DNA of 64,000 nucleotides from Terrisporobacter glycolicus ATCC 14880 = DSM 1288 (GTDB lineage Bacteria; Bacillota; Clostridia; Peptostreptococcales; Peptostreptococcaceae). The notes beneath the pieces were generated by a model. It saw only the letters and a program-made list of their open reading frames with translations. It did not search any database and had not been told where the DNA came from. Made by a program: the position numbers and the translations under genes. Location: contig NZ_CP117523.1 in the NCBI RefSeq assembly GCF_036812735.1, positions 930,001 through 994,000 of the forward strand. The letters run 5' to 3'. The number at the start of each line of letters is the position of its first letter. Positions within the stretch are counted from its first letter, which is position 1. This document shows positions 1-64,000 of this stretch, piece after piece.

Positions 1-309
1 AGTCAGGGGTTAATTTGCAGTAAAAAATATAAAAATCAGGGGGGGATTTTTAAAGTCAATCCAATAAGCATGATAAACGATCATGAAAACTATTATCTAG
101 TATCTATTCAGAACAACTTCGAGAAATTCAATTATTACAACATAGAAAATATAACCTCCATAGAAATTTTAGAAGAGGAAATTGATAATCCAACGTTTAT
201 AGAAAAATATAAATATGGAACTAATACTTCTGAAGATATGGAAAAAATTATTACAGAAGATCTAAAAGAATACGTGAGAATTGGAGGGAGTAATGGAGGC
301 AAGTATTAA
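1..309 (+). CDS. WYL-domain protein, C-terminal part (cut by window edge)
   Basis: The frame is open from base 1 to the stop at 309, so this is the 3' end of a gene that begins outside the window. An internal ATG at 70 has no convincing ribosome site. The segment VNPISMINDHENYYLVS followed by YYNIENITSIEIL matches the WYL pattern: v-P-x-x-L, then W/Y-Y-L-V, then a basic/hydrophobic I-x-x-I strand. WYL domains are usually the ligand-sensing C-terminal part of helix-turn-helix regulators, so the missing N-terminus may carry a DNA-binding domain. The end overlaps the next gene by 17 bases, which suggests co-transcription and possibly control of the polysaccharide locus. The family call rests on a short segment. 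Confidence 0.5.
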   Translation, partial: SQGLICSKKYKNQGGIFKVNPISMINDHENYYLVSIQNNFEKFNYYNIENITSIEILEEEIDNPTFIEKYKYGTNTSEDMEKIITEDLKEYVRIGGSNGGKY

Positions 310-1027
310 CTTAAGAGAATATTTGGACATGTTTAAAAGAAGAAAACTTATAGTTATTTTGACAATGATTGCATGTTTGGCCTTAGGTGCGTACAAAACT
401 TACCAAAACTATATAAGTTATGTACCAACATATAGCTCAAATATAACTGTAAGAATAAATACTTCTAAAGAATTAATGAAAAAGAAAAACAGTAAAAAAG
501 ATGAAGGCACAGAAATTGTAGATCCATATTCAACATATAATGTGGCACAAAATCAGAATATTGCGACATCATATAAATCGTTGGCATCATCGCCAAATGT
601 AGCAAATATAATAGCAAGTTCACTAAAGGTATCATCATCAGATGTGGGAAGCATAAGTGTTACACAGAGAGAAGAAACAACTGATTTTTTAGATATTACT
701 GTAATAAGTGAAAGTCGTGAAATGGCAAAAAAAGTTGCTGAAAAGGTACCAGAAGCTTTTAATGAGGAATTAATAAGACTTGTAGGAATTGACTGTGTTG
801 AAGTAGTATACGATGCATCAGAGGCATCATTAATAGGAAGATCAAGGGATTTGACCTTATTTAAGTTTGCAGCAATAGGAATTGTATTATCTATATTCTT
901 TGTTTTACTTAGAGAATGTTTAGACACAAAAATTGTTACACCAGATGATGTAAACAAATACTGGAATTATCAATTAATAGGAACTATTCCTTTAGATAGA
1001 GATTCTTCCAAAGGAAAGCATCGTTAA
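293..1027 (+). CDS. Polysaccharide chain-length / kinase-activator membrane protein (YveK/CapA/Wzz type)
   Basis: This 244-residue protein has the layout of the Gram-positive transmembrane adaptor of a split bacterial tyrosine kinase. TM1 is at about residues 18-35, an external coiled domain at 36-189, TM2 at about 190-209, and a short cytoplasmic tail ends in IGTIPLD. In this family the tail activates the separate kinase, and the pair controls polymer length and export. I chose the ATG at 293 because GGAGGG lies 5 bases upstream; an in-frame TTG at 281 would put that site inside the gene. The kinase follows 18 bases later, as expected for the pair. Confidence 0.85.
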   Translation: MEASINLREYLDMFKRRKLIVILTMIACLALGAYKTYQNYISYVPTYSSNITVRINTSKELMKKKNSKKDEGTEIVDPYSTYNVAQNQNIATSYKSLASSPNVANIIASSLKVSSSDVGSISVTQREETTDFLDITVISESREMAKKVAEKVPEAFNEELIRLVGIDCVEVVYDASEASLIGRSRDLTLFKFAAIGIVLSIFFVLLRECLDTKIVTPDDVNKYWNYQLIGTIPLDRDSSKGKHR

Positions 1028-1045
1028 AAAATAAGGGGGCCAAAT

Positions 1046-1735
1046 ATGTTAGGATTATATGACAGTGGAAGCTTTGAAGTTAATGAAGCTTACAGAGAAA
1101 TAAGAACTAATATTTCATTGAATACTGATTTAAAAACCATAGTTTTTACCAGTGCTGAAATGAATGAAGGAAAAACTACTACAGTATGTTCCATAGCAAA
1201 ATGTTTCTCTGATTTAGAAAATCATAGAATTCTCCTAATTGACTGCGATTTTAGGAAGAAATCAGTTGCTAATACTCTAGAAATAGATAATAAAAAGGGA
1301 ATAGCAGACGTAATAATGAATGATATGGACATGAAAGAATGTATAAAAAAGGTGGATGAATTTGACGTATTAACTTGTGGGATATCACCGTCCAATACTT
1401 CAGTTTTATTAGAATCAAAAAAATTTAGAGATGCTATAGAAAGTCTAAAAGGGGATTATGATTATATTTTTATAGACTCTCCGCCACTGGGAAGACTTAA
1501 CGATGCAGCCATCTTAGCAAGGTATTCAGATGGAACAATAATAGTAAATGCGTCAGAAAGTATAGACCAACAAATGGCAAAGGTAACAAAAGATAAACTG
1601 GAGAAGGTTAATGCAAATGTTATAGGAGTAGTACTTAACAAGTTTAAATCAGATGATCACAAATATTACAAATATTATGGGTATTATGAAGAGGAAAAGA
1701 AAAGGTCATTTTTTAAAAGGAGAAAAAGAAGATAA
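1046..1735 (+). CDS. CpsD/YwqD-family tyrosine-protein kinase
   Basis: A 229-residue BY-kinase. The Walker A motif SAEMNEGKTT is at 36-45 (Lys43), Walker A' ILLIDCD at 62-68, and Walker B DYIFIDSP at 139-146. The C-terminus has a tyrosine cluster (Y207, 208, 210, 211, 213, 214) followed by a basic tail. In this family the cluster is autophosphorylated and dephosphorylated to cycle capsule assembly, and the kinase also phosphorylates sugar dehydrogenases and other targets. The membrane activator lies just upstream. No cognate PHP-type phosphatase (CpsB/YwqE) is visible in the window; it may lie further upstream. A good ribosome site (AAGGGGGCC) precedes the ATG. Confidence 0.9.
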   Translation: MLGLYDSGSFEVNEAYREIRTNISLNTDLKTIVFTSAEMNEGKTTTVCSIAKCFSDLENHRILLIDCDFRKKSVANTLEIDNKKGIADVIMNDMDMKECIKKVDEFDVLTCGISPSNTSVLLESKKFRDAIESLKGDYDYIFIDSPPLGRLNDAAILARYSDGTIIVNASESIDQQMAKVTKDKLEKVNANVIGVVLNKFKSDDHKYYKYYGYYEEEKKRSFFKRRKRR

Positions 1736-1782
1736 CTAATTTGTAGGGGTATGGATTGGTTGTTTGTAGGGGAGATGGCTAA

Positions 1783-3687
1783 ATGGGGGCTAAAATTTTA
1801 GAGAAAATCAATTACTACAGTAAAGAGTATGGTGACTTTAGGTATAGACAGGGGGTCTTACTAATATCGGATACCATAATCTTCATTGGGGCTTTTATCA
1901 TATCTTTATCAGCTACCATGAGCATTTCATATTTACAACAAAATATATTATTACCATTAATAATAATGATAATAGTATGTCTAACAATATTTTCAATATC
2001 CGGAATTTATAGAACATTATGGTCTACCAGTGTAGACAGGGAAATAATAATGATTTTATTATCTACCATAATCTCAACTTTTTCATATTTTATTATTTTT
2101 AAAATAAAGAATATTAACTATGATGTAATTTTTTATGTAATAAATGCCTTATTTATTCATTTGGGGATGTGTAGTATAAGAATTTTATATAGAACAGCAA
2201 GAAAAGCATTACTTTATTTTAGATTAAATGAAAATATGGAAAATAGAATGAAAGTATTGATAGTTGGAGCAGGATCAGCAGGTAATCTTATTTTAAAAGA
2301 AATGTTTGAAAATCCACAGCTGAACATGTATCCTGTGGGTATAATTGATGACAATAAAAAGAAACTAGGAAAATCTTATTACAATGTACCTGTAATAGGA
2401 ACAACTGATGATATAGAGCAAATAGCACGAAGCTTTGATATTGATGAGATTATTTTTAGTATAGCTAAAATAGCAAGAAAAAGAAAAAGAGAGATTATGC
2501 AAATTTGCAAAAAAACAAGTTGCAAAATAAAGACCATACCAGGAATTTATGAACTTATTGATGGAAAAGTTAGTATAAAAAACATTAGAGAAGTGAACAT
2601 AGAAGATTTACTAGGAAGAGAAAGTATAAAAATCGCTGATAAAGAAGTGCTTCACTTTTTAAAGGGGAAAAAAGTGTTAGTAACAGGAGCAGGGGGATCC
2701 ATTGGATCAGAGCTTTGTAGACAAATATCTGCCTTAAATCCTAGAGAGTTAATTTTAGTAGATATCTATGAAAATAATGTATACGAACTTCAACAAGAAT
2801 TAATAAGAAAATATAAAAATCTGGACTTAAAGGTTTTGATTGCATCTGTAAGAGACAAAAACAGAATGGAAGAAATTTTTATAAACTACCAGCCGGAAAT
2901 AGTATTCCATGCTGCAGCACATAAACATGTACCTCTTATGGAAGATAGTCCTTGTGAAGCCATAAAAAACAACGTGTTCGGAACGTTGAATATGGCAGAG
3001 CTTTCAGCAAAATATAAGGTAAAAAGATTTGTATTAATCTCTACAGATAAAGCAGTGAATCCAACAAATATAATGGGTGCAAGTAAAAGGTGTTGCGAAA
3101 TGATAGTGCAAACTCTAAACAAAAGCAGTGAAACAGAGTTTGTGGCAGTAAGATTTGGCAACGTTCTAGGAAGTAATGGTTCTGTAGTTCCTCTATTCAA
3201 AAAACAAATAGAAGAAGGAGGACCAGTAAAAGTAACTCATCCAGAAATCACAAGATTTTTTATGACAATTACAGAGGCAGTTTCGTTGGTGTTGGAAGCA
3301 GGAGCTATCGCTAGGGGTGGCGAAATCTTCGTGCTAAACATGGGGGAACCAGTGAAAATTTTGGATCTAGCAAAAAATCTTATTATACTTAGTGGTTTGG
3401 AGCCAGACGTGGATATAAAAATTGAATTCACAGGACTTAGACCGGGAGAAAAGTTATATGAAGAAATACTTATGGACGAAGAAGGTTTAAGAGACACAGT
3501 AAAAGATAAAATTTATGTTGGACAACCTATTGAAGTTAACGAAGGGGAGTTTTTTGATAGGTTAAGACATTTACAAGATGTGGCAGAAAGAGAATATGGA
3601 GAAGAAGTTAGGTATGTAATAAAAGAGTTAGTACCTACTTACATAATAAAAGAAGAAAGAGAAGACAAGACAGTGGTGACAGTATAA
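1783..3687 (+). CDS. CapD/PglF-type membrane nucleotide-sugar 4,6-dehydratase
   Basis: A 634-residue protein of full family length. Four N-terminal membrane segments are followed by a CoA-binding-like Rossmann fold (VGAGSAGN near 160) and then an extended short-chain dehydrogenase domain (VTGAGGSIGSE near 300). The active-site region STDKAVNPTNIMGASKR near 420-437 has Met in place of the usual catalytic Tyr, which is characteristic of WbpM/PglF/CapD UDP-GlcNAc 4,6-dehydratases. The product would be a 4-keto-6-deoxy UDP-sugar feeding the first sugar of the repeat unit (for example bacillosamine, FucNAc or QuiNAc type). The initiating transferase follows 30 bases later, which fits use of that sugar as primer. 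The exact stereochemistry cannot be read from sequence. Confidence 0.88.
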   Translation: MGAKILEKINYYSKEYGDFRYRQGVLLISDTIIFIGAFIISLSATMSISYLQQNILLPLIIMIIVCLTIFSISGIYRTLWSTSVDREIIMILLSTIISTFSYFIIFKIKNINYDVIFYVINALFIHLGMCSIRILYRTARKALLYFRLNENMENRMKVLIVGAGSAGNLILKEMFENPQLNMYPVGIIDDNKKKLGKSYYNVPVIGTTDDIEQIARSFDIDEIIFSIAKIARKRKREIMQICKKTSCKIKTIPGIYELIDGKVSIKNIREVNIEDLLGRESIKIADKEVLHFLKGKKVLVTGAGGSIGSELCRQISALNPRELILVDIYENNVYELQQELIRKYKNLDLKVLIASVRDKNRMEEIFINYQPEIVFHAAAHKHVPLMEDSPCEAIKNNVFGTLNMAELSAKYKVKRFVLISTDKAVNPTNIMGASKRCCEMIVQTLNKSSETEFVAVRFGNVLGSNGSVVPLFKKQIEEGGPVKVTHPEITRFFMTITEAVSLVLEAGAIARGGEIFVLNMGEPVKILDLAKNLIILSGLEPDVDIKIEFTGLRPGEKLYEEILMDEEGLRDTVKDKIYVGQPIEVNEGEFFDRLRHLQDVAEREYGEEVRYVIKELVPTYIIKEEREDKTVVTV

Positions 3688-3717
3688 AAAATATAAAAGA
3701 TAAAGTGGTGAAGATGA

Positions 3718-4323
3718 GTGTATAAGATAATAAAAAGGGATTTGGATATTATCTTTTCTTTATTACTCTTAATAATTGGAGGAATCTTCTTAATAATAAT
3801 AGGGTTAGTTATTAAGATAGATTCTCCAGGACCTGCATTATTTAAACAGGAAAGATTGGGGTTAGATGGAGAAGTATTTAAAATTTATAAATTTCGTTCT
3901 ATGTGTCAAGGGGCTGAACAAAAAGGAACGGGAGTATATTCACTAAAAGGGGATTCAAGGGTAACTAGAGTAGGCAAAGTTGTTAGAGCTACTAGTATAG
4001 ATGAGTTACCACAACTGATTAATATACTAAAAGGGGAAATGAGTTTTATAGGTCCAAGACCTACCTTAACTTATCATCCTTGGAAATTAGAAGAATATAC
4101 AGAAAAACAAATACAAAGGTTTGAGCTTAGACCAGGAGTTACTGGATTAGCTCAAATAAATGGAAGAAAAGATCTACCTTGGGATGAAAGAATACTTTAT
4201 GATGTGGAATATGTTAGAAATTTAAGTCTTATGCTTGATTTGAAAATATTGCTAAAAACTATAGTAAAAGTATTTAAAATGAGTGATAATGTGAACACAT
4301 ATGAAACAGCAAATAATAAGTAG
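3718..4323 (+). CDS. Initiating undecaprenyl-phosphate sugar-phosphate transferase (WcaJ/PglC family)
   Basis: A 201-residue bacterial sugar transferase of the small, PglC-like size class. One N-terminal re-entrant or membrane helix (LLLLIIGGIFLIIIGLVIKI) leads into the conserved SPGPALFKQERLG, YKFRSM, DELPQL and GPRPTL blocks. It moves a sugar 1-phosphate from UDP-sugar to undecaprenyl phosphate, the first membrane step of polymer synthesis. The start is GTG at 3718. The ATG four bases earlier (3714) runs into a stop after three codons. Its substrate is probably the UDP-sugar from the upstream dehydratase. Confidence 0.9.
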   Translation: MYKIIKRDLDIIFSLLLLIIGGIFLIIIGLVIKIDSPGPALFKQERLGLDGEVFKIYKFRSMCQGAEQKGTGVYSLKGDSRVTRVGKVVRATSIDELPQLINILKGEMSFIGPRPTLTYHPWKLEEYTEKQIQRFELRPGVTGLAQINGRKDLPWDERILYDVEYVRNLSLMLDLKILLKTIVKVFKMSDNVNTYETANNK

Positions 4324-4326
4324 TGT

Positions 4327-5154
4327 ATGGGGGATAATTACTTGTTAAATTTAATGTATATAACTAACAAAACGGAAGTTGCAAAGATTGCAGATAAAAA
4401 TGGGGTAGATAGAATATTTGTAGATCTTGAAGTTATAGGTAAAAAAGAAAGACAATGTGGATTGGATACAGTTCAATCCAAACATACTTTAGATGATATA
4501 AAGAAAATCAAAAATTGTATAAATAAAAGTCAATTACTTGTAAGGTCAAACCAAATACATGATAACTCAAAAGAAGAAATTAATACAATAGTTGACAACG
4601 GAGCAGATATTATAATGCTTCCTTATTTTAAAACTATTGAAGAAGTTGAGTATTTTATAAGCTTAGTAAATGGCAGATGTAAAACAATGCTTTTAGTTGA
4701 AACAGCAGAGGCGGTAGAGTCTATAGATGAAATACTAAATATTTATGGAATAGATGAGGTTCATATAGGATTAAATGATTTACATCTAGCTTATAAAATG
4801 AAATTTATGTTTGAACTTTTAGCAGATGGTACTGTAGAATCGCTCTGTAAGAAATTTGAAAATAAAAATATACCTTATGGGTTTGGTGGAATTGCAGGTA
4901 TTGGGGAGGGCGCACTTCCAGCAGAAAGAATAATACAAGAGCATTATAGATTAGGATCTACAAGAGCAATACTATCTAGAAGCTTTTGTAACACAGAAAA
5001 AATAAAAGACTTAGGCATAATTAATGAGATATTTACTACAGGATTAAGAAAAATACGCACTTTTGAAAATAGAATAGATGAAGAAAACTTTGAGCAGAAT
5101 AAAATCTTAATCAAAGAAATAGTAGAAGGCATAGTTTATAATAAGTCAATTTAG
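4327..5154 (+). CDS. HpcH/HpaI-family aldolase or lyase
   Basis: A 275-residue TIM-barrel protein of the HpcH/HpaI aldolase/citrate-lyase family. The expected metal ligands appear as E125 in LLVETAEA and D151 in IGLNDL, and R73 in LVRSN is at the position of the carboxylate-binding Arg. Characterised relatives perform reversible pyruvate or acyl-CoA aldol chemistry. It starts three bases after the stop of the initiating transferase, with a weak ribosome site, so translation may be coupled. The next gene encodes a 2-hydroxyacid dehydrogenase, so the pair may make or reduce a 2-oxo acid used to decorate the polysaccharide. The family is clear; the substrate is not. Confidence 0.75.
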   Translation: MGDNYLLNLMYITNKTEVAKIADKNGVDRIFVDLEVIGKKERQCGLDTVQSKHTLDDIKKIKNCINKSQLLVRSNQIHDNSKEEINTIVDNGADIIMLPYFKTIEEVEYFISLVNGRCKTMLLVETAEAVESIDEILNIYGIDEVHIGLNDLHLAYKMKFMFELLADGTVESLCKKFENKNIPYGFGGIAGIGEGALPAERIIQEHYRLGSTRAILSRSFCNTEKIKDLGIINEIFTTGLRKIRTFENRIDEENFEQNKILIKEIVEGIVYNKSI

Positions 5155-5165
5155 GGGAAATTGAT

Positions 5166-6092
5166 ATGAAGCTATTATTAACAGGGGCAGTTGACTATAC
5201 GGCTAGTCAATTGAAATTTTTAAAGAATATGGGGTTTAAAATAAAATTTGTCCAGGACGAAAGGCGAAAGATTGATTTTGATGTAAGTGAAGTCGAAGCA
5301 GTAGTATGTAATGGACTTTTTTTATATAACGATATAGAAAGATTTACAAGCTTAAAACATATACAATTAACTAGTGCAGGTCTAGATAGAGTTCCACTTG
5401 ATTATATAAATGGAAAGAAAATTAATTTATATAATGCTAAGGATATTTATAGCATCCCCATGGCAGAATGGGCAGTACTGAAGGTTTTAGAGATTTATAA
5501 AAGTAGTAACTTTTTTAGAAAAAATCAAGAGAATAAAGAATGGGAAAAGAAAAGAGACTTGATAGAGCTGACAGATAAAGTTGTTACCATAGTGGGGTGT
5601 GGTAATGTAGGTTTGGAAGTAGCTAAAAGATTTAAAGCTTTTGGAACAATAGTATATGGTGTCGGAAGAAGAAAGATTGAATCACCATATATTGATGAAG
5701 GTTTTACATTAAGTGAATTAGAGGAGGTATTAAAAAAAAGTGATATAGTGATTCTTTCTATAGCATTAACGGAAAGTACGAAGTATTTGTTTAATAATGA
5801 AAGATTTAATGTTATGAAAGATGATGCAGTACTTATAAATATATCAAGAGGAGAAGTTATTCAGGAAAGAGATCTGGAGGGAGCACTTGATAATGGTAAA
5901 TTTATGGGAGTGGCACTTGATGTTATGGAGCAGGAACCTTTACCTAGAGTTAGTAAGCTTTGGGAGAATGATAGGGTTATTATTACTCCCCATAATTCCT
6001 TTGTATCTGATAAGTGTAAGGAAAGGTTATTTAGAAGTATTTGTAATAATTTGCGTAGTTTGAAAGAAGGTGAAATGATAGATGCATGCTAA
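5166..6092 (+). CDS. D-2-hydroxyacid dehydrogenase family protein
   Basis: A 308-residue NAD(P)-dependent dehydrogenase of the D-isomer family. It has the nucleotide-binding motif IVGCGNVGLEVAKRF near 141-155, the catalytic Arg in NISRGEVI near 226, the Glu in EQEPLP near 256 and the His in TPHNSF near 275. It interconverts a 2-oxo acid and a D-2-hydroxy acid. Its place between an aldolase and an asparagine-synthetase-like ligase in a capsule locus suggests a hydroxyacid building block rather than central metabolism. It is slightly short for the family (usually 310-340), but all catalytic residues are present. The end overlaps the next gene by 11 bases. Confidence 0.82.
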   Translation: MKLLLTGAVDYTASQLKFLKNMGFKIKFVQDERRKIDFDVSEVEAVVCNGLFLYNDIERFTSLKHIQLTSAGLDRVPLDYINGKKINLYNAKDIYSIPMAEWAVLKVLEIYKSSNFFRKNQENKEWEKKRDLIELTDKVVTIVGCGNVGLEVAKRFKAFGTIVYGVGRRKIESPYIDEGFTLSELEEVLKKSDIVILSIALTESTKYLFNNERFNVMKDDAVLINISRGEVIQERDLEGALDNGKFMGVALDVMEQEPLPRVSKLWENDRVIITPHNSFVSDKCKERLFRSICNNLRSLKEGEMIDAC

Positions 6093-7677
6093 CACAAAAG
6101 AGATGATAGAACTATTAGAAGAATATCCTCAGTATAGAAATGATATTTTTAAACGTGGTTATTTAATAACGAGCGACACTACTATTAATAATAAAGAATA
6201 TCCTTTTTATGAAAATTGGAATATTTGTAAGGTTGGAGATTTTATATTTTATATTCATAGAGAGCAGAAGCTTTATATATTTGAAGAGAATAATAATATA
6301 TTCTTTTTAATAGGACATGCATATAATCCTTTCACTATGGAGATTGATGAAATCTCTATTTTAAAAAAAATATCTAACAGTTATTATAGATCAAAAAATA
6401 AATATTTCGATGCAGTAAGTGAGCTAACAGGATTATTTATAATTGGATTCATTGAAAATTGCCAAATTGAAATAATTGTAGATTGTGCTGGTATGCAAGG
6501 AGCTTATTATGGATTTATAGATGATAAAGTTTTTGTATCTTCACATATGCAAATGATAGGTGATTTATGTAATTTAAAAGTTGATTCTTATGTGGAAGAA
6601 TTAATTAATTATAAATTTTATAAATTATATGGACCATTTTTACCAAGTGATTTATCTTCTTATAAAGAAGTAAAAAGATTAGTACCAAATACAGTAGTTA
6701 ATTTTAAGTTAAATAAATTTATAGTTAATAGATTTTTTCCAGATGAAGGATTAGAAATTTGTGAATCAGAGGTTGAGTATGAAAGTACTATCAAAGAAAT
6801 AGGTAAAATACTGCATAATAATATAGAACTTATATCAAGAAAATGGGAAAAACCAGCTATATCAATGACAGGAGGAATGGATAGTAAGGTTACGGTAGCT
6901 TGTGCAAATGGACTGTATGATAAGTTTAAGTATTTTAGCTATATATCAATGCCAGGAGAAGTTATAGATGCTGAAGCAGCGCATACAATAGCAAATCACT
7001 TAGGTATAAGTCATAAAATTTATAATATACCTGATGAAAATAGTAAATTTAAGGATTTAGAAATTATAACTAAAATAATAAATCATTCATTTGGAAATAT
7101 AGGAAAGCTAAATCAAAATGATATGAGAAAACGAGTTTATTTTAGAGATACAAATGAGTTTGATATAGAAGTTAAATCATGGGTTTCTGAAATTGGAAGA
7201 GCAAATTACTACAAAAAGTTTGGTAAAAAAAGAATGCCAAAACATTTAAGTCCAAGAAATTTAACGACAATGTATAAGTTTTTTGTTAACAATAGAAGCT
7301 TAGTTAAAAAGACTGATAAAGTTTTTGAAGAATATAGAGATAAATATAAGTTTGGGGAAAATTTTAATAACTATGATGAGTCAGATATGTTTCTTTGGGA
7401 AATTAGATATGGAGCGTGGGGTGGCCTTGTCTTAACTGGAGAGCATAGATATTCTTTTGATATAACAGTTCCATATAATAATAGAAAATTAATTAAATTG
7501 TTATTATCTCTTCCACTAAATAAAAGAATAAATGATAAGAGTCATGAAGATATCATTAAATTAATGAATATAAAAGTTGATGAACCAGGAATAACAATTG
7601 TAAATTATAATGAAACAAAAAAAAGAATGTACTTTGAAAAATTATATTTTAACCTAAATGGTTTACTACCTTTTTAA
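6082..7677 (+). CDS. Asparagine-synthetase-like amide ligase without N-terminal Cys nucleophile
   Basis: A 531-residue protein. The C-terminal half is the ATP-pyrophosphatase synthetase domain with the PP-loop TGGMDSK near 262-268. The N-terminal 240 residues keep a glutaminase-like fold pattern (LTGLFIIG, then DCAGMQGAYYG, then a short SSHMQMIGDL segment) but start MHANTKEM and lack the Cys2 needed for glutamine hydrolysis. The enzyme probably adenylates a carboxylate and couples it to an amine or ammonia. Similar degenerate enzymes occur in capsule, lasso-peptide and beta-lactam loci. Here it follows an aldolase and a hydroxyacid dehydrogenase and may attach their product to an amino sugar. 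The start has a GAAGGTGA site inside the previous gene. Confidence 0.72.
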   Translation: MHANTKEMIELLEEYPQYRNDIFKRGYLITSDTTINNKEYPFYENWNICKVGDFIFYIHREQKLYIFEENNNIFFLIGHAYNPFTMEIDEISILKKISNSYYRSKNKYFDAVSELTGLFIIGFIENCQIEIIVDCAGMQGAYYGFIDDKVFVSSHMQMIGDLCNLKVDSYVEELINYKFYKLYGPFLPSDLSSYKEVKRLVPNTVVNFKLNKFIVNRFFPDEGLEICESEVEYESTIKEIGKILHNNIELISRKWEKPAISMTGGMDSKVTVACANGLYDKFKYFSYISMPGEVIDAEAAHTIANHLGISHKIYNIPDENSKFKDLEIITKIINHSFGNIGKLNQNDMRKRVYFRDTNEFDIEVKSWVSEIGRANYYKKFGKKRMPKHLSPRNLTTMYKFFVNNRSLVKKTDKVFEEYRDKYKFGENFNNYDESDMFLWEIRYGAWGGLVLTGEHRYSFDITVPYNNRKLIKLLLSLPLNKRINDKSHEDIIKLMNIKVDEPGITIVNYNETKKRMYFEKLYFNLNGLLPF

Positions 7678-7692
7678 TAGGAGGATGAAAAA

Positions 7693-8817
7693 ATGAGCAA
7701 AAAGATACTATTTGTAGCTACAGTACAAAGTCATATTTGTCAATTTCATTTACCTATTATGGAAATGCTGAAAGAAGAAGGATTTGAAGTGCATGTTGCA
7801 GCTAGAGATAATTTAGCAGAAAAAAATGGTCTTCAAATGAAATATTCAGATAAAGTTTATAATATACCATTTGAAAGATCACCTTTTAATAAAAGTAATA
7901 TTTTGGCTTATAAAATATTAAGTGGCATATTAAAAAAAGAAAATTATGATATGATTCATTGCAATACACCTGTAGGTAGCATAGTTACTAGGTTAGCGGC
8001 TATAAAGTTTAGAAAAAATAGTTTAAGAGTTATATATACTGCTCATGGATTTCATTTTTATAAAGGTGCACCTATTAAAAATTGGATTTTGTATTATCCT
8101 ATAGAAAAAATTATGGCATATTTAACAGATGATTTAATAACCATTACAAAAGAAGACTATGATTTGGCTATACGTAAAAAATTTAAGTGTAATGTTCATC
8201 ATATACATGGTGTTGGTGTGAATAGCAATAAATTTAAACAAATATCAGAAGAAGATAAAAGTAAACTTAGATATAAAAAAGGATATAATGATGAATTTAC
8301 AATTTTATGCACTGGAGAGTTGAATACAAATAAAAACCAAGTAACATTAGTTAAATCAATGGTAGAAATAGTTAAGTGCTATCCTGATACAAAATTATTA
8401 CTAGCAGGTAATGGACCAAGTCATGACGAGTTAGAAGTGTTAATTAAATCGTTAGGTCTAGAAAAAAATATTGAGTTATTAGGGTATAAGACAGATTTAG
8501 AAGATTATGTTAATTTATGTGACTTAGTTGTATCAGCAAGTTTTAGAGAGGGTATGCCACTTAATATTATGGAAGGTATGATTTGTGGAAAGCCTATTAT
8601 AGCATCAGATAATAGGGGACATAGGGAGTTAATTCATAATAAAGAAAATGGAGTATTAGTAGAGGCTAGTAATATTAAAGGTTTTTGTCAAGAAATATGC
8701 AAACTAATTAAGGATATTAAAATACGAGGTAATTATTGTAATAAGTCTCTAATTTATATTAAACCATACGATATTAAAAATGTAAAAAATAGAATGAGTA
8801 ATTTATATAGTAAATGA
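7693..8817 (+). CDS. GT4-family glycosyltransferase
   Basis: A 374-residue GT-B glycosyltransferase. The N-terminal acceptor domain begins MSKKILFVATVQSHICQF, and the C-terminal Glycos_transf_1 domain carries the E-x7-E motif region FREGMPLNIMEGMICGKP. The IICGK/SDNRGHRELI block resembles EpsD/CapJ-type retaining transferases of Gram-positive exopolysaccharide loci. It probably adds one sugar from a nucleotide donor to the lipid-linked repeat on the cytoplasmic membrane face. It sits in the glycosyltransferase run with a GGAGGATG ribosome site. Donor and linkage are unknown. Confidence 0.85.
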   Translation: MSKKILFVATVQSHICQFHLPIMEMLKEEGFEVHVAARDNLAEKNGLQMKYSDKVYNIPFERSPFNKSNILAYKILSGILKKENYDMIHCNTPVGSIVTRLAAIKFRKNSLRVIYTAHGFHFYKGAPIKNWILYYPIEKIMAYLTDDLITITKEDYDLAIRKKFKCNVHHIHGVGVNSNKFKQISEEDKSKLRYKKGYNDEFTILCTGELNTNKNQVTLVKSMVEIVKCYPDTKLLLAGNGPSHDELEVLIKSLGLEKNIELLGYKTDLEDYVNLCDLVVSASFREGMPLNIMEGMICGKPIIASDNRGHRELIHNKENGVLVEASNIKGFCQEICKLIKDIKIRGNYCNKSLIYIKPYDIKNVKNRMSNLYSK

Positions 8818-8840
8818 TACCAGTATAGGAGAGTGAAATA

Positions 8841-9755
8841 ATGAAAGTAAAACAAGATAATAAAAATAAAACAACGATAACTGTTTTCACGCCCTCATAC
8901 AATAGAGCCTATACTTTAAATCTTTGCTATGAAAGTATGTTAAGACAAACTAGTAAAGACTTTGAATGGCTAATTGTAGATGATGGTTCTACAGATAATA
9001 CAAAAGAGTTAGTGGAAACATGGATAAAAAAGGATAATGATTTTAAGATTAGATATATTTACAAAGAAAATGGAGGAATGCATACAGCTCATAATAAGGC
9101 TTATGAAAATATTTATACCGAATTAAATATGTGTATTGATTCAGATGATTATTTAACTGATAATGCAATAGAACTTATAGTAGATTTTTGGAAAGAAAAT
9201 GGAACTAAGGAGTATGGTGGAATAATAGCATTAGATGTCCATCAAGATGGAAAATTAGTGGGAACTAAATTACCAAGTAACAAAAGTACAACATACCATG
9301 ATTACTATGAGTTTGAAGGTGTAGGAGATAAAAAGGTTATATATAGGACAGATGTAATTAAACAATATCCTTCATATCCTGAGTATAAGGATGAAAAATT
9401 TGTTGGACTTTGTTACAAATATTTATTAGTAGATCAAGAGTATCCTCTATTAATTTTGAATGAACCAATTTGTATTGTTGAGTATTTAGAAGATGGATCA
9501 ACTAATAATATTTTTAGTCAATTTATAAATAATCCAAAAGGATATATCTTTCTGAGAAAAGAAAGAATGAAGTATTGCAGATCTTTTAAATGGCAATTTC
9601 AATCATGTATCCATTATGTATCAAGTTGTATTATGATAAAAAATAAAAAATTCATAAAAGAGTCTCCTAAAAAATTAATGACTATTTTAGCTATACCATT
9701 TGGAACTATATTATATTTTTATATAAAGCAGAAAACGAAAAAGGGAGTAAGTTAA
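8841..9755 (+). CDS. GT2-family glycosyltransferase
   Basis: A 304-residue GT-A enzyme. The nucleotide-binding start ITVFTPSYNRAYTL is followed by DDGSTDNT and the metal-binding DSDD motif near 98-101. ENGGMHTAHNKAY is the usual acceptor-side block of this family. It ends in hydrophobic and basic stretches that may contact the membrane. The polymerase begins one base after its stop, so the two are almost certainly co-translated. Function in repeat-unit assembly follows from context; the donor is unknown. Confidence 0.87.
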   Translation: MKVKQDNKNKTTITVFTPSYNRAYTLNLCYESMLRQTSKDFEWLIVDDGSTDNTKELVETWIKKDNDFKIRYIYKENGGMHTAHNKAYENIYTELNMCIDSDDYLTDNAIELIVDFWKENGTKEYGGIIALDVHQDGKLVGTKLPSNKSTTYHDYYEFEGVGDKKVIYRTDVIKQYPSYPEYKDEKFVGLCYKYLLVDQEYPLLILNEPICIVEYLEDGSTNNIFSQFINNPKGYIFLRKERMKYCRSFKWQFQSCIHYVSSCIMIKNKKFIKESPKKLMTILAIPFGTILYFYIKQKTKKGVS

Positions 9756-9756
9756 G

Positions 9757-10890
9757 ATGCCAGTATATTATTTTATGCTAATATGGGTTATTATTTGGGG
9801 AAGTATTTCATTATTAACATCTAAACAGGTATCTATTAATGATGGAATATATGAAAGAAAGGTAAACTGGACTATATCAATAATAACTTTTTCAGCTATT
9901 ATATTTTTTGCAGGTTTAAGAAGTTATGGTGTTGCAGATACAGGTGCATATATTGATATGTTTAAATCATATCCTAATACTTTGGTAAATATTTTTAACA
10001 ATATTCCTAGTGGAGATAGTGATATGATAGGTTTTATTTTACTATCTACTTTTATAAAAACATATATATCATCAGATTATTCAGTGTGGTTATTTATTAT
10101 AGCTACCATAAGTGGTATTTGTATAGTTACTACATTATATAAGTATTCTGAAAACTTTGGGATAAGCGTGTTTTTGTTTATGGTATCATGTCAATTCACT
10201 TGGATGTTTAATGGTATGAGACAATACTTAGCAGTAGCAATATTGTTTGCTAGCACTACCTTTATTATAAATAAAAAATCATTAAAATATTTTTTAATTG
10301 TACTATTAACATCAACTATACATAAAACAGCTATTATAATGATTCCTACATATTTTATAGTGCAAGGTGAACCATGGAACAAGAAAACTTTAGCTATTAT
10401 TGGAATAGTTATATGTTGTGTTATATTTTCAAGTGAATTTTTAAATTTATTTGACTCAGCTATGGAACAAACAGAATATGCAATTAGTTATCAAGATAAT
10501 AAATTAATAGATGATGGCGTAAATATAATGACAATATTGGTTCAATCCGTACCGTTAGTGATAGCGTTTTTATTTAGAGAAAATTTGAAAGACAAGTATA
10601 CACCTATAATAAATATTAGTATAAATATGAGTATAATTGCTATAAGTATATATATAGTATCTAAAATTGTCAGTAGTGGAATTTTGATTGGAAGAATAGC
10701 AGTTTATTTTACTGCATACAACCTGATACTAATGCCTTGGGTACTAAGTAATTCATTTGATAAAAATGAAAAAAGATTAATGTATTTTGTAATGTTTATT
10801 TGTTATTTAGTATTTTTTTATTATCAATTGGAAGTTGCATGGAATGGATGGCCTTATTTTAGTAAAATACTAGAAATTTCATATAATTAG
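9757..10890 (+). CDS. EpsG/Wzy-type polysaccharide polymerase
   Basis: A 377-residue, highly hydrophobic protein with about ten membrane segments. The block FAGLRSYGVADTGAYIDMF is the EpsG-family signature (a conserved R-x-x-x-x-x-D-T-x-x-Y pattern at the end of an early helix). EpsG/Wzy proteins join lipid-linked repeat units on the outer membrane face. It lies among glycosyltransferases and is the only polymerase candidate in the locus, so it probably sets the linkage between repeats. Its presence with the Wzx-like gene at 20721 defines the locus as Wzy-dependent. Confidence 0.82.
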   Translation: MPVYYFMLIWVIIWGSISLLTSKQVSINDGIYERKVNWTISIITFSAIIFFAGLRSYGVADTGAYIDMFKSYPNTLVNIFNNIPSGDSDMIGFILLSTFIKTYISSDYSVWLFIIATISGICIVTTLYKYSENFGISVFLFMVSCQFTWMFNGMRQYLAVAILFASTTFIINKKSLKYFLIVLLTSTIHKTAIIMIPTYFIVQGEPWNKKTLAIIGIVICCVIFSSEFLNLFDSAMEQTEYAISYQDNKLIDDGVNIMTILVQSVPLVIAFLFRENLKDKYTPIINISINMSIIAISIYIVSKIVSSGILIGRIAVYFTAYNLILMPWVLSNSFDKNEKRLMYFVMFICYLVFFYYQLEVAWNGWPYFSKILEISYN

Positions 10891-10901
10891 AGGTGTAAAT
10901 A

Positions 10902-12014
10902 ATGAAAAAAATATTATTTTTCATACCAAATTTAATGCATGGTGGGGCAGAAAAAGTTTTAGTTAATTTGGTTAATAATTTAGATAGAGATAAATATGAT
11001 ATAACTCTTCATTCATTATTTGACGTAGGAATTAATAAACAATTTTTAAAAAAAGATATTAAATATAAATATACATTTAAAAATTTATTTAAAGGAAGTA
11101 CAGCTATTTTTAAAATATTTACTCCGAAATTTTTATATAAACATATTGTTAAAGAAGAATATGATATAGTAATTTCTTATTTAGAAGGTCCTACATCAAG
11201 AATAATAAGTGGATGTCCATATAATAGTAAAAAAATATGTTGGATACATACTCAATTTATAGATCAAGAAAACATGATAAGAGGATTTAGAAATAAGAAA
11301 GAAGCTATAAATCATTATAATGAATTTAATAAAATTATCTCAGTGTCATTAATGGTAAAAAACTCATTTATTGAATTATCTCAAATTAATGATGATAAAG
11401 TTGATATTCTTTATAATACAAATGAAACAGATGAAATATTAGAAAAATCTCAGGAAATGGTAGAAGATATAAGCATAGATAATGAAATATTAAATATTAT
11501 ATCTGTTGGAAAACTTACTAATGTAAAGGGCTTTGATAGATTGTTAAATACACATAAAAAGTTAATAAATGAGGGTTTATTTCATAAAATTTACATATTA
11601 GGTATTGGAGAAGATAGGGAGAAAATTAAAAAATATATACAAGAATATAATCTGACAGATACATTTCATTTACTGGGTTATAAAGATAATCCATACAAAT
11701 ATGTATCAAAATGCGACTTATATGTATGCTCTTCATATAGAGAAGGATTTAGTACAGCTGTTACAGAGTCTTTAATAGTTGGAACACCAGTTATAAGTAC
11801 ATTATGTTCGGGTGCACAAGAATTGTTAGGATACAACAATGAGTATGGGTTAGTAGTTGAAAATAGTGAAGAAGGAATATATGAGGGGTTAAAAATTTTA
11901 ATAGAAGATAATGCATTATTAAAATACTACAAAAATAAAGCTAAAGAAAGAGGGAAAAAATTTAGTAAGAAAAATACAATAATGGAGGTAGAGAACTTAT
12001 TAGATAAAGAGTAA
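10902..12014 (+). CDS. GT4-family glycosyltransferase
   Basis: A 370-residue GT-B enzyme. It starts MKKILFFIPNLMHGGAEKVL, a classic GT4 N-terminus with the GGAE loop. Later VGKLTNVKGFDRLL and SYREGFSTAVTESLIVGTPV give the donor-binding region with E-x7-E. It starts 11 bases after the polymerase gene with GAGGTG upstream. It should add an internal sugar of the repeat with retention of anomeric configuration. Closest functional analogies are CapM- and EpsF-like enzymes, but donor identity cannot be inferred. Confidence 0.87.
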   Translation: MKKILFFIPNLMHGGAEKVLVNLVNNLDRDKYDITLHSLFDVGINKQFLKKDIKYKYTFKNLFKGSTAIFKIFTPKFLYKHIVKEEYDIVISYLEGPTSRIISGCPYNSKKICWIHTQFIDQENMIRGFRNKKEAINHYNEFNKIISVSLMVKNSFIELSQINDDKVDILYNTNETDEILEKSQEMVEDISIDNEILNIISVGKLTNVKGFDRLLNTHKKLINEGLFHKIYILGIGEDREKIKKYIQEYNLTDTFHLLGYKDNPYKYVSKCDLYVCSSYREGFSTAVTESLIVGTPVISTLCSGAQELLGYNNEYGLVVENSEEGIYEGLKILIEDNALLKYYKNKAKERGKKFSKKNTIMEVENLLDKE

Positions 12015-12040
12015 GTGTAGGTGTAATTTTAGGGGGATTT

Positions 12041-12937
12041 ATGAATTTAAAAAGAACACCTTTGTGTTCAGAAAGTTGGAATATTGCATATAGAAATAAG
12101 ATTAATGGGGATATATTAGACAATAATGATAAGTTTACAGTAATAAAAAATAATTTTAGATATTGGGCAGCAGATCCTTTTGTTTTTGAACATGAGGGTG
12201 AAATTTATATATTTGCTGAATTATATGACTACATAAAAAGAAGAGGTATATTAGGATATTCTAAATATAAAAACAATAAATTTTCTAGGTGGAAGCCAAT
12301 AATAGAGGAAAATTTTCACTTATCTTACCCAAATATATTTACATACAAAGATGAAATATATATAATGCCTGAATCTAGCGAATCGAATGAATTATATGTA
12401 TATAAATGTAAAGAATTTCCTCAAGTATGGGAGAAATCTAAAATTATAGATAAAGGCTTTAAGTGTGTTGATACAACAATTTTTAATAAAGGTGAAAATT
12501 TATATGCATTTACACAAGGTTTAGGAGATAAGATAGTAAATTATTGTATTGTGCTTGATGAAAACTTTAATATATCAAAGAAAATCAAACTTAAACAAAA
12601 AGATTCTAAAATTTCTAGATCAGGAGGTAAAATTTTTATAAAAAATAGAAAATTTATTAGGGTTTGCCAAGACAGTAAGAAATCTTATGGACATGGTCTT
12701 ATTTTTTATGAATTTATAATAGATGAAAAAAATAATTATAAGGACAAAATCATAAAGAAGATAACTACAGATAATATAAAACTAGATAAAAATATGTTAT
12801 TAGAGGGAGTACATACTTACAATAGTAGTGAAAATATAGAAGTGATCGATCTAAAAACAAGAAGATTTAACTTACTTAACTTATTATTTAGGTGTATAAA
12901 TAAAATTGAAACAAAGGTGATAAAAAATGGATATTGA
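12041..12937 (+). CDS. Glucosamine-inositolphosphorylceramide-transferase-like beta-propeller protein
   Basis: A 298-residue soluble protein without signal peptide or membrane segment. Repeated blade-like segments (YWAADPFVFEHEGEIYIFAE, LSYPNIFTYKDEIYIMPES, CVDTTIFNKGENLYAF) match the five-bladed propeller domain found at the N-terminus of plant GINT1 and in many bacterial capsule-locus proteins. The WAADPF and MPES motifs are the most recognisable parts. It is probably a glycosyltransferase or a sugar-binding accessory, since it lies in the transferase run and overlaps the next GT2 gene by 11 bases. Biochemical function in bacteria is poorly defined, so the call is by fold pattern only. Confidence 0.6.
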   Translation: MNLKRTPLCSESWNIAYRNKINGDILDNNDKFTVIKNNFRYWAADPFVFEHEGEIYIFAELYDYIKRRGILGYSKYKNNKFSRWKPIIEENFHLSYPNIFTYKDEIYIMPESSESNELYVYKCKEFPQVWEKSKIIDKGFKCVDTTIFNKGENLYAFTQGLGDKIVNYCIVLDENFNISKKIKLKQKDSKISRSGGKIFIKNRKFIRVCQDSKKSYGHGLIFYEFIIDEKNNYKDKIIKKITTDNIKLDKNMLLEGVHTYNSSENIEVIDLKTRRFNLLNLLFRCINKIETKVIKNGY

Positions 12938-13925
12938 TTATTCAGTTGTAATTAGAACAATAGGTAAATCAAATAAAAAATATCAAAAGCTATTAGATAG
13001 TATTAATAAGCTACAACCAAAACCTAAAGAAGTGATAGTAGTTTTGCCAAATGGATATGATATACCATTACAGAGACTTAATTCTACTATAAATGAAAGA
13101 TTTATATTTTGTGAAAAAGGAATGGTAAATCAACGTATGGTTGGAATTAATAATTGTAGTACAGAGTATATGTTAGTTTGTGACGATGATATATCTTTTG
13201 AGTATGATTTTGTTCAAAAACTAGTACAACCATTAAATGAAAGTATAGCTGATTTTTCAATAGGTCCATTACTATCATTTCTACCTGAAAAAGGAGTTAG
13301 ATCATTTATAAGTGGAATTACATCTGGTGCAGTTGAAACAATTTTTAATAAGGATATGTATATTAAAGTACTTAGATCTTCGGGCTGGTCTTATAATAGA
13401 AAAATAGATATTAGTGTAAAAAAATATTACTATACTCAATCAGCAGCATGGACATGCTTTTTTGCAAGAACATCATCCATGAAGAATATAAATTTTGATG
13501 AAGAAAAATGGTTAGATATGAATGGATATGCTAGTATGGATGATTCAACAATGTTTTATAAAGCATGGTTAATGGGGAATAAGACAGTTATGGTATCTGA
13601 TGCAGTATATAATCATTTAGATGCAAAGACGTCAACAAAAGGTATTTCAGAAACAGTAATATATGCAAGTTCATTTAATCAATTTATATTTTGGTATAGA
13701 TTTATATATCAAACTGAAAATAATTCTTTTATGAAACTTATAAGCATAATTTCGTTTTTATATTACAAATGTACAACAAATATATATGGATATTTAAATA
13801 TATTATTAAAATCTAAGGATAAAAGAGAATTAGAAATAAGTAAACAAGGATTTAGAGATGCTTTAAATTATATAAAGAGTGATGAATTTAAAAAGTTAAA
13901 CAGAATAAATATTAGTATTTTATAG
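12927..13925 (+). CDS. GT2-family glycosyltransferase
   Basis: A 332-residue GT-A enzyme of an atypical GT2 subgroup. It begins YSVVIRTIGKSNKKYQKLL and has the metal motif CDDDISF near 88-92. The 'GMVNQRMVGINNCSTEYM' block precedes that motif. A C-terminal hydrophobic segment (FWYRFIYQ to ISFLYYKC) may associate with the membrane. It overlaps the propeller gene, so the two are likely translated together and may act on the same step. The sugar donor is unknown. Confidence 0.78.
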   Translation: MDIDYSVVIRTIGKSNKKYQKLLDSINKLQPKPKEVIVVLPNGYDIPLQRLNSTINERFIFCEKGMVNQRMVGINNCSTEYMLVCDDDISFEYDFVQKLVQPLNESIADFSIGPLLSFLPEKGVRSFISGITSGAVETIFNKDMYIKVLRSSGWSYNRKIDISVKKYYYTQSAAWTCFFARTSSMKNINFDEEKWLDMNGYASMDDSTMFYKAWLMGNKTVMVSDAVYNHLDAKTSTKGISETVIYASSFNQFIFWYRFIYQTENNSFMKLISIISFLYYKCTTNIYGYLNILLKSKDKRELEISKQGFRDALNYIKSDEFKKLNRINISIL

Positions 13926-13946
13926 AAAGGTACTATAGGTTGAAAT

Positions 13947-14927
13947 ATGGGGCTAAGTGTAATTATACCAGTTTATAATGGGGAAAAATATATAGAGAGA
14001 TGTTTAGAAAGCTTAATAAATCAAACATATCAAGAACTTGAAATAATTGTTATTGATGATGGTTCAAATGATGGGAGTAAAGAATTAATTAAAAATATAC
14101 AAAAAAAAGATAAAAGAATATTTTTTTATAAAAAGTTAAATGGTGGGGTCTCAAGTGCTAGAAATTATGGATTACAAAAAGCATCACAAGAATATATAAC
14201 ATTTGTAGATTGTGATGATACCTTAGATTTAGACATGTATGAAATATTAATGAAATATATTGAATCTGGGAAATACGATATTGTACATTGTGGTTATAAA
14301 AGAATACAAGATAATAAAGTAATAAGAGTAGTTAATGGAACAGGAGAAGAATATATTCAGGATAGATTAAAGGCATTGGAGTGTATAATAGGTGGAAAAT
14401 TATTTGTAGGAGCTTTATGGAATAAGATTTATAAAAGAAAATTATTTGAAAGTATTAAGTTTGATGAAAAATTAAAAATAAATGAAGATATATTAGTAAA
14501 TTATAAAGCATTTAATATGTGTAATAAATCTATATTTATTGATATTCCAAAATATAATTACTATGAGGTTGAGGGTTCAGCCTGCAAAACTATACTTGAT
14601 AAAAAAAAATCAAATGATAGATTGAAAGTTGCAAAAGAAATTTATAATGATGTGGAAGATAACTATTTAAAAGAGATATCTTTTAATAAATATATAGGAT
14701 GTTTGATAGAAATTTATAGGTATTATTTATACAGCACTGAAAAAGATAGAAAGTCAAAATGCAAGTTAATAGAAAAGAAAATTAATAATGAATGTAGTCA
14801 CGGTAATTTAAGAAATAAAAGAGATAAAATAACTATTAAATTAATAGGCATGAGTCCTAGACTATATAAGTTAATTTATTTTATATATGACAAGGTAAGA
14901 AAACCTAATTGGGATGTGCAGGGATGA
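13947..14927 (+). CDS. GT2-family glycosyltransferase
   Basis: A 326-residue classical GT2. It has MGLSVIIPVYNGEKYIERCL, then IDDGSNDGS near 36-44, NGGVSSARNYGL, and the DCDDTLD metal motif near 91-97. This is the CpsI/CapH/EpsJ type found in Gram-positive capsule loci. The ribosome site is AAAGGTACTATAGGTTG, a somewhat weak match. It stands 21 bases after another GT2 gene; the two have different N-terminal motifs and are not recent duplicates. It probably adds one sugar of the repeat. Confidence 0.87.
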   Translation: MGLSVIIPVYNGEKYIERCLESLINQTYQELEIIVIDDGSNDGSKELIKNIQKKDKRIFFYKKLNGGVSSARNYGLQKASQEYITFVDCDDTLDLDMYEILMKYIESGKYDIVHCGYKRIQDNKVIRVVNGTGEEYIQDRLKALECIIGGKLFVGALWNKIYKRKLFESIKFDEKLKINEDILVNYKAFNMCNKSIFIDIPKYNYYEVEGSACKTILDKKKSNDRLKVAKEIYNDVEDNYLKEISFNKYIGCLIEIYRYYLYSTEKDRKSKCKLIEKKINNECSHGNLRNKRDKITIKLIGMSPRLYKLIYFIYDKVRKPNWDVQG

Positions 14928-14931
14928 TGAA

Positions 14932-16101
14932 ATGAAAAAAATATTATTTGTATGCTATGGGCTAGGAATAGGTGGGATAGAAAAATGTTTAGTAAGTTTG
15001 CTAAATGAATTAGATTTAAATAAATATGAAATTGACGTTTTACCAATGAATCCTGAATTTGAATTAAAAAATCAAATAAGAGATGATATAAATATACTAA
15101 ATACATTTGAATATGCTATTAATACTAAAGATACATTTTCACAATACATAAAAGAAAAAAATAAATTTTTAAAGGTGTTTAAAATAAGTAAATATATTGT
15201 ATTTAGATTAGTAAATAAATTTGGAAGTAAACCATGGAAATTATTTAAAAGCCCTAATAAAAGTTATGATATAGCTATAGCATATTCTCAAAATGATTTT
15301 TCTCCATATTATGTAATAGATAAAGTAAATGCTAAGATAAAATATATGTGGTATCACAATGGAGCTTATGAAAAAGGAAATAAACAATATGAAATTGATA
15401 AACAGTATTATCCTAAATTTGCTAATATGGTAGCTGTTTCAAAAGATTGTAAAAAACAATTAGTAATGAGATTTCCACAACTCAAAGATAAAATACTAAT
15501 ATTACATAATATAATAAACAAACAAGAAATTATAAATTTATCAGAAAAAGTGCAGTATGAAATTTTCCATGAAAATACTATAAATATTGTATCGGTAGGA
15601 AGACTTACTGAAGAAAAAGGCGGAAAACTAGCAATAGAAGTATGCAGAAAACTATTAGATGAAGGCTATAATATAAAATGGTATTGGGTAGGAAATGGAA
15701 ATCAATTTCCTTGGTTAAGTGATAAAATAAAAAAAATGAACATGAGAGATACGTTTTACTTATTAGGAAATAAAACAAATCCTTATACATATATAAAAAA
15801 CTGTGATATATACGTACAACCATCATATTATGAAGCTTATTGCACTACTACTAATGAAGCTAGAATTTTAAATAAACCTGTAGTAGCAACTAATGTAGGG
15901 GGCATGAAAGAACAGTTTATTAATGGTAAAACGGGCATATTGGTAGATATAGATAAAAATTCTATATTTAATGCAATTAAATTATTAATAGATAATGATG
16001 AATGTAGATTACAACTTAGTTTCAACCTTAAGAATATAGAGTATGAATTTGATAACTATATTAATGAGTATGATAATTTATTCACGGAGAGACATGGATG
16101 A
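14932..16101 (+). CDS. GT4-family glycosyltransferase
   Basis: A 389-residue GT-B enzyme. MKKILFVCYGLGIGGIEKCL gives the N-terminal GGIE loop, VGRLTEEKGGKLAIEVC the donor domain, and PSYYEAYCTTTNEARILNKP an E-x7-E region with substitutions (EAYCTTTNE). I chose the ATG at 14932 because CAGGGA lies 7 bases upstream and the family begins at MKKI; an upstream ATG at 14914 would overlap the previous gene. It ends with an ATGA-type overlap with the next GT2. It has the same overall design as the genes at 7693 and 10902 but is clearly divergent from both. Confidence 0.85.
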   Translation: MKKILFVCYGLGIGGIEKCLVSLLNELDLNKYEIDVLPMNPEFELKNQIRDDINILNTFEYAINTKDTFSQYIKEKNKFLKVFKISKYIVFRLVNKFGSKPWKLFKSPNKSYDIAIAYSQNDFSPYYVIDKVNAKIKYMWYHNGAYEKGNKQYEIDKQYYPKFANMVAVSKDCKKQLVMRFPQLKDKILILHNIINKQEIINLSEKVQYEIFHENTINIVSVGRLTEEKGGKLAIEVCRKLLDEGYNIKWYWVGNGNQFPWLSDKIKKMNMRDTFYLLGNKTNPYTYIKNCDIYVQPSYYEAYCTTTNEARILNKPVVATNVGGMKEQFINGKTGILVDIDKNSIFNAIKLLIDNDECRLQLSFNLKNIEYEFDNYINEYDNLFTERHG

Positions 16102-17090
16102 TGGATAAAAAAATAAGTATAGTAGTACCAGTTTATAATTGTGAGCAGTATATATCAAAGTGTTTAGATAGTTTAGTAAATCAATCTTATAAAAATATAG
16201 AAATAATAATTGTAAATGATGGATCAACAGATGGTACAGAAAAAATTTGCTATGAATATAAAATTATAGATTCTAGAATTAAAATTATTAATGTTGATAA
16301 TGGAGGAGTATCTAAAGCTAGAAATATAGGAATAGAAAATTCAGTAGGTGATTTTTTAATGTTTTGTGATAGTGATGATTATACATCTACTAATTGGTGT
16401 AAATTCATGCTAGAGAATTATGAAGAAAATAATTTAACTGTATGTGACTATTATAATGTAAGTGATGGAGAAGAGAATGATTTTACATATGACAGACCTA
16501 AAATAGATAAAGTAACAAAGAAAGAAGATTTTTTTAAGTTAAAATTATATGGTATAAATGTTCCATGGAATAAAATTTATAATTTAGAACTTATAAAAAA
16601 TAATAAAATTAGGTTTGATGAAGATATATTTATAGGGGAAGACTTAAGATTTAACATTGAATATTTAGATTCAATTTCAGAAAATATAATTTTTCTAAAA
16701 GAAAGACTCTATTATTATACATTGTCAAGAAAAGATTGTTTAACAAATAGGATGTACAAAGACTATGATAAACAATGCATAAATCAGTACCATTTTATTA
16801 AAGAATATATGGAAAAATTCAAAACAAAAGATAAATATGTGTGGAATATATTCTACAATAATATTTTTTTAGAATTAGTAAATTCATTTAATATGAATTT
16901 ACTTTTGAAAGATGACAAATTTATAGAATGTATAAAAAAAAATAGTCATGTAATGAAAACTACTGAATACCAGCTATGTGCTAAAAATGCAGAAATATCA
17001 CCTAATAAAATTTGTAAATGGGTATATAGAAAAAGAAACTATTGGTGGATATATATATTTAATAGCCTTATAAAATTAAAAAATAGATAA
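16098..17090 (+). CDS. GT2-family glycosyltransferase
   Basis: A 330-residue GT2. MDKKISIVVPVYNCEQYI leads to NDGSTDGT near 39-46, NGGVSKARNIGI, and the CDSDDY metal motif near 93-98. Two adjacent ATG codons (16098, 16101) are possible starts; GGAG at 16086 favours either. It overlaps the previous gene by four bases. It is the last GT2 before a degraded acyltransferase and the pyruvyl transferase. The C-terminal third is rich in aromatic and basic residues, as in other CpsI-like enzymes. Confidence 0.87.
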   Translation: MMDKKISIVVPVYNCEQYISKCLDSLVNQSYKNIEIIIVNDGSTDGTEKICYEYKIIDSRIKIINVDNGGVSKARNIGIENSVGDFLMFCDSDDYTSTNWCKFMLENYEENNLTVCDYYNVSDGEENDFTYDRPKIDKVTKKEDFFKLKLYGINVPWNKIYNLELIKNNKIRFDEDIFIGEDLRFNIEYLDSISENIIFLKERLYYYTLSRKDCLTNRMYKDYDKQCINQYHFIKEYMEKFKTKDKYVWNIFYNNIFLELVNSFNMNLLLKDDKFIECIKKNSHVMKTTEYQLCAKNAEISPNKICKWVYRKRNYWWIYIFNSLIKLKNR

Positions 17091-17133
17091 TAAGAGGGAT
17101 ATACGAAGGAGATGCTTTTGATAGAGTAGATAT

Positions 17134-17323
17134 TCAGGACTTGAACTAGATACATCTTTGATAATAGGAAATGATGTACGGATAGGACTAGAGTAAAAAT
17201 AGGAAATCATTGTATATTAGGAGCAGCAACTGTAGTAAATAAAGATATGCTAGATTATGGGATAGTTAGGAGGGACTAGCTAGAATACTAAAAATGAGAA
17301 ATGGGGATTTAGTAAATGAGTAG
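17134..17323 (+). pseudogene. Remnant of a hexapeptide-repeat (left-handed beta-helix) acyltransferase
   Basis: No intact frame exists here, but three short pieces read as the C-terminus of a hexapeptide acetyltransferase. Frame one gives LIIGNDVRIGLE then a stop (17134-17195). The next frame gives KIGNHCILGAATVVNKDM (around 17197-17250), and a third gives RILKMRNGDLVNE then a stop (17282-17323). The order matches the family's I-G-x-x-x-x-I-G repeats, G-A-x-x-V-V-x-K-D and P-A-x-x-x-K-x-R ending. At least two frameshifts and loss of the N-terminus make it non-functional. It overlaps the start of the next gene by eight bases. Confidence 0.75.
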
Positions 17324-18476
17324 AATAAAATTATATTATCATTCTGGTAGTAAAAATCATGGATGCGAAGCTATTGTGAGAGGAACGTCAAAAATATTAG
17401 AAGAAGATTTATCACTTTTCTCAATAAGACCAAATGAAGATATAGAATATGGATTGAATAATATATGTGAAATTATTGAGGATAAAGAAGAAATATTAAA
17501 TAAGTATAGTTTGAAAAATATATTAGCTATTTTGGATATTAAAATTAATAAAAGTATAGATACAGTAATTAAAAATAGAAGAAAAAAAATATTAGATAAT
17601 ATCAAAAAAGATGATATTTGTTTCTCTATAGGGGGAGATAATTATTGTTATCCAGGCACTGATATTATAGGAGCTTTAAATAATAATATACGTAAAAAGG
17701 GTGCAAAAACAGTTTTATGGGGATGCTCAGTTGAGCCAGACGTAATTAAAGGAGATGTATCAAAGGACCTATCAAAATATAACCTAATAGTTTCAAGAGA
17801 ATCGATTTCATATAATGCATTAAAAAAAGCAAATCCAAATACAAAATTATATCCAGACCCAGCATTTCAACTAGACAAAATAGAATTACCATTACCAAAA
17901 GGATTTGAAAAAGGAAATACTGTAGGTATAAATGTTAGTCCACTTATAATAGACTGTGAAAGGAATAAAGGAATAACAAAAGATAATTATGAAGAGCTTA
18001 TAAAATATATTATAAACAATACAAATATGCAAATTGCTCTTATTCCTCATGTTGTTTGGGATGATAATGATGATAGAGTACCTCTTTTAGAACTATACAA
18101 TATGTTCAAAGAAACAGGCAGAGTTGTTATGATAGAAGACTGTAACTGCATGGAATTAAAAGGGTATATATCTAGATGTAGATTTTTTATAGGAGCTAGA
18201 ACTCATGCTACTATAGCAGCATATTCAATGTGTGTACCTACTTTAGCAGTAGGATATTCCGTAAAGGCAAGAGGAATTGCTAAAGATATATTTGGAACAT
18301 ATGAAAACTATGTACTTTCAGTTCAATCTTTAGACAAAAAAAATAATTTAGCAGATTCATTTAAATGGTTAGAAGCTAATGAAAAGAATATAAGAGTTCA
18401 CCTAGAAAATTTTATACCCAAATATAAAAAGGATGCTTTAATGATTAAAAGCTGTGTTAGGGAGCTTGTTAAATAG
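17316..18476 (+). CDS. Polysaccharide pyruvyl transferase family protein
   Basis: A 386-residue member of the CsaB/WcaK-type family. The N-terminal KLYYHSGSKNHGCEAIVRG has the family's N-x-G-x-E-A loop, SIGGDNYCY is the central glycine motif, and RTHATIAAYSMCVPTLAVGY is the C-terminal R/F-H-x-x-I-x-A block. These enzymes move pyruvate from phosphoenolpyruvate onto sugars to form ketals that add negative charge. The paired F420-dehydrogenase-beta-like gene follows directly, a combination common in exopolysaccharide loci. The ribosome site AATGGGGATT lies within the decayed acyltransferase tail. Confidence 0.85.
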   Translation: MSRIKLYYHSGSKNHGCEAIVRGTSKILEEDLSLFSIRPNEDIEYGLNNICEIIEDKEEILNKYSLKNILAILDIKINKSIDTVIKNRRKKILDNIKKDDICFSIGGDNYCYPGTDIIGALNNNIRKKGAKTVLWGCSVEPDVIKGDVSKDLSKYNLIVSRESISYNALKKANPNTKLYPDPAFQLDKIELPLPKGFEKGNTVGINVSPLIIDCERNKGITKDNYEELIKYIINNTNMQIALIPHVVWDDNDDRVPLLELYNMFKETGRVVMIEDCNCMELKGYISRCRFFIGARTHATIAAYSMCVPTLAVGYSVKARGIAKDIFGTYENYVLSVQSLDKKNNLADSFKWLEANEKNIRVHLENFIPKYKKDALMIKSCVRELVK

Positions 18477-18485
18477 GTGGTTATT

Positions 18486-19667
18486 GTGAAGAAAATTTGT
18501 GAAAAAGAAAAGTGCTGTGGATGTCATGCTTGTTTTAACATTTGTACTAAAAATGCTATAAGTATGAACTATGATGAAGATGGATTTTTATATCCTATAA
18601 TTAATGCCAAAAGATGTGTAGAGTGCAATTTATGCAAAAATGTATGCCCTATTTTAAGTAGTAAGGTTAGTGATTCATTATACAAAATATATGCATGTTA
18701 TAACTTGGATGAACAAGTAAGAAAATTGAGTTCATCAGGAGGTATATTTACTTTATTAGCTAAATATGTAATTGAAAGAAAAGGAATTGTTTTTGGAGCA
18801 AGGTTTGATGAGAATCTAAAGGTAATTCATGATGAAATAAATAATGAAAATAAACTCAATGTATTTAGAGGATCTAAATATGTTCAAAGTGAAATAGGAA
18901 ATACATACTTTAGAGCAAAGTTATACTTAGAGAAAGGAATATTAGTACTATTTTCAGGAACACCTTGTCAAATTCATGGTCTAAAAAGTTATCTAGAAAA
19001 AGAATATGAAAATTTAATTTGTGTTGATTTAATATGTCATGGAGTACCTTCTCCTAAGATATGGACAAGTTATAAGGATGAAATATCTAATGGTAAAAGA
19101 TGTATAGATATGAAATTCAGAGATAAAACTTTAGGATTAAAAGACACAAAAATTAAGTTTTATTTTGAAGATGGCAGCGTTTATGAGGAAAAATATAATG
19201 ATAGTAAATATATAAATGGATTTATTCAAAACTGTTTTTTAAGATTATCATGCTATAGGTGTGATTTTAAAGGTGAAAATAGAAAAAGTGATATTACATT
19301 AGGAGATTTTTGGGGAATTAAAGATATATTACCTAACTTAGATGACAATAAAGGAATATCTTTAATTATATCTCATTCAAATAAAGCTGAGAAAATATTA
19401 GGTGAAATAAAAAATAGTACCTATATTAAAGAAGTAAACTCACAAAAAACTTTTAAAGAAAACCCTTGTGCTTTAAGACCGGTAGAATTAGATGATAAGA
19501 GAAGTAAATTTTATGCTTTTTATAGTAAATTTAGTGTATCAAAGTCAGTTAAAAAGTGTACTAAAATACCTATATATAAACTTATCAAGTTTAAATTAGA
19601 AAGCATTAAATATAATACAAAATATATCTTATATTCAATACTGAAAAAAATAAATATTGTTAAATAA
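18486..19667 (+). CDS. Coenzyme F420 hydrogenase/dehydrogenase beta-subunit-like iron-sulfur protein
   Basis: A protein of about 393 residues. An N-terminal ferredoxin-like domain has two CxxCxxCxxxC-type clusters (CCGCHACFNIC and CVECNLCKNVC), followed by FrhB N- and C-terminal domains. Further Cys occur in GTPCQIHGL and LSCYRCDFKGENR. I prefer GTG at 18486 because AGGTGG ends five bases before it; a GTG at 18477 directly abuts the upstream stop. In exopolysaccharide loci this family pairs with pyruvyl transferases, but its redox role there is not established. F420 itself is not implied. Confidence 0.82.
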   Translation: MKKICEKEKCCGCHACFNICTKNAISMNYDEDGFLYPIINAKRCVECNLCKNVCPILSSKVSDSLYKIYACYNLDEQVRKLSSSGGIFTLLAKYVIERKGIVFGARFDENLKVIHDEINNENKLNVFRGSKYVQSEIGNTYFRAKLYLEKGILVLFSGTPCQIHGLKSYLEKEYENLICVDLICHGVPSPKIWTSYKDEISNGKRCIDMKFRDKTLGLKDTKIKFYFEDGSVYEEKYNDSKYINGFIQNCFLRLSCYRCDFKGENRKSDITLGDFWGIKDILPNLDDNKGISLIISHSNKAEKILGEIKNSTYIKEVNSQKTFKENPCALRPVELDDKRSKFYAFYSKFSVSKSVKKCTKIPIYKLIKFKLESIKYNTKYILYSILKKINIVK

Positions 19668-19706
19668 CTATTAAATATATAATGAAAATTATTAAGGGTG
19701 GGAGAT

Positions 19707-20579
19707 ATGAAAAAAACTAAAGGCATTTTAATTAGTTATTTAAAAAATAAAATAGGCAATTGGATTAGTGTAAATCCTAATATAATAAGCAATCAAGACA
19801 CAATAAATATATTGAATGAAAATAAATATTCTTTATCAAGATTTGGAGATGGTGAGTTTAATATTATCTGGGGAAATGATATTGGATTTCAATGTTATAA
19901 CGAATCTTTGGCCAATAGATTAAAGTATATTTTAAAAAAACATAATAAAAAAATTTTAATAGGTATTCCAGATAGTTTTGAAAATCTAGATAAGTTTGAA
20001 GATGAACCTAAAAAATTTTGGGAAGATTATATGGCCACAAATAAAAATAAAATAATTAAATTATTAAATATGGAAAAAATGTATTGTGATTCATTTATAA
20101 CTAGATTTTATTTACCATATAAATATAAATATAAAAGCAGTGAACGGATATTGCAAATAAAGAAAATATGGCAAGGTAGAAAAATTGTATTTGTAGAAGG
20201 ATCATTAACTAGAATGGGGATTGGAAATGATTTATTTGACAATGTAGCTAATATTAGGCGAATTTTAGTTCCTGTCACAAATGCTTTTAGTTTATATAAT
20301 GATATATTAAATGAATGTTTAAATATTGATAAGGATTATTTATTTATTTTATCAATAGGTCCTACAGCATCGGTGCTTTCATACGATTTGTCTGAATATG
20401 GATATCAAGCTTTAGATTTAGGTCATATAGATTTACAATATGAATATTACTTAAGGAAATGTTGTGAAAAAATTAAGATTATAGGAAAGTATAATAATGA
20501 AATAGATAATGGTGATAAGGTTGAAATGATAAATGATGAGGATTATAGCAATCAAATAATAAAAAGAATTGGGTGTTAA
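19707..20579 (+). CDS. GT-D fold glycosyltransferase (DUF1792 / SP_1767 type)
   Basis: A 290-residue protein. LSRFGDGEFNIIWG near 46 is the signature of the GT-D fold first described in a streptococcal serine-rich-repeat protein glycosylation locus. Other typical blocks are IVFVEGSLTRMGIGNDLFDN, LSIGPTASVLSYDLS and ALDLGHIDLQYEYY. The D-G-E motif is expected to bind metal and nucleotide sugar. The start at ATG 19707 is favoured by AAGGG eight bases upstream; an upstream GTG at 19698 adds three residues. It is probably a glucosyl- or hexosyltransferase in the repeat-unit pathway. Confidence 0.8.
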   Translation: MKKTKGILISYLKNKIGNWISVNPNIISNQDTINILNENKYSLSRFGDGEFNIIWGNDIGFQCYNESLANRLKYILKKHNKKILIGIPDSFENLDKFEDEPKKFWEDYMATNKNKIIKLLNMEKMYCDSFITRFYLPYKYKYKSSERILQIKKIWQGRKIVFVEGSLTRMGIGNDLFDNVANIRRILVPVTNAFSLYNDILNECLNIDKDYLFILSIGPTASVLSYDLSEYGYQALDLGHIDLQYEYYLRKCCEKIKIIGKYNNEIDNGDKVEMINDEDYSNQIIKRIGC

Positions 20580-20589
20580 ATTAATAAAA

Positions 20590-20680
20590 AATGTGGCGTT
20601 TATTGTGACAACAACTTTTCATGGTACTATTTTTATTGATTTATTTAAAAAGAAAAATTCATTGAAATTAATAATGTATA
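20590..20680 (+). pseudogene. Remnant of a polysaccharide pyruvyl transferase C-terminus
   Basis: This short segment directly after the GT-D gene translates as AFIVTTTFHGTIFIDLFKKK. It matches the conserved V-x-T-x-S/T-F-H-G-x-x-F motif near the C-terminus of pyruvyl transferases. No start, N-terminal domain or ribosome site accompanies it. It differs from the intact pyruvyl transferase at 17316, which has RTHATIAAYS at that position, so it comes from a different family member. It is best read as debris of a gene lost during remodelling of the locus. Confidence 0.6.
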
Positions 20681-20720
20681 AAATTATAGTAAAGTAAAAA
20701 CATAGCTTGGGGAGTTTTAG

Positions 20721-22268
20721 ATGAAAAAGTTTAATGAAATACATATAGGGGCGATATTATCATATATAGATTTGGGGATAGGAAGTATTATACCACTAAT
20801 ATATACACCTATCATGTTGCGTATGTTAGGACAAAATGAATATGGTATATACAGTTTGGCTACATCATTAACATCATATCTATCATTATTGAATTTTGGC
20901 TTGGGTAGCGCTGTCATTAGATATATTTCAAAATACAGAACAGAAAAAAATAAAGAAGGGGAAGAAAGTATAATAGGTCTATTTATATTTATATACGTAC
21001 TTTTAAGTTTAATGGTATGTGTCGTTGGATTAATAATAGTAATATCCTTAGATTCCTTTTTTGCAAATAGTTTGAGTAATTCAGAAATAGATAAATTAAA
21101 AATATTAATATTTATTTTAACTATTAACATAGCTATTGGTTTTCCTGGGAGCGTTCTATCATCAGTAATTATATCTCATGAAAAATTTATTTTTAGAAAG
21201 GTTGTTGATTTGTCATTTACCATTTTAATACCAGTATTTAACTTACTTGTACTATCTAGAGGGTGGAATACTATAGGTATGGTTTTATGCACAACAATAT
21301 TCTCAGTAGTAATATTAATTATAAATGTAATGTATCTATCTAAGATTATGCATATTAAGCCTAATTTCAAAAATATGCCATTTAATATATTAAAAGAAAT
21401 AGCTATATTTTCATTTTTTATTTTTATTGGCAGTATTGTTGATATGTTATACTGGTCTACAGACAAAGTATTAATAGGATCTATGATAGGAACATCAGCT
21501 GTTGCAATATATAGTGTTGGTGGTACTTTTAATAATATGGTACAACAGTTAGCAATGGCACTAAGTGGTGTTCTTGTTCCTAAAGTTAATAGTATGGTAT
21601 TTAATAAATCTTCAAATAAAGATCTTTCAGATTTACTTATAAAAACCGGTAGGCTACAGTATATAATTGTATCATTAACAGTTTCGGGATTTATTGTATT
21701 TGGAAGACAGTTTATTAAATTTATAGCAGGGGAAGGCTATGAAAGTGCATATATAGTAGCCTTATTAACAATGGTACCTTTAATAATTCCTTTGATACAA
21801 AATATTGCGTTAAATATAATTGTTGCTAAAAATAAGCATAGATTTAGATCTATTTTATATTTGATTGTATCTATTGTTAATGTTTTATCGACTATTATAG
21901 CTATTAACTATTGGGGAATAATTGGGGCAGCTTTCTGCACGTGTATTGCATTTTGTATAGGGAATATAATAGTTATGAACGTTTACTATTATAAGGTTAT
22001 TAAATTAGATATATGTAGGTTTTGGAAAAATATAATAAGTATGAGTTATGTTCCGATTGCTATGATTTTTTTTGGATTATGCTTGATAAATAACATAGGA
22101 ATAAATACAATTTCAAGGTTTATAATAGGGGTAATAATATATACTTTAGTTTTCGTAATGATGACATTTAAATTTAGTATGAATAAATACGAAAAAGATA
22201 TTTTTTTAAAACCAATTAAAAATATGAGTTCTAAATTTCTAAATTTAAACAGCAAAGTTAGTAGCTAA
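20721..22268 (+). CDS. Wzx-type oligosaccharide flippase
   Basis: A 515-residue MATE/MOP-superfamily membrane protein with about 14 predicted helices. The N-terminus IYTPIMLRMLGQNEYGIYSL followed by LNFGLGSAVIRYISKY is the usual Wzx/RfbX opening. It should flip undecaprenyl-linked repeat units to the outer membrane face for the EpsG-like polymerase. A GGGGAG site lies eight bases before the ATG. It follows the decayed pyruvyl-transferase fragment and is the last core gene of the assembly pathway. It is unrelated in detail to the second flippase-like gene, murJ, at 24308. Confidence 0.88.
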   Translation: MKKFNEIHIGAILSYIDLGIGSIIPLIYTPIMLRMLGQNEYGIYSLATSLTSYLSLLNFGLGSAVIRYISKYRTEKNKEGEESIIGLFIFIYVLLSLMVCVVGLIIVISLDSFFANSLSNSEIDKLKILIFILTINIAIGFPGSVLSSVIISHEKFIFRKVVDLSFTILIPVFNLLVLSRGWNTIGMVLCTTIFSVVILIINVMYLSKIMHIKPNFKNMPFNILKEIAIFSFFIFIGSIVDMLYWSTDKVLIGSMIGTSAVAIYSVGGTFNNMVQQLAMALSGVLVPKVNSMVFNKSSNKDLSDLLIKTGRLQYIIVSLTVSGFIVFGRQFIKFIAGEGYESAYIVALLTMVPLIIPLIQNIALNIIVAKNKHRFRSILYLIVSIVNVLSTIIAINYWGIIGAAFCTCIAFCIGNIIVMNVYYYKVIKLDICRFWKNIISMSYVPIAMIFFGLCLINNIGINTISRFIIGVIIYTLVFVMMTFKFSMNKYEKDIFLKPIKNMSSKFLNLNSKVSS

Positions 22269-22336
22269 CTATTATTATAATGTAAAGAATAAAGGTGTAA
22301 TATAAAGAAATTTTACTTGTAAACAAGGAGAGAGAG

Positions 22337-23212
22337 ATGAGTAAAAAAGTAAAAAAAATAAACCTTGTTATATTACTTGCATTTTTAATTTGTTTAACAT
22401 GTAGATACCAAGTACACATATCCTATAACAAATTAACAACAAACAACTACTTCATAACAACAAATAAAATCAATAATTCAGCTAACATAATTATTATATC
22501 AGATCTTCATGATAACCAATTAGGAGAAAATAACAGGGAGTTAATGTATAAGATAGAACAATTATCTCCAGATATTATTTTAGTGGTAGGTGATGTAGTT
22601 AACTCAAATTCAAAAGATAGCAAAATAGCTACAAATCTTATGAAACAACTATGCAAAAACCACAAAGTATTTTATTCCTTAGGAAATACAGATATAGATT
22701 ACATAGAATCGAGAAGTTCTGATTTAATAAAAGAACTAAAGGATATAGGGGTAACAATACTTGATAATGAGTACGAAGATATAGATTTAAACGGAAACAA
22801 AATAAGAATAGGTGGAATGTATGCCTATGCTTTCGGATTAAACGATAACAATGATGTAGACAAAGATACTATGGAAGAAGGAGTTTTTGATTTTTTAACT
22901 GATTTTCAAGACACAGATAATTATAAAATCATGATGGCACACAGACCAGATAGTTTTATCTTTGGAAATGCATCCCAAGTTTGGAACATTGACTTAGTGG
23001 TAAGTGGTCATAACCATGGTGGACAAGTAGTATTACCTTTTGTTGGAGGTCTATACGGTGGAGATCAAGGGTGGTTTCCGAAGTATGACAAAGGACTTTT
23101 TGATTTAAATAAGATAAAAATTCTTATAACTAGTGGATTGGGCTCAGGCAAACAAAAATTGCCTAGATTCAATAATCCACCAGAAATAGTTAATTTATAT
23201 TTATCTAAATAG
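22337..23212 (+). CDS. Membrane-anchored metallophosphoesterase (YkuE-like)
   Basis: A 291-residue calcineurin-like phosphoesterase. One N-terminal membrane segment (LVILLAFLICLTC, residues 10-22) places the enzyme outside the membrane. Metal motifs are complete: ISDLHD, VVGDVV, GNTD, a His in MMAHRP and SGHNHGGQ. The tail SGLGSGKQKLPRFNNPPEI is typical of the YkuE branch, whose members include UDP-glucosamine-type lipid phosphoesterases. It may trim a lipid-linked or surface phosphate at the end of the polysaccharide locus. A strong terminator follows, so it closes that transcription unit. Confidence 0.8.
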   Translation: MSKKVKKINLVILLAFLICLTCRYQVHISYNKLTTNNYFITTNKINNSANIIIISDLHDNQLGENNRELMYKIEQLSPDIILVVGDVVNSNSKDSKIATNLMKQLCKNHKVFYSLGNTDIDYIESRSSDLIKELKDIGVTILDNEYEDIDLNGNKIRIGGMYAYAFGLNDNNDVDKDTMEEGVFDFLTDFQDTDNYKIMMAHRPDSFIFGNASQVWNIDLVVSGHNHGGQVVLPFVGGLYGGDQGWFPKYDKGLFDLNKIKILITSGLGSGKQKLPRFNNPPEIVNLYLSK

Positions 23213-23225
23213 TAAAATAGTTTTT

Positions 23226-23250
23226 AGAGCTTATAAATAAGCTCTTTTTT
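23226..23250 (+). terminator. Rho-independent terminator after the polysaccharide locus
   Basis: A perfect 8-bp stem (AGAGCTTA / TAAGCTCT) with a TAAA loop is followed by a T run. It lies 14 bases after the metallophosphoesterase stop. Confidence 0.85.
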
Positions 23251-23536
23251 ATGTGAAAATCATTTATTATTAATAATTAAGGTGAGTAACAAAAATGGGA
23301 GTAATAGTAAAATACTAAATAATTATTGAAACTTTAACTAAAAAAGTATAATATTTAGGTGTGTGGAAAAATTAGAGGAATTAGTGTGAAACTGAAAGAA
23401 AATATCTTTATAATTGGGGAATTTGAAGATATTTAGTCTATTTTATTAACTAAAGAGTAATATAATAGGGGTACAACATACTATATAGATTTAAGTTAAC
23501 AAATGAAAATTAATTTCCATAATGGGGGAGGAAATA
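23251..23536. promoter_or_regulatory. 286-base intergenic region with a candidate promoter
   Basis: No gene or conserved RNA is evident. A TTGAAA at 23326 followed 15-17 bases later by TATAATAT is a plausible sigma-A promoter for the response regulator. The region also contains short reading frames without ribosome sites. The last bases include the GGGGGAGG site for the gene at 23537. Confidence 0.35.
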
Positions 23537-24136
23537 ATGAAAGGAATTATAATTTCTGAATCTTTAGTAATTAGAAAGGGTGTAGCCCAAATACTAGAAG
23601 AAGAGGATACAGTAAAATCTTTAAATGAGGGGTATATGTGCAAAGATATTAATAAAGGAAAATATGATTTAGTCATATTTGATTTAAATAAAAATAGAAA
23701 AGAATATCTAAACTGTATAAAAGAAGTTAAGCAAAAAACTGATGCAAAAGTAATGATTTTAGATTTTTATGAAGATATGAGGCTTTTCTCTAAATGTATG
23801 AAAATAGGAGTAGACAGCTATATTTTACCTAATATAGAAGGTGAAAGTATTAAATATGCTGTTAAGCTATTATCCAAGGGTAAGAAATACTTTGACTCTG
23901 ATTTGGTAGAAAGCTATATGAAAAAAGACAATATAAATGAAATAAAAGAACTTACTAAGAGAGAAAATGAGATACTTTTATGTATTTCAAAAGGAAAAAG
24001 TAATCAAGAGATAGCTACGGATTTGTGTATAACAGAACACACTGTGAAAAAACATACAAGTAATATTTTTGAAAAACTAAATTTACGAGATAGAACGCAT
24101 GCAGCTCTTTATGCTCATGAAATAGGAATTATATAA
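23537..24136 (+). CDS. Orphan LuxR/NarL-type response regulator with degenerate receiver
   Basis: A 200-residue protein with a receiver-like domain (1-120) and a LuxR helix-turn-helix (LTKRENEILLCISKGKSNQE, about 137-200). The phospho-acceptor position is kept as D49 in VIFDLN. The N-terminal acidic pair is replaced by SES (7-9), the switch Thr/Ser is Asp in MILDFYE, and the conserved Lys is absent (SYILPN). It may therefore act without phosphorylation or sense something else. No histidine kinase is nearby. I chose ATG 23537 over 23522 because GGGGAGG sits just upstream of it. Targets are unknown; the neighbours are a capsule locus and murJ. Confidence 0.78.
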   Translation: MKGIIISESLVIRKGVAQILEEEDTVKSLNEGYMCKDINKGKYDLVIFDLNKNRKEYLNCIKEVKQKTDAKVMILDFYEDMRLFSKCMKIGVDSYILPNIEGESIKYAVKLLSKGKKYFDSDLVESYMKKDNINEIKELTKRENEILLCISKGKSNQEIATDLCITEHTVKKHTSNIFEKLNLRDRTHAALYAHEIGII

Positions 24137-24158
24137 AAGAAATATAAAGGACTCAATT

Positions 24159-24185
24159 AGGGCTTATTAATAAGCTCTTTTTTTA
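24159..24185 (+). terminator. Rho-independent terminator after the response regulator
   Basis: A 7-bp stem (AGGGCTT / AAGCTCT, one G-T pair) with an ATTAAT loop is followed by a T run of eight or more. It resembles the terminator at 23226. Confidence 0.8.
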
Positions 24186-24307
24186 TATGAAAAATTACTT
24201 GCTATCAATAAAATAAACTTCAAAGAAAAAATGTTAGAATATCGTATTAAAATCTAACAAAAAATACTATAATGTTATATGTGAAAAAAATACAAAGGAG
24301 CAAAACA

Positions 24308-25849
24308 ATGAGCAAATTAGCAAGAGCCACTTTTGGACTAATGGTGGCAACTATAATAGCAAAAATTTTGGGATTTGGTAGAGAATTAGTTCTTGCTGCT
24401 GGGTATGGAACAAGCATATACAGTGATGCCTATGTAACGGCCATGAATATACCTCAGGTTATTTTTGCAATAATCGGAAGTACTTTAGCAACAGTGCTTA
24501 TACCAATGTATATGGAAGTACATAGAGACGAAGGAGAAGAAGGTTCTCTTAAATTTGTGAATAATGTGTTTAACTTGGTTGTAATAGGATGTTTAGCTCT
24601 TTCTGTTCTTGGATTTATATTTACTGAAGAAATTGTAGATGTATTTGCCATGGGATATGAAGGAGAGGCATTGCAGGTAGCTATTAATTTTACTAGAATA
24701 ACTATTCTTGGAATTGTATTTACTGGCCTAAGTTATGTAATGACTTCTTATCTACAAATAAAAAATGATTTTATTACTCCAGGACTTAGTAGCGTGCCAA
24801 AGAATGTAATTATTATTGTGGCAACTTTACTTAGTATAAAGCATGGCCCTTATATAATGATTTGGGGGACTTTGCTGGGAATGGTGAGCGAGTTTTTATT
24901 TCAAGTACCTTATGCTATTAAGGCTGGATATAGATATGTACCAATTATTAAGATAAAAGATAAATATATTAAAAAGATGGCTTGGCTTATTGCTCCTGTG
25001 TTGATCGGTGTGGCAGTAAATCAGGTGAATACTTTGGTAGATAGAACTTTAGCATCTACATTGCCAGCAGGAACGGTTTCTGCACTAAATTATTCAAATA
25101 AATTGATATCTTTTGTTATAGCCATATTTATAACATCAATTTCATCTGTGATTTATCCTATTTTATCACAGTTGTCAAATGAAAACAATAAGGAGAGATT
25201 TACTGCCTCTGTTATAAAAAGTATAAATTGCGTTATAATACTTGTTTTACCAATTACTGTAGGAACTATAGTTTTGTCACTTCCCATAGTTAGGGTACTT
25301 TTTGAAAGAGGAGCCTTTGACCCAAGGGGAACTTATTTAACAGCAGTGGCTTTATCCATGTACTCTGTAGGAATGGTTGCATATGGTTTAAGAGATGTTC
25401 TTGGAAAGATTTTTTACTCTTTACAAGACACAAAAACTCCAATGGTAAATGGTGTAATTGCCATGGGTGTGAATATGGTTATGGACGTGGTGTTTATTAA
25501 GTTTTGGGGACTAGGAGGTCTTACTTTGGCTACTAGCTTATCTTCCCTTGCTTGTATTATGTTATTGTTTAGAAGTTTGAAAAAGAAGATTGGATACTAT
25601 GGACAAGATAAGATTGTCAAGGCTACAGTGAAAAGTCTTGTGTCATCTTTGATTATGGGTGCTGTAGCTTATTATTCTTATCATTATATGATAGGATTCA
25701 CTCATACTGGGGGAGAAGCGGAGTTTATTGTGCTGATGATTGCTGTTACTTTGGCAGCGGCTGTGTATGGTGGTCTTGTTATATTGTTTAAGATTGATGA
25801 GATTAGGATTGTTACGGATGTTATTAAAAGAAGATTGAAAAGAGCTTAG
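24308..25849 (+). CDS. murJ: Lipid II flippase MurJ
   Basis: A 513-residue MOP-superfamily protein with 14 helices. MSKLARATFGLMVATIIAKI, then GFGRELVLAAGYG, then DAYVTAMNIPQ form the MurJ/MviN N-terminal signature. VNTLVDRTLASTLPAGTVSALNYSN and FERGAFD mark later conserved loops. It moves lipid II across the membrane for peptidoglycan synthesis, though some relatives in Firmicutes move other lipid-linked sugars. The ATG at 24308 has AAAGGAG seven bases upstream; an earlier ATG at 24272 lacks a site. It is a single-gene unit bounded by terminators. Confidence 0.9.
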   Translation: MSKLARATFGLMVATIIAKILGFGRELVLAAGYGTSIYSDAYVTAMNIPQVIFAIIGSTLATVLIPMYMEVHRDEGEEGSLKFVNNVFNLVVIGCLALSVLGFIFTEEIVDVFAMGYEGEALQVAINFTRITILGIVFTGLSYVMTSYLQIKNDFITPGLSSVPKNVIIIVATLLSIKHGPYIMIWGTLLGMVSEFLFQVPYAIKAGYRYVPIIKIKDKYIKKMAWLIAPVLIGVAVNQVNTLVDRTLASTLPAGTVSALNYSNKLISFVIAIFITSISSVIYPILSQLSNENNKERFTASVIKSINCVIILVLPITVGTIVLSLPIVRVLFERGAFDPRGTYLTAVALSMYSVGMVAYGLRDVLGKIFYSLQDTKTPMVNGVIAMGVNMVMDVVFIKFWGLGGLTLATSLSSLACIMLLFRSLKKKIGYYGQDKIVKATVKSLVSSLIMGAVAYYSYHYMIGFTHTGGEAEFIVLMIAVTLAAAVYGGLVILFKIDEIRIVTDVIKRRLKRA

Positions 25850-25866
25850 AAATAGGCTCTTTTTTC
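25841..25866 (+). terminator. Rho-independent terminator overlapping the murJ stop
   Basis: An 8-bp stem (AGAGCTTA / TAGGCTCT with one G-T pair) contains the stop codon of murJ and is followed by six T residues. Confidence 0.75.
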
Positions 25867-25936
25867 GTATTAAGCTATATATAAAAAAATTATAAAATTA
25901 TGATTATTCATATGACTAAAAATTCAATAAAAATCG

Positions 25937-25965
25937 TTGACAAAAAATGGTAAAAAGTACACAAT
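25937..25965 (+). promoter_or_regulatory. Candidate sigma-A promoter for the PqqD/radical SAM cluster
   Basis: A perfect TTGACA at 25937 is followed after 17 bases by CACAAT (four of six matches to TATAAT). It lies about 70 bases before the first gene of the cluster. The -10 element is weak. Confidence 0.4.
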
Positions 25966-26033
25966 AAAAATATAGGATTATATGTTATGAGAGTAAGATT
26001 ATATAAATAATAAGAGAAACATGGGAGTAAAAA

Positions 26034-26306
26034 ATGAAAATAAATGGGGATTTTATGATAAGAGAGATTGCAGGAGATACTATTCTTGTTGCAACAGGAC
26101 AAGCTTCACAAAATTTTAATGGAATGATAACGCTAAATGAAGTTGGAGCATTTATTTTACAAAAAATTGAAGAATGTAAAAATGAAAATGAGTTAATTAG
26201 CAAAATTCTTGATGAATTTGAAGTAGATAAAAATATAGCTAGAGAAGATACTAAGGAGTTTATTGAACAGCTTTTAAAAATGGGGATAGTTTTGAATGCT
26301 GATTAA
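26034..26306 (+). CDS. PqqD-family peptide-recognition protein
   Basis: A 90-residue PqqD-like protein. Recognisable blocks are GDTILVATGQASQNFNGMIT, LNEVGAFILQKIEE, and a C-terminal helical part with DTKEFIEQLLKMGIV. PqqD-type RiPP recognition elements bind the leader of a precursor peptide and present it to modifying enzymes, often radical SAM/SPASM proteins. A candidate precursor with a YxxP leader lies 126 bases downstream, and a radical SAM enzyme follows in the same cluster. GGGAG lies six bases upstream of the ATG. Fusion to other domains is absent, so it is a stand-alone recognition protein. Confidence 0.85.
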   Translation: MKINGDFMIREIAGDTILVATGQASQNFNGMITLNEVGAFILQKIEECKNENELISKILDEFEVDKNIAREDTKEFIEQLLKMGIVLNAD

Positions 26307-26432
26307 ATTTTACTAGGATATATAATTATAGTTGGTATTTTACAATATAGAGAAATTAATTTTATATAGGGGTATGTATGGAAATTTCTTTATGTTGTAT
26401 TAAATATAATTAAATATTATGGGGGGAATAAT

Positions 26433-26810
26433 GTGAGAAGAAAATATACAAAGCCAAGTATGAGCATAGATATGTTCGAAGCAAATGAGTATATAGCAGC
26501 TTGTTACAAAATATACTGTAATGTGCCTACGGGTTATGGTTTTAATGATCGAAATGGCGATGGAAAGTATAATAAAAAAGATGATGGTTCTAAGATAGCT
26601 TCAGGAAGAGGATGTAATAAAGTGCATGTAGGTGTACATTTAGATGAAGCACCTCATGAAAATGCTATGTGGCAACCAACTGATTTTTGGGGTGATGACA
26701 AGGGTCAGGCTTATGGAGTATTCAATTGGACTCAAGGGAATGGTAACAGTGGACAGCATTTCTCAAAAGTTTCAGACACTCAGTGGGAAACTAATCCAAA
26801 TGCATCATAA
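26433..26810 (+). CDS. Candidate modified-peptide precursor with YxxP leader and Ca-loop-like core
   Basis: A 125-residue protein with no signal peptide or membrane helix. Residues 1-24 (KYTKPSM, then FEANEYIAAC) resemble RiPP leaders with the Y-x-x-P motif known from lasso-peptide leaders that bind PqqD-like proteins. The remainder holds Cys24, Cys29 and Cys61, many Gly, Asn, Asp and Trp residues, and the segment DRNGDGKYNKKD (39-50), which matches a dockerin or EF-hand calcium loop (D, N, D-G, D at positions 1, 3, 5-6, 12). The start is GTG at 26433 after GGGGGGAAT; the overlapping ATG at 26431 runs into a stop at once. It lies between the PqqD and kinase genes and is followed by a hairpin. 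Its role as substrate is inferred. Confidence 0.65.
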   Translation: MRRKYTKPSMSIDMFEANEYIAACYKIYCNVPTGYGFNDRNGDGKYNKKDDGSKIASGRGCNKVHVGVHLDEAPHENAMWQPTDFWGDDKGQAYGVFNWTQGNGNSGQHFSKVSDTQWETNPNAS

Positions 26811-26835
26811 AATAAAATAAATATATATAAAAGGC

Positions 26836-26864
26836 AAAGGTGGGATGGAAATCCTACCTTTTTT
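26836..26864 (+). terminator. Terminator or attenuator between precursor and modifying enzymes
   Basis: An 11-bp stem (AAAGGTGGGAT / ATCCTACCTTT, one G-T pair) with a GGAA tetraloop is followed by six T residues. Its position, directly after the precursor and only a few bases before the kinase gene, suits partial termination that raises precursor over enzyme levels. Confidence 0.8.
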
Positions 26865-26873
26865 GAGGTAAGT

Positions 26874-27734
26874 ATGAATATAAAATGTGGTAAATTAGCA
26901 TTTAAAATATATAATGATAAAAGATGGGATATTCCTATTAATGTAAAAAAATTTGAAGATAATGATAGTGAAACAGATATACTTTATGAAATTAATTTTG
27001 TAGATGATATTAAATATAACAATGGGCAAATTGTATGTCAAAGAGACAAAATTTTAGTTACTAGAAGTGATAATAATCTTGAATCCAGATATTTGATAAT
27101 ACCGGATAGTTTTTACCCTTATGCCTATTATAGGGAAGATAGTGACAAAGAAATAAGAATAGAAATCATAAAGGATTTCAAAAGTAGCTTCACTATAGAT
27201 ACAATGTTTTGGTCTTTATTTGCACTAGAAAAACATTTAATAAAAAAAGAATCAATTATTTTCCATTGCTCATACATGCTTTATAAAGAGCATGCAGTTT
27301 TATTTAGTGGACCAAGCGGTATAGGCAAATCAACACAATCAAGTTTATGGAAGAAAAATAGGAATGCTAGAATCATTAATGGAGATAGGGCTTTATTAGA
27401 AAAAGAAGATAAATGTTGGTATGTAAATGGTTGGCCCGTTTGTGGTTCTTCAGAGATTTGTATAAATGAAAAACACAAGCTAGGTTCTATCGTATTTTTA
27501 GAAAAAGGAAATAAAAATTCGGTCATTTGTCTTGAAAGAAAAGATGCAATAAAAAAATTAATTAGTCAAACAACTATCAATTATTGGAATAAGGATTTTG
27601 TAAATCAGGCAATATATTTAGCCGAAAATATTGTAGATAATATAAAAATATATGAATTAACATGTACGCCAGATATAGATGCAGTAAAAGTCTTAGAAAA
27701 GTTTTTGGAGGAGAATGAGGAATGGATACATTAG
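26874..27734 (+). CDS. HPr-kinase-like P-loop protein of the peptide cluster
   Basis: A 286-residue protein. Residues 1-120 form a family-specific N-terminal domain ending in a helical segment (DTMFWSLFALEKHLIKKE). The second half is HprK C-terminal-like, with P-loop FSGPSGIGKST (K152), INGDRALLEKED and a Gly-rich region GWPVCGSSE. Relatives encoded with lasso peptides phosphorylate a Ser in the precursor or its tail; others in PqqD clusters are uncharacterised. It lacks the classical HPr(Ser) kinase N-domain, so carbon-catabolite control is unlikely. It overlaps the radical SAM gene by 13 bases. The ribosome site GAGGT lies within the terminator tail. Confidence 0.8.
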   Translation: MNIKCGKLAFKIYNDKRWDIPINVKKFEDNDSETDILYEINFVDDIKYNNGQIVCQRDKILVTRSDNNLESRYLIIPDSFYPYAYYREDSDKEIRIEIIKDFKSSFTIDTMFWSLFALEKHLIKKESIIFHCSYMLYKEHAVLFSGPSGIGKSTQSSLWKKNRNARIINGDRALLEKEDKCWYVNGWPVCGSSEICINEKHKLGSIVFLEKGNKNSVICLERKDAIKKLISQTTINYWNKDFVNQAIYLAENIVDNIKIYELTCTPDIDAVKVLEKFLEENEEWIH

Positions 27735-28819
27735 AAGCAAATAATAGTATTGAAGAAAAATTATGTTACAAAGCAACCTTAGCTAATATTCCATTAAGTG
27801 GAGCTTTTGAATTATTACCTCTTTGTAATATGAACTGTAGTATGTGTTATATACGATTAACAAATGAGGAAATGAATAAAATTGGAAAAATTAGAACTGC
27901 TGATGAATGGTTATCCATTGCAAAAGAAATGAAAGATTCAGGTACACTTTTCATACTATTAACAGGTGGAGAGCCTTTGCTGCATAAAGAATTCGAAAAA
28001 ATTTATAATGGTCTGAGAGAAATGGGAATGATTGTAACTATTAATACTAATGGTACTTTAATTAATGATAAAGTATGTGATATGTTAGAGAGCAATAAGC
28101 CACGTAGAGTAAATATAACTCTTTATGGTGCAAGTAATGAAACTTATGAAAAATTATGTAATAACCCTAAGGGCTATGATGAAACAATAAGGGGCATAAA
28201 TTTATTAAAACGAAGAGATATAGATATTAAGTTAAATTCAAGTTTAGTAAAAGAAAATATGAATGATTTACCTAATATGTTAGAAATAGCTAACAATTTA
28301 GATCTTCCTATAAAAGTAGATACTTACATGTATCCAAAAACTAAAGGAATTGAAAATGATTTTAATAATGAAGATAGAATAGACCCACAAAAGGTGGCCA
28401 ATATAGATACTTTTATTAGATACAATACAGAGACTGAAGAATCGTTTATGAAAAATAGATGGGAGTATTTAAATAAATATGAGTATGGTAAAAATACTGA
28501 ACCTCCTAAATACTTACCTTTAAATTGTAGAGCAGGTAAAAGTTCTTTTTGGATAAACTGGCAAGGAAATATGACTCCCTGCGTATTTTTAGACAATATA
28601 TATATGGATGTTTTTGAAAATGGATTTATAAAATCATGGAATTATATAGTTGAAGAAAGTAAAAACATATTTTTATCTTCTGATTGTAAACTTTGTGATA
28701 AGAGAGAAGTATGCCAAGTTTGTGCAGCATCAGCTTACTGTGAGACTGGAAGTGTAAGTGAAAAACCGGAGTATTTATGTAAATTAACAGAAGAAACAAT
28801 AAGGATTTTAAGTTGTTGA
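27722..28819 (+). CDS. Radical SAM/SPASM peptide-modifying enzyme
   Basis: A 365-residue protein with the radical SAM cluster motif CNMNCSMC (C35, C39, C42) and the SAM-binding block LLTGGEPLLHKEF. A SPASM-type C-terminal region carries Cys in NCRAGKSS, MTPCVFL, CKLCDKREVCQVC, YCETG and YLCK, enough for two auxiliary iron-sulfur clusters. Such enzymes in PqqD-containing loci cross-link or epimerise residues in ribosomal peptides. It overlaps the kinase gene and has a strong GGAGGAG site, which indicates tight co-expression. The substrate is probably the protein at 26433. No clear anSME or PqqE assignment is possible. Confidence 0.88.
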   Translation: MDTLEANNSIEEKLCYKATLANIPLSGAFELLPLCNMNCSMCYIRLTNEEMNKIGKIRTADEWLSIAKEMKDSGTLFILLTGGEPLLHKEFEKIYNGLREMGMIVTINTNGTLINDKVCDMLESNKPRRVNITLYGASNETYEKLCNNPKGYDETIRGINLLKRRDIDIKLNSSLVKENMNDLPNMLEIANNLDLPIKVDTYMYPKTKGIENDFNNEDRIDPQKVANIDTFIRYNTETEESFMKNRWEYLNKYEYGKNTEPPKYLPLNCRAGKSSFWINWQGNMTPCVFLDNIYMDVFENGFIKSWNYIVEESKNIFLSSDCKLCDKREVCQVCAASAYCETGSVSEKPEYLCKLTEETIRILSC

Positions 28820-28853
28820 TGAGTAGAATTAAGTTAGGTGTTAGGGGGGAAGA

Positions 28854-30617
28854 TTGATATCTATGGAGTCAATCAAAATAATAATTGGGAAAATTAAAGA
28901 TGGAACTATTAGGCAGATGTGGATAGAGTTTAAGTGGATGTTTGGCTATGCTAAAAAATATAAAAAAGAAATAGTTTTTTATATTTTTTTAGGAATCTTT
29001 TCAACGGTCATGACTTTAGTAAGTAGCATTGCATCCAAGGAGTTAATAGATGTTGTTACAGGACATAATATAAAAGGAGCGCCACTGATAGCCATAATTA
29101 TGATAGGTATGGCACTATTTAGTTTGTTTTTTAATTCTCTTATGTCTCGAATTACATTAAAAATAAACATAAGAATACAAAATGATATTCAGGCGGATAT
29201 TTTTGACAAAATAATAGAAGTTAACTGGTTAGATCTTTCAAAATATCCAAGTGGAGATATATTAAATAGATTTAGTAGTGATGTGGGAACTGTAGCTCAA
29301 AGTGCTATTGGATGGGTACCAGATTTAGCTGTAGGTGTATTTAATTTTATAGCTACACTTGCTGTAATTATGTACTATGATTCCACAATGATGGTATTAA
29401 CAGCACTTAATGCTCCAGTTATGCTTTTATCGTCTAAATTGTTAATGTCTAGAATGAGAGATTACACAAGAAAAGTTAAAGAAATGAATAGTGAAGTTAC
29501 CCACTTTCAAACAGAAACTTTTTCAAATGTAGACTCTATAAAGTCTTTCGATTTAACATCATTATTTTCTAGAAGACTTAGAAATTTTCAATCTAGATAC
29601 AAGGATGTAAACTTAGAATATAACTTATTTAGTATAAAAACCAATGTGATATTGTCCTTAATAGGAATGGTTATTGAATATTCTTTCTTTGGTTGGGCTG
29701 TATATAGATTATGGACCGGGTATATTACCTATGGAGAAATGACCTTATTCTTGACTCAAGCAGGAAGGTTATCCTCTTCTTTCAGTTCTTTAATTTCTAT
29801 AATTCCATCAACAGTAGGTTCTACCATTTCAGCAGCACGTCTTATGGAAATAATAAATTTACCAAGGGAAAATAGAAATATTGGTGATAGTGAGGAACTT
29901 AGAGGAGTTAGCAAGGATGGATTTTCTATAAAACTAAAAGATGTGGACTTTTCTTATGTAGAGGATCAACAAGTTATTAATTCATCATATTTTGAAGCTC
30001 ATAGAAATGAAATAGTAGCCATAGTAGGTCCTTCTGGAGAAGGTAAAACCACTTTGATTCGTATGTTCTTAGGACTGATTTTACCAGACTCAGGTGAAGC
30101 AGTTATGATAGATAAAGATGGGAAAAGAATAGAGTTAAATGCATCCACAAGGAAATTTTTCTCCTATGTGCCACAAGGAAATACCATATTCTCTGGAAGT
30201 ATAGCAGAAAATTTAAGAATGGTTAAAGAAGATGCTACAGATGAAGAAATAATAGAAGCTTTGGAAATAGCTTGTGCTTATGAATTTGTTGAAAAACTAC
30301 CTGAGGGAATAAATAGTACTGTAGGGCCTAGAGGATTGGGCCTTTCTGAAGGACAAGCTCAGCGTATTTCCATAGCTAGGGCAGTTCTTAGAGATGCGCC
30401 AATACTGTTGCTAGATGAGGCAACTTCAGCTTTAGATGTAACTACAGAGAGAAAAGTTCTAAGAAATATTATTCAACAAAAGCCTAATAAAACTTGTATA
30501 GTTACTACTCATAGACCTAGCGTTTTAAATCTAAGTCAAAGAGTTTATAGAGTTATGAATAAAACTATTACGGAACTTTGTGAGGAGGAGTCTAGTGAAA
30601 TGGCTATAGACTTTTAG
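28854..30617 (+). CDS. ABC transporter, fused permease and ATPase (exporter type)
   Basis: A 587-residue half-transporter. The six-helix type I exporter domain (about residues 40-330) is followed by a nucleotide-binding domain with VGPSGEGKTT near 392, the signature GLSEGQAQR and Walker B ILLLDEATSALD near 517. No N-terminal C39 peptidase domain is present, so leader removal must happen elsewhere or not at all. Position within the peptide cluster suggests export of the modified product as a homodimer. The start is TTG at 28854, five bases after GGGGGG; an ATG at 28863 is an alternative. Confidence 0.87.
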   Translation: MISMESIKIIIGKIKDGTIRQMWIEFKWMFGYAKKYKKEIVFYIFLGIFSTVMTLVSSIASKELIDVVTGHNIKGAPLIAIIMIGMALFSLFFNSLMSRITLKINIRIQNDIQADIFDKIIEVNWLDLSKYPSGDILNRFSSDVGTVAQSAIGWVPDLAVGVFNFIATLAVIMYYDSTMMVLTALNAPVMLLSSKLLMSRMRDYTRKVKEMNSEVTHFQTETFSNVDSIKSFDLTSLFSRRLRNFQSRYKDVNLEYNLFSIKTNVILSLIGMVIEYSFFGWAVYRLWTGYITYGEMTLFLTQAGRLSSSFSSLISIIPSTVGSTISAARLMEIINLPRENRNIGDSEELRGVSKDGFSIKLKDVDFSYVEDQQVINSSYFEAHRNEIVAIVGPSGEGKTTLIRMFLGLILPDSGEAVMIDKDGKRIELNASTRKFFSYVPQGNTIFSGSIAENLRMVKEDATDEEIIEALEIACAYEFVEKLPEGINSTVGPRGLGLSEGQAQRISIARAVLRDAPILLLDEATSALDVTTERKVLRNIIQQKPNKTCIVTTHRPSVLNLSQRVYRVMNKTITELCEEESSEMAIDF

Positions 30618-30707
30618 AAATAGTTTATTTCAGTAAAACACTAAAATCAAAACTAAAACAGGGGCAAAGGAGTGCACAAAAATGTTACCCCCTTGAAAAG
30701 GAGAAAT

Positions 30708-31940
30708 ATGAACAAAATATACAAAGATTTTTTTCAATTATTAAGATCTAGTTTAAAAAACGAAACACCATTTATAGAAGATAATATAGATTGGGTAGAA
30801 ATGTTAAGATTGTCTTCTATACATGAGGTTGTTCCACTTATTTATAAATCAGCTTATAAAATTCAATCTTTTCAACAAACAGACTTGAATTTTACTAAAT
30901 ATTTCAAAAAAACATCCATGCAAATAGTCTATAGTCAAATTCAAAGAAGCGATAGATTTTTACAGATATATAAACAGTTCAACGAAGTAGGGGTGAAAAT
31001 ATTAGTATTCAAGGGAATAATATTAAGGGAACTATATCCAATACCTGAAGAGCGTATTTCTGCAGACGAGGATTTATTAATTGAACTGAAAAACTTAAAA
31101 CAAGCTATAAAAATATTAGAAGATAACAATATGGAGAGGGCTTTGTCGGAGGGAGAAGAAGCTGATGTCTATCATTATTTTTGTAGACAAACTGGACTTC
31201 ATCTAGAGTTACATACAGCTTTATTTGGTGATAAATCAGCTACAAATAAAAAAATCGAAGAGATATTTAGTACTGTTTTTCAAGATGCAGATACAATAAA
31301 CATAAACAATATAGATGTACACACATTTTCCATAGACAAACATTTTTTATACATAATATGCCATGCAATCAAGCATTTTGTTTCATGTGGTACGGGAATT
31401 AGACAGATTTGCGACATATCCATGTATATAAATAAATATTATGAAATTATAAATTGGAATTATATATGGAAAGAAATTACTAACATGGGATATGATACTT
31501 TGTTAGTAAATTTACTTCAAATAGCCATAGATTACTTGGAATTAGATGAAAATAAGGTAGTTTATGCAAATGATAAAAATAATTATTATATAAACACAGA
31601 TAATCTGATGGAAGATATAATGGATGGTGGAATATACGGCACAAGCACCCAGGCAAGATTAAATTCAGCCAATATGTCCCTTGATGCTCTAAACAAAGAA
31701 TCAAAATCAAAAATTAAGTCTAACATAGCAGCAATCTTCCCAAAATCAGAAAACTTGAAAATGAGATACAAATATTTAGAAAAATATCCAGCATTACTAC
31801 CAGTGGCATGGACAAGTCGAATTCTAACTTATTCAAAAGAAAGAGGTAGTTTGTCCAATGTAGGAGCTACTGCAAAGGAAACTATTGAAGTAGGCAACAG
31901 AAGAATAGATTTGCTTAAAGAATATAAACTCATAAAATAA
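30708..31940 (+). CDS. Nucleotidyltransferase-fold protein (NTP_transf_5 type) of the peptide cluster
   Basis: A 410-residue protein. The nucleotidyltransferase core has VFKGIILRELYP and ISADEDLLIE near 116-126, matching the K-G...R...D-x-D-L pattern of the uncharacterised nucleotidyltransferase family often found beside lasso-peptide and PqqD clusters. A helical domain with HAIKHFVSCGTG and DISMYINK follows. It may add a nucleotide to the precursor or to a partner protein. The start is ATG 30708 with AAAAGGAG just upstream; a GTG at 30672 is less likely. It is the last gene before a strong bidirectional terminator. Confidence 0.75.
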   Translation: MNKIYKDFFQLLRSSLKNETPFIEDNIDWVEMLRLSSIHEVVPLIYKSAYKIQSFQQTDLNFTKYFKKTSMQIVYSQIQRSDRFLQIYKQFNEVGVKILVFKGIILRELYPIPEERISADEDLLIELKNLKQAIKILEDNNMERALSEGEEADVYHYFCRQTGLHLELHTALFGDKSATNKKIEEIFSTVFQDADTININNIDVHTFSIDKHFLYIICHAIKHFVSCGTGIRQICDISMYINKYYEIINWNYIWKEITNMGYDTLLVNLLQIAIDYLELDENKVVYANDKNNYYINTDNLMEDIMDGGIYGTSTQARLNSANMSLDALNKESKSKIKSNIAAIFPKSENLKMRYKYLEKYPALLPVAWTSRILTYSKERGSLSNVGATAKETIEVGNRRIDLLKEYKLIK

Positions 31941-31950
31941 CATCAATTAA

Positions 31951-31990
31951 AAAAGTGCTTTCAAATTAAATATAATTTGGAAGCACTTTT
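31951..31990. terminator. Bidirectional terminator closing the peptide cluster
   Basis: Arms of 17 bases at 31951-31967 and 31974-31990 pair with one mismatch around a 6-base loop. A and T runs flank both sides, so it can serve both the plus-strand cluster and the minus-strand deoR-type gene. Confidence 0.9.
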
Positions 31991-32007
31991 ATGATTAAGA
32001 ATAAATA

Positions 32008-32820
32008 TTAATTTGAAACTATAATATTATGTCCTTCTCTTCTAAATTTGTCTACTAATTCATCATCAATATTTGAATCAGTAACTATACATTCAACCTC
32101 ATCTAGTGGACACACCTTATAAAGAGAAATTTCATTGAATTTAGTGCTATCTGATAAGACAACAACTTTCTTTGAACAGTCCATCATTTTATTATGAACC
32201 ATAACTTCTGCCATTCTTTGATCTGTAATTCCACTATCTAAAGACACACCACAAGCTGTTAGAAACATTATATCAAGATTTACTTTATCTAGTATTAATG
32301 TGGCAAAATCAGAAACAAAGGAGTTTTCATCTGGTGTAAGTACACCGCCTGTTGCAATAACAGTAAAACCTTTTTTGTCAACTAGCTCATGAGCATTTAC
32401 TAAAGAGTTAGTTACAATTGTAAGGTTGTTGAATTTTTGCTTTAATACTTTTGCTAATTCGAATGAAGTAGTTCCTGAGTCAAGTCCTACAGACTGACCT
32501 TCTTTTATTAACTCTGCAGCAGAAAGTGCTATAGAGTGTTTCATTTCTGGGTTTTGGCACTGTCTTACATTAAAAGAAACATACTTGTCTTCGCTTATAT
32601 TACTAGAGGCTTGTTTATTGTTCTTAATAATTGCTCCTCCGTGGACTCTTTCCAATTTATCAACTTCTTCTAGATACTTAAGATCTTTTCTAATAGTTTC
32701 TGAAGAAGCATTTAGGAGCTTTTTTAAATCCGTTGTTTTTACAATTCCATCAGTTCTTAATTTTTCTAATATGATGGAATATCTCTCTTCTGCTATTATA
32801 TGTTTCACCTCCAATTGCAT
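32008..32820 (-). CDS. DeoR-family transcriptional regulator
   Basis: A 270-residue regulator. The N-terminal winged helix (IIAEERYSIILEKLRTDGIV, TTDLKKLLNASSETIRKDL, RVHGGAII) is typical DeoR. The C-terminal sensor domain has GLDSGTTSFELAKVL and TNSLVNAHEL, ligand-binding motifs for a phosphorylated sugar or similar effector. It is divergent from the MFS gene and probably represses that transcription unit through repeats at 32883-32970. The start is unclear: the ATG at 32820 has no ribosome site, while a perfect GGAGGTG lies inside codons 4-6 and points to a start near codon 8, where only ATA codons are found. Confidence 0.85.
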   Translation of the reverse strand: MQLEVKHIIAEERYSIILEKLRTDGIVKTTDLKKLLNASSETIRKDLKYLEEVDKLERVHGGAIIKNNKQASSNISEDKYVSFNVRQCQNPEMKHSIALSAAELIKEGQSVGLDSGTTSFELAKVLKQKFNNLTIVTNSLVNAHELVDKKGFTVIATGGVLTPDENSFVSDFATLILDKVNLDIMFLTACGVSLDSGITDQRMAEVMVHNKMMDCSKKVVVLSDSTKFNEISLYKVCPLDEVECIVTDSNIDDELVDKFRREGHNIIVSN

Positions 32821-32841
32821 TATATTGCATATGTATATAAT

Positions 32842-32870
32842 ATTATAGGTTATATGTGTTATTATTGCAA
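32842..32870 (-). promoter_or_regulatory. Promoter of the deoR-type gene
   Basis: Read on the minus strand, TTGCAA and TATAAT are separated by exactly 17 bases. The spacer contains AACACA. The element mirrors the divergent promoter at 32949. Confidence 0.7.
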
Positions 32871-32882
32871 ATATTTAATAAA

Positions 32883-32970
32883 AACACAATAAAAAACAAC
32901 TTTTTAAAAACAAAACACAAAAAAACACAATAAATAACAAAAAAAACCTTGCAATACCAAAATAACACAA
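32883..32970. promoter_or_regulatory. Array of AACACAA repeats, probable DeoR operator
   Basis: AACACAA occurs at 32883, 32914, 32924 and 32964, with a further AACACA on the minus strand at 32855-32860. Distances of 31, 10 and 40 bases are close to whole helical turns. Two copies extend to AACACAATAAA/T. The copies lie between and within the divergent promoters, as expected for a regulator controlling itself and the MFS unit. Confidence 0.55.
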
Positions 32971-32977
32971 GTATAAT
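32949..32977 (+). promoter_or_regulatory. Promoter of the MFS transporter unit
   Basis: TTGCAA at 32949 and TATAAT at 32972 are separated by 17 bases. One AACACAA repeat lies in the spacer. Confidence 0.75.
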
Positions 32978-33014
32978 TACAAATATAGCAAGGAAAGACA
33001 ATTTAAGTCACGCT

Positions 33015-33029
33015 TGAAAACGATTTACA
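33015..33029 (+). promoter_or_regulatory. Possible catabolite-response (cre-like) element
   Basis: TGAAAACGATTTACA resembles the CcpA operator consensus with a one-base offset in the right half. It lies between the promoter and the ribosome site GGGAGG of the MFS gene, where binding would block transcription. Confidence 0.3.
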
Positions 33030-33047
33030 ATTTAATGGGAGGTTTAT

Positions 33048-34334
33048 ATGGAAAACAGCACAAAAGGTATACAAACAGGAAAGTATGCAGCTAACAGATG
33101 GTTTACATTTGCCATATTAGTGTTAGGTGCAGGAACTATATTTAAGCTTAGTTCTTTAAAAGACGCATTTTATGTTCCAATGCAACAATATATGGGACTA
33201 AATCATACTCAGATAGGTATGGCATTATCAGTGTATGGAATGGTACAAACAGTAGGATTAATATTTTCAATTTATTTATCAGACAGATTTTCTAAAAAGT
33301 ATATGATATCGTTCTCACTAGTAGGAGTAGGTTTAACAGGTATTTATTTATCTACATTCCCTCCATATGCAGGGTTCTTAGCAGCATTTGCTATACTTGC
33401 TATATTTGGTGAAGTTGTTTATTGGCCAGTTCTTTTAAAAGCAGTTCGACTTACAGCAACAGAAGAGGAACAAGGAAGAATATTTGGATTCTTAGAAGCT
33501 GGACGTGGAGTAGTTGATACTGTAGTAGCATTCTCAGCTTTAGCAATATTTAGTGCTATGGGATCAAGTGCTACTGGACTAAAAGGTGGTATCTTATTCT
33601 TCTCAGGAGTGGTTATAGTAGTTGGAATAATATCATACTTCTTAGTTCCACATGATGAAATAAGAGAAACAAATGATTCTGGTGAAAAAATAGGTAAAAA
33701 TGCTGCAGCATTCCAAGGTATGATGCAAGCAATAAAAATGAAAGAAATATGGGTAGTTGCTTTCACAATATTCTCAGTATACTGTGTTTACTGTGGACTT
33801 ACATATTTCATACCATTCTTAAGTGATATATATGCAATGCCAGCTGCTTTAGTTGGAGCATACGGAATAATAAATCAATATGGATTAAAAATGGTAGGTG
33901 GACCAGTTGGTGGATTCTTAGCTGATAAGGTTACAAAGTCTACTTCTAAATACATAAGAGCAGCATTTGTTGTAGCAGCAATTGCAATGACTATAATAGT
34001 AATGTTACCTCATGAATCAATGAGTATATATGCAGGTATGTCATTAACATTAGGATTTGGAGCTATAATATTCACAATGAGAGCAGTATTCTTTGCTCCA
34101 ATGGATGAAATAAAAGTTCCAATAGAGATAAGTGGTGCAGCAATGTCAATAGGTTCTTTAATAGGATATTTCCCATCAACATTTGCATTTACTTTATACG
34201 GAAGTATGTTAGATAGATCTCCAGGACTTCCAGGTTACAAAATGGTGTTTATGACAATGATAGGATTCTCAGTAGTAGGGTTCTTCATAAGCTCTTACTT
34301 AGTACACGTAATTAAAAAGAAACAACAAGCCTAA
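33048..34334 (+). CDS. Major facilitator superfamily transporter
   Basis: A 428-residue MFS protein with 12 predicted helices. Loop 2-3 has YLSDRFSKKYM, a variant of the D-R-x-G-R-R motif, and helix 7-8 has FLADKVTKSTSKY. It resembles the organic-anion/glycerol-phosphate-porter branch and the other MFS protein of this window at 50951. The substrate is unknown. It is under an apparent DeoR-type operator, and a PHP-domain hydrolase and an AGCS symporter follow, so the import of a small organic or phosphorylated compound is plausible. Ribosome site: GGGAGG. Confidence 0.82.
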   Translation: MENSTKGIQTGKYAANRWFTFAILVLGAGTIFKLSSLKDAFYVPMQQYMGLNHTQIGMALSVYGMVQTVGLIFSIYLSDRFSKKYMISFSLVGVGLTGIYLSTFPPYAGFLAAFAILAIFGEVVYWPVLLKAVRLTATEEEQGRIFGFLEAGRGVVDTVVAFSALAIFSAMGSSATGLKGGILFFSGVVIVVGIISYFLVPHDEIRETNDSGEKIGKNAAAFQGMMQAIKMKEIWVVAFTIFSVYCVYCGLTYFIPFLSDIYAMPAALVGAYGIINQYGLKMVGGPVGGFLADKVTKSTSKYIRAAFVVAAIAMTIIVMLPHESMSIYAGMSLTLGFGAIIFTMRAVFFAPMDEIKVPIEISGAAMSIGSLIGYFPSTFAFTLYGSMLDRSPGLPGYKMVFMTMIGFSVVGFFISSYLVHVIKKKQQA

Positions 34335-34358
34335 TAATAATTTAAATAAAATTGCTTT

Positions 34359-34393
34359 AGCATGACCTGTGAATATTTTCACAGGTTTATGCT
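34359..34393 (+). terminator. Stem-loop after the MFS gene
   Basis: An outer AGCAT/ATGCT and inner ACCTGTGAA/TTCACAGGT form a long hairpin with a TATT loop. No T run follows, so termination may be partial. Confidence 0.6.
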
Positions 34394-34471
34394 CAATTAA
34401 TACAAAAATTTATATTATACAACAAAGAGCGCTTTATATTATAATAGAAGTGCATAGAAGGAGAAAAAACT

Positions 34472-35446
34472 ATGAAAAGTGCAAATATCAGAGAATTCAA
34501 AATAGATGGCAAGTGGTATAAAGGGAATTTACACAGTCATACTACAGTTTCAGATGGAAGATTAGAACCTAAAGAAGTAGTAGAATTATATAAAAAGAAT
34601 GGTTATTCATTCATGTGCTTAAGTGACCATGATATATATACAGATTTTAGAGATGAATTAAATAGCAAAGAGTTTATACTATTGCCAGGTATAGAATGCT
34701 CTAGTGTTTTATATGACGAAAATAACGAAAGAAAAAAAATACATCATTTACATGGGATATTAGGAACAAGTGAAATGCAAGAAAAAGCAAAAGGTAACTT
34801 GTTTAAACATATGGAGACACTAGATCATGCCCCATGGGAAGGAGCTAAGACGGCTCAAGATATGGCTGATTTAATGGCAGCAAAAGGTTGTATAGCTACT
34901 TATAACCATCCATTGTGGTCAAGGGTGGATCAGGAAGACTTTATAAATACTAAGGGAATATTTGCCCTTGAAATATACAACCATGGAACAGTTTTAGAAA
35001 GTAATACAGGTTATGACACAATTCATTGGGATACTATGTTAAGAAACGGAAATAGAGTTTTTGGATTTGCATCAGATGATAACCATAATGAAGATTTTCT
35101 ACCAGATTCATGTGGAGGATGGATAATGGTTAATGCTGAATCTTTAGAGCATGATAATATAATAAATGCATTATTAGAAGGAAATTACTACTCTTCATCA
35201 GGGCCAGAAATATATGATTTTGGCATAAAAGATGGAGTAGCTTATGTGGAATGTTCACCAGTAAATCATGTACACTTCATGTCAGGAAATGCTATAAATG
35301 GAGGGTTTTCATACTGGGGCGAACCAAAAGAAGATAGCGTTACAAAAGCAGAATTTAAATTAAGAGGTAATGAAACTTATATAAGAATAGAGTGTGTTGA
35401 TAAATATGGGAAAAAAGCTTGGAGTAATCCTATATTTATAGATTAA
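34472..35446 (+). CDS. PHP-domain metal-dependent hydrolase (CehA/McbA-like)
   Basis: A 324-residue protein. HSHTTVSDG at 21-29 (H21, H23, D28) and CLSDHD near 49-54 are the first PHP metal motifs, with later ones in LPGIECSS, ATYNHPLW and FASDDNHN. The C-terminal 80 residues form a beta-rich domain (VAYVECSPVNHVHFMSG). CehA-type PHP proteins hydrolyse phosphoesters or carbamate esters; exact activity is not predictable. It lies between an MFS transporter and an AGCS symporter. AAGGAG precedes the ATG at good distance, and a TATAAT-like element lies about 40 bases upstream. Confidence 0.82.
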   Translation: MKSANIREFKIDGKWYKGNLHSHTTVSDGRLEPKEVVELYKKNGYSFMCLSDHDIYTDFRDELNSKEFILLPGIECSSVLYDENNERKKIHHLHGILGTSEMQEKAKGNLFKHMETLDHAPWEGAKTAQDMADLMAAKGCIATYNHPLWSRVDQEDFINTKGIFALEIYNHGTVLESNTGYDTIHWDTMLRNGNRVFGFASDDNHNEDFLPDSCGGWIMVNAESLEHDNIINALLEGNYYSSSGPEIYDFGIKDGVAYVECSPVNHVHFMSGNAINGGFSYWGEPKEDSVTKAEFKLRGNETYIRIECVDKYGKKAWSNPIFID

Positions 35447-35484
35447 CTAGATGGTTAATAAATTATATTTTAGGTGAGGTAAAT

Positions 35485-36861
35485 ATGGAGAATATGGGAA
35501 ATTTCATGAGGGAACTTGCTAGTATATTATGGGGCGATTGGCTTTTATATACCTTATTATCGGTAGGCGTACTTTACTCCTTTGCAACTGGATTTATACA
35601 ATTCAGAAAATTCCCCTATATAATGAAGGAAACATTGTTAAAACCTATTAAAGAAAAGTCAAAAAATAAAGAAACTAACTCTAATAGTACAATATCACCA
35701 TTTCAAGCAATGTGTGCAGCCCTTGCAAGTTGCGTTGGAAGTGGCAATATTATAGGTGTTTCCACAGCCCTTGTTTCAGGAGGAATAGGCGCAATATTTT
35801 GGATGTGGGTGGCTGCATTTTTAGGAATGGCAACAAAATATGGAGAGATAATTTTAGGTATTTTGTATAGAGAAAAAAATCATAGAGGTGAGTATGTGGG
35901 GGGACCTATGTACTATATTTCTAAAGGATTAAAGTTACCAGTATTAGGTTGTATCACAGCCATACTTATGACAATACAAATAATAGGTGGAAACTTTATT
36001 CAGTCAAACGCAATTTCAGGAGTAATGAAAAATACATTTAATGTGGCCCCTTTAGTCACAGCAGTAATATTATTTGCAACAATTTTTATTATAGTATCTG
36101 GAGGATTTAAAAGACTAGCAAGTGTAACTCAAAAAATTGTCCCATTTATGGCAATATTTTATATTTTATTTGGTGCTGTATTAATATTAATAAACATAAA
36201 TCAAGTTCCTGGAGTATTTGCAGATATTTTCAAAAGTGCTTTTACAGTAGAAGCTGGTATAGGTGGTATAGCAGGTCACACTATAAAAGAAGCTATGAGA
36301 TTTGGTGTGGCAAGAGGGTTGTATTCTAATGAAGCTGGAGAGGGATCGGCACCAGTAATACATTCAACTGCCAACGTTTCTCATCCAGTGGAGCAGGCTA
36401 TATTTGGTGTTACAGAAGTATTTATAGATACAATAATAATTTGTACAATTACAGGTTTAGTTATAGGGTGTACAGGTGTTTTAGACAGTGGGGCACATCC
36501 TTCTGTATTAGTAATTAATGCATTTGGAACAATTCATCCAATATTAAGCTATATAGTATCCATAAGTTTAATATCTTTTTCTTTTACATCACTTATAAGT
36601 CAGTGGTACTTTGGTTATGTAGGATTAAATTATGTGTTTGGTGAAAAAATAGCATTAAACTTTAAATATGTATTCCCAATGTTTACAATAATAGGGTCAC
36701 TAGTAAGTATAGATATGGTGTGGACAATACAAGATTGTGCTCTTGGATTATTAATATTACCAAATCTTCTAGCCCTAATAATATTATTACCTAAAGTAAG
36801 AAAATTGACAAAAGAGTATTTTCAACAAGATTATATAAAAACTAAAGAAGTAATAAATTAG
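35485..36861 (+). CDS. Sodium:alanine (AGCS-family) symporter
   Basis: A 458-residue symporter of full length with about 11 helices. The signature FQAMCAALASCVGSGNIIGV is followed by GEYVGGPMYYISKGL and RGLYSNEAGEGSAP, all highly conserved in AGCS proteins. These import alanine or glycine with sodium. It lies 38 bases after the PHP gene with TGAGGT as ribosome site and is followed by a terminator, so it ends this unit. Amino-acid uptake fits the fermentative character suggested by the downstream Stickland-type operon. Confidence 0.9.
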   Translation: MENMGNFMRELASILWGDWLLYTLLSVGVLYSFATGFIQFRKFPYIMKETLLKPIKEKSKNKETNSNSTISPFQAMCAALASCVGSGNIIGVSTALVSGGIGAIFWMWVAAFLGMATKYGEIILGILYREKNHRGEYVGGPMYYISKGLKLPVLGCITAILMTIQIIGGNFIQSNAISGVMKNTFNVAPLVTAVILFATIFIIVSGGFKRLASVTQKIVPFMAIFYILFGAVLILININQVPGVFADIFKSAFTVEAGIGGIAGHTIKEAMRFGVARGLYSNEAGEGSAPVIHSTANVSHPVEQAIFGVTEVFIDTIIICTITGLVIGCTGVLDSGAHPSVLVINAFGTIHPILSYIVSISLISFSFTSLISQWYFGYVGLNYVFGEKIALNFKYVFPMFTIIGSLVSIDMVWTIQDCALGLLILPNLLALIILLPKVRKLTKEYFQQDYIKTKEVIN

Positions 36862-36892
36862 TAAGCCTCAATTGTATTGAGGTTTACTTTTT
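36861..36892 (+). terminator. Rho-independent terminator after the AGCS gene
   Basis: A 12-bp stem (36861-36872 / 36876-36887, one G-T pair) with a 3-base loop leads into a T run. It begins at the last base of the stop codon. Confidence 0.8.
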
Positions 36893-36911
36893 GAAAAAAT
36901 GGAGGATTATT

Positions 36912-38079
36912 ATGTTACAAAAGGCAAAAAAAATAATGAAATCAGAGGTGTATACCAGGCGTAGCTTTAATGGTTGCCACGTTGATTTCTGTAATAATAG
37001 CAAATAGTAGTTTTAAAGATTTGTATGACTATTTATTTTATAATATATATATTTTTGATCATTTTAATTTTCATATGATAATTAATGATTTTTTAATGGC
37101 AATATTCTTTTTATATGTTACATTGGAAATAAAAAAAGAAGTGGAATATGGAATGTTGTCTAGTTTCAAAAAAGCATCTTTTCCTATTGTGGCATCTTTA
37201 GGTGGAGTTATTGTTCCTGCAATAATATATTTAATATTCAATTTTAAAAGTGGATATTCAAATGGTTTGGGAGCTGTAATCTCCACAGACATAGCTTTTG
37301 CTGTAGGAATGTTTATGATTTTTAAATCTAGACTAAATGGTGAACTTAAAATATTTTTATTATCTTTAGCAGTAGTAGATGACTTAATTGCTATAATAGC
37401 AATACTATTTTTATATTCATCTCAATTAAACTACATGGCTTTATTAATCTCAATAGGTATAATAGCTGTTCTTTTATGTTTAAATAAAGTGTTTAAAATA
37501 AAAAATATATGGATTTATTTAGGTGTGGGCTTAATATTGTGGTACTTTATCTATTTAAGTGGAATTCATGCAACTATAAGTGGTGTATTTTTAGCTATGG
37601 CAATACCATCAGAAAGACAGGGAAGTAAAGGATCAATAGCAGAAAAGTTAGAACATAAATTAATGTATTTATCTAATTTAATTATATTGCCTTTATTTGC
37701 TTTTGCTAACACATCTGTAGTCTTAAATCTTAATGTGGCAGTTACAAACTCATTTAATCTTGTAATGGGAATTATTTTGGGGCTTGTAATTGGAAAACCT
37801 TTGGGTGTAGTATTGTTTAGTTTTATAGCTACAAAGCTTCATATTGCAGAAAAACCGAAAAATGTTTCATGGAGATCTATAACAGAGGTGGCAATGCTTA
37901 CAGGAATAGGATTTACAATGGCTATTTTTACTTCTGAATTGGCATTTTCAAGAAATCAAGATGTTATTAATTTAGCGAAACTATCCATATTTATATCTGC
38001 CATGTTATCAGTAGTCTGTACAAATATGCTCTTATCAGCTAAGAAAATTAGACTTAGAATTAAAGGATTTGCAAAATAA
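36912..38079 (+). pseudogene. nhaA: Na+/H+ antiporter NhaA, frameshifted near the 5' end
   Basis: The body (36970-38079) encodes 369 residues of NhaA with the essential-Asp region LAVVDDLIAIIAIL, the STDIAFAVG block, and LTGIGFTMAIFTSELAF. The natural start appears to be ATG 36912, behind GGAGGATTAT, giving MLQKAKKIMKSEVY. That frame then leaves the gene, and PGVALMVATLI resumes one base out of register at 36955. A single extra base near 36954 restores a 384-residue NhaA of usual length. The only in-frame start left (ATG 36970) has no ribosome site and trims the amphipathic start of helix 1. It may be a recent mutation or a sequence error. Confidence 0.75.
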
Positions 38080-38094
38080 TCTATTATAAAAAAG

Positions 38095-38116
38095 AACCGA
38101 CCCAATTGGGTCGGTT
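38095..38116. terminator. Bidirectional terminator between nhaA and the LCP gene
   Basis: A perfect 9-bp GC-rich stem (AACCGACCC / GGGTCGGTT) with an AATT loop lies between converging genes. A runs precede it, giving a T run for the minus strand. Confidence 0.8.
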
Positions 38117-38124
38117 TCATATTT

Positions 38125-39132
38125 TTAGTAGTTTAATTTGATCTTACTGTTGTCTTTTAAATAATCATTATCTTTCATATCTATATCTTTAAAAATAAAA
38201 TCTTTTAGAACACAAACAGAATTTAAATCATATAGCCATACCCAACCAGCATCTTTGTAAGTACCACCTTTAACGTGAACATTATCTATAATAGGGAATT
38301 GCCCTTGTTTAATATTGTTAATAGCCCCAGAAGAATAGGCATTGGCACCCAAATTCAAAATTTCTGAAGATGTAATATTTGTTGAGTAGTATGGAGCTAA
38401 GTCATTAAGAGTTTTGTCCTGAGTTGATGTAGCTTTATTCTTTATATCTCTAAGTACTGACATAAGAACTTCTCGTTGCCTTGAATCTCTATTAATAGCA
38501 TTGTCTGAATATCGTATTCTAGTATAAGCAATAGCTTGGTATCCATTAAGCTTTTGAACCCCGGATGAATCTAAAAGTTTCATATCGCCCTTATTTTTAT
38601 AAGTACAACTTTCATAAGAAGTAGGAATTAAATTATTTACAGCTTTCAATTCATGCTGATTCACATTTACTTCAACTCCATCTAAGATAAATATAATATT
38701 CATTAAATTATCAAAATCTACTTGTATGTATTTATATAGCTCAATTCCAAAGTTATTTTTTATGGTTTTAAATAACAAATCTTGTTTTCCCCAGAAATAA
38801 GCCTCATTAAGTTTACCCTTTCCATATCCAGGGATATCAACATAAGTATCACGAGCTAATGATGTAAGTTTTATACTCTTGTTTTTCATGTCCAGTGTGG
38901 CAATAATCATGCAGTCTGATCTAAAGGATTCTTCCTTATCTCTACCATCAGTTCCAAGTAATAAAATATTTGTAATATTATTATTTGAAGTACTTTGAGA
39001 CGATGAATTATCTGTGCTTGAATTTTTATTATTTTGTAAAGCCCAGAAAGTAATACAAGGTACGCCTATAAGTAGTAAAAGTAATACCACAGTAATAGTT
39101 TTTAAGTTAAAATTTTTTTGTTTTTTTGCCAA
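38125..39132 (-). CDS. LytR-CpsA-Psr (LCP) family cell-wall glycopolymer ligase
   Basis: A 335-residue protein with one N-terminal membrane helix (TITVVLLLLLIGVPCITFWA) and an external LCP domain. LLGTDGRDKE, LTSLARDTYVDIPGYGKG, KLNEAYFWG and AYTRIRYSDNAINRDSRQ hold the conserved Arg and Asp residues for pyrophosphate-lipid binding and metal. LCP enzymes attach lipid-linked glycopolymers such as capsule or teichoic acid to peptidoglycan, so it may anchor the polymer of the upstream locus. The start is TTG at 39132, placed five bases after AAGGAGG; a further upstream TTG would put that site inside the gene. Confidence 0.87.
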   Translation of the reverse strand: MAKKQKNFNLKTITVVLLLLLIGVPCITFWALQNNKNSSTDNSSSQSTSNNNITNILLLGTDGRDKEESFRSDCMIIATLDMKNKSIKLTSLARDTYVDIPGYGKGKLNEAYFWGKQDLLFKTIKNNFGIELYKYIQVDFDNLMNIIFILDGVEVNVNQHELKAVNNLIPTSYESCTYKNKGDMKLLDSSGVQKLNGYQAIAYTRIRYSDNAINRDSRQREVLMSVLRDIKNKATSTQDKTLNDLAPYYSTNITSSEILNLGANAYSSGAINNIKQGQFPIIDNVHVKGGTYKDAGWVWLYDLNSVCVLKDFIFKDIDMKDNDYLKDNSKIKLNY

Positions 39133-39519
39133 AGTAAGCCTCCTTATCAATAATAAATAATTATATCATATGGATATACTACTAAATTACTATTTTATCC
39201 AAGAAAAAAATAATTTTAAACTGAATTTCTAAAAAGTGCTTAATATTATGTTATTTTTGTTTCCACATAAGGTTTCATTTTATTATAAATTTCAAAATAT
39301 TTATTAAAACCTAGATCTTTCGTATTTTTAAACAAAGACAAGATAGATAGTAATATAAGTAGGAAAAAATATCACGATAAAATATAGATGTAAAATAGAG
39401 TATAAAGTTTTTTATAGAATATATTAATAAAGAAGTATGTTAAATAGATTAAAAGCCTTAGTATTTATATATTTACTAATGTTTTTAGTATTATAAAAAA
39501 TAATAAGGGTTGATAAAAT
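39133..39519. repeat. 387-base intergenic region containing a partial LCP gene copy
   Basis: Bases 39256-39341 closely repeat 40048-40134, the 3' part of the degenerate LCP gene on the minus strand. The shared run includes GTTTCCACAT, GGTTTCATTTTATTATAAAT and ATATTTATTAAAACCTA, with scattered differences and no open frame. It is a leftover of a tandem LCP duplication. The remainder holds AT-rich sequence with AATAAGGG before the next gene and no other recognisable element. Confidence 0.75.
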
Positions 39520-39960
39520 TTGAGTATAGGTATAGGTATAGGTATAGGTATAGGTATAGGTATAGGTATAGGTGGTGTGGCTAGAAAGGTTTTAGAGGAT
39601 GTAGAAACAGTTATTTATGAATATGGTGTATATAATCTTAATGAACCTAATTACCGTAATACTGACAGTATTTGTGATGGAATAATAACAATTCTAAGAT
39701 CATCTTTGATTGAACCAGAAATTCATATAAAGAAAAAGAAAACCTCCAGTGGAAGAAAAAAGCTTATTACAAAACGAATAAAAGTAAATGTTCCAATTGA
39801 AGATTTAATTTTTCAAAAAATGATTGTTATTGATAATTGCAGATATTGCTGGAAGACTGTAAATGGTATTGATACTATGGCAATTCGTTTATGTATACAG
39901 TTATTTGAAGAATATCAAATATGGGGAAGTTTACCAGATAACGTAGGGTATCATGTATAA
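39520..39960 (+). CDS. Hypothetical protein with N-terminal Ile-Gly repeat
   Basis: A 146-residue reading frame that I do not recognise. The first 19 residues are encoded by TTG, AGT and then eight tandem copies of the hexamer ATAGGT (39526-39573), giving (Ile-Gly)8. The rest is soluble-looking with a basic patch (KKKKTSSGRKKLITKR) and two nearby Cys/Trp features (NCRYCWKT). The start codon TTG and the ribosome site (AAGGG, nine bases away) are weak. It sits between an LCP gene, LCP debris and a second LCP gene and ends in a strong terminator, which supports transcription. It may be a recently repeat-expanded or decaying gene. Confidence 0.45.
   Translation: MSIGIGIGIGIGIGIGIGGVARKVLEDVETVIYEYGVYNLNEPNYRNTDSICDGIITILRSSLIEPEIHIKKKKTSSGRKKLITKRIKVNVPIEDLIFQKMIVIDNCRYCWKTVNGIDTMAIRLCIQLFEEYQIWGSLPDNVGYHV
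39526..39573 (+). repeat. Hexanucleotide tandem repeat (ATAGGT)8
   Basis: Eight perfect copies of ATAGGT lie directly after the start codon of the gene at 39520. Copy changes would add or remove Ile-Gly pairs without shifting the frame. Confidence 0.95.
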
Positions 39961-39965
39961 AAAAG

Positions 39966-39994
39966 TCCAATAGATAAATCTATTGGATTTTTTT
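39966..39994. terminator. Bidirectional terminator between converging genes
   Basis: A perfect 10-bp stem (TCCAATAGAT / ATCTATTGGA) has A runs on the left and seven T residues on the right. It serves the hypothetical gene and the converging LCP paralogue. Confidence 0.85.
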
Positions 39995-40760
39995 ATCTAA
40001 ATTCATATTCAGTTGATGCAAGTTTCAACATATCGGGAATAGTCAAATTTGTTTCCACATAGGGTTTCATTTTATTATAAATTTCAAGATATTTATTAAA
40101 ACCTAAATCCTTCACATTTTTAGCTAAACTAAGAAGAGCGTCTTTTTGCTTATTGCTATCTTTTGAAATTACACTAATATAAGCCAATGTTTGATATTCA
40201 TTTATATTTTGAACACCTGGAGAAGCTATTAATTTCATCTCGCCTTTATCTTTACCTTGGAGCTGCGAATAAAATTTTGGAATTAAATTATTAATAAGTT
40301 TTAAATCTTCAGCCTTAATATTGACAGATATATCACCCAAAATTGAAATTACATTCATTAGCTGAGACGTATCAACTTGTAAAAACTTATCTAAATTTAT
40401 ACTTAAATTTTTCTCAACAGTATTTAATAAATTATCCATATTACTTCTATCAAAATAACCTGTGTTTGCAACTTCTGTCAATTTTATATCCTTATTAGTT
40501 GGGTCAAGTGATGCCACTACCATGGAGTCTGACTTATCATCTAAAAGTAAGATGTTTGTAGTGTTTTGTGAAGTTTCATCTTTAGTTGAATCTTCTGTGT
40601 AATTATTATCTATGATAGTTTCTTTTACCTCTGTTGATGAAGGTAAACTATTTGATTTTTTCTTTGTAAATAAATCAGCATAAGCCACTATTACGATTAT
40701 CATTAAAACTAAACTTGTTGATACAATAATAAATTTTAACTTTTTAAAAATTTTAAACAA
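39993..40760 (-). CDS. Degenerate LCP-family paralogue lacking catalytic arginines
   Basis: A 255-residue protein with an N-terminal membrane helix (FIIVSTSLVLMIIVIVAYA) and an LCP-like domain. It aligns along its length with the LCP gene at 38125: NILLL, LTEV, FLQVDTSQLMNVI, NNLIPKFY, KGEMKL, SPGVQNINEYQTLAY. The usual SLARDTYVDIPG is replaced by LTEVANTGYFDRS, and the TRIRY...DSRQ block by ISVISKDSNKQ, so the substrate-binding Arg and Asp are lost. About 80 residues are shorter than its relative. It is probably inactive as a ligase and may be a binding or regulatory protein or a decaying copy. GGAGGC lies upstream of the ATG. Confidence 0.75.
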   Translation of the reverse strand: MFKIFKKLKFIIVSTSLVLMIIVIVAYADLFTKKKSNSLPSSTEVKETIIDNNYTEDSTKDETSQNTTNILLLDDKSDSMVVASLDPTNKDIKLTEVANTGYFDRSNMDNLLNTVEKNLSINLDKFLQVDTSQLMNVISILGDISVNIKAEDLKLINNLIPKFYSQLQGKDKGEMKLIASPGVQNINEYQTLAYISVISKDSNKQKDALLSLAKNVKDLGFNKYLEIYNKMKPYVETNLTIPDMLKLASTEYEFR

Positions 40761-40921
40761 GAGAATGCCTCCTTATACTAATAGTCATAATAGGATTATT
40801 GGGAAAATTCTTAAATTATATAACAGTTTTTATTTCTTATAATTGGAAAAATACAAAAATAGTAATAAAAAACTATAAATACATATAAAATAATAAATGT
40901 AGAAAATTGTATGAAAATGTA

Positions 40922-40950
40922 TTGACTTAGATTATGAAAACGGTTATCTT
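40922..40950 (+). promoter_or_regulatory. Promoter with a cre-like spacer upstream of the AbgT gene
   Basis: TTGACT at 40922 and TATCTT at 40945 are separated by 17 bases. The spacer and -10 contain TGAAAACGGTTATC, which matches most of the CcpA cre consensus. Control by carbon catabolite repression is therefore possible. Confidence 0.5.
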
Positions 40951-41004
40951 ATATTTAAGGACAAGTTATGGACATGACAAAAAATACTGAGAAGGAGTTT
41001 AAAT

Positions 41005-42570
41005 ATGGAAGTAAATTTAAAATCACCACAAGCAAACGAGCAAAAAGATAATTTTTTTAACAGAGTGCTTAATAAAATTGAAGTTATGGGGAATAAGTTA
41101 CCTGATCCAGTAACAATATTTTTAGGATTCAGTATAGTAGTTTTAATAGCTTCGAGCATAATCGCTAGTACTGGTAATGGATTATCAGTTGTTCATCCAG
41201 GAACAGGAGAAACAATATCAGTAGTAAACTTACTTAGCAAAGAACAATTACAATTAATACTTACAAGTGTAGTATCTAACTTCCAAGGCTTTGCACCGCT
41301 TGGATTAGTTTTAGTAGTTATGATAGGTGCAGGTATGTGTGACAAAGTAGGACTTATGGAAGCATCTATAAAAGGATGTGCTAGTAGAATATCTGGGAAA
41401 TCAGTTACTTTAGTAGTAATGATTTTAGGTATGCTTGCCAACCTTGCTTCAGATGCAGGAACTATATTACTACCACCACTTGCGGCGATAGCATTCTTAG
41501 GAGTAGGTAGACATCCACTTATAGGACTTTTCGCAGGATATGCAGCAGTTACTTTAGGATTTTCAGCTAACATTATAATAAGTGTTGTAGACGTATTAGT
41601 GGCAAGTTTTACTATACCAGCAGCTCAAATGATGGATCCTAACTATGCTGGAAATGCAACAATGAACTTATACTTTATGATAGCTTCAACATTTATATTA
41701 GCAATATTAGGAACAATAATAACTGAAAAGTTTATAGCACCAAGATTTGGGGAATACAAAGGTGATGCTACATTAGACGTGAATTCAGATTTAACAAAAG
41801 AGCAAAGAAAAGGTTTAAAATTAGCAGGAATTAGTTTATTAATATGTGTAGCAGTTTTAGTAGCATTATCAATAGGTGGAACTAATTCATTCTTGGCAGA
41901 CCCTGAAACAGGAGAATTATTATCAAACAACGCACCATTTATGAAAGGTATGGTTCCAATAATGGCTTTACTATTCTTCATACCAGGTGTAGTTTATGGT
42001 AAAGTAACAGGACTTATAAAAAACGATAAAGATGTAGTTGCTTTAATGGGTAAATCTATGTCTGATATGGGAAGCTATATAATATTAGCATTTGCAGCTT
42101 CTCAGTTCTTAAAATTATTTGAACTTAGTAACTTAGGAATAGTTTTATCAGTAAAAGGTGCTGAATTCTTACAAAACGCAAACATAAGTGGAGTACCACT
42201 AATAATAGGATTTATAATACTATGTTGTGTAATCAACTTATTCATAGGTAGTGCATCAGCAAAATGGGCTATAATGGCTCCAATATTTGTACCAATGTTT
42301 ATGATGTTAGGATATTCTCCAGCATTAACACAAATGGCATTCAGAATAGGTGATGGTATAACAAATCCAATATCTCCATTATTTGCATACTTCCCAGTTG
42401 TATTGGCCTTTGCAAGAAAGTACGACAAGGATGCTGGTATGGGTACAATAATGTCAAATATGATACCATTCTCTTTAAGTTTCTTAGTAGTTTGGTCAGT
42501 ATTATTAGCAATATTCATGATGTTTGGATTACCACTTGGACCAGGAGCAATGCCTACATACGCAATGTAG
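41005..42570 (+). CDS. AbgT-family transporter
   Basis: A 521-residue membrane protein with about 11 helices. ANLASDAGTILLPPLAAIAF, FIGSASAKWAIMAPIFVPMF and GDGITNPISPLFAYFPVVLA are typical AbgT signatures. AbgT of E. coli imports p-aminobenzoyl-glutamate; other members act in export of antimetabolites. Here two metallopeptidases follow in the same direction, so uptake of a small peptide-like amide is likely. GAAGGAG lies before the ATG. It is the first gene of a three-gene operon. Confidence 0.88.
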   Translation: MEVNLKSPQANEQKDNFFNRVLNKIEVMGNKLPDPVTIFLGFSIVVLIASSIIASTGNGLSVVHPGTGETISVVNLLSKEQLQLILTSVVSNFQGFAPLGLVLVVMIGAGMCDKVGLMEASIKGCASRISGKSVTLVVMILGMLANLASDAGTILLPPLAAIAFLGVGRHPLIGLFAGYAAVTLGFSANIIISVVDVLVASFTIPAAQMMDPNYAGNATMNLYFMIASTFILAILGTIITEKFIAPRFGEYKGDATLDVNSDLTKEQRKGLKLAGISLLICVAVLVALSIGGTNSFLADPETGELLSNNAPFMKGMVPIMALLFFIPGVVYGKVTGLIKNDKDVVALMGKSMSDMGSYIILAFAASQFLKLFELSNLGIVLSVKGAEFLQNANISGVPLIIGFIILCCVINLFIGSASAKWAIMAPIFVPMFMMLGYSPALTQMAFRIGDGITNPISPLFAYFPVVLAFARKYDKDAGMGTIMSNMIPFSLSFLVVWSVLLAIFMMFGLPLGPGAMPTYAM

Positions 42571-42620
42571 TTTAAATAAATATAAATTATATAGGATTAT
42601 TAAATTTAGGAGAGTATATT

Positions 42621-43727
42621 ATGTTAAACAAAGACAGATTAATTAACAACTTTATAGATATGGTTAAAATAGATAGTCCTTCTAATAAAGAATTAGAAAT
42701 GGCTAAATTTCTTGTAAACTACCTTAACGAAAGGGGAATAGAAGCTAAGATAGACGATGCAGGAGAAGGATTTGGAGGAAATACAGGAAATGTGATAGCT
42801 CATATAAAAGGGCAAGATAGCGAAAATCCTATATGTTTTGCTGCTCACATGGACCAAGTTATGCCATGTTTAGGAGTAAAACCAGTAATAGATGGAAACT
42901 TAATAAAAACTGATAAAACGACAACTTTAGGTGCAGATGATAAAGCAGGAATAGCAGCCATATTAGAAGCACTTGAAAGTGTATTAGAAGACAAAGTTCC
43001 TCACAGAGATATATATTTACTATTCACAGCTTGTGAAGAATCAGGATTAAATGGAGCTAAGAACTTCAAACAAGAAAATCTTCCATGCAAAGATGTAGTA
43101 ATTTTAGATGCTGGGGGACCAACAGGTGTAATAGCTTACAAAGCACCAGCTCAAGAAACTATAAACGTAACTTTCCATGGAAAAAAAGCTCATGCAGGTA
43201 TAGAGCCAGAAAAAGGTATAAATGCCATAGTAGTATCTTCTCATGCTATAAGCAATATGAATATAGGTAGACTTGACGAGCTTACTACTTCAAACATAGG
43301 AAGAATAGAAGGTGGAGGAGCTACAAACATTGTTACAGACAAAGTTACTTTCACTGCAGAAATAAGATCTCATATTCCAGAAAGACTAGCAGAAGAAATT
43401 GAGCACATGAAAAAATGTTGTACAGAAGCAGCAGAAAAATTCAACACAACTTGTGAATTTGTAAATGAAAATGCATATCCAAGTTTTGAATTAAGCAAAG
43501 ATAGCTATGTGTTCAAACTAAGTGAAGAAGCTATAAGAAAAGTAGGTATAGAGCCAAATCCTATGATGATAGGTGGGGGAAGTGATGCTAACATTATAGC
43601 AAACTTAGGATACAGATGTGCCATATTAAGTGTGGGAATGTATGAAGTTCATACAGTAAATGAATATGTTAACACAGACGAAATGTATCAAGCAGCACAG
43701 ATGGTATACCATATGATGGCTTTATAG
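42621..43727 (+). CDS. Peptidase T-like M20 metallopeptidase
   Basis: A 368-residue M20B aminopeptidase. Metal and catalytic motifs are AAHMDQV, LGADDKAGIAAI, CEESGLNGAK, ILDAGGP and, near the end, YEVHTVNEYV. A dimerisation domain lies between about residues 180 and 290 (KKAHAGIEPEKGINAI). Relatives remove N-terminal residues from tripeptides or short peptides. It lies 50 bases after the AbgT gene with TAGGAGAG as ribosome site and 15 bases before an amidohydrolase, which implies combined uptake and hydrolysis of peptides for fermentation. Confidence 0.87.
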   Translation: MLNKDRLINNFIDMVKIDSPSNKELEMAKFLVNYLNERGIEAKIDDAGEGFGGNTGNVIAHIKGQDSENPICFAAHMDQVMPCLGVKPVIDGNLIKTDKTTTLGADDKAGIAAILEALESVLEDKVPHRDIYLLFTACEESGLNGAKNFKQENLPCKDVVILDAGGPTGVIAYKAPAQETINVTFHGKKAHAGIEPEKGINAIVVSSHAISNMNIGRLDELTTSNIGRIEGGGATNIVTDKVTFTAEIRSHIPERLAEEIEHMKKCCTEAAEKFNTTCEFVNENAYPSFELSKDSYVFKLSEEAIRKVGIEPNPMMIGGGSDANIIANLGYRCAILSVGMYEVHTVNEYVNTDEMYQAAQMVYHMMAL

Positions 43728-43742
43728 TTTTGGAGGAATATA

Positions 43743-45077
43743 ATGAACATTAATGAATTAAAACAACTTTGTTTAAAAGAAATAGATAAAAATAAAGATA
43801 GAATAATAGAAGCTGGTAGAAAAATATATTCTACTCCAGAGCTTGGTTTTAAAGAAGTTGAGTCTACAAAAACGGCAGGAGAATTCTTCAAAAGTTTAGG
43901 AGTGGATGTTAAAGAAAATATAGCAGTTACAGGCTGTATGACTTCTTTAAATAAAGATAAAAATGGTCCTAAAATAGCTGTAATGGGCGAGTTAGACTCA
44001 GTAATGTGCCCTGAACACAAAGATTCCAATGAAACAGGAAATATGCACTGTTGTGGTCACAACATACAAGTTGCTGGAATGTTAGGTTGTGCTTTAGGAA
44101 TTGTAAATTCTGGAGTATTACAACATTTAGATGGTCAAATTGACTTTATGGCAGTTCCAGCAGAAGAATGTATAGACTTAGAGTTTAGAAAAGTACTACA
44201 AGCAAAAAATGAAATAAAATATGTAGGTGGAAAGCAAGAACTTTTACATAGAGGATACTTTGATAATGTTGACATGGCGATGATGTTCCATGCACTAAAT
44301 TTTGATGATAACAAAAACTGTGTAATAAAATCATATACAAATGGTTTTGTTTCAAAAGCAGCAACTTTTGTAGGTAAGTCTGCACATGCAGGTATTTCTC
44401 CACATCTAGGAGCAAATGCTTTAAAAATGGCGACACTTGCTACAAACAACATAGACTCTCAAAGAGATACTTTTAAAGATGAAGATAAAGTAAGAATAAG
44501 TTCAATAATAAATCATGGTGGAGACGTGGTAAATGTTGTTCCTTCCAAGGTAACAATGGAATTTATGGTTAGGGCAGCCACAGTAGAAGCCATGATGGAT
44601 GCAAATGAAAAAGTAAATAAATCTTTACACGCAGCAGCTTTAACTCTTGGCGGTAAAGTTATAATAGAAGATTCCATAGGATTTTTACCATTAGATTCAG
44701 ATAATACTATGGACTCTGTATTCAAAAAGAATTTCGTAGAATTAATGGGTGGAGATGATAGCACAATTACAGATGTTATTGTAACTGCTGGTTCTACTGA
44801 TTTTGGTGATTTATCACAATTAATGCCTGTTGTTCATCCTTGGATAGGAGGGGTAAGTGGAGCACTTCATACTCAGGATTACAAAATGACTGATGAAGAG
44901 TTAGCTTACATAGTTCCATCTAAGGCCATGGCAATGACATTAATAGATTTACTATATAATGGCGCAAAAACAGCCCAAAATATAATCAATAATTTTACTC
45001 CTAAATTCTCCAAAGAAAGTTATTTAGACTTTATGGAGAAAAATACTAATACGTATACTTTTGATTATATGGAGTAA
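43743..45077 (+). CDS. M20D-family amidohydrolase (AbgB-like)
   Basis: A 444-residue amidohydrolase. STPELGFKEVEST near 36 is the usual N-terminal motif; MGELDSV and MHCCGHNIQVAGML hold the metal-binding Cys and His; VPAEECID is the catalytic Glu region; AGSTDFGDLSQLMP is the C-terminal metal part. It probably hydrolyses N-acyl or p-aminobenzoyl amino acids imported by the AbgT protein, a pairing known from E. coli abgABT, although no AbgA partner is present. A TGGAGG site lies before the ATG. Confidence 0.85.
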   Translation: MNINELKQLCLKEIDKNKDRIIEAGRKIYSTPELGFKEVESTKTAGEFFKSLGVDVKENIAVTGCMTSLNKDKNGPKIAVMGELDSVMCPEHKDSNETGNMHCCGHNIQVAGMLGCALGIVNSGVLQHLDGQIDFMAVPAEECIDLEFRKVLQAKNEIKYVGGKQELLHRGYFDNVDMAMMFHALNFDDNKNCVIKSYTNGFVSKAATFVGKSAHAGISPHLGANALKMATLATNNIDSQRDTFKDEDKVRISSIINHGGDVVNVVPSKVTMEFMVRAATVEAMMDANEKVNKSLHAAALTLGGKVIIEDSIGFLPLDSDNTMDSVFKKNFVELMGGDDSTITDVIVTAGSTDFGDLSQLMPVVHPWIGGVSGALHTQDYKMTDEELAYIVPSKAMAMTLIDLLYNGAKTAQNIINNFTPKFSKESYLDFMEKNTNTYTFDYME

Positions 45078-45110
45078 AACCCTAACCTTTTTATTTAACA
45101 AAATGGAATA

Positions 45111-45152
45111 ATTTACTATAATTATGTTATAATGCAAATAATCATAGTAAAT
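45111..45152 (+). promoter_or_regulatory. Inverted repeat around the iclR-type promoter
   Basis: ATTTACTAT at 45111 and ATAGTAAAT at 45144 form 9-bp arms around a TTATAAT -10 element (45127). It may be an autoregulatory operator. Confidence 0.35.
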
Positions 45153-45170
45153 AGTTAGGAGAATATATTG

Positions 45171-45935
45171 ATGAGTGATATAATTAATTCTTTAGATCGT
45201 GCTTTAGACATTCTTATACTTTTATACCACAAAAAAAGAGAAATGGGAGTAACAGAAATTAGCAAGGAATTAGGTGTATACAAAAGCACAATACATAGAA
45301 CGTTATATACTTTGGAGAATAAAGGATTTATTAATCAAAATCATGATAATGGGAAGTATTGGCTTGGAATGAAATTATATGCGATAGGAATGGTTGTTGG
45401 GGAAAAACTATCAATAAAAGAACTTGTAAAACCTTATGTTAGAGAGCTAAACACGGAATTTAATGAAGTTGTAAATGTTTCAATTTTAGAAGAAAAGTCA
45501 GAGGATTGTCCTAGAAGTATTGTAATTCATAAGGAATATGGATCTAATCAACTTCAGTCTGTAAATCCAACAGTTGGATCTAGTTGTGAATGCTACTGCT
45601 CCTCAGTAGGAAAATGCCTGATGGCATTTAATGATATAAATTATAAATCCTTTAAAGATTTAAAAATAAAAAAATATACAGATACAACAATAGAAAATTG
45701 GGATGATATGATAAAAGTATTAGAAAAAATAAGGAAAGATGGATATGCCATAGATAATGAAGAACTAGAACATGGATTAACTTGCATAGGAGCTCCTATT
45801 CTAGATAAAGACAATAAAGCCATTGCAGCGATCAGTTTATCTGGACCAACTATAAGAATGAAAAGTGGTGATTTTGATTACAAAATAAAAAGAGTAATTG
45901 AAACAGCGAGAAAAATATCTAATTTATTGCATTAG
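45171..45935 (+). CDS. IclR-family transcriptional regulator
   Basis: A 254-residue regulator. The N-terminal winged helix has SLDRALDILILL, GVTEISKELGVYKSTIHRTL and LENKGFINQ; the C-terminal effector domain has ANP-like VGSSCECYCSSVGKCLMAF and EELEHGLTCIGAPILDKDN. IclR proteins bind small organic acids and act as repressors or activators. It lies between a peptide-uptake operon and the sodium antiporter and 2-oxoacid operons, whose three promoters share an AGAAC-N3-GTTCT motif that is a good candidate binding site. I use ATG 45171; a TTG three bases upstream is possible. Confidence 0.87.
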   Translation: MSDIINSLDRALDILILLYHKKREMGVTEISKELGVYKSTIHRTLYTLENKGFINQNHDNGKYWLGMKLYAIGMVVGEKLSIKELVKPYVRELNTEFNEVVNVSILEEKSEDCPRSIVIHKEYGSNQLQSVNPTVGSSCECYCSSVGKCLMAFNDINYKSFKDLKIKKYTDTTIENWDDMIKVLEKIRKDGYAIDNEELEHGLTCIGAPILDKDNKAIAAISLSGPTIRMKSGDFDYKIKRVIETARKISNLLH

Positions 45936-45986
45936 AAAATCATGTATTATGTATTTAATTAATACTTAAATAATTAAAGATTATGA

Positions 45987-46028
45987 AGCTAAAAAAAATT
46001 ATGATTTATTTTTTTTGGCTTTTTTTTA
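45987..46028 (+). terminator. Rho-independent terminator after the iclR-type gene
   Basis: A 13-bp A/T-rich stem (45987-45999 / 46008-46020, one G-T pair) is followed by eight T residues. Confidence 0.7.
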
Positions 46029-46105
46029 TTTTGACTAAATATATTAAGAAACTTAAATATAAAGTTGAAATTGGTAAAAAATGGTGATAGTATTTAAATA
46101 TAAAT

Positions 46106-46130
46106 AGAACAATGTTCTGAACAATAGAAC
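46106..46130. promoter_or_regulatory. Operator-like motif, copy 1 (upstream of nhaC)
   Basis: AGAACAATGTTCT (a perfect 5-bp-arm palindrome) is followed by a second AGAAC whose start is 20 bases after the first. The same arrangement occurs at 47677 and, degenerate, at 52294. Confidence 0.65.
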
Positions 46131-46169
46131 GAAATAACTTTGTTATATAAATACTGGAGGAGTTTAATA

Positions 46170-47609
46170 ATGAAAAAAAGTGTAGGCAGAAAAGCCACCT
46201 TAGTAGAAGCATTAATTCCTATTTTGTTTTTAGTATTTTTTTTAGCAATTACAATTTTTAAACTTGGCGGGACACCACATATTCCACTAATTTTAACAGC
46301 AGTATTGGCAAGTTTAATAGCTACTTTGAGGCTTAAATATCCTTGGAAATACATTGAAGAAAGTATGTTTGAAACTATAAAAATGGCCATGCAAGCTATT
46401 TTAATTACCATACTAATAGGTATATTAATAGGAACCTGGATTATTAGTGGGGTTGTTCCATGTATGGTATACTGGGGATTAAAAATAATTTCTCCGCAAG
46501 TATTTTTAGTAGCTACAGTAATTACTTGTTCTATAATATCACTTTCAACAGGATCATCATGGAGTACAATTGGAACTGTAGGGGTAGCATTACTAGGTAT
46601 AGGTCAAAGTTTAGGTATGCCAGTAGGTTTAGTTGCTGGAGCAATTATATCTGGTGCTTATTTTGGAGATAAGTTATCTCCTCTATCAGAAACTACCAAT
46701 CTAGCACCAGCTATGGCAGGTACAGATTTATTTACTCATATTAAATTCATGTTATATTCCACAATCCCATCACTAATAATTTGTATAATAATATATGGAG
46801 TAATTGGACTTAAGTATTCATCACAAAATCTAGACATGACTCAAATCAATTTAATCAAATCAACATTAGAATCAACATATAACACATTATCACCAATGCT
46901 TTTATTAGCACCATTGTTTGTAATATCTTTAGTAATTTTTAAAATACCTGCTATTCCAGGCTTAGTTGGAGGAGCATTAATAGGAGTATTATTTGCTGTA
47001 GTATTCCAAGGAGCTTCCATAGGAGAAATTATGGAAGTAGCACAAAATGGATATGTATCAACTACAGGAGTGGCCTCTGTTGATGAACTTTTATCAAAAG
47101 GGGGATTAATGAGTATGATGAGCACTATATCTTTAATACTATGTGCATTATCCTTAGGTGGTATTTTAGAAAAAACGGGAATGTTGGAGGCAATAGCCAG
47201 CTTTTTACTAAAGTTAGCGAAAGGAACATTTGGTACAGTTGCTTGTACTATGATAACTTGTACGCTTACTAATATTATTGCAGGAGAACAATATCTATCA
47301 ATAGTATTACCAGGAAGAATGTATAAAATGGAGTTTGAAAAAAGGGGATTACATCCTAAAATGTTATCAAGGGCCTTAGAAGATAGTGGTACTTTAACCT
47401 CTGTATTAATACCATGGACATCATGTGGAGCTTATGCATCTGGAACTTTGGGAGTAAGCACTTTTGCTTATGCACCATTTGCATTTTTAAATATAATAAA
47501 TCCTTTTGTATCATTAGTAATGATAGCAATGAAAATAAAAGTAGTAAAAATTAAAGATGAACCAGAAACGGCAATAGTACACAAAGGAGAATTGCCAACT
47601 GTAAATTAA
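46170..47609 (+). CDS. nhaC: NhaC-family Na+/H+ antiporter
   Basis: A 479-residue antiporter with about 12 helices. STGSSWSTIGTVGVALLGIG, SGAYFGDKLSPLSETTNLAP and EDSGTLTSVLIPWTSCGAYA are hallmark NhaC motifs. Members exchange sodium for protons or, in some Firmicutes, malate for lactate together with Na+/H+. The start at ATG 46170 follows GGAGGAG; an earlier TTG at 46140 is not needed. The upstream operator-like motif is shared with the kinase and oxidoreductase operons, so a role in ion balance or acid exchange during 2-oxoacid fermentation is likely. Confidence 0.88.
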   Translation: MKKSVGRKATLVEALIPILFLVFFLAITIFKLGGTPHIPLILTAVLASLIATLRLKYPWKYIEESMFETIKMAMQAILITILIGILIGTWIISGVVPCMVYWGLKIISPQVFLVATVITCSIISLSTGSSWSTIGTVGVALLGIGQSLGMPVGLVAGAIISGAYFGDKLSPLSETTNLAPAMAGTDLFTHIKFMLYSTIPSLIICIIIYGVIGLKYSSQNLDMTQINLIKSTLESTYNTLSPMLLLAPLFVISLVIFKIPAIPGLVGGALIGVLFAVVFQGASIGEIMEVAQNGYVSTTGVASVDELLSKGGLMSMMSTISLILCALSLGGILEKTGMLEAIASFLLKLAKGTFGTVACTMITCTLTNIIAGEQYLSIVLPGRMYKMEFEKRGLHPKMLSRALEDSGTLTSVLIPWTSCGAYASGTLGVSTFAYAPFAFLNIINPFVSLVMIAMKIKVVKIKDEPETAIVHKGELPTVN

Positions 47610-47626
47610 AAATGTTAATTAAATGT

Positions 47627-47664
47627 AAATCATTGTATCAATAGTATACGAATGATTTTATTTA
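47627..47664 (+). terminator. Stem-loop after nhaC
   Basis: A 12-bp stem with one bulged base (47627-47638 / 47646-47658) and a 7-base loop is followed by TTTTATTT. It probably separates nhaC from the kinase operon. Confidence 0.55.
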
Positions 47665-47676
47665 AATAGGCAAAAT

Positions 47677-47703
47677 AGAACTATGTTCTAATATATAGAA
47701 CAT
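47677..47703. promoter_or_regulatory. Operator-like motif, copy 2 (upstream of the kinase operon)
   Basis: AGAACTATGTTCT with a second AGAACAT beginning 20 bases after the first, the same geometry as copy 1. It lies about 30-50 bases before the butyrate kinase start. Confidence 0.65.
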
Positions 47704-47728
47704 AAATGTTTTTATTAGGGAGGAATAA

Positions 47729-48790
47729 ATGAGAATTTTAGCAATTAATCCAGGTGGAACATCTACGAAGATATCAGTATTCGATGATAAAAATGAAATA
47801 CTTAAAAAAAGCATAGTACATACAAGAGATGATTTGAAACCATACAGAAAGGTTTTTGATGAGTATGAATATAGAAAAATTTTAATTTTAGATGTTTTAT
47901 GTAAAGAAAAAATTGAACTTAAATCAATAGATGCAACAGTAGGTCGAGGTGGACTAATGAAACCTATTGAAGGGGGAACTTATAGAGTCAATGATAAAAT
48001 GATTGATGATTTAAGAAATGAAGTAAATGGAGAACATGCCTCAAATTTAGGTTCAGTTTTAGCAAAAAATATAGGTGATGAGATAGGAGTACCGTCATTT
48101 GTAGTTGATCCAGTATCTGTAGACGAATTTGATGAGGTTTCTAGAATAACAGGAATTTCTGATATAGAAAAAGCTAGTTGGCTACACGCACTAAATCATA
48201 AGGCAGTATCTAGAAAAATAGCAGAAAAACTAGGTGGAAAATATGAAGATTTTAACTTTATAGTGGCACACTTAGGTTCAGGAATATCAATAGTTGCTCA
48301 TAAAAATGGAAAAATGATTGACGGTAGTGGAGGTAGATCTGATGGTCCTTTTTCACCAGAAAGAAGTGGTGGATTGCTAGCTTATCCTTTGGTACAACTA
48401 TGTTATTCTGGAAAATACACTAAAGAAGAGATGGTTACAAAAGTTAGTAGTACAGGAGGAATGTACGACTATTTAGGAACTAAAGATATGGTTGAAATAC
48501 AAGAAAGAATTGAAGCTGGTGATGAAAAAGCAAAAATAATAATGGATGCTTTTATATATCAAATAGCTAAAGAAATAAGTATGTATGGAGCATCTCTTTA
48601 TGGAAAAGTAGATAGAATAATTTTGACAGGGGGAATTTCATACTCACAACTTGTTGATGAGGAGGTAGTAAAAAGAGTATCCTACTTAGCTCCTGTTGAA
48701 ATAGTACCAGGAGAGATGGAAATGGAAGCATTAGTACTAGGAGCACTTAGAGTACTAAATGGGGAAGAAAAAGTAAAAATCTATAAATAA
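47729..48790 (+). CDS. buk: Butyrate kinase family (branched-chain or short-chain acyl kinase)
   Basis: A 353-residue ASKHA-fold acid kinase. The N-terminal LAINPGGTSTKISVFDD, the VGRGGLMKPIEGGTY block, VAHLGSGISIVAHKNGKMID and ILTGGISYSQLV match butyrate kinase over full length. It converts acyl phosphate and ADP to the free acid and ATP. In this operon it follows a phosphotransacylase and a 2-oxoacid oxidoreductase route, so the acyl group is likely isobutyryl, isovaleryl, 2-methylbutyryl or similar. A strong GGGAGG site precedes the ATG. It is the first gene of a four-gene unit. Confidence 0.92.
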   Translation: MRILAINPGGTSTKISVFDDKNEILKKSIVHTRDDLKPYRKVFDEYEYRKILILDVLCKEKIELKSIDATVGRGGLMKPIEGGTYRVNDKMIDDLRNEVNGEHASNLGSVLAKNIGDEIGVPSFVVDPVSVDEFDEVSRITGISDIEKASWLHALNHKAVSRKIAEKLGGKYEDFNFIVAHLGSGISIVAHKNGKMIDGSGGRSDGPFSPERSGGLLAYPLVQLCYSGKYTKEEMVTKVSSTGGMYDYLGTKDMVEIQERIEAGDEKAKIIMDAFIYQIAKEISMYGASLYGKVDRIILTGGISYSQLVDEEVVKRVSYLAPVEIVPGEMEMEALVLGALRVLNGEEKVKIYK

Positions 48791-48805
48791 ATTTAAGGGG
48801 GCAAT

Positions 48806-49699
48806 ATGTTAAAAGACTTTGATGATTTATTAAATCAGGCAAAAAAACTTGAAAGAGTAAAGGTAAGTGTGGCAGCAGCAGAAGATGAAGCAGTTTTAAA
48901 AGCAGTAAAATATGCCGTTGATTTAGGATTTGTTAAACCAATATTAGTGGGAGATCAAAATAAAATAGAATTAATAGCTAGAAATATTTGCTTAGAAGAT
49001 TATGAAGTTGTTCATAGTGATTCTCCAGAAGAGTCAGTAAAAAAGGCTGTGGAATTAGTAAAAACTAATAAAGCAAAAGTTCTTATGAAAGGATTAGTAA
49101 ATACAAGTACTTATTTAAGAGGTGTACTAGATAAGGAAAATGGATTGAGAACAGGTAGATTACTAAGTTTATTAGCGGTTTATGAACTACCTCAATATCA
49201 CAAGTTATTATACTGTACAGATAGTGGTATAAATGTGGCACCATATTTAAAACAAAAAAAGGATATAATGACCAATGCTTTAATTAGTATGTCTAGTATT
49301 GGAATTAAGAATCCAAAAACAGCAATTTTAACAGCAAATGAAATAGTAGACCCTAAGGTTCAATCCACAATGGATGCGTTTGAATTAGTTAAGATGGTAA
49401 AAGAAGGAGAAATTCCAAAATGTATAGCAGAAGGACCAATTGCTTTTGATGTTGCCTTTGATGAGCAAGCAGCTAAACATAAGGACATAGAAAGCAAAGT
49501 TTCAGGTGATGTAGACTTATTAGTATTTCCAAATATAGAAACAGGAAATGCTTTAGGTAAATCTTGGTTAAGATTTAATGATGCAAAATGGGCGGGTATA
49601 GTTTTAGGAGCGACAAATCCTATAATCTTAGGTTCCAGATCTGATACTGCAGAGATTAAAGTGAATTCTATAGCACTTGCTTGTTTAGCATCTCAATAA
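48806..49699 (+). CDS. ptb: Phosphate butyryltransferase family (phosphotransacylase)
   Basis: A 297-residue phosphate acyltransferase. KVSVAAAEDEAVLKAVKYA, KPILVGD, VLMKGLVNTSTYLRGVLDKE and the C-terminal LGATNPIILGSRSDTAEIK are typical of Ptb. It converts acyl-CoA and phosphate to acyl phosphate and CoA and works with the kinase gene 16 bases upstream. Together they give substrate-level ATP from an acyl-CoA. The gene order buk-ptb is the reverse of the common ptb-buk order in butyrate-producing clostridia. AAGGGGG lies before the ATG. Confidence 0.92.
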   Translation: MLKDFDDLLNQAKKLERVKVSVAAAEDEAVLKAVKYAVDLGFVKPILVGDQNKIELIARNICLEDYEVVHSDSPEESVKKAVELVKTNKAKVLMKGLVNTSTYLRGVLDKENGLRTGRLLSLLAVYELPQYHKLLYCTDSGINVAPYLKQKKDIMTNALISMSSIGIKNPKTAILTANEIVDPKVQSTMDAFELVKMVKEGEIPKCIAEGPIAFDVAFDEQAAKHKDIESKVSGDVDLLVFPNIETGNALGKSWLRFNDAKWAGIVLGATNPIILGSRSDTAEIKVNSIALACLASQ

Positions 49700-49717
49700 A
49701 AAGGGGGATATATTATT

Positions 49718-50929
49718 ATGAAATACGCACAAAGAATGAATATGGTAAAGGCTTCAGCTATAAGAGCATCTCAGAAAAAGATAGCGGCAAAGGTAGAAAG
49801 TGGGGGAAGTGTTATATCTTTTGCAGCAGGTCTTCCTGATCCAAATTTATTTCCGTTGAAAGAAATAACTGAAGTTACAGAAAAAGTACTAAAAGAAAGA
49901 GGAGCATTTGCATTAGCATATGGTCCAACTAAAGGTGAAAATGAATTATTAGAATTATTGACAAAGAGGATGAAAGAGGAAGAAAATATTGATACAAAAC
50001 CAGAGAATATAATAATTACAACTGGTTCACAACAAGGAATAGCAGTCAGTGCAATGATATTGTTAGATAAAGGGGATATAGTAGTTACAGAAAATCCAAG
50101 TTACTTAGGGGCAATAAATGCATTTAGACCATATGAGTGTGATTTTTTAGGCGTAGATACAGATGAAGAAGGTATAGTAACTGAGGATTTAGATAAGTTA
50201 TTATCAGAAAATCCCAAGGTCAAGATTATTTATGTAATACCAACTTTCCAAAACCCAACAGGTAAAACTTGGTCACTTCAGAGAAGAAAAGATTTTATGG
50301 AAGTTGTAAATAAATATGAAGATGTAATAGTAATAGAAGATAATCCATATGGAGAAATAAGATTTACAGAAGAACCACTTCCTACACTTAAATCCTTAGA
50401 TACAAAGGACAAAGTATTATATCTAGGGTCTTTTTCAAAAGTACTATGTCCAGGGTTAAGAGTTGCATGGATGTGTGGAGATAAAGATCTTATAGATAAG
50501 GCTGAACTTTTAAAGCAAGGTATAGATCTTCAATCCAATCAATTTTCACAAATACAAGTTATAGAGTTTTTAAAGAAATATGATTTAAATAAGCACGTAG
50601 AGAAAATAAGAAAAGAATACAAAAAAAGATGTTTCTTAATGTTAGATACAATGAAAGGGTATTTGCCTAAAGAAGTAAAATACACTGAACCTGATGGGGG
50701 AATGTTTATATGGGTAGAGTTACCAGAAGAAATAAATGTAGACGATTTATTAGATAAAGCAATAGATTCTGGAGTTGCATATGTTTCAGGAGAGTCATTC
50801 TTTGCAAATAATGGGCCTAAAAATACTATGAGACTCAATTATACAACAATGTCAGAAGAACAAATAGTAGAAGGAATAAAGATATTATCTAATGTATTAA
50901 AGCAAGAACTTAATTATGCATGTGAATAA
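49718..50929 (+). CDS. PLP-dependent class I aminotransferase
   Basis: A 403-residue fold-type I aminotransferase without an N-terminal GntR domain. It has ISFAAGLPDPNLFPL, YGPTKGENELLELL, TGSQQGIAVSAMIL, the Asn/Pro/Thr block FQNPTGKTWS, ED-N-PYGEIRF and the PLP-lysine motif LGSFSKVLCPGLRVAW near 240. Relatives are 2-aminoadipate, branched-chain or aromatic transaminases. In this operon it would supply the 2-oxo acid oxidised by the Vor-type oxidoreductase. AAGGGGG is the ribosome site. The exact amino acid is not predictable. Confidence 0.87.
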   Translation: MKYAQRMNMVKASAIRASQKKIAAKVESGGSVISFAAGLPDPNLFPLKEITEVTEKVLKERGAFALAYGPTKGENELLELLTKRMKEEENIDTKPENIIITTGSQQGIAVSAMILLDKGDIVVTENPSYLGAINAFRPYECDFLGVDTDEEGIVTEDLDKLLSENPKVKIIYVIPTFQNPTGKTWSLQRRKDFMEVVNKYEDVIVIEDNPYGEIRFTEEPLPTLKSLDTKDKVLYLGSFSKVLCPGLRVAWMCGDKDLIDKAELLKQGIDLQSNQFSQIQVIEFLKKYDLNKHVEKIRKEYKKRCFLMLDTMKGYLPKEVKYTEPDGGMFIWVELPEEINVDDLLDKAIDSGVAYVSGESFFANNGPKNTMRLNYTTMSEEQIVEGIKILSNVLKQELNYACE

Positions 50930-50950
50930 GTATAAAGGAGAGAAATTTAT

Positions 50951-52225
50951 ATGGGAGAGAAGACAAAAGATACTGGTTTTGGAAAATTATTATTTCAATT
51001 AACAATAATAGCAATATGCTGGGAAGTAGTTTATATTATACCATTTATTCAATACACACTTTATGATCCTATTTTACAAGCATTGCAATGTACTAATACT
51101 CAACTTGGATTATTGTTAACAATTTATGGTCTTGGTAATATATTTGGTGCCCCGGTAGGTGGATGGTTAGCAGATAGATTTGATTATAGAAAAATAATAT
51201 TAGGATCAGTATTTCTAAATGGAGTAGTATCTGTAGCATTTGCTTATAATATGAACTATAAATTTGCTCTTGTAACTTGGGTGGGATGTGCAATTACTTC
51301 GTTAGTAATGAATTATCCTTCTATGGTAAAAATTCTTAGAGTTATAGGAAAAGAAAATCAAGGTAAAGTTTATGGATTTAATGAGGCTATGGTTGGAGTT
51401 TCTGGAGTAGTAATGGGAGCAGCATTTTTATTTTTATACGCAAAAATTGGAGTTCCTGCTTTAGGAATGAAGTGGGTAATGATATCTCTAGGAATCTTAT
51501 CTTTTGTTATGTGTCCAATATTGTGGTATGTAATAAAAGATGTAGAGGTGGAAGATATCAAAGATGATGACAAAGAAAAAATGACAATGAAAGACTTTAT
51601 AATAGTTTTGAAATCACCAAACACTTGGTTAGTTGGAATAAGTATATTCTGTGTATATTCATTTACAGTTACAATGTCTTATTTTACTCCTTATGTAACA
51701 TCAGTACTTGGAGGATCAGTTGCTCTTTCTGGAGGGTTAGCAATAGTAAGACAACATGGACTTAAATTGTTTGGAGCACCATTTGGAGGGTTTTGTGCAG
51801 ATAAATTAAAATCTCCAACTAAAGTTCTTATACCAATATATGTTTTCGGAATAATAACTATAGTTTTATTCTTAGTGCTACCATCATCAACACCTATGAT
51901 AATGTTTATAGCATTAACATTTATTGTTGGTCTTCTAGGGTATATGGGAAAAGGTATATATTACGCAGTGCAAGAAGAAGTAAACGTACCTGTTAGATAT
52001 TCAGCAACTACAATAGGTATTGCTGCAGCATTAGGTTTTTCACCAGATGTATTTCAGTTCGCTTTAATAGGATACTGGATTGATACATTTGGAAATAAAG
52101 GATATACTTATACATTTATCTTCCAAATCGCAATATTAGTAGTAGGAATATTTGCTGGTTTATATATATTAAATCTTAAGAAAAAAAGAGCTAGAAATGC
52201 TGAAAATACTATAGTATCAGAATAA
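50951..52225 (+). CDS. Major facilitator superfamily transporter
   Basis: A 424-residue 12-helix MFS protein. GGWLADRFDYRKIILGS is the loop 2-3 motif and GGFCADKLKSPTKVL its repeat in the second half. It is clearly related to the MFS protein at 33048 (shared YTPYVT/FIPFLSD and GGFxADK regions). It follows the aminotransferase by 21 bases with AAGGAG, so it probably imports the amino acid or exports the acid product of the pathway. A hairpin follows before the next operator. Confidence 0.82.
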   Translation: MGEKTKDTGFGKLLFQLTIIAICWEVVYIIPFIQYTLYDPILQALQCTNTQLGLLLTIYGLGNIFGAPVGGWLADRFDYRKIILGSVFLNGVVSVAFAYNMNYKFALVTWVGCAITSLVMNYPSMVKILRVIGKENQGKVYGFNEAMVGVSGVVMGAAFLFLYAKIGVPALGMKWVMISLGILSFVMCPILWYVIKDVEVEDIKDDDKEKMTMKDFIIVLKSPNTWLVGISIFCVYSFTVTMSYFTPYVTSVLGGSVALSGGLAIVRQHGLKLFGAPFGGFCADKLKSPTKVLIPIYVFGIITIVLFLVLPSSTPMIMFIALTFIVGLLGYMGKGIYYAVQEEVNVPVRYSATTIGIAAALGFSPDVFQFALIGYWIDTFGNKGYTYTFIFQIAILVVGIFAGLYILNLKKKRARNAENTIVSE

Positions 52226-52238
52226 CTTAAAAATAAAC

Positions 52239-52280
52239 ACAAAACCCTAGATATATCTTAGGAGTAAATTAGGGCTTTGT
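52239..52280 (+). terminator. Stem-loop after the MFS gene
   Basis: Arms of 11 bases (52239-52249 / 52270-52280) pair with one mismatch and enclose a second small stem (CCTAGATATATCTTAGG). No T run follows, so it may be an attenuator rather than a strong terminator. Confidence 0.5.
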
Positions 52281-52293
52281 ATGAAATAAAAAT

Positions 52294-52319
52294 AGAACAA
52301 TGTTCTAAAATATTAAAAC
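52294..52319. promoter_or_regulatory. Operator-like motif, copy 3 (upstream of the oxidoreductase operon)
   Basis: AGAACAATGTTCT is identical to the core of copy 1. The second half-site is degenerate (AAAACAT, one base further away). It lies about 25-50 bases before the ferredoxin gene. Confidence 0.6.
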
Positions 52320-52342
52320 ATAACTGAAGGGAGAATGATCTA

Positions 52343-52540
52343 ATGTCAAAAGTGAAATTAGAAGTTGAAAGATGTAAAGGTTGCTATTTATGTATGGATG
52401 CTTGTAAAAAGGAAGCTATAAGTCTTTCAGACTATACAAATAAAAAAGGATTTGTAACAGTACAAGTTGACGAAGAAAAATGTGTTCAATGTGGAGCTTG
52501 TTATACAATGTGTCCAGATTTAGTATTTGAAATATTATAG
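52343..52540 (+). CDS. 2[4Fe-4S] ferredoxin subunit of 2-oxoacid oxidoreductase (VorD-like)
   Basis: A 65-residue ferredoxin. Two cluster motifs are complete: CKGCYLCMDAC with a following Lys-rich turn, and CVQCGACYTMC followed by PDLVFEI. It passes electrons from the TPP-dependent oxidoreductase to free ferredoxin. The order of delta, alpha, beta and gamma subunits in the four genes from here matches Vor/Kor-type complexes. GAAGGGAG lies before the ATG, and the third operator-like motif is just upstream. Confidence 0.9.
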   Translation: MSKVKLEVERCKGCYLCMDACKKEAISLSDYTNKKGFVTVQVDEEKCVQCGACYTMCPDLVFEIL

Positions 52541-52562
52541 GGACTATAAGGGGGGAAAAAAC

Positions 52563-53639
52563 ATGGAAACTTTATTAATAAAGGGAAATGAAGCCTTAAC
52601 AGAAGGGGCAATCCGTGGAGGATGTAGATTTTATGCTGGATATCCAATTACTCCACAAACAGAAATATTAGAGATGATGTCATGGAGACAAAAAGAAGTA
52701 GGTGGAGTATTTATACAAGGAGAATCTGAAATTGCTAGTGTAAATATGGTTATGGGAGCTTGTGCTCTTGGAGCGAGAGCAATGACTTCTTCATCAGGGC
52801 CAGGTTTTTCACTAAAACAAGAAGGTATAGCTTATTGGGTATCAGCAGGATTACCAGCAGTAGTAGCTTGTGTCCAAAGATATGGTATAGGAGATGGATT
52901 TATAGGAGCAGGTCAAGATAACTATTGGCAGGCTGTCAAAGGTGGAGGAAATGGAGATTATCATCTAATAGTTTTGGCACCAAACAGTGTTCAAGAAAAC
53001 ATGGATATGGCTTATGAATCTTTTGAATTAGCTGAAAAATATATGCATCCAGTACTATTATTATCAGATGCAACTATTGGGCAAATGATAGAACCTTGTG
53101 TGGCACCACCAATGAAAGAATATGACAAGGATCAAGCACACTGGGCATGTAAAGGAACTCCAGTAGGAGAGAAAAATAAGGTTATAACAGATATAACTTA
53201 TTTTGAAGACCAAGATACATGGCAAAAGGGTTATATAGAAAAAATGCGTAGAGTTCAAGAAAATGAACAAAGATGGGAAGAAATCTCTATAGAAGATGCA
53301 GATGTGGTATTTGTAGCTTATGGAATATCATCTAGAGTTGCAGAAGGAGCAGTAAGAGAAGGTAGAAAGCAAGGATTAAAACTTGGATTAATAAGACCGA
53401 AAACTCTATGGCCTTACCCAAGAAAAGCATTTAAAAAGTTGCCAGAAACTTTAAAAGGTTTAGTAACTGTTGAAATGAACATGATGTCTCAAATGAAAGA
53501 AGACGTTATTATATCTTGTGAAAATAAATATCCAGTATATTCAGCTGCAACAGCACAACATATGCCGGAAGTAAATCAGTTAATAGATTATGCAAAAAAT
53601 ATTATTGATGGAAAAGCAACTGTAGAGGAGGTATTTTAA
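52563..53639 (+). CDS. vorB: 2-oxoacid:ferredoxin oxidoreductase alpha subunit (VorB type)
   Basis: A 358-residue alpha subunit. LIKGNEALTEGAIRGGCRF, YAGYPITPQTEILEMMSW and SSGPGFSLKQEGI match the VorB (3-methyl-2-oxobutanoate) branch closely. The C-terminal domain has VAYGISSRVAEGAV and LIRPKTLWPYP. It forms the catalytic core with the beta subunit, converting a 2-oxo acid and CoA to acyl-CoA, CO2 and reduced ferredoxin. I use ATG 52563 behind AGGGGGG; an in-frame ATG at 52527 would overlap the ferredoxin gene. Branched-chain specificity is inferred from family resemblance. Confidence 0.88.
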   Translation: METLLIKGNEALTEGAIRGGCRFYAGYPITPQTEILEMMSWRQKEVGGVFIQGESEIASVNMVMGACALGARAMTSSSGPGFSLKQEGIAYWVSAGLPAVVACVQRYGIGDGFIGAGQDNYWQAVKGGGNGDYHLIVLAPNSVQENMDMAYESFELAEKYMHPVLLLSDATIGQMIEPCVAPPMKEYDKDQAHWACKGTPVGEKNKVITDITYFEDQDTWQKGYIEKMRRVQENEQRWEEISIEDADVVFVAYGISSRVAEGAVREGRKQGLKLGLIRPKTLWPYPRKAFKKLPETLKGLVTVEMNMMSQMKEDVIISCENKYPVYSAATAQHMPEVNQLIDYAKNIIDGKATVEEVF

Positions 53640-53641
53640 CT

Positions 53642-54373
53642 ATGTCTAAAAAAGCACCTGCAATTATGATGAAAGAAAACATGTTTTGTGGAGGATGTGG
53701 TCATTCTTTATTTGACAGAATACTTGGAGAAGTACTTACAGAAATGGATATTTGTCAGGATACAATAATATGTTCTGATATAGGATGTAACCATATGTTC
53801 CAATTTAGTATGAATGTGGATGTTGTAGTTCCTCCTCACGGAAAAATGGGAGCAGCAATGACTGCAATGAAGAGAGTAAGACCAGATAAATATATATTTA
53901 CAATAGCTGGAGATGGTGGAGCATACGCCATAGGGCTTGGAGAAACAATGTCTGCAGCAATAAGAAATGAAAACGTGGCATTCTTTGTAATGAATAATGG
54001 ATTATTTGCAATGACTGGTGGACAAATGGCCCCAACTACAATACCTGGTCAAAAAACTGCGTCAACTCCATATGGCAGAAACTTTGAAGATCATGGAGCT
54101 ACAATAGATGTGGTAAAAACTATGGGAAATTTAGATATAGCATATCTTGCTAGATGTACAATTACTAATCCCAAGGAAATCAATAAAACTAAGAGATATA
54201 TTAAGAAAGCATTGGAAAAACAAAGAGAAAAACAAGGATTTTGTTTAGTAGAAGTACTTGTTCCTTGTCCAACAAACTGGGGATTAAATCCAGTAGATGC
54301 AATGAAGAGAATAGAGAATGAATTAATTCCAAACTATCCACTAGGTGAATTTATTGATAAGGGGGCAAAATAA
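53642..54373 (+). CDS. 2-oxoacid:ferredoxin oxidoreductase beta subunit (TPP-binding)
   Basis: A 243-residue TPP-binding subunit. FCGGCGHSLFDRIL is the N-terminal Cys motif, SDIGCNHMFQF, then HGKMGAAMTAMKRVRP and the TPP/Mg motif IAGDGGAYAIGLGE with the downstream Asn in MNNGLFAMTGGQ. It starts two bases after the alpha-subunit stop, with GAGGAG inside that gene, so translation is coupled. It is the catalytic partner of VorB in acyl-CoA formation. Confidence 0.9.
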   Translation: MSKKAPAIMMKENMFCGGCGHSLFDRILGEVLTEMDICQDTIICSDIGCNHMFQFSMNVDVVVPPHGKMGAAMTAMKRVRPDKYIFTIAGDGGAYAIGLGETMSAAIRNENVAFFVMNNGLFAMTGGQMAPTTIPGQKTASTPYGRNFEDHGATIDVVKTMGNLDIAYLARCTITNPKEINKTKRYIKKALEKQREKQGFCLVEVLVPCPTNWGLNPVDAMKRIENELIPNYPLGEFIDKGAK

Positions 54374-54374
54374 T

Positions 54375-54920
54375 ATGTTAAATGAAATAATTTGTGCTGG
54401 TTTTGGAGGACAAGGTGTCCTAACAGCAGGAAAAATATTAATATATGTAGCATATAAGGCAAAAAAACAACTTACATGGTTCCCTTCATATGGAAATGAA
54501 ATGAGAGGTGGAAGTGCAAACTGTAATGTTGTAATAAGCGATGAAAAAATAGCAAGTCCAGTTGTAAAAAATCCAAGCATATTACTAGGAATGAATAGTG
54601 TTTCTGTTAATAAGTATGAACCATTAATGAAAAAAGATGGATACATGTTTGTTAATAGCTCTTTAGTAGATAAAGATAAGGCATATAGAGATGATGTAAA
54701 TGTTGTTTTAGTACCTGTAACAGAGATAGCTCAAGGAATAAAAAATGAAAGAGCGGCTAATATATGTATGTTAGGTACAATGGTTAAAAAGTTAGGAATA
54801 TTTACAAAAGAAGAATTTGAAGATGGCATGTGTGAATACTTTGAAAATTTAGGTAAGGGCAAATTTAATCCTAAAAATATTGAAGCTTTTGAAGCGGGCT
54901 ATAATTACCAATTAAATTAA
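54375..54920 (+). CDS. 2-oxoacid:ferredoxin oxidoreductase gamma subunit
   Basis: A 181-residue gamma subunit. ICAGFGGQGVLTAGKILIY and PSYGNEMRGGSANCNVVIS are the standard motifs, followed by VPVTEIAQGIKNERAANICM. The ATG at 54375 is one base after the beta-subunit stop; AAGGGGG precedes it. An upstream in-frame codon at 54345 would overlap the beta gene by 29 bases and is less likely. With this subunit the four-subunit complex is complete. A terminator follows. Confidence 0.9.
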   Translation: MLNEIICAGFGGQGVLTAGKILIYVAYKAKKQLTWFPSYGNEMRGGSANCNVVISDEKIASPVVKNPSILLGMNSVSVNKYEPLMKKDGYMFVNSSLVDKDKAYRDDVNVVLVPVTEIAQGIKNERAANICMLGTMVKKLGIFTKEEFEDGMCEYFENLGKGKFNPKNIEAFEAGYNYQLN

Positions 54921-54936
54921 AATATAAAATAAGTAA

Positions 54937-54975
54937 TCTAGAGAATCTTAATAATTTTTATTAGGATTCTCTAGA
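54937..54975 (+). terminator. Terminator after the oxidoreductase operon
   Basis: Arms of 14 bases (54937-54950 / 54962-54975) pair with one G-T pair. The T-rich sequence is mostly in the loop, so strength is uncertain. Confidence 0.65.
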
Positions 54976-54995
54976 TTTAAAATAAATACTAAAAA

Positions 54996-55056
54996 TCAAT
55001 TACATAAAAAATGAAATAAATGTAATTATTTCTTCTTTCATTTTTGATATAATTGA
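54996..55056. promoter_or_regulatory. Inverted repeat spanning the promoter of the M20 operon
   Basis: Arms of 21 bases (54996-55016 and 55036-55056) pair with two differences around a 19-base centre. The right arm contains a -10-like GATATAAT. The half-site TCAATTA-ATCAAAAAT resembles the arms of the repeat at 58821, next to the divergent regulator. Confidence 0.55.
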
Positions 55057-55100
55057 TTTTGACTCGAAAATTGAAAATAAATATAATGGGGGAATGGAAA

Positions 55101-56240
55101 ATGAATAATAAATTTTTAGACATTATTGATGAAATTAGAGATGAAATAATTGAGTTGAGTATGGATATATATAATAATCCAGAAATAGCAATGGAAGAAC
55201 ATAGATCATGCAAAGAGCTATCAGAATTCTTAAAATATAAGGGATTTGAAATAGTAGAAAATTTAGGTGGAATGGATACCGCATTTAAGGCTAGTAAAAA
55301 AAATGGAAACGGGCCGAAAATAGCATTTATAGCAGAATACGATGCACTACCTTATGGACATGCTTGCGGACATCATTTAATTTGTAGCATGAGTATAGCT
55401 GCAGCAATTTCTTTATCTCAGGTATTAGATACGTATGGAGGAGAAGTAAGTGTTATAGGAACACCAGCAGAAGAAATAGGAGAAGGTAAGCCATATTTAA
55501 TAGAAAAGGGAGTATTTGATGATTATGACATAGCTATGATGATTCATCCTGCTGGTGTAACATGTATAGAACCAGATGAAGTTAATGTGGGAGGATATGA
55601 TTTTACATTTAAAGGTAAAGCTAGCCATGCAGGTCAAGTTCCTTTTGATGGAGTGAATGCACTTGATGCAATTGTACTATTTTATCAAAATATCAGTCTT
55701 CTTAGACAACAATTAAAAGACGGCACTAGAATACATGGCATAATAGTGAATGGAGGAGAAGTTGTAAATTCTATTCCAGATGTTTGTACTATTAGATATG
55801 AAGTAAGGCATCTTGATTATGACTATTTTCAGGAAGTTATTGAGAAGGTTATAAGGTGTGCAAAAGCTGCAGCATTAGCAACTGGATGCGAATTAGAATA
55901 CGAGCCATTTGAAAGAACTTGTTTAAGTCTAAGAAAAAATAAAATATTGGCAAACTTATTCAAAAAACATATGGAGTCATGCGGAATTTATGAGGAAGGA
56001 ATTTATTGTGGTGGTGCTTCAGATATAGGTGACTTAAGTCATAAATTACCTGCTTTGCAACCATTAATTGTGTTTTCGGAAAATAAAGAAGAGGTTCATA
56101 CTAAGGAATTTTTAGAAGAATCAATAAAACCTTTTGCGCATGAAAGGCTGATTATAGGAGCCAAGCTTTTAGCATTAACAGGATTTGATTTGTTAAAGGA
56201 TAGTAAGCTAGTAGATAAAATTAAGAGTGAAATGATTTAA
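55101..56240 (+). CDS. M20-family amidohydrolase (first of a tandem pair)
   Basis: A 379-residue metallo-amidohydrolase. NNPEIAMEEHRSCKELSEF is the N-terminal motif. AEYDALPYGHACGHHLI and GTPAEEIGEGKPYLIEKG hold metal ligands and catalytic Glu; GKASHAGQVPFDGVNALDA starts the dimerisation domain; GGASDIGDLSH is near the end. Relatives cleave N-acyl amino acids or dipeptide-like amides. The start at ATG 55101 has GGGGGAATGG upstream; an earlier in-frame ATG at 55053 lies in the promoter repeat and is not used. It is about two-thirds identical to the next gene by eye. Confidence 0.87.
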   Translation: MNNKFLDIIDEIRDEIIELSMDIYNNPEIAMEEHRSCKELSEFLKYKGFEIVENLGGMDTAFKASKKNGNGPKIAFIAEYDALPYGHACGHHLICSMSIAAAISLSQVLDTYGGEVSVIGTPAEEIGEGKPYLIEKGVFDDYDIAMMIHPAGVTCIEPDEVNVGGYDFTFKGKASHAGQVPFDGVNALDAIVLFYQNISLLRQQLKDGTRIHGIIVNGGEVVNSIPDVCTIRYEVRHLDYDYFQEVIEKVIRCAKAAALATGCELEYEPFERTCLSLRKNKILANLFKKHMESCGIYEEGIYCGGASDIGDLSHKLPALQPLIVFSENKEEVHTKEFLEESIKPFAHERLIIGAKLLALTGFDLLKDSKLVDKIKSEMI

Positions 56241-56255
56241 TTAAGGGGGGTATAT

Positions 56256-57401
56256 ATGAAGGAAAAAATATTACTTAAAATAGAATCTATAAGAGAAGAA
56301 ATAATAAATTTAAGTATGGATATATACAATAATCCAGAAATAGCAATGGAAGAATATGAGTCAAGTAAGAAGTTAGCTAATTATTTAAGAGAAAAAGGTT
56401 TTGATGTAGAGGAAAATTTTGAAGGAATGAAAACTGCATTTAAAGCCACTATAAAAAATGGAGAGGGACCGAAAATAGCCTTATGTGCAGAATATGATGC
56501 ATTACCTTATGGACACGCTTGTGGACATCACTTAATAGGAGCAATAAGTATAGCAGCAGGAATAGGAATAGCAGAAGCTTTAAAAAAATATAGTGGTGAA
56601 ATCAGTATATTGGGCACACCAGCAGAAGAAATAGGAGAAGGAAAGCCGTATTTAATAGAAAAAGGGGTATTTGATAATTATGACCTAGCTATGATGGTTC
56701 ATCCTTTTGCTGATACATGTATAGAACCTATCGTTACAACAATAGGAGGATATGATTTTACTTTTGTAGGAAAAACAAGCCATGCAGGAGCTAAGCCATA
56801 TGAAGGCATAAATGCACTTGATGCAGTTGTAAGTTTCTACAATAATATAAGCGTGTTGAGACAACAATTAAAAGATGGTACTAGAATACACGGAATAATA
56901 TTAGAAGGTGGAGATGTGGTAAATTCCATACCTGATAGATGTAAGATGAGATACGAAATAAGATCAACAGAGACAGACTATTATAGTGAAATAGTTGAAA
57001 AAGTTATAAATTGTGCAAAAGCAGCTGCATTAGCAACTGGATGTGAATTAGAATATAATCAATTTGAACGTGTTTGCTTAGGTTTAAAGAGGAACAAAAC
57101 TTTGGCAGACATATTCAAAAGTAAAATGGGTGAATTTGGAATAGTAGATAGCCCAAAACAATTAAGTGGAGGCTCAACTGATATGGGAGATGTAAGTCAT
57201 GTAATACCATCTCTTCATCCAATGGTGAAATTTGTAGAAAACAATGAAGATGTTCATACTAAAGAGTTTTTATCATCTTCCAAAAAACCATTTGCTTTTA
57301 ATATGTTAATAAATAGCGCTAAAACACTAGCTATGACAGCTTTAGAAGTTTTAAAAAATCCACAGCTAGTTGATGAAATGAAAAAAGAACATAACAATTA
57401 G
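56256..57401 (+). CDS. M20-family amidohydrolase (second of a tandem pair)
   Basis: A 381-residue paralogue of the gene 15 bases upstream. The shared blocks are SMDIYNNPEIAMEE, AEYDALPYGHACGHHLI, GTPAEEIGEGKPYLIEKGVF, RQQLKDGTRIHGII and CAKAAALATGCELEY. Differences are concentrated in substrate-facing segments (VTTIGGYDF; LSGGSTDMGDVSH instead of GGASDIGDLSH), which suggests related but distinct substrates. All metal residues are intact. AAGGGGGG precedes the ATG. The pair and the regulator at 57504 form a self-contained unit. Confidence 0.87.
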   Translation: MKEKILLKIESIREEIINLSMDIYNNPEIAMEEYESSKKLANYLREKGFDVEENFEGMKTAFKATIKNGEGPKIALCAEYDALPYGHACGHHLIGAISIAAGIGIAEALKKYSGEISILGTPAEEIGEGKPYLIEKGVFDNYDLAMMVHPFADTCIEPIVTTIGGYDFTFVGKTSHAGAKPYEGINALDAVVSFYNNISVLRQQLKDGTRIHGIILEGGDVVNSIPDRCKMRYEIRSTETDYYSEIVEKVINCAKAAALATGCELEYNQFERVCLGLKRNKTLADIFKSKMGEFGIVDSPKQLSGGSTDMGDVSHVIPSLHPMVKFVENNEDVHTKEFLSSSKKPFAFNMLINSAKTLAMTALEVLKNPQLVDEMKKEHNN

Positions 57402-57454
57402 CTAATAATAGAAAATATTATTATAAATTTAGCCACAACTAATAAAATCCCTAA

Positions 57455-57502
57455 AAAAGCTATGGTATAACTAAAAAAATTTGGTTTTACCATAGCTTTT
57501 TC
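57455..57502. terminator. Bidirectional terminator between M20 pair and regulator
   Basis: A perfect 13-bp stem (57455-57467 / 57488-57500, AAAAGCTATGGTA and its complement) lies between converging genes with A and T runs on the proper sides. Confidence 0.85.
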
Positions 57503-57503
57503 T

Positions 57504-58799
57504 TTAAAATAATATTTCAGTAAGATTTTTAGGTCTTCCTTTTCCGTTGCTAGTTTCTTTGGCAATAACTCGTCCTAAATTAGAAGAGACTATTTTCTGA
57601 AGAATCCTCCTAGCACTTCTTTCACTTAAATCTAACAAATCAGCCAGTTCCTTTGAATCATATATATTGCTTTTTCTTGTTTCATTTAAAGCAATTATTT
57701 TAACTATAGATTCACAGCTAAGTCCTGTACTTTCTGAAATATGTATTAATTTTTCATCAGAAACTTTAAGGGAGTAATTTAAAGATCCTTCCTCGCCTAA
57801 AGGTCCTATCATAGTGTCATCTTCATCTACCATATATATATGAGATGATTTTGAATCTATGGATTTTAATAAGGCTTTTCTAGCATTTGTTTCAGCTTGA
57901 TAAGACGTTGTACCTATTCCAAGGCCTATGTTTAGAAAAAAACCAATATGTTTAATATCCTTCGATAATTCCAATAATTTATTATAGTTTTCTTTATCGT
58001 AAATAGCTCCTTTATTGGCAAATATTATGTACTCATTACGACCAAATGGAAACAAAGAACCTTGAATGCTTCTAACATAATCGACTATATATTTGTCCAT
58101 ATCTGACTTTTTTATCATATTAGAATAGTAGTATTCTATGTCATTTTTATTATCTGTAAAACTTATTATTTCCACTGCAATTTGAGAATATTGAGCCATA
58201 CTTAACGCATATTTGCCCTTTAGCTCTTTGTAGGCAACTTTAATTAAAGGAATGGTAGGTTCTAATCTATATACAGGATAACCTTTTTTCTTTAGTTCAC
58301 TATAAACATCACTAAAACCAGTTATCATAACATTAGTTTTTCCTTCATTGTATAGCTCTTCATGCCACAAAATAGCTTGTGTTTCATTTGTTTGTTTTGT
58401 AAAAGGATTGCTATATAAATTAGTAGGTTCAATGGAAAATTCTTTTATTATATCTTCTAAAACTTCATTTTCAATAACATCTATACTTATTTTATCGAAG
58501 TTAGCATTGTCTGATTTTATCTCCCATAAAGCTTTTACAATACTTGTACCTCCCCTAGATACAAAGTCGTAAGGCTTTTTAATATTGTAATTATCTTTTA
58601 CATATTCACTTACAGCACATCCAGTAAACATAATTGCGTCACACTCATTTTCACAATCACTTATTACTTCTAATGTGTCTTCGACTTTTTCTCTATTATA
58701 TATTTTAATTTCCATGTGGGGATTGATCTCTTTTAAGCAGTCTTTTATTTTTGTACTAGAAAATAAAGGACCAATTATTCCTATCACCATTGACTTCAC
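57504..58799 (-). CDS. Three-domain transcriptional regulator with cyclase-like middle domain
   Basis: A 431-residue protein. Residues 1-195 look like an alpha/beta sensor (GIIGPLFSS, DAIMFTGCAVSEYV, FVSRGGTSIVKALW). Residues 205-330 hold GLGIGTTSYQAETNARKAL, a pattern shared by GTP cyclohydrolase III and GGDEF-fold proteins, without a GGDEF signature. Residues 355-420 form a winged helix (LADLLDLSERSARRILQKI) with a basic tail (NGKGRPKNL). It may sense a nucleotide or metabolite. It is divergent in position and converges on the M20 genes; inverted repeats with related half-sites lie at its own promoter and at the M20 promoter, so it probably controls them. I cannot name the family. Confidence 0.6.
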   Translation of the reverse strand: MKSMVIGIIGPLFSSTKIKDCLKEINPHMEIKIYNREKVEDTLEVISDCENECDAIMFTGCAVSEYVKDNYNIKKPYDFVSRGGTSIVKALWEIKSDNANFDKISIDVIENEVLEDIIKEFSIEPTNLYSNPFTKQTNETQAILWHEELYNEGKTNVMITGFSDVYSELKKKGYPVYRLEPTIPLIKVAYKELKGKYALSMAQYSQIAVEIISFTDNKNDIEYYYSNMIKKSDMDKYIVDYVRSIQGSLFPFGRNEYIIFANKGAIYDKENYNKLLELSKDIKHIGFFLNIGLGIGTTSYQAETNARKALLKSIDSKSSHIYMVDEDDTMIGPLGEEGSLNYSLKVSDEKLIHISESTGLSCESIVKIIALNETRKSNIYDSKELADLLDLSERSARRILQKIVSSNLGRVIAKETSNGKGRPKNLTEILF

Positions 58800-58820
58800 T
58801 CCTAATAAAAATTTACGTCT

Positions 58821-58888
58821 ATATATTATTTTATCATAAATTGAAAACTATTATTAGGTGCTTTTCAATTTATGATAAAATAATATAT
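58821..58888. promoter_or_regulatory. Perfect 27-bp inverted repeat upstream of the regulator
   Basis: Arms at 58821-58847 and 58862-58888 are perfect complements around a 14-base centre (CTATTATTAGGTGC). It begins 21 bases upstream of the start codon at 58799 on the minus strand, so it lies in the promoter or leader. The arms contain TCAATTTATGATAAAAT, related to the half-site at 54996-55056. It can also form a very stable RNA hairpin. Confidence 0.7.
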
Positions 58889-58901
58889 TTTTATGCAAAT
58901 A

Positions 58902-58940
58902 AAAATCACTCCTATGCTATAGGCAAAAGGAGTGACTTTT
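58902..58940 (-). terminator. Terminator of the secreted helical protein
   Basis: AAAATCACTCCT (58902-58913) pairs with AGGAGTGACTTTT (58928-58940) with one bulged base. On the minus strand the stem is followed by a T run. Confidence 0.75.
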
Positions 58941-58957
58941 ATTTTAAAATATTAAAT

Positions 58958-59917
58958 TTATTTTATTCCAGCTGCAGTATGTAATATTTCAGTTGCGGCA
59001 AAAGCAGTTTCATAGTTTAGTAAATTATTTTTTCTTCCATAAGTTATAGATTCGTTTAATGCATTTATCCAGTCTTCTTTAGTATCTGCTGTAGCATTTT
59101 GTACACCTTCTACATCAGTCATTACTCTTCTTAATATAGTATTATCAAGTGTTGAAATTTCACCTGCTAGTCTATATATATCTTTAACATATTCATTTTC
59201 TGGATCCATATCTTTTATTCTTTCTACTGCTGTGTTAGCAAATATAACCATTCTATCATAATTATCTCTATCTATAAGGTTTTTGTTATCCATTATATCT
59301 ATTGCTATTCTCATTTCTTCTATAGCATATTTTAGTTGTTCTTGGTCAATATTTGATGATTTCACATCTTTAGCGGCAAGTTTGTCTGCATATTTATGTA
59401 AGAATTTATTTGCATTATTTAATGTTGTTTTATTTATATAATTTTTATATTCAGAGTGTACAATATCAGACAATGTTCCATTTAAGTAGCCTAGTACTGT
59501 TTCTTTGTGCTCTTTACTATAATCATTATCAAAAGCTTCTTTTATATTTTTCATTTCCCCGTAAAGTCTATCTGATATATCTATTGCCATTCTAAGCTGT
59601 TCAGCAGTTTCATTAATAAATGTGATATGCTCGTTACTTTCCATTCCTCTAACCCTTTCAACTGCAGCACTTGCAAACGCAAGTACGTATTCACGGTTAT
59701 CTGGATTAGCTAAATCTTTATTATCTAAATAATCAACTACAACTCTTATCTCCTCTATAGCATATGCTAATTGTTGATTATATTCCTCTGTTGCAGCAGT
59801 CTTTTCACCTGTATTTATCTCCTTAGCACTTACTTCTATTGCTGGAGATATAGCTGAAAACATTAATGCTGCAGCCATAGCACTACCTACAAGTCTAGCC
59901 ATTTTATTTTTTATCAT
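58958..59917 (-). CDS. Secreted two-repeat helical protein (possibly CAMP-factor-like)
   Basis: A 319-residue exported protein. The signal peptide is MIKNKMARLVGSAMAAALMF followed by a VSA cleavage motif. The mature part is almost wholly helical and has two related halves: YAIEEIRVVVDYLDNKDLAN with ASAAVERVRGM, and YAIEEMRIAIDIMDNKNLID with ANTAVERIKDM. The C-terminal part (KEDWINALNESITYGRKNN, then ILHTAAGI) resembles the end of CAMP factors, pore-forming secreted proteins of Gram-positives, but only weakly. I chose ATG 59917 with AAAGGAGG upstream; upstream in-frame codons would put that site inside the gene. No wall-anchor motif is present, so it is probably released. Confidence 0.6.
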   Translation of the reverse strand: MIKNKMARLVGSAMAAALMFSAISPAIEVSAKEINTGEKTAATEEYNQQLAYAIEEIRVVVDYLDNKDLANPDNREYVLAFASAAVERVRGMESNEHITFINETAEQLRMAIDISDRLYGEMKNIKEAFDNDYSKEHKETVLGYLNGTLSDIVHSEYKNYINKTTLNNANKFLHKYADKLAAKDVKSSNIDQEQLKYAIEEMRIAIDIMDNKNLIDRDNYDRMVIFANTAVERIKDMDPENEYVKDIYRLAGEISTLDNTILRRVMTDVEGVQNATADTKEDWINALNESITYGRKNNLLNYETAFAATEILHTAAGIK

Positions 59918-60067
59918 ACCCTTATTCCTCCTTTGAATTAAAAAAGCTTTATATGTTCTACGTTTAATTTGTGAACCATTCATTATAGATTTTATAGATT
60001 AAGATATTAATTAACAATTATCATAAGGTGTAGTTTTTTATCCTTTAAGTGACCATAAAGTATAATT

Positions 60068-60101
60068 AGTATTATAAATAATACTGCTTTAGTAGTACTA
60101 C
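60068..60101. promoter_or_regulatory. Palindromes upstream of the TasA-like operon
   Basis: An 18-bp palindrome (AGTATTATAAATAATACT, 60068-60085) and a 10-bp palindrome (GTAGTACTAC, 60092-60101) lie about 150-175 bases before the first gene. A TATAAT with a weak TTGTAT box lies between them and the gene (about 60130-60160). They are candidate regulator sites; nothing else is seen in the 327 bases between the divergent genes. Confidence 0.4.
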
Positions 60102-60244
60102 GAAATGATTATAATAATAACTGCTACGTATTGTATAAAATTATAGTATTGTATAATATATTTTTAGTTCTACATTCAACTACAATAATAGATATAAACA
60201 TTCAAGGGGTTTTAAAAAGAGTGTAAAATATAGGGGGATGAAAA

Positions 60245-60787
60245 ATGAAAAAGAACAAAACAATAGCATATTTATTAGCAGCAACATTATTAGTTGGGGG
60301 GACTTTTGTAGGAACTAAAGCACTTTTCTCAGATAAAGAAGAAGCTTATCATGATTTAGTAATAACAATGGGGAATCTAAATGTAGATGTTACAGAAGGT
60401 GAATGGGTAAATCTAAATGATAAAAATACAGAAGCTACTAATACAGGAAGTAAAGATGTATTTACTAATGTAAAACCAGGAGATAGATTTGAAAAGAAAT
60501 TTGTAATAAAAAATAATGGAACATTAAATCAAAAACTTACTATAAGTGGTGGATATGTATTACAAGGTTATTCTAAGGATGTACTAGTAGGACAAACTTT
60601 TACTGATTTAAATAATAAAGTGTTAAAAGCTGGAGAATCAGTTGAAGCTATTATAGATGTTTGTATACCTGAGGATACAAAAGGTTTATTTGGGGATAAA
60701 GACGGACTTAACTTAAATGAAAGACCTACATTTAACTTTAATGACTTAGTTGCACCATTTGAAATAAATGCAACTCAAGTTAACTAA
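60245..60787 (+). CDS. TasA/camelysin-family fibre protein with SipW-type signal
   Basis: A 180-residue exported protein. The signal region AYLLAATLLVGGTFVGTKA followed by LFSDKEEA is the SipW-dependent type (TKALFSD motif after the hydrophobic core). The mature part VITMGNLNVDVTEG, then KPGDRFEKKFVIKNNGTLNQ, is the TasA/CalY beta-sandwich pattern. TasA forms extracellular matrix fibres in Bacillus; camelysin is a close relative. The dedicated peptidase SipW is encoded at 62893. AGGGGGATG precedes the ATG. A terminator after this gene allows high expression relative to the rest of the operon. Confidence 0.87.
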   Translation: MKKNKTIAYLLAATLLVGGTFVGTKALFSDKEEAYHDLVITMGNLNVDVTEGEWVNLNDKNTEATNTGSKDVFTNVKPGDRFEKKFVIKNNGTLNQKLTISGGYVLQGYSKDVLVGQTFTDLNNKVLKAGESVEAIIDVCIPEDTKGLFGDKDGLNLNERPTFNFNDLVAPFEINATQVN

Positions 60788-60814
60788 TTTAGAATCAGAT
60801 AAATTACAATAAAT

Positions 60815-60845
60815 AAAAGCGCCCTTATTTATGGGGCGCTTTTTT
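60815..60845 (+). terminator. Terminator after the TasA-like gene
   Basis: A 10-bp GC-rich stem (AAAAGCGCCC / GGGGCGCTTTT) with an 8-base loop is followed by five or more T residues. It probably acts as partial terminator inside the fibre operon. Confidence 0.85.
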
Positions 60846-60862
60846 AGAAAAGGGGAATTTTA

Positions 60863-61549
60863 GTGAATGAAAAGTTGAAAATAGGGATGATTTCATCCTT
60901 GCTTATAGTACTTTCTTTTAGTAGCTGTTTTGCTGAAAAACAAAATGTAGATATAGAGCCTACCTTTACAAAAGAGGATGGGTTATGGTATCCAGGAAGA
61001 GTTGAAAGCAAAGATTTTAATTTAATAAACAATAGAGAAGAAAATATAATAGTAGATAAATTATATATGAAATTTAAATCATGTAAAGATTTAGAAACAA
61101 ATGATACTTTGAATATATTTAATAAAAAGTATAGAGAATTTGTGAAAAATAGTACAGTGAAACTTACTTACAAAGATGAGGTTTTATTAGAAGAAAGATT
61201 GGAAAATTTGACGCTTGAAAAAGGGATAGCATTTAATAAGGAGATAAAAGTAGAAGAAGGGAAAGCAGCATTATTAAATATGACAATAGATATGGATGAA
61301 GAAATGAATAATGATGCTCAAAATATTGAAAGTATATTTAAAATATCAGTGTCTTATAAAGTAGATGATGGTTCTGGAATAAGTAAGCCAGATGAAGAGG
61401 TAGATAAAGATAAGGACAATAATAACAAGGGGAATTTACCACAAACAGGTGGTTTAATAAATGGTGAAAGCTTATTAGCTCTTGGAAGTATTGTTATAGG
61501 TACAGGAATAATACTAAATTTAAAAAAGGGAGGTAAACATGATGAGTAG
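60863..61549 (+). CDS. LPQTG cell-wall-anchored surface protein
   Basis: A 228-residue surface protein. Signal peptide IGMISSLLIVLSFSSCFAE is followed by a beta-rich domain (FTKEDGLWYPGRVESKDFNL, a pattern like a TasA-associated sandwich) and an acidic linker. The C-terminal sorting signal is complete: LPQTG at 192-196, a hydrophobic helix (SLLALGSIVIGTGIILNL) and a KKGGK tail. The start is GTG 60863 behind AAAAGGGGA. It is a clear substrate for the sortase at 63401 and may anchor the TasA-like fibre to peptidoglycan. It overlaps the next gene by 11 bases. Confidence 0.87.
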   Translation: MNEKLKIGMISSLLIVLSFSSCFAEKQNVDIEPTFTKEDGLWYPGRVESKDFNLINNREENIIVDKLYMKFKSCKDLETNDTLNIFNKKYREFVKNSTVKLTYKDEVLLEERLENLTLEKGIAFNKEIKVEEGKAALLNMTIDMDEEMNNDAQNIESIFKISVSYKVDDGSGISKPDEEVDKDKDNNNKGNLPQTGGLINGESLLALGSIVIGTGIILNLKKGGKHDE

Positions 61550-62168
61550 ATTAAAAAGAATGAAAATGAAAAAACAACAACAATGTTTAAAAGCTACTAT
61601 TTGTGGTGTATCTCTATGCTTATTAATAAGTATAACAGGAGTTTTGGGAAGTTACGCTTATTTATCAGATCAAGAAAAAGTAAACAATAATATAGTAATT
61701 ACCTTGGGTAATGTGAATACGTCTATTGATAAGGGAATAAATTTTGGGGAGTTAAGCTCTGGAAAAGAAAAAACTAAAACTTTCTATATAGAAAATTCAG
61801 GTACTCTTAATCAAAAAGTAAGCTTAAAATTTATGCCGACCTCATCTGAGGATGAATATGATAAATTACTTAGCAAAACTTTAAATTTAAAAATGAGAAT
61901 AATAGAAGTTGATGAATCTGGCAATATTGTGGAAAGTAGTATACCTATGACTCAACATTATTTATATAAGTATTATGATGGAAGTGTTTCACCAAAGTTA
62001 TCAAATATAGTACTAGAAAGTGGACACAAATATAAAATTGAGGCTACTATAAAGCCCTACAAATATGAATCTAATGAAATTAGAAGAATGGATGCTCCAT
62101 TATACCCTGATGAAACATTTAGTTTTGGGATACAAGTAAATGCTGAGCAAGTTAAGGGGGAAAATTAA
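61539..62168 (+). CDS. Second TasA/camelysin-like protein with SipW-type signal
   Basis: A 209-residue exported protein. The hydrophobic segment ATICGVSLCLLISITGVLGS is followed by YAYLSDQEKVNNNIVITLGN, again a SipW-type cleavage region (Y-A-Y-L-S-D). The mature domain has GKEKTKTFYIENSGTLNQKV, close to KKFVIKNNGTLNQKL of the first TasA-like protein. Two ATG codons (61539, 61542) follow GGGAGG at 5 and 8 bases. It is longer than the first protein and has extra loops, so it may be a minor or tip subunit. Confidence 0.82.
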   Translation: MMSRLKRMKMKKQQQCLKATICGVSLCLLISITGVLGSYAYLSDQEKVNNNIVITLGNVNTSIDKGINFGELSSGKEKTKTFYIENSGTLNQKVSLKFMPTSSEDEYDKLLSKTLNLKMRIIEVDESGNIVESSIPMTQHYLYKYYDGSVSPKLSNIVLESGHKYKIEATIKPYKYESNEIRRMDAPLYPDETFSFGIQVNAEQVKGEN

Positions 62169-62169
62169 T

Positions 62170-62859
62170 ATGAAGAGTATAAAAAAATATATTGCCCTTG
62201 GGTTTGCTATTTCATTAGTATTTGCAGTAAGTAATCTTTCTTATGGTGTATTCAAAGATAGTGACTATGCATCAGTTAATATGAAATTTAATGCTGAGTT
62301 GCCTAAAATTAATAGTCAGAATAAAAAAGTTGAAAAATCATATGATATACATTCACATACATACAAGATTGTAATAAGTGAATGTATATATGAGGGAAGA
62401 GAACTTTATAAAGATGAAAGTAACAAGGAAATCGAAGAACTAAAATTTAAACTAAATGCAAATCAAACTCCATTGGAAGGTGCTGACGTTATTTACACTA
62501 GAAATGGAAAAGATATAAAAATAATAATAGAAAAAAGAAATTATAATAATAACTCTACTAAACACTGTAATTTAAGTATTCAACCATATTTAGTAAAAGC
62601 AGGTGGAGGTATATTAAACATAGATAAAGAAATAAAAATATTTTTAGAATTAGAAAAATCAAATAATAATCAAAGTATAATTAGCCCTAGTGGTGAAAAT
62701 ACAGAAGAAACTGATAGAACAGATAATATTAAAGAAGAAAGTACATTAGATAAAGATGAAAGTTCAGAAGAATCTTCTGATAAAAAACAAGAAACTAATA
62801 AAAAAGAAATTAGTACAGAAGAAAATATGACACAAGTCATAGAAAATCCAGTAGAATAG
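62170..62859 (+). CDS. Exported fibre-operon protein with charged C-terminal tail
   Basis: A 229-residue exported protein. A signal peptide (YIALGFAISLVFAVSNLSYG) leads to GVFKDSDYASVNMKFNAELP, which keeps the short F-x-D-x-D-x-A pattern of SipW substrates. A beta-rich middle is followed by a 60-residue Ser/Glu/Lys-rich tail (residues about 170-229) with no sorting motif. The ATG at 62170 follows AAGGGGG; an upstream in-frame codon at 62140 lies in the previous gene. It is probably an accessory subunit or assembly factor of the TasA-like fibre, comparable in position but not in sequence to TapA. I do not recognise the family. Confidence 0.65.
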   Translation: MKSIKKYIALGFAISLVFAVSNLSYGVFKDSDYASVNMKFNAELPKINSQNKKVEKSYDIHSHTYKIVISECIYEGRELYKDESNKEIEELKFKLNANQTPLEGADVIYTRNGKDIKIIIEKRNYNNNSTKHCNLSIQPYLVKAGGGILNIDKEIKIFLELEKSNNNQSIISPSGENTEETDRTDNIKEESTLDKDESSEESSDKKQETNKKEISTEENMTQVIENPVE

Positions 62860-62892
62860 AAGATTTTAATATAGTATAGTAGGAGAGGGAAA

Positions 62893-63390
62893 ATGCCTAA
62901 TGAAGCAATAGTAAAAAATAAATTTAATAAAACAAAGATAATAAATTTTATATTAATAGCATTATTTTTAGTATTAGGCTTAAATCTGCTTACAACAAAG
63001 TCAGAAAAGATGTTTGGTATAATAGGATATAAAACCTATACAGTACTATCTGGTAGTATGGAGCCTACATTTAAGCCTGGTGATTTAATCATAACTAAAA
63101 ATAAAAACAGGTGTAATATTGATGTAGGAGATATAGTAACTTTTAGTGATGCAAAAGGAACAGTAATTACACATAGAATAGTGGGAGAATTAAACGAAGG
63201 GTATATTACAAAAGGTGATAATAATAAAGTGGAAGATAGCGATATAACAAATGAAGAGAATATTATCGGTAAAGTAGTGTTTCACATACCAAAGCTAGGA
63301 TTTGCTATTAATTTTCTTTCTAATCCTATAGTAGTAGCCATTGAAATGATACTATTATCTTTATTTATTTTTTATTATTTTAAAGAATAG
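62893..63390 (+). CDS. sipW: Signal peptidase I SipW (ER type)
   Basis: A 165-residue membrane protease. TM1 is at about 16-34. The catalytic Ser is in SGSMEPTF (S55), and the general base is His in THRIVG (H94) rather than Lys, which marks the eukaryotic/archaeal ER type to which SipW belongs. KGDNN (D109) supplies the acid residue. A C-terminal membrane helix (VVAIEMILLSLFIFYY) is present. In Bacillus SipW processes TasA and TapA, and here TasA-like genes lie directly upstream. AGGAGAGGG precedes the ATG. Confidence 0.9.
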   Translation: MPNEAIVKNKFNKTKIINFILIALFLVLGLNLLTTKSEKMFGIIGYKTYTVLSGSMEPTFKPGDLIITKNKNRCNIDVGDIVTFSDAKGTVITHRIVGELNEGYITKGDNNKVEDSDITNEENIIGKVVFHIPKLGFAINFLSNPIVVAIEMILLSLFIFYYFKE

Positions 63391-63400
63391 GTGAAGTTTT

Positions 63401-63955
63401 ATGAGAAAAATAGTAGGTAAGATGCTAATATTATTAGGCTCTTTTATAATATGTTCAGTTATATATATTAATTATTCTACAGTAAAAAATAATAATGAAA
63501 TTGTGAAAATTTATGAAAATGATAATTATAAAAATGACGAAGAAAAAAATGACTTAGTTAACAATGTAGTTTGCATTTTAGAAATACCTAAAATTAATAT
63601 AAGAGTAGCAGTAAAGGAAGGAACAGATAAAGGCACATTAGAAAAATATGTTGGACATTTTGAGAATACTGCTTTACCAGGTGAGAAAGGGAATTTTGCA
63701 GTGGCTGGACATAGTGCATATACTACTAATAAGTTTTTTTCTAATCTAAATGAATTAGAAATAGATGATAGCATTAAGGCAAAGGTAAATGAAAAAGAAT
63801 ATTTGTACAAGGTGACTGATATACAGGTAGTCAAACCAGAAAATCTAAAAGTATTAAACCCACAAAAACAAGATAGTAAAGAAATAACCTTAATTACTTG
63901 TACTCCTAAGTATATAGGCACTGATAGACTGGTAGTAAAAGGTGTAGTAAAGTAG
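63401..63955 (+). CDS. Class D-like sortase
   Basis: A 184-residue sortase. One N-terminal membrane helix (10-24) precedes the catalytic domain: VAGHSAY (H104), TLITCTP (C167) and R176 in TDRLVVKG. ILEIPKINIRVAVKEGTD is the usual first strand of class D enzymes. It cleaves between Thr and Gly of LPxTG signals and joins the protein to peptidoglycan or to another subunit. The only sorting signal in this window is the LPQTG protein of the same operon. The start is at ATG 63401, 10 bases after sipW. Bases 63956-64000 hold no feature I can see. Confidence 0.9.
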   Translation: MRKIVGKMLILLGSFIICSVIYINYSTVKNNNEIVKIYENDNYKNDEEKNDLVNNVVCILEIPKINIRVAVKEGTDKGTLEKYVGHFENTALPGEKGNFAVAGHSAYTTNKFFSNLNELEIDDSIKAKVNEKEYLYKVTDIQVVKPENLKVLNPQKQDSKEITLITCTPKYIGTDRLVVKGVVK

Positions 63956-64000
63956 AGGGATTATTGCTTATTTATACAATGAAAAATAATTTAAATGCGC

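Follow-up and report, generated by a model that had tools for sequence, protein, structure and literature searches.

The family of linear polyphosphorylated peptides (LPPs) was described in May 2026, and according to the main text of that report (PMC13381572) its clusters combine a YxxP leader with an RRE, the kinase LppK and the peptidase LppS. As presented there, the kinase modifies residue S3 of the core and not the C-terminus, deletion of lppN gave no detectable change, and the term "radical SAM" has no occurrence in the main text (PMC13381572). For paeninodin and pseudomycoidin, the part of the review PMC9266682 dealing with these enzymes states that PadeK phosphorylates a C-terminal Ser and that PsmN is required for the hexose on that Ser; prior nucleotidylation is not excluded there for pseudomycoidin. 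The role of LPPs and of paeninodin is still open according to the discussion in PMC13381572.

Positions 26034–31940 of the window (the whole stretch of 64,000 nucleotides analysed, from Terrisporobacter glycolicus) form one six-gene block that encodes a PqqD-type RRE, a 125-aa precursor, a kinase of the HprK/PEPCK fold, a radical SAM/SPASM enzyme, an ABC exporter without a C39 domain and an NTP_transf_5 protein. The block is probably a RiPP cluster that represents a radical-SAM-bearing branch related to the LPPs, the chemistry of which we infer from its genes and their relatives.

Gene content of the block

The block is real and intact, and the original prediction is upheld in its six-gene set and in its reading as a RiPP cluster. 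Its features and those at its borders are as follows.

22337..23212, + strand: calcineurin-like phosphoesterase gene (PF00149), context and not core
25838..25863, + strand: intrinsic terminator at the end of murJ, the upstream boundary (-11.9 kcal/mol, z -3.77, U-run)
26034..26306, + strand: PqqD-type stand-alone RRE gene (PF05402, E=1.8e-15)
26433..26810, + strand: precursor gene, 125 aa, GTG start, with conserved leader and terminal Ser
26836..26861, + strand: terminator- or attenuator-like hairpin in the precursor/kinase gap (-15.3 kcal/mol, z -4.05)
26874..27734, + strand: HprK/PEPCK-fold kinase gene (H131, P-loop K152, NGD motif with D171)
27722..28819, + strand: radical SAM/SPASM gene (PF04055, E=2.3e-27)
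28863..30617, + strand: MsbA-like ABC half-exporter gene without C39 domain (PF00664, PF00005)
30708..31940, + strand: NTP_transf_5 gene (PF14907, E=3.1e-50; KG...DED motif)
31951..31990, + strand: terminator, the downstream boundary (-20.7 kcal/mol, z -8.40)

The kinase and radical SAM genes overlap by 13 nt, and the hairpin between precursor and kinase is also present in a related locus (L035). A promoter scan returned 48 sites, fewer than the shuffle mean of 58.9, and we therefore claim no promoter. As predicted, the domain search found neither a lasso macrolactam cyclase nor a B2 or other leader protease among the six genes; an SpI-like leader peptidase is likewise absent from the six, and one SpI-like match lies elsewhere in the genome, outside the cluster.

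The precursor leader is MRRKYTKPSMSIDMFEANEYIAA, followed by Cys24, and the C-terminal end is NPNAS, with Ser125 the last residue. The YxxP motif common to related precursors is YTKP here (residues 5–8), and P8 is invariant across 69 sequences. Beyond the leader, Cys24 and Ser125 are the sole invariant positions in 19 aligned relatives, and any placing of the leader/core border is a guess. Structure prediction gave no confident fold for the precursor (pLDDT 46) and the search for relatives of solved structure returned none (best E=0.55), hence we make no claim of a folded core.

Among NCBIfam models, the RRE is best matched by the lasso and GeoRSP PqqD models, all below cut-off. The kinase is HprK-like as judged by its fold, as in LPP clusters, its best NCBIfam match being ScmC (25.6 versus a cut-off of 125), and a precursor with a C-terminal Ser adjoins it, as in paeninodin-like clusters. 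The radical SAM enzyme carries C35-C39-C42 (CX3CX2C) together with C269, C287, C322, C325, C331, C334 and C353, and the radical SAM and auxiliary-cluster Cys are retained in 79 or 80 of 80 relatives. The Pfam SPASM model matches it below cut-off (E=0.033), the AlbA, StsB and PapB models match far below their cut-offs among the best 25 of 69 matches, and its best solved relative is SkfB (6efn). MsbA is the top NCBIfam model for the exporter, with a score under its cut-off, and the NTP_transf_5 protein contains a KG...DED motif, which we take to be that of nucleotidyltransferases.

Conservation of the neighbourhood and of precursor residues

Conservation of the neighbourhood and co-location of the precursor had been set beforehand as tests of the original prediction, and neither refuted it. 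A kinase lies within 7 kb for 73 of 80 radical SAM relatives, and in 66 of those 73 loci the two genes share a strand and are no more than 500 nt apart. In the 71 genomes of the same family that were searched, precursor matches and kinase matches (E<1e-50) fall in the identical 7 genomes, and every precursor match (10/10) has a kinase no further than 1.3 kb away. In the sample of 291 genomes of the class the precursor profile is positive in two (the own genome and G094), so that either the precursor family is rare in this sample or the profile is insensitive. Other bacteria of the gut and the rumen also have related clusters. At this chromosomal site a second genome of the genus carries a cassette that differs from the present one but is complete, with a precursor ending in STT.

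Cys-containing precursors account for 67/67 at radical SAM loci versus 0/23 at kinase loci without radical SAM; counted by core groups the values are 25/25 versus 0/19, and among precursors of at most 70 aa 8/8 versus 0/23. The seeds of the leader HMM had to hold a Cys at residues 16–40, a bias towards Cys; leader models that end before the Cys give an agreeing count (60/60 versus 0/22 at E<=0.01; 67/68 versus 0/23 at E<=1). The single exception is a Cys-less WxxP ORF (145-297) at the radical SAM locus L052, accepted only at E<=1. A Cys precursor at L128 adjoins a further kinase gene that does have a radical SAM partner, and was removed from the set without radical SAM; spurious-looking ORFs in the regex listings were left out of the final counts, and the kinases near which no precursor was identified (24/86 with radical SAM, 49/72 without) add nothing to them.

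A terminal Ser was found in 61/71 precursors from the leader-only HMM (84 distinct matches, of which 13 weaker than E=0.01 were left out) versus 37/904 background ORFs. It is absent in 14/67 precursors at radical SAM loci and present in 4/23 at kinase loci without radical SAM. Setting aside 4 kinase-precursor pairs without any detected motif, 53/60 pairs with an NGD motif in the kinase end in Ser versus 7/31 with another motif; the NGD motif also occurs in 20/72 kinases without radical SAM. The tree largely keeps kinases that have a radical SAM partner apart from those that lack one; it shows 4 changes and no more than 2 independent pairs, which left the test of trait association underpowered. 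The associations of Cys and Ser therefore amount to few independent evolutionary changes.

Proposed maturation and alternatives

We infer every chemical step of the following pathway, and the order of the steps. The PqqD-type RRE would bind the 125-aa precursor at its YxxP leader, the Cys-containing core would be modified by the radical SAM/SPASM enzyme, most likely with a thioether or another Cys-dependent crosslink, and the C-terminal Ser would be phosphorylated by the HprK-like kinase, by analogy with PadeK. The PsmN-like NTP_transf_5 enzyme could then lead to a sugar on the Ser phosphate, after which the product would be secreted through the ABC exporter. The leader would be cut off by a peptidase that we place elsewhere in the genome because the cluster has none. 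The earlier suggestion of a modification that could unite radical chemistry with phosphorylation is upheld as a possibility. Of the proposed phosphorylation or nucleotidylation, the latter part is modified: the NTP transferase may add a sugar to phosphoserine rather than nucleotidylate, by analogy with PsmN, for which the review's account does not exclude prior nucleotidylation (PMC9266682).

Five of the six parts have a counterpart in the LPP clusters as their main text presents them, which would also suit an LPP-type phosphopeptide that is mainly phosphorylated, with a radical SAM change other than a thioether (e.g., epimerisation or a C–C crosslink) and Cys that form disulfides after export. 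Cys pairs in secreted proteins are able to form disulfides. However, the confinement of Cys to precursors at radical SAM loci, which holds for short precursors and in the Cys-neutral models, argues against this reading, and we regard it as possible but doubtful. Alternatively, the kinase may target another Ser, whether close to the leader junction or at some other place, the terminal Ser being kept, e.g., for recognition by an exporter or an anchoring enzyme; LppK acts on core S3 in the account of PMC13381572, and few precursors end in Ser at kinase loci without radical SAM. This is unlikely given that Ser125 is, with Cys24, the sole invariant position after the leader, that the terminal Ser tracks the NGD motif of the kinase, and that the target of PadeK is a C-terminal Ser according to PMC9266682.

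It is highly improbable that the block is a defunct lasso peptide locus whose cyclase has been lost. Such a locus would account for the kinase and NTP transferase, which are common to the paeninodin-type clusters in the sources consulted; however, the genes are intact and conserved across genera, a radical SAM gene is present, and the alternative cassette that the second genome of the genus has at this site is complete.

Surface context and relation to known systems

Homologs of the calcineurin-like phosphoesterase occur at 10/80 radical SAM loci and 1/80 kinase loci, the latter set comprising 78 of the loci in the class sample plus G005 and G034. LCP homologs occur at 10/80 radical SAM loci, 19/66 precursors are coded directly behind an ORF of 987-2543 aa, and all four ORFs of that group that were tested contain a VWA domain (4/4). 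Taking these homologs, long ORFs and VWA domains as pointers, we tentatively raise the somewhat speculative reading of an unrecognised RiPP class of patchy occurrence in numerous clostridial genera. Its Cys-rich cores (~60-130 aa) would be crosslinked by radical SAM chemistry and would also bear phosphoglycosylation at the C-terminal Ser, through which the product would be tied to a surface glycan or a co-encoded VWA adhesin. The pathway proposed above would bring two RiPP chemistries, radical SAM modification and phospho(glyco)sylation, together on a single peptide, and it puts peptides of this kind next to genes of capsule type and to surface proteins. It also provides a testable rule, by which radical SAM enzymes go with Cys cores and NGD-type kinases with a C-terminal Ser.

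A general link to polysaccharide genes is not borne out by the counts of EPS-type homologs, of which at least one is found at 24/80 radical SAM loci versus 14/80 kinase loci and at least two kinds at 5 versus 8.

Sactipeptide and ranthipeptide maturases act on Cys-containing peptides, and the radical SAM enzyme of the window resembles them in its CX3CX2C motif and auxiliary-cluster Cys; to our knowledge, these classes do not include kinase or NTP transferase partners. The SynChlorMet cassette carries two radical SAM proteins, ScmE and ScmF. It resembles the present block in bringing together PqqD-like, ScmC and radical SAM/SPASM proteins (NCBIfam TIGR04248-TIGR04251), with all model scores far below cut-off (ScmC 25.6/125, ScmD 17.9/100, ScmE 74.9/400, ScmF 64.5/400).

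Paeninodin and pseudomycoidin, as covered in PMC9266682, share with the block a PsmN-like NTP transferase and a kinase that acts, in the block presumably, on a C-terminal Ser. In contrast to these phosphorylated lasso peptide clusters as described there, the six genes include no cyclase or B2 peptidase and do include a radical SAM gene, and the core is of ~100 aa.

The original prediction held that the set matches no named RiPP class. This needs correction: the set is close to the LPP family as given in PMC13381572 and thus not far from every named class. In the open papers searched we found no description of a radical-SAM-bearing branch. The likeness to LPPs, as far as their main text goes, comprises a discrete RRE, a YxxP leader, an HprK-like kinase, an NTP transferase, an MsbA-like exporter, precursors of 35-200 aa with variable C-termini and a polysaccharide-locus neighbourhood. 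The NTP transferase of the window belongs to PF14907, a status that the main text of PMC13381572 does not state for LppN, and the leader of the window reads SIDMFEANEYIAAC, the remainder of the LPP leader consensus (HQxIxFETxxS) being absent. Compared with the LPP clusters so described, the cluster of the window dispenses with the SpI peptidase and adds a radical SAM/SPASM enzyme and a Cys core that ends in Ser.

Layout and conservation of the cluster

Six plus-strand genes are bounded upstream by the terminator that closes murJ and downstream by a second terminator:

26034-31940, plus strand: putative RiPP cluster encoding a PqqD-type RRE, a 125-aa precursor, an HprK-like kinase, a radical SAM/SPASM enzyme, an ABC half-exporter and an NTP_transf_5 protein (NTP5)

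The kinase gene shares 13 nt with the radical SAM gene that follows it, and a third hairpin, between the precursor and kinase genes, is also present in G005, a genome of the same genus. The upstream region (ORFs 281 to 22268) looks like an exopolysaccharide locus, and the three genes tested there gave matches to PF02719, PF02397 and PF01943.

An alignment-based scan confirmed 286 relatives of the radical SAM enzyme, the best 80 of which were analyzed; neighbors were counted by single-sequence searches, and several loci end at contig ends. Among these 80 loci, a kinase gene lies within 7 kb of the radical SAM gene in 73, and in 66 of the 73 loci with both it is on the same strand at a distance of at most 500 nt. 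PqqD (56/80), ABC (23/80), NTP5 (22/80) and SpI-type peptidase (16/80) genes are further neighbors. A search of 71 genomes from the same family placed 10 precursor-profile matches in 7 of them; strong kinase-profile matches (E<1e-50) occurred at 9 places in the same 7 genomes, with one at most 1.3 kb from each of the 10 precursor places. Weak kinase matches (E 5e-7 to 8e-4) in four further genomes were left out as probable ordinary HPr kinases. Occurrence is patchy, with the cluster found in three of six genomes of the genus.

The nearest named record for the radical SAM enzyme is from T. petrolearius (L115, 89% identity), and the enzyme's best match among solved structures is SkfB, which matures the sporulation killing factor. 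Of 80 sequences, including that of the window, 79 or all 80 retain each of the three cluster cysteines and of seven more with SPASM-like spacing.

Cysteine and terminal serine in the precursors

A leader-only HMM (23 seeds), searched against 19588 small ORFs, gave 84 distinct matches, 71 of them at the cut-off of E<=0.01. At least one Cys is present in 70 of these 71 precursors and a C-terminal Ser in 61, against a background of 37/904 ORFs; several precursors without terminal Ser have a penultimate one (NASV, FSST, FSSN, FASV). Cys is found in 67/67 precursors at radical SAM loci vs 0/23 at kinase loci without radical SAM (25/25 vs 0/19 by core homology group), and terminal Ser in 53/67 vs 4/23. 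Because the seeds of the first HMM contained Cys, the count was redone with leader models ending before it, which gave 60/60 vs 0/22 at E<=0.01 and 67/68 vs 0/23 at E<=1, with L052 145-297 as the sole exception. Five loci (L044, L047, L051, L052, L064) carry a second radical SAM subtype and short Cys precursors, often without terminal Ser; four of the five have an SpI.

The kinase motif NGD occurs in 75/86 kinases with radical SAM vs 20/72 without, and terminal Ser in 53/60 kinase-precursor pairs with NGD vs 7/31 with other motifs (duplicate pairs unmerged). On the kinase tree, the radical SAM label needs just four changes, with two independent pairs; the associations are therefore strong, yet reflect few evolutionary events.

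Alternative cassette, distant peptidase and possible surface links

The same-genus genome G002 (locus L236) has another cassette between murJ and a DeoR gene, with flanks 94-95% identical to those in the window and the order PqqD, radical SAM, precursor, kinase, SpI, ABC, NTP5. Identity to the window proteins is 75% for NTP5, 50% for ABC, 39% for the kinase (155 residues), 36% for PqqD and 32% for radical SAM, and the two precursors do not match at E<=1e-5. Precursor and enzymes thus appear to have been swapped jointly. The G002 cassette includes an SpI, whereas the window cluster has none; the window genome has a single SpI match, beyond the window and some 80 kb downstream of the cluster, and two more PqqD genes lie no more than 7 kb from it:

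C1:1040358-1049353 of the window genome (L203 5359-14354): SpI-like peptidase, two PqqD, LCP-like ORF

No kinase or radical SAM match was found at this site, which is perhaps a remnant of a cluster site. An ORF there resembles one behind NTP5 in Intestinibacter; this and the LCP-like ORF were judged by eye. Close to the window end lie a camelysin/TasA-like gene (PF12389, 60245-60787) and an S26-type signal peptidase gene (PF10502, 62893-63390), the latter possibly a trans-acting relative of LppS, the SpI of linear polyphosphorylated peptides (LPP).

Phosphoesterase and LCP homologs each occur at 10/80 radical SAM loci vs 1/80 kinase loci, the two sets differing in locus length, and the sole kinase-set locus with both, L036, is itself a radical SAM locus. 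Other EPS-type homologs do not differ clearly between the sets (any, 24/80 vs 14/80; at least two kinds, 5 vs 8). Directly 3' of an ORF of 987-2543 aa, at spacings from a 4-nt overlap to 41 nt, lie 19 of 66 precursor genes (L182, L133, L189, L192 and 15 other loci), 18 of whose 19 products end in F-x-S. All four large proteins tested matched a VWA domain, which suggests an adhesin partnered with the peptide. Together, the phosphoesterase, LCP and VWA-protein neighbors point to a possible cell surface connection. At L118, L120, L123 and L129, related clusters are followed by capsule-control genes (PHP-type phosphatase-like, BY-kinase-like, LCP-like), assigned by phmmer and sequence inspection, not every gene being present in every locus.

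Comparison with known systems

In LPP clusters, an RRE presents a leader with a YxxP motif, LppK phosphorylates a core Ser and LppS cleaves (PMC13381572). A review describes phosphorylation of the C-terminal Ser of paeninodin by PadeK, and a hexose on the C-terminal Ser of pseudomycoidin that requires PsmN (PMC9266682). The window cluster joins parts of LPP, paeninodin and pseudomycoidin type to a radical SAM enzyme, and we therefore propose that the precursor would undergo a Cys-dependent radical modification and that its C-terminal Ser125 would be phosphorylated, probably with glycosylation. The cluster would work in the manner of LPP; it is not classed as LPP, because it lacks an SpI and the remaining leader consensus. 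The literature searched held no description of this radical-SAM-bearing relative of LPP.
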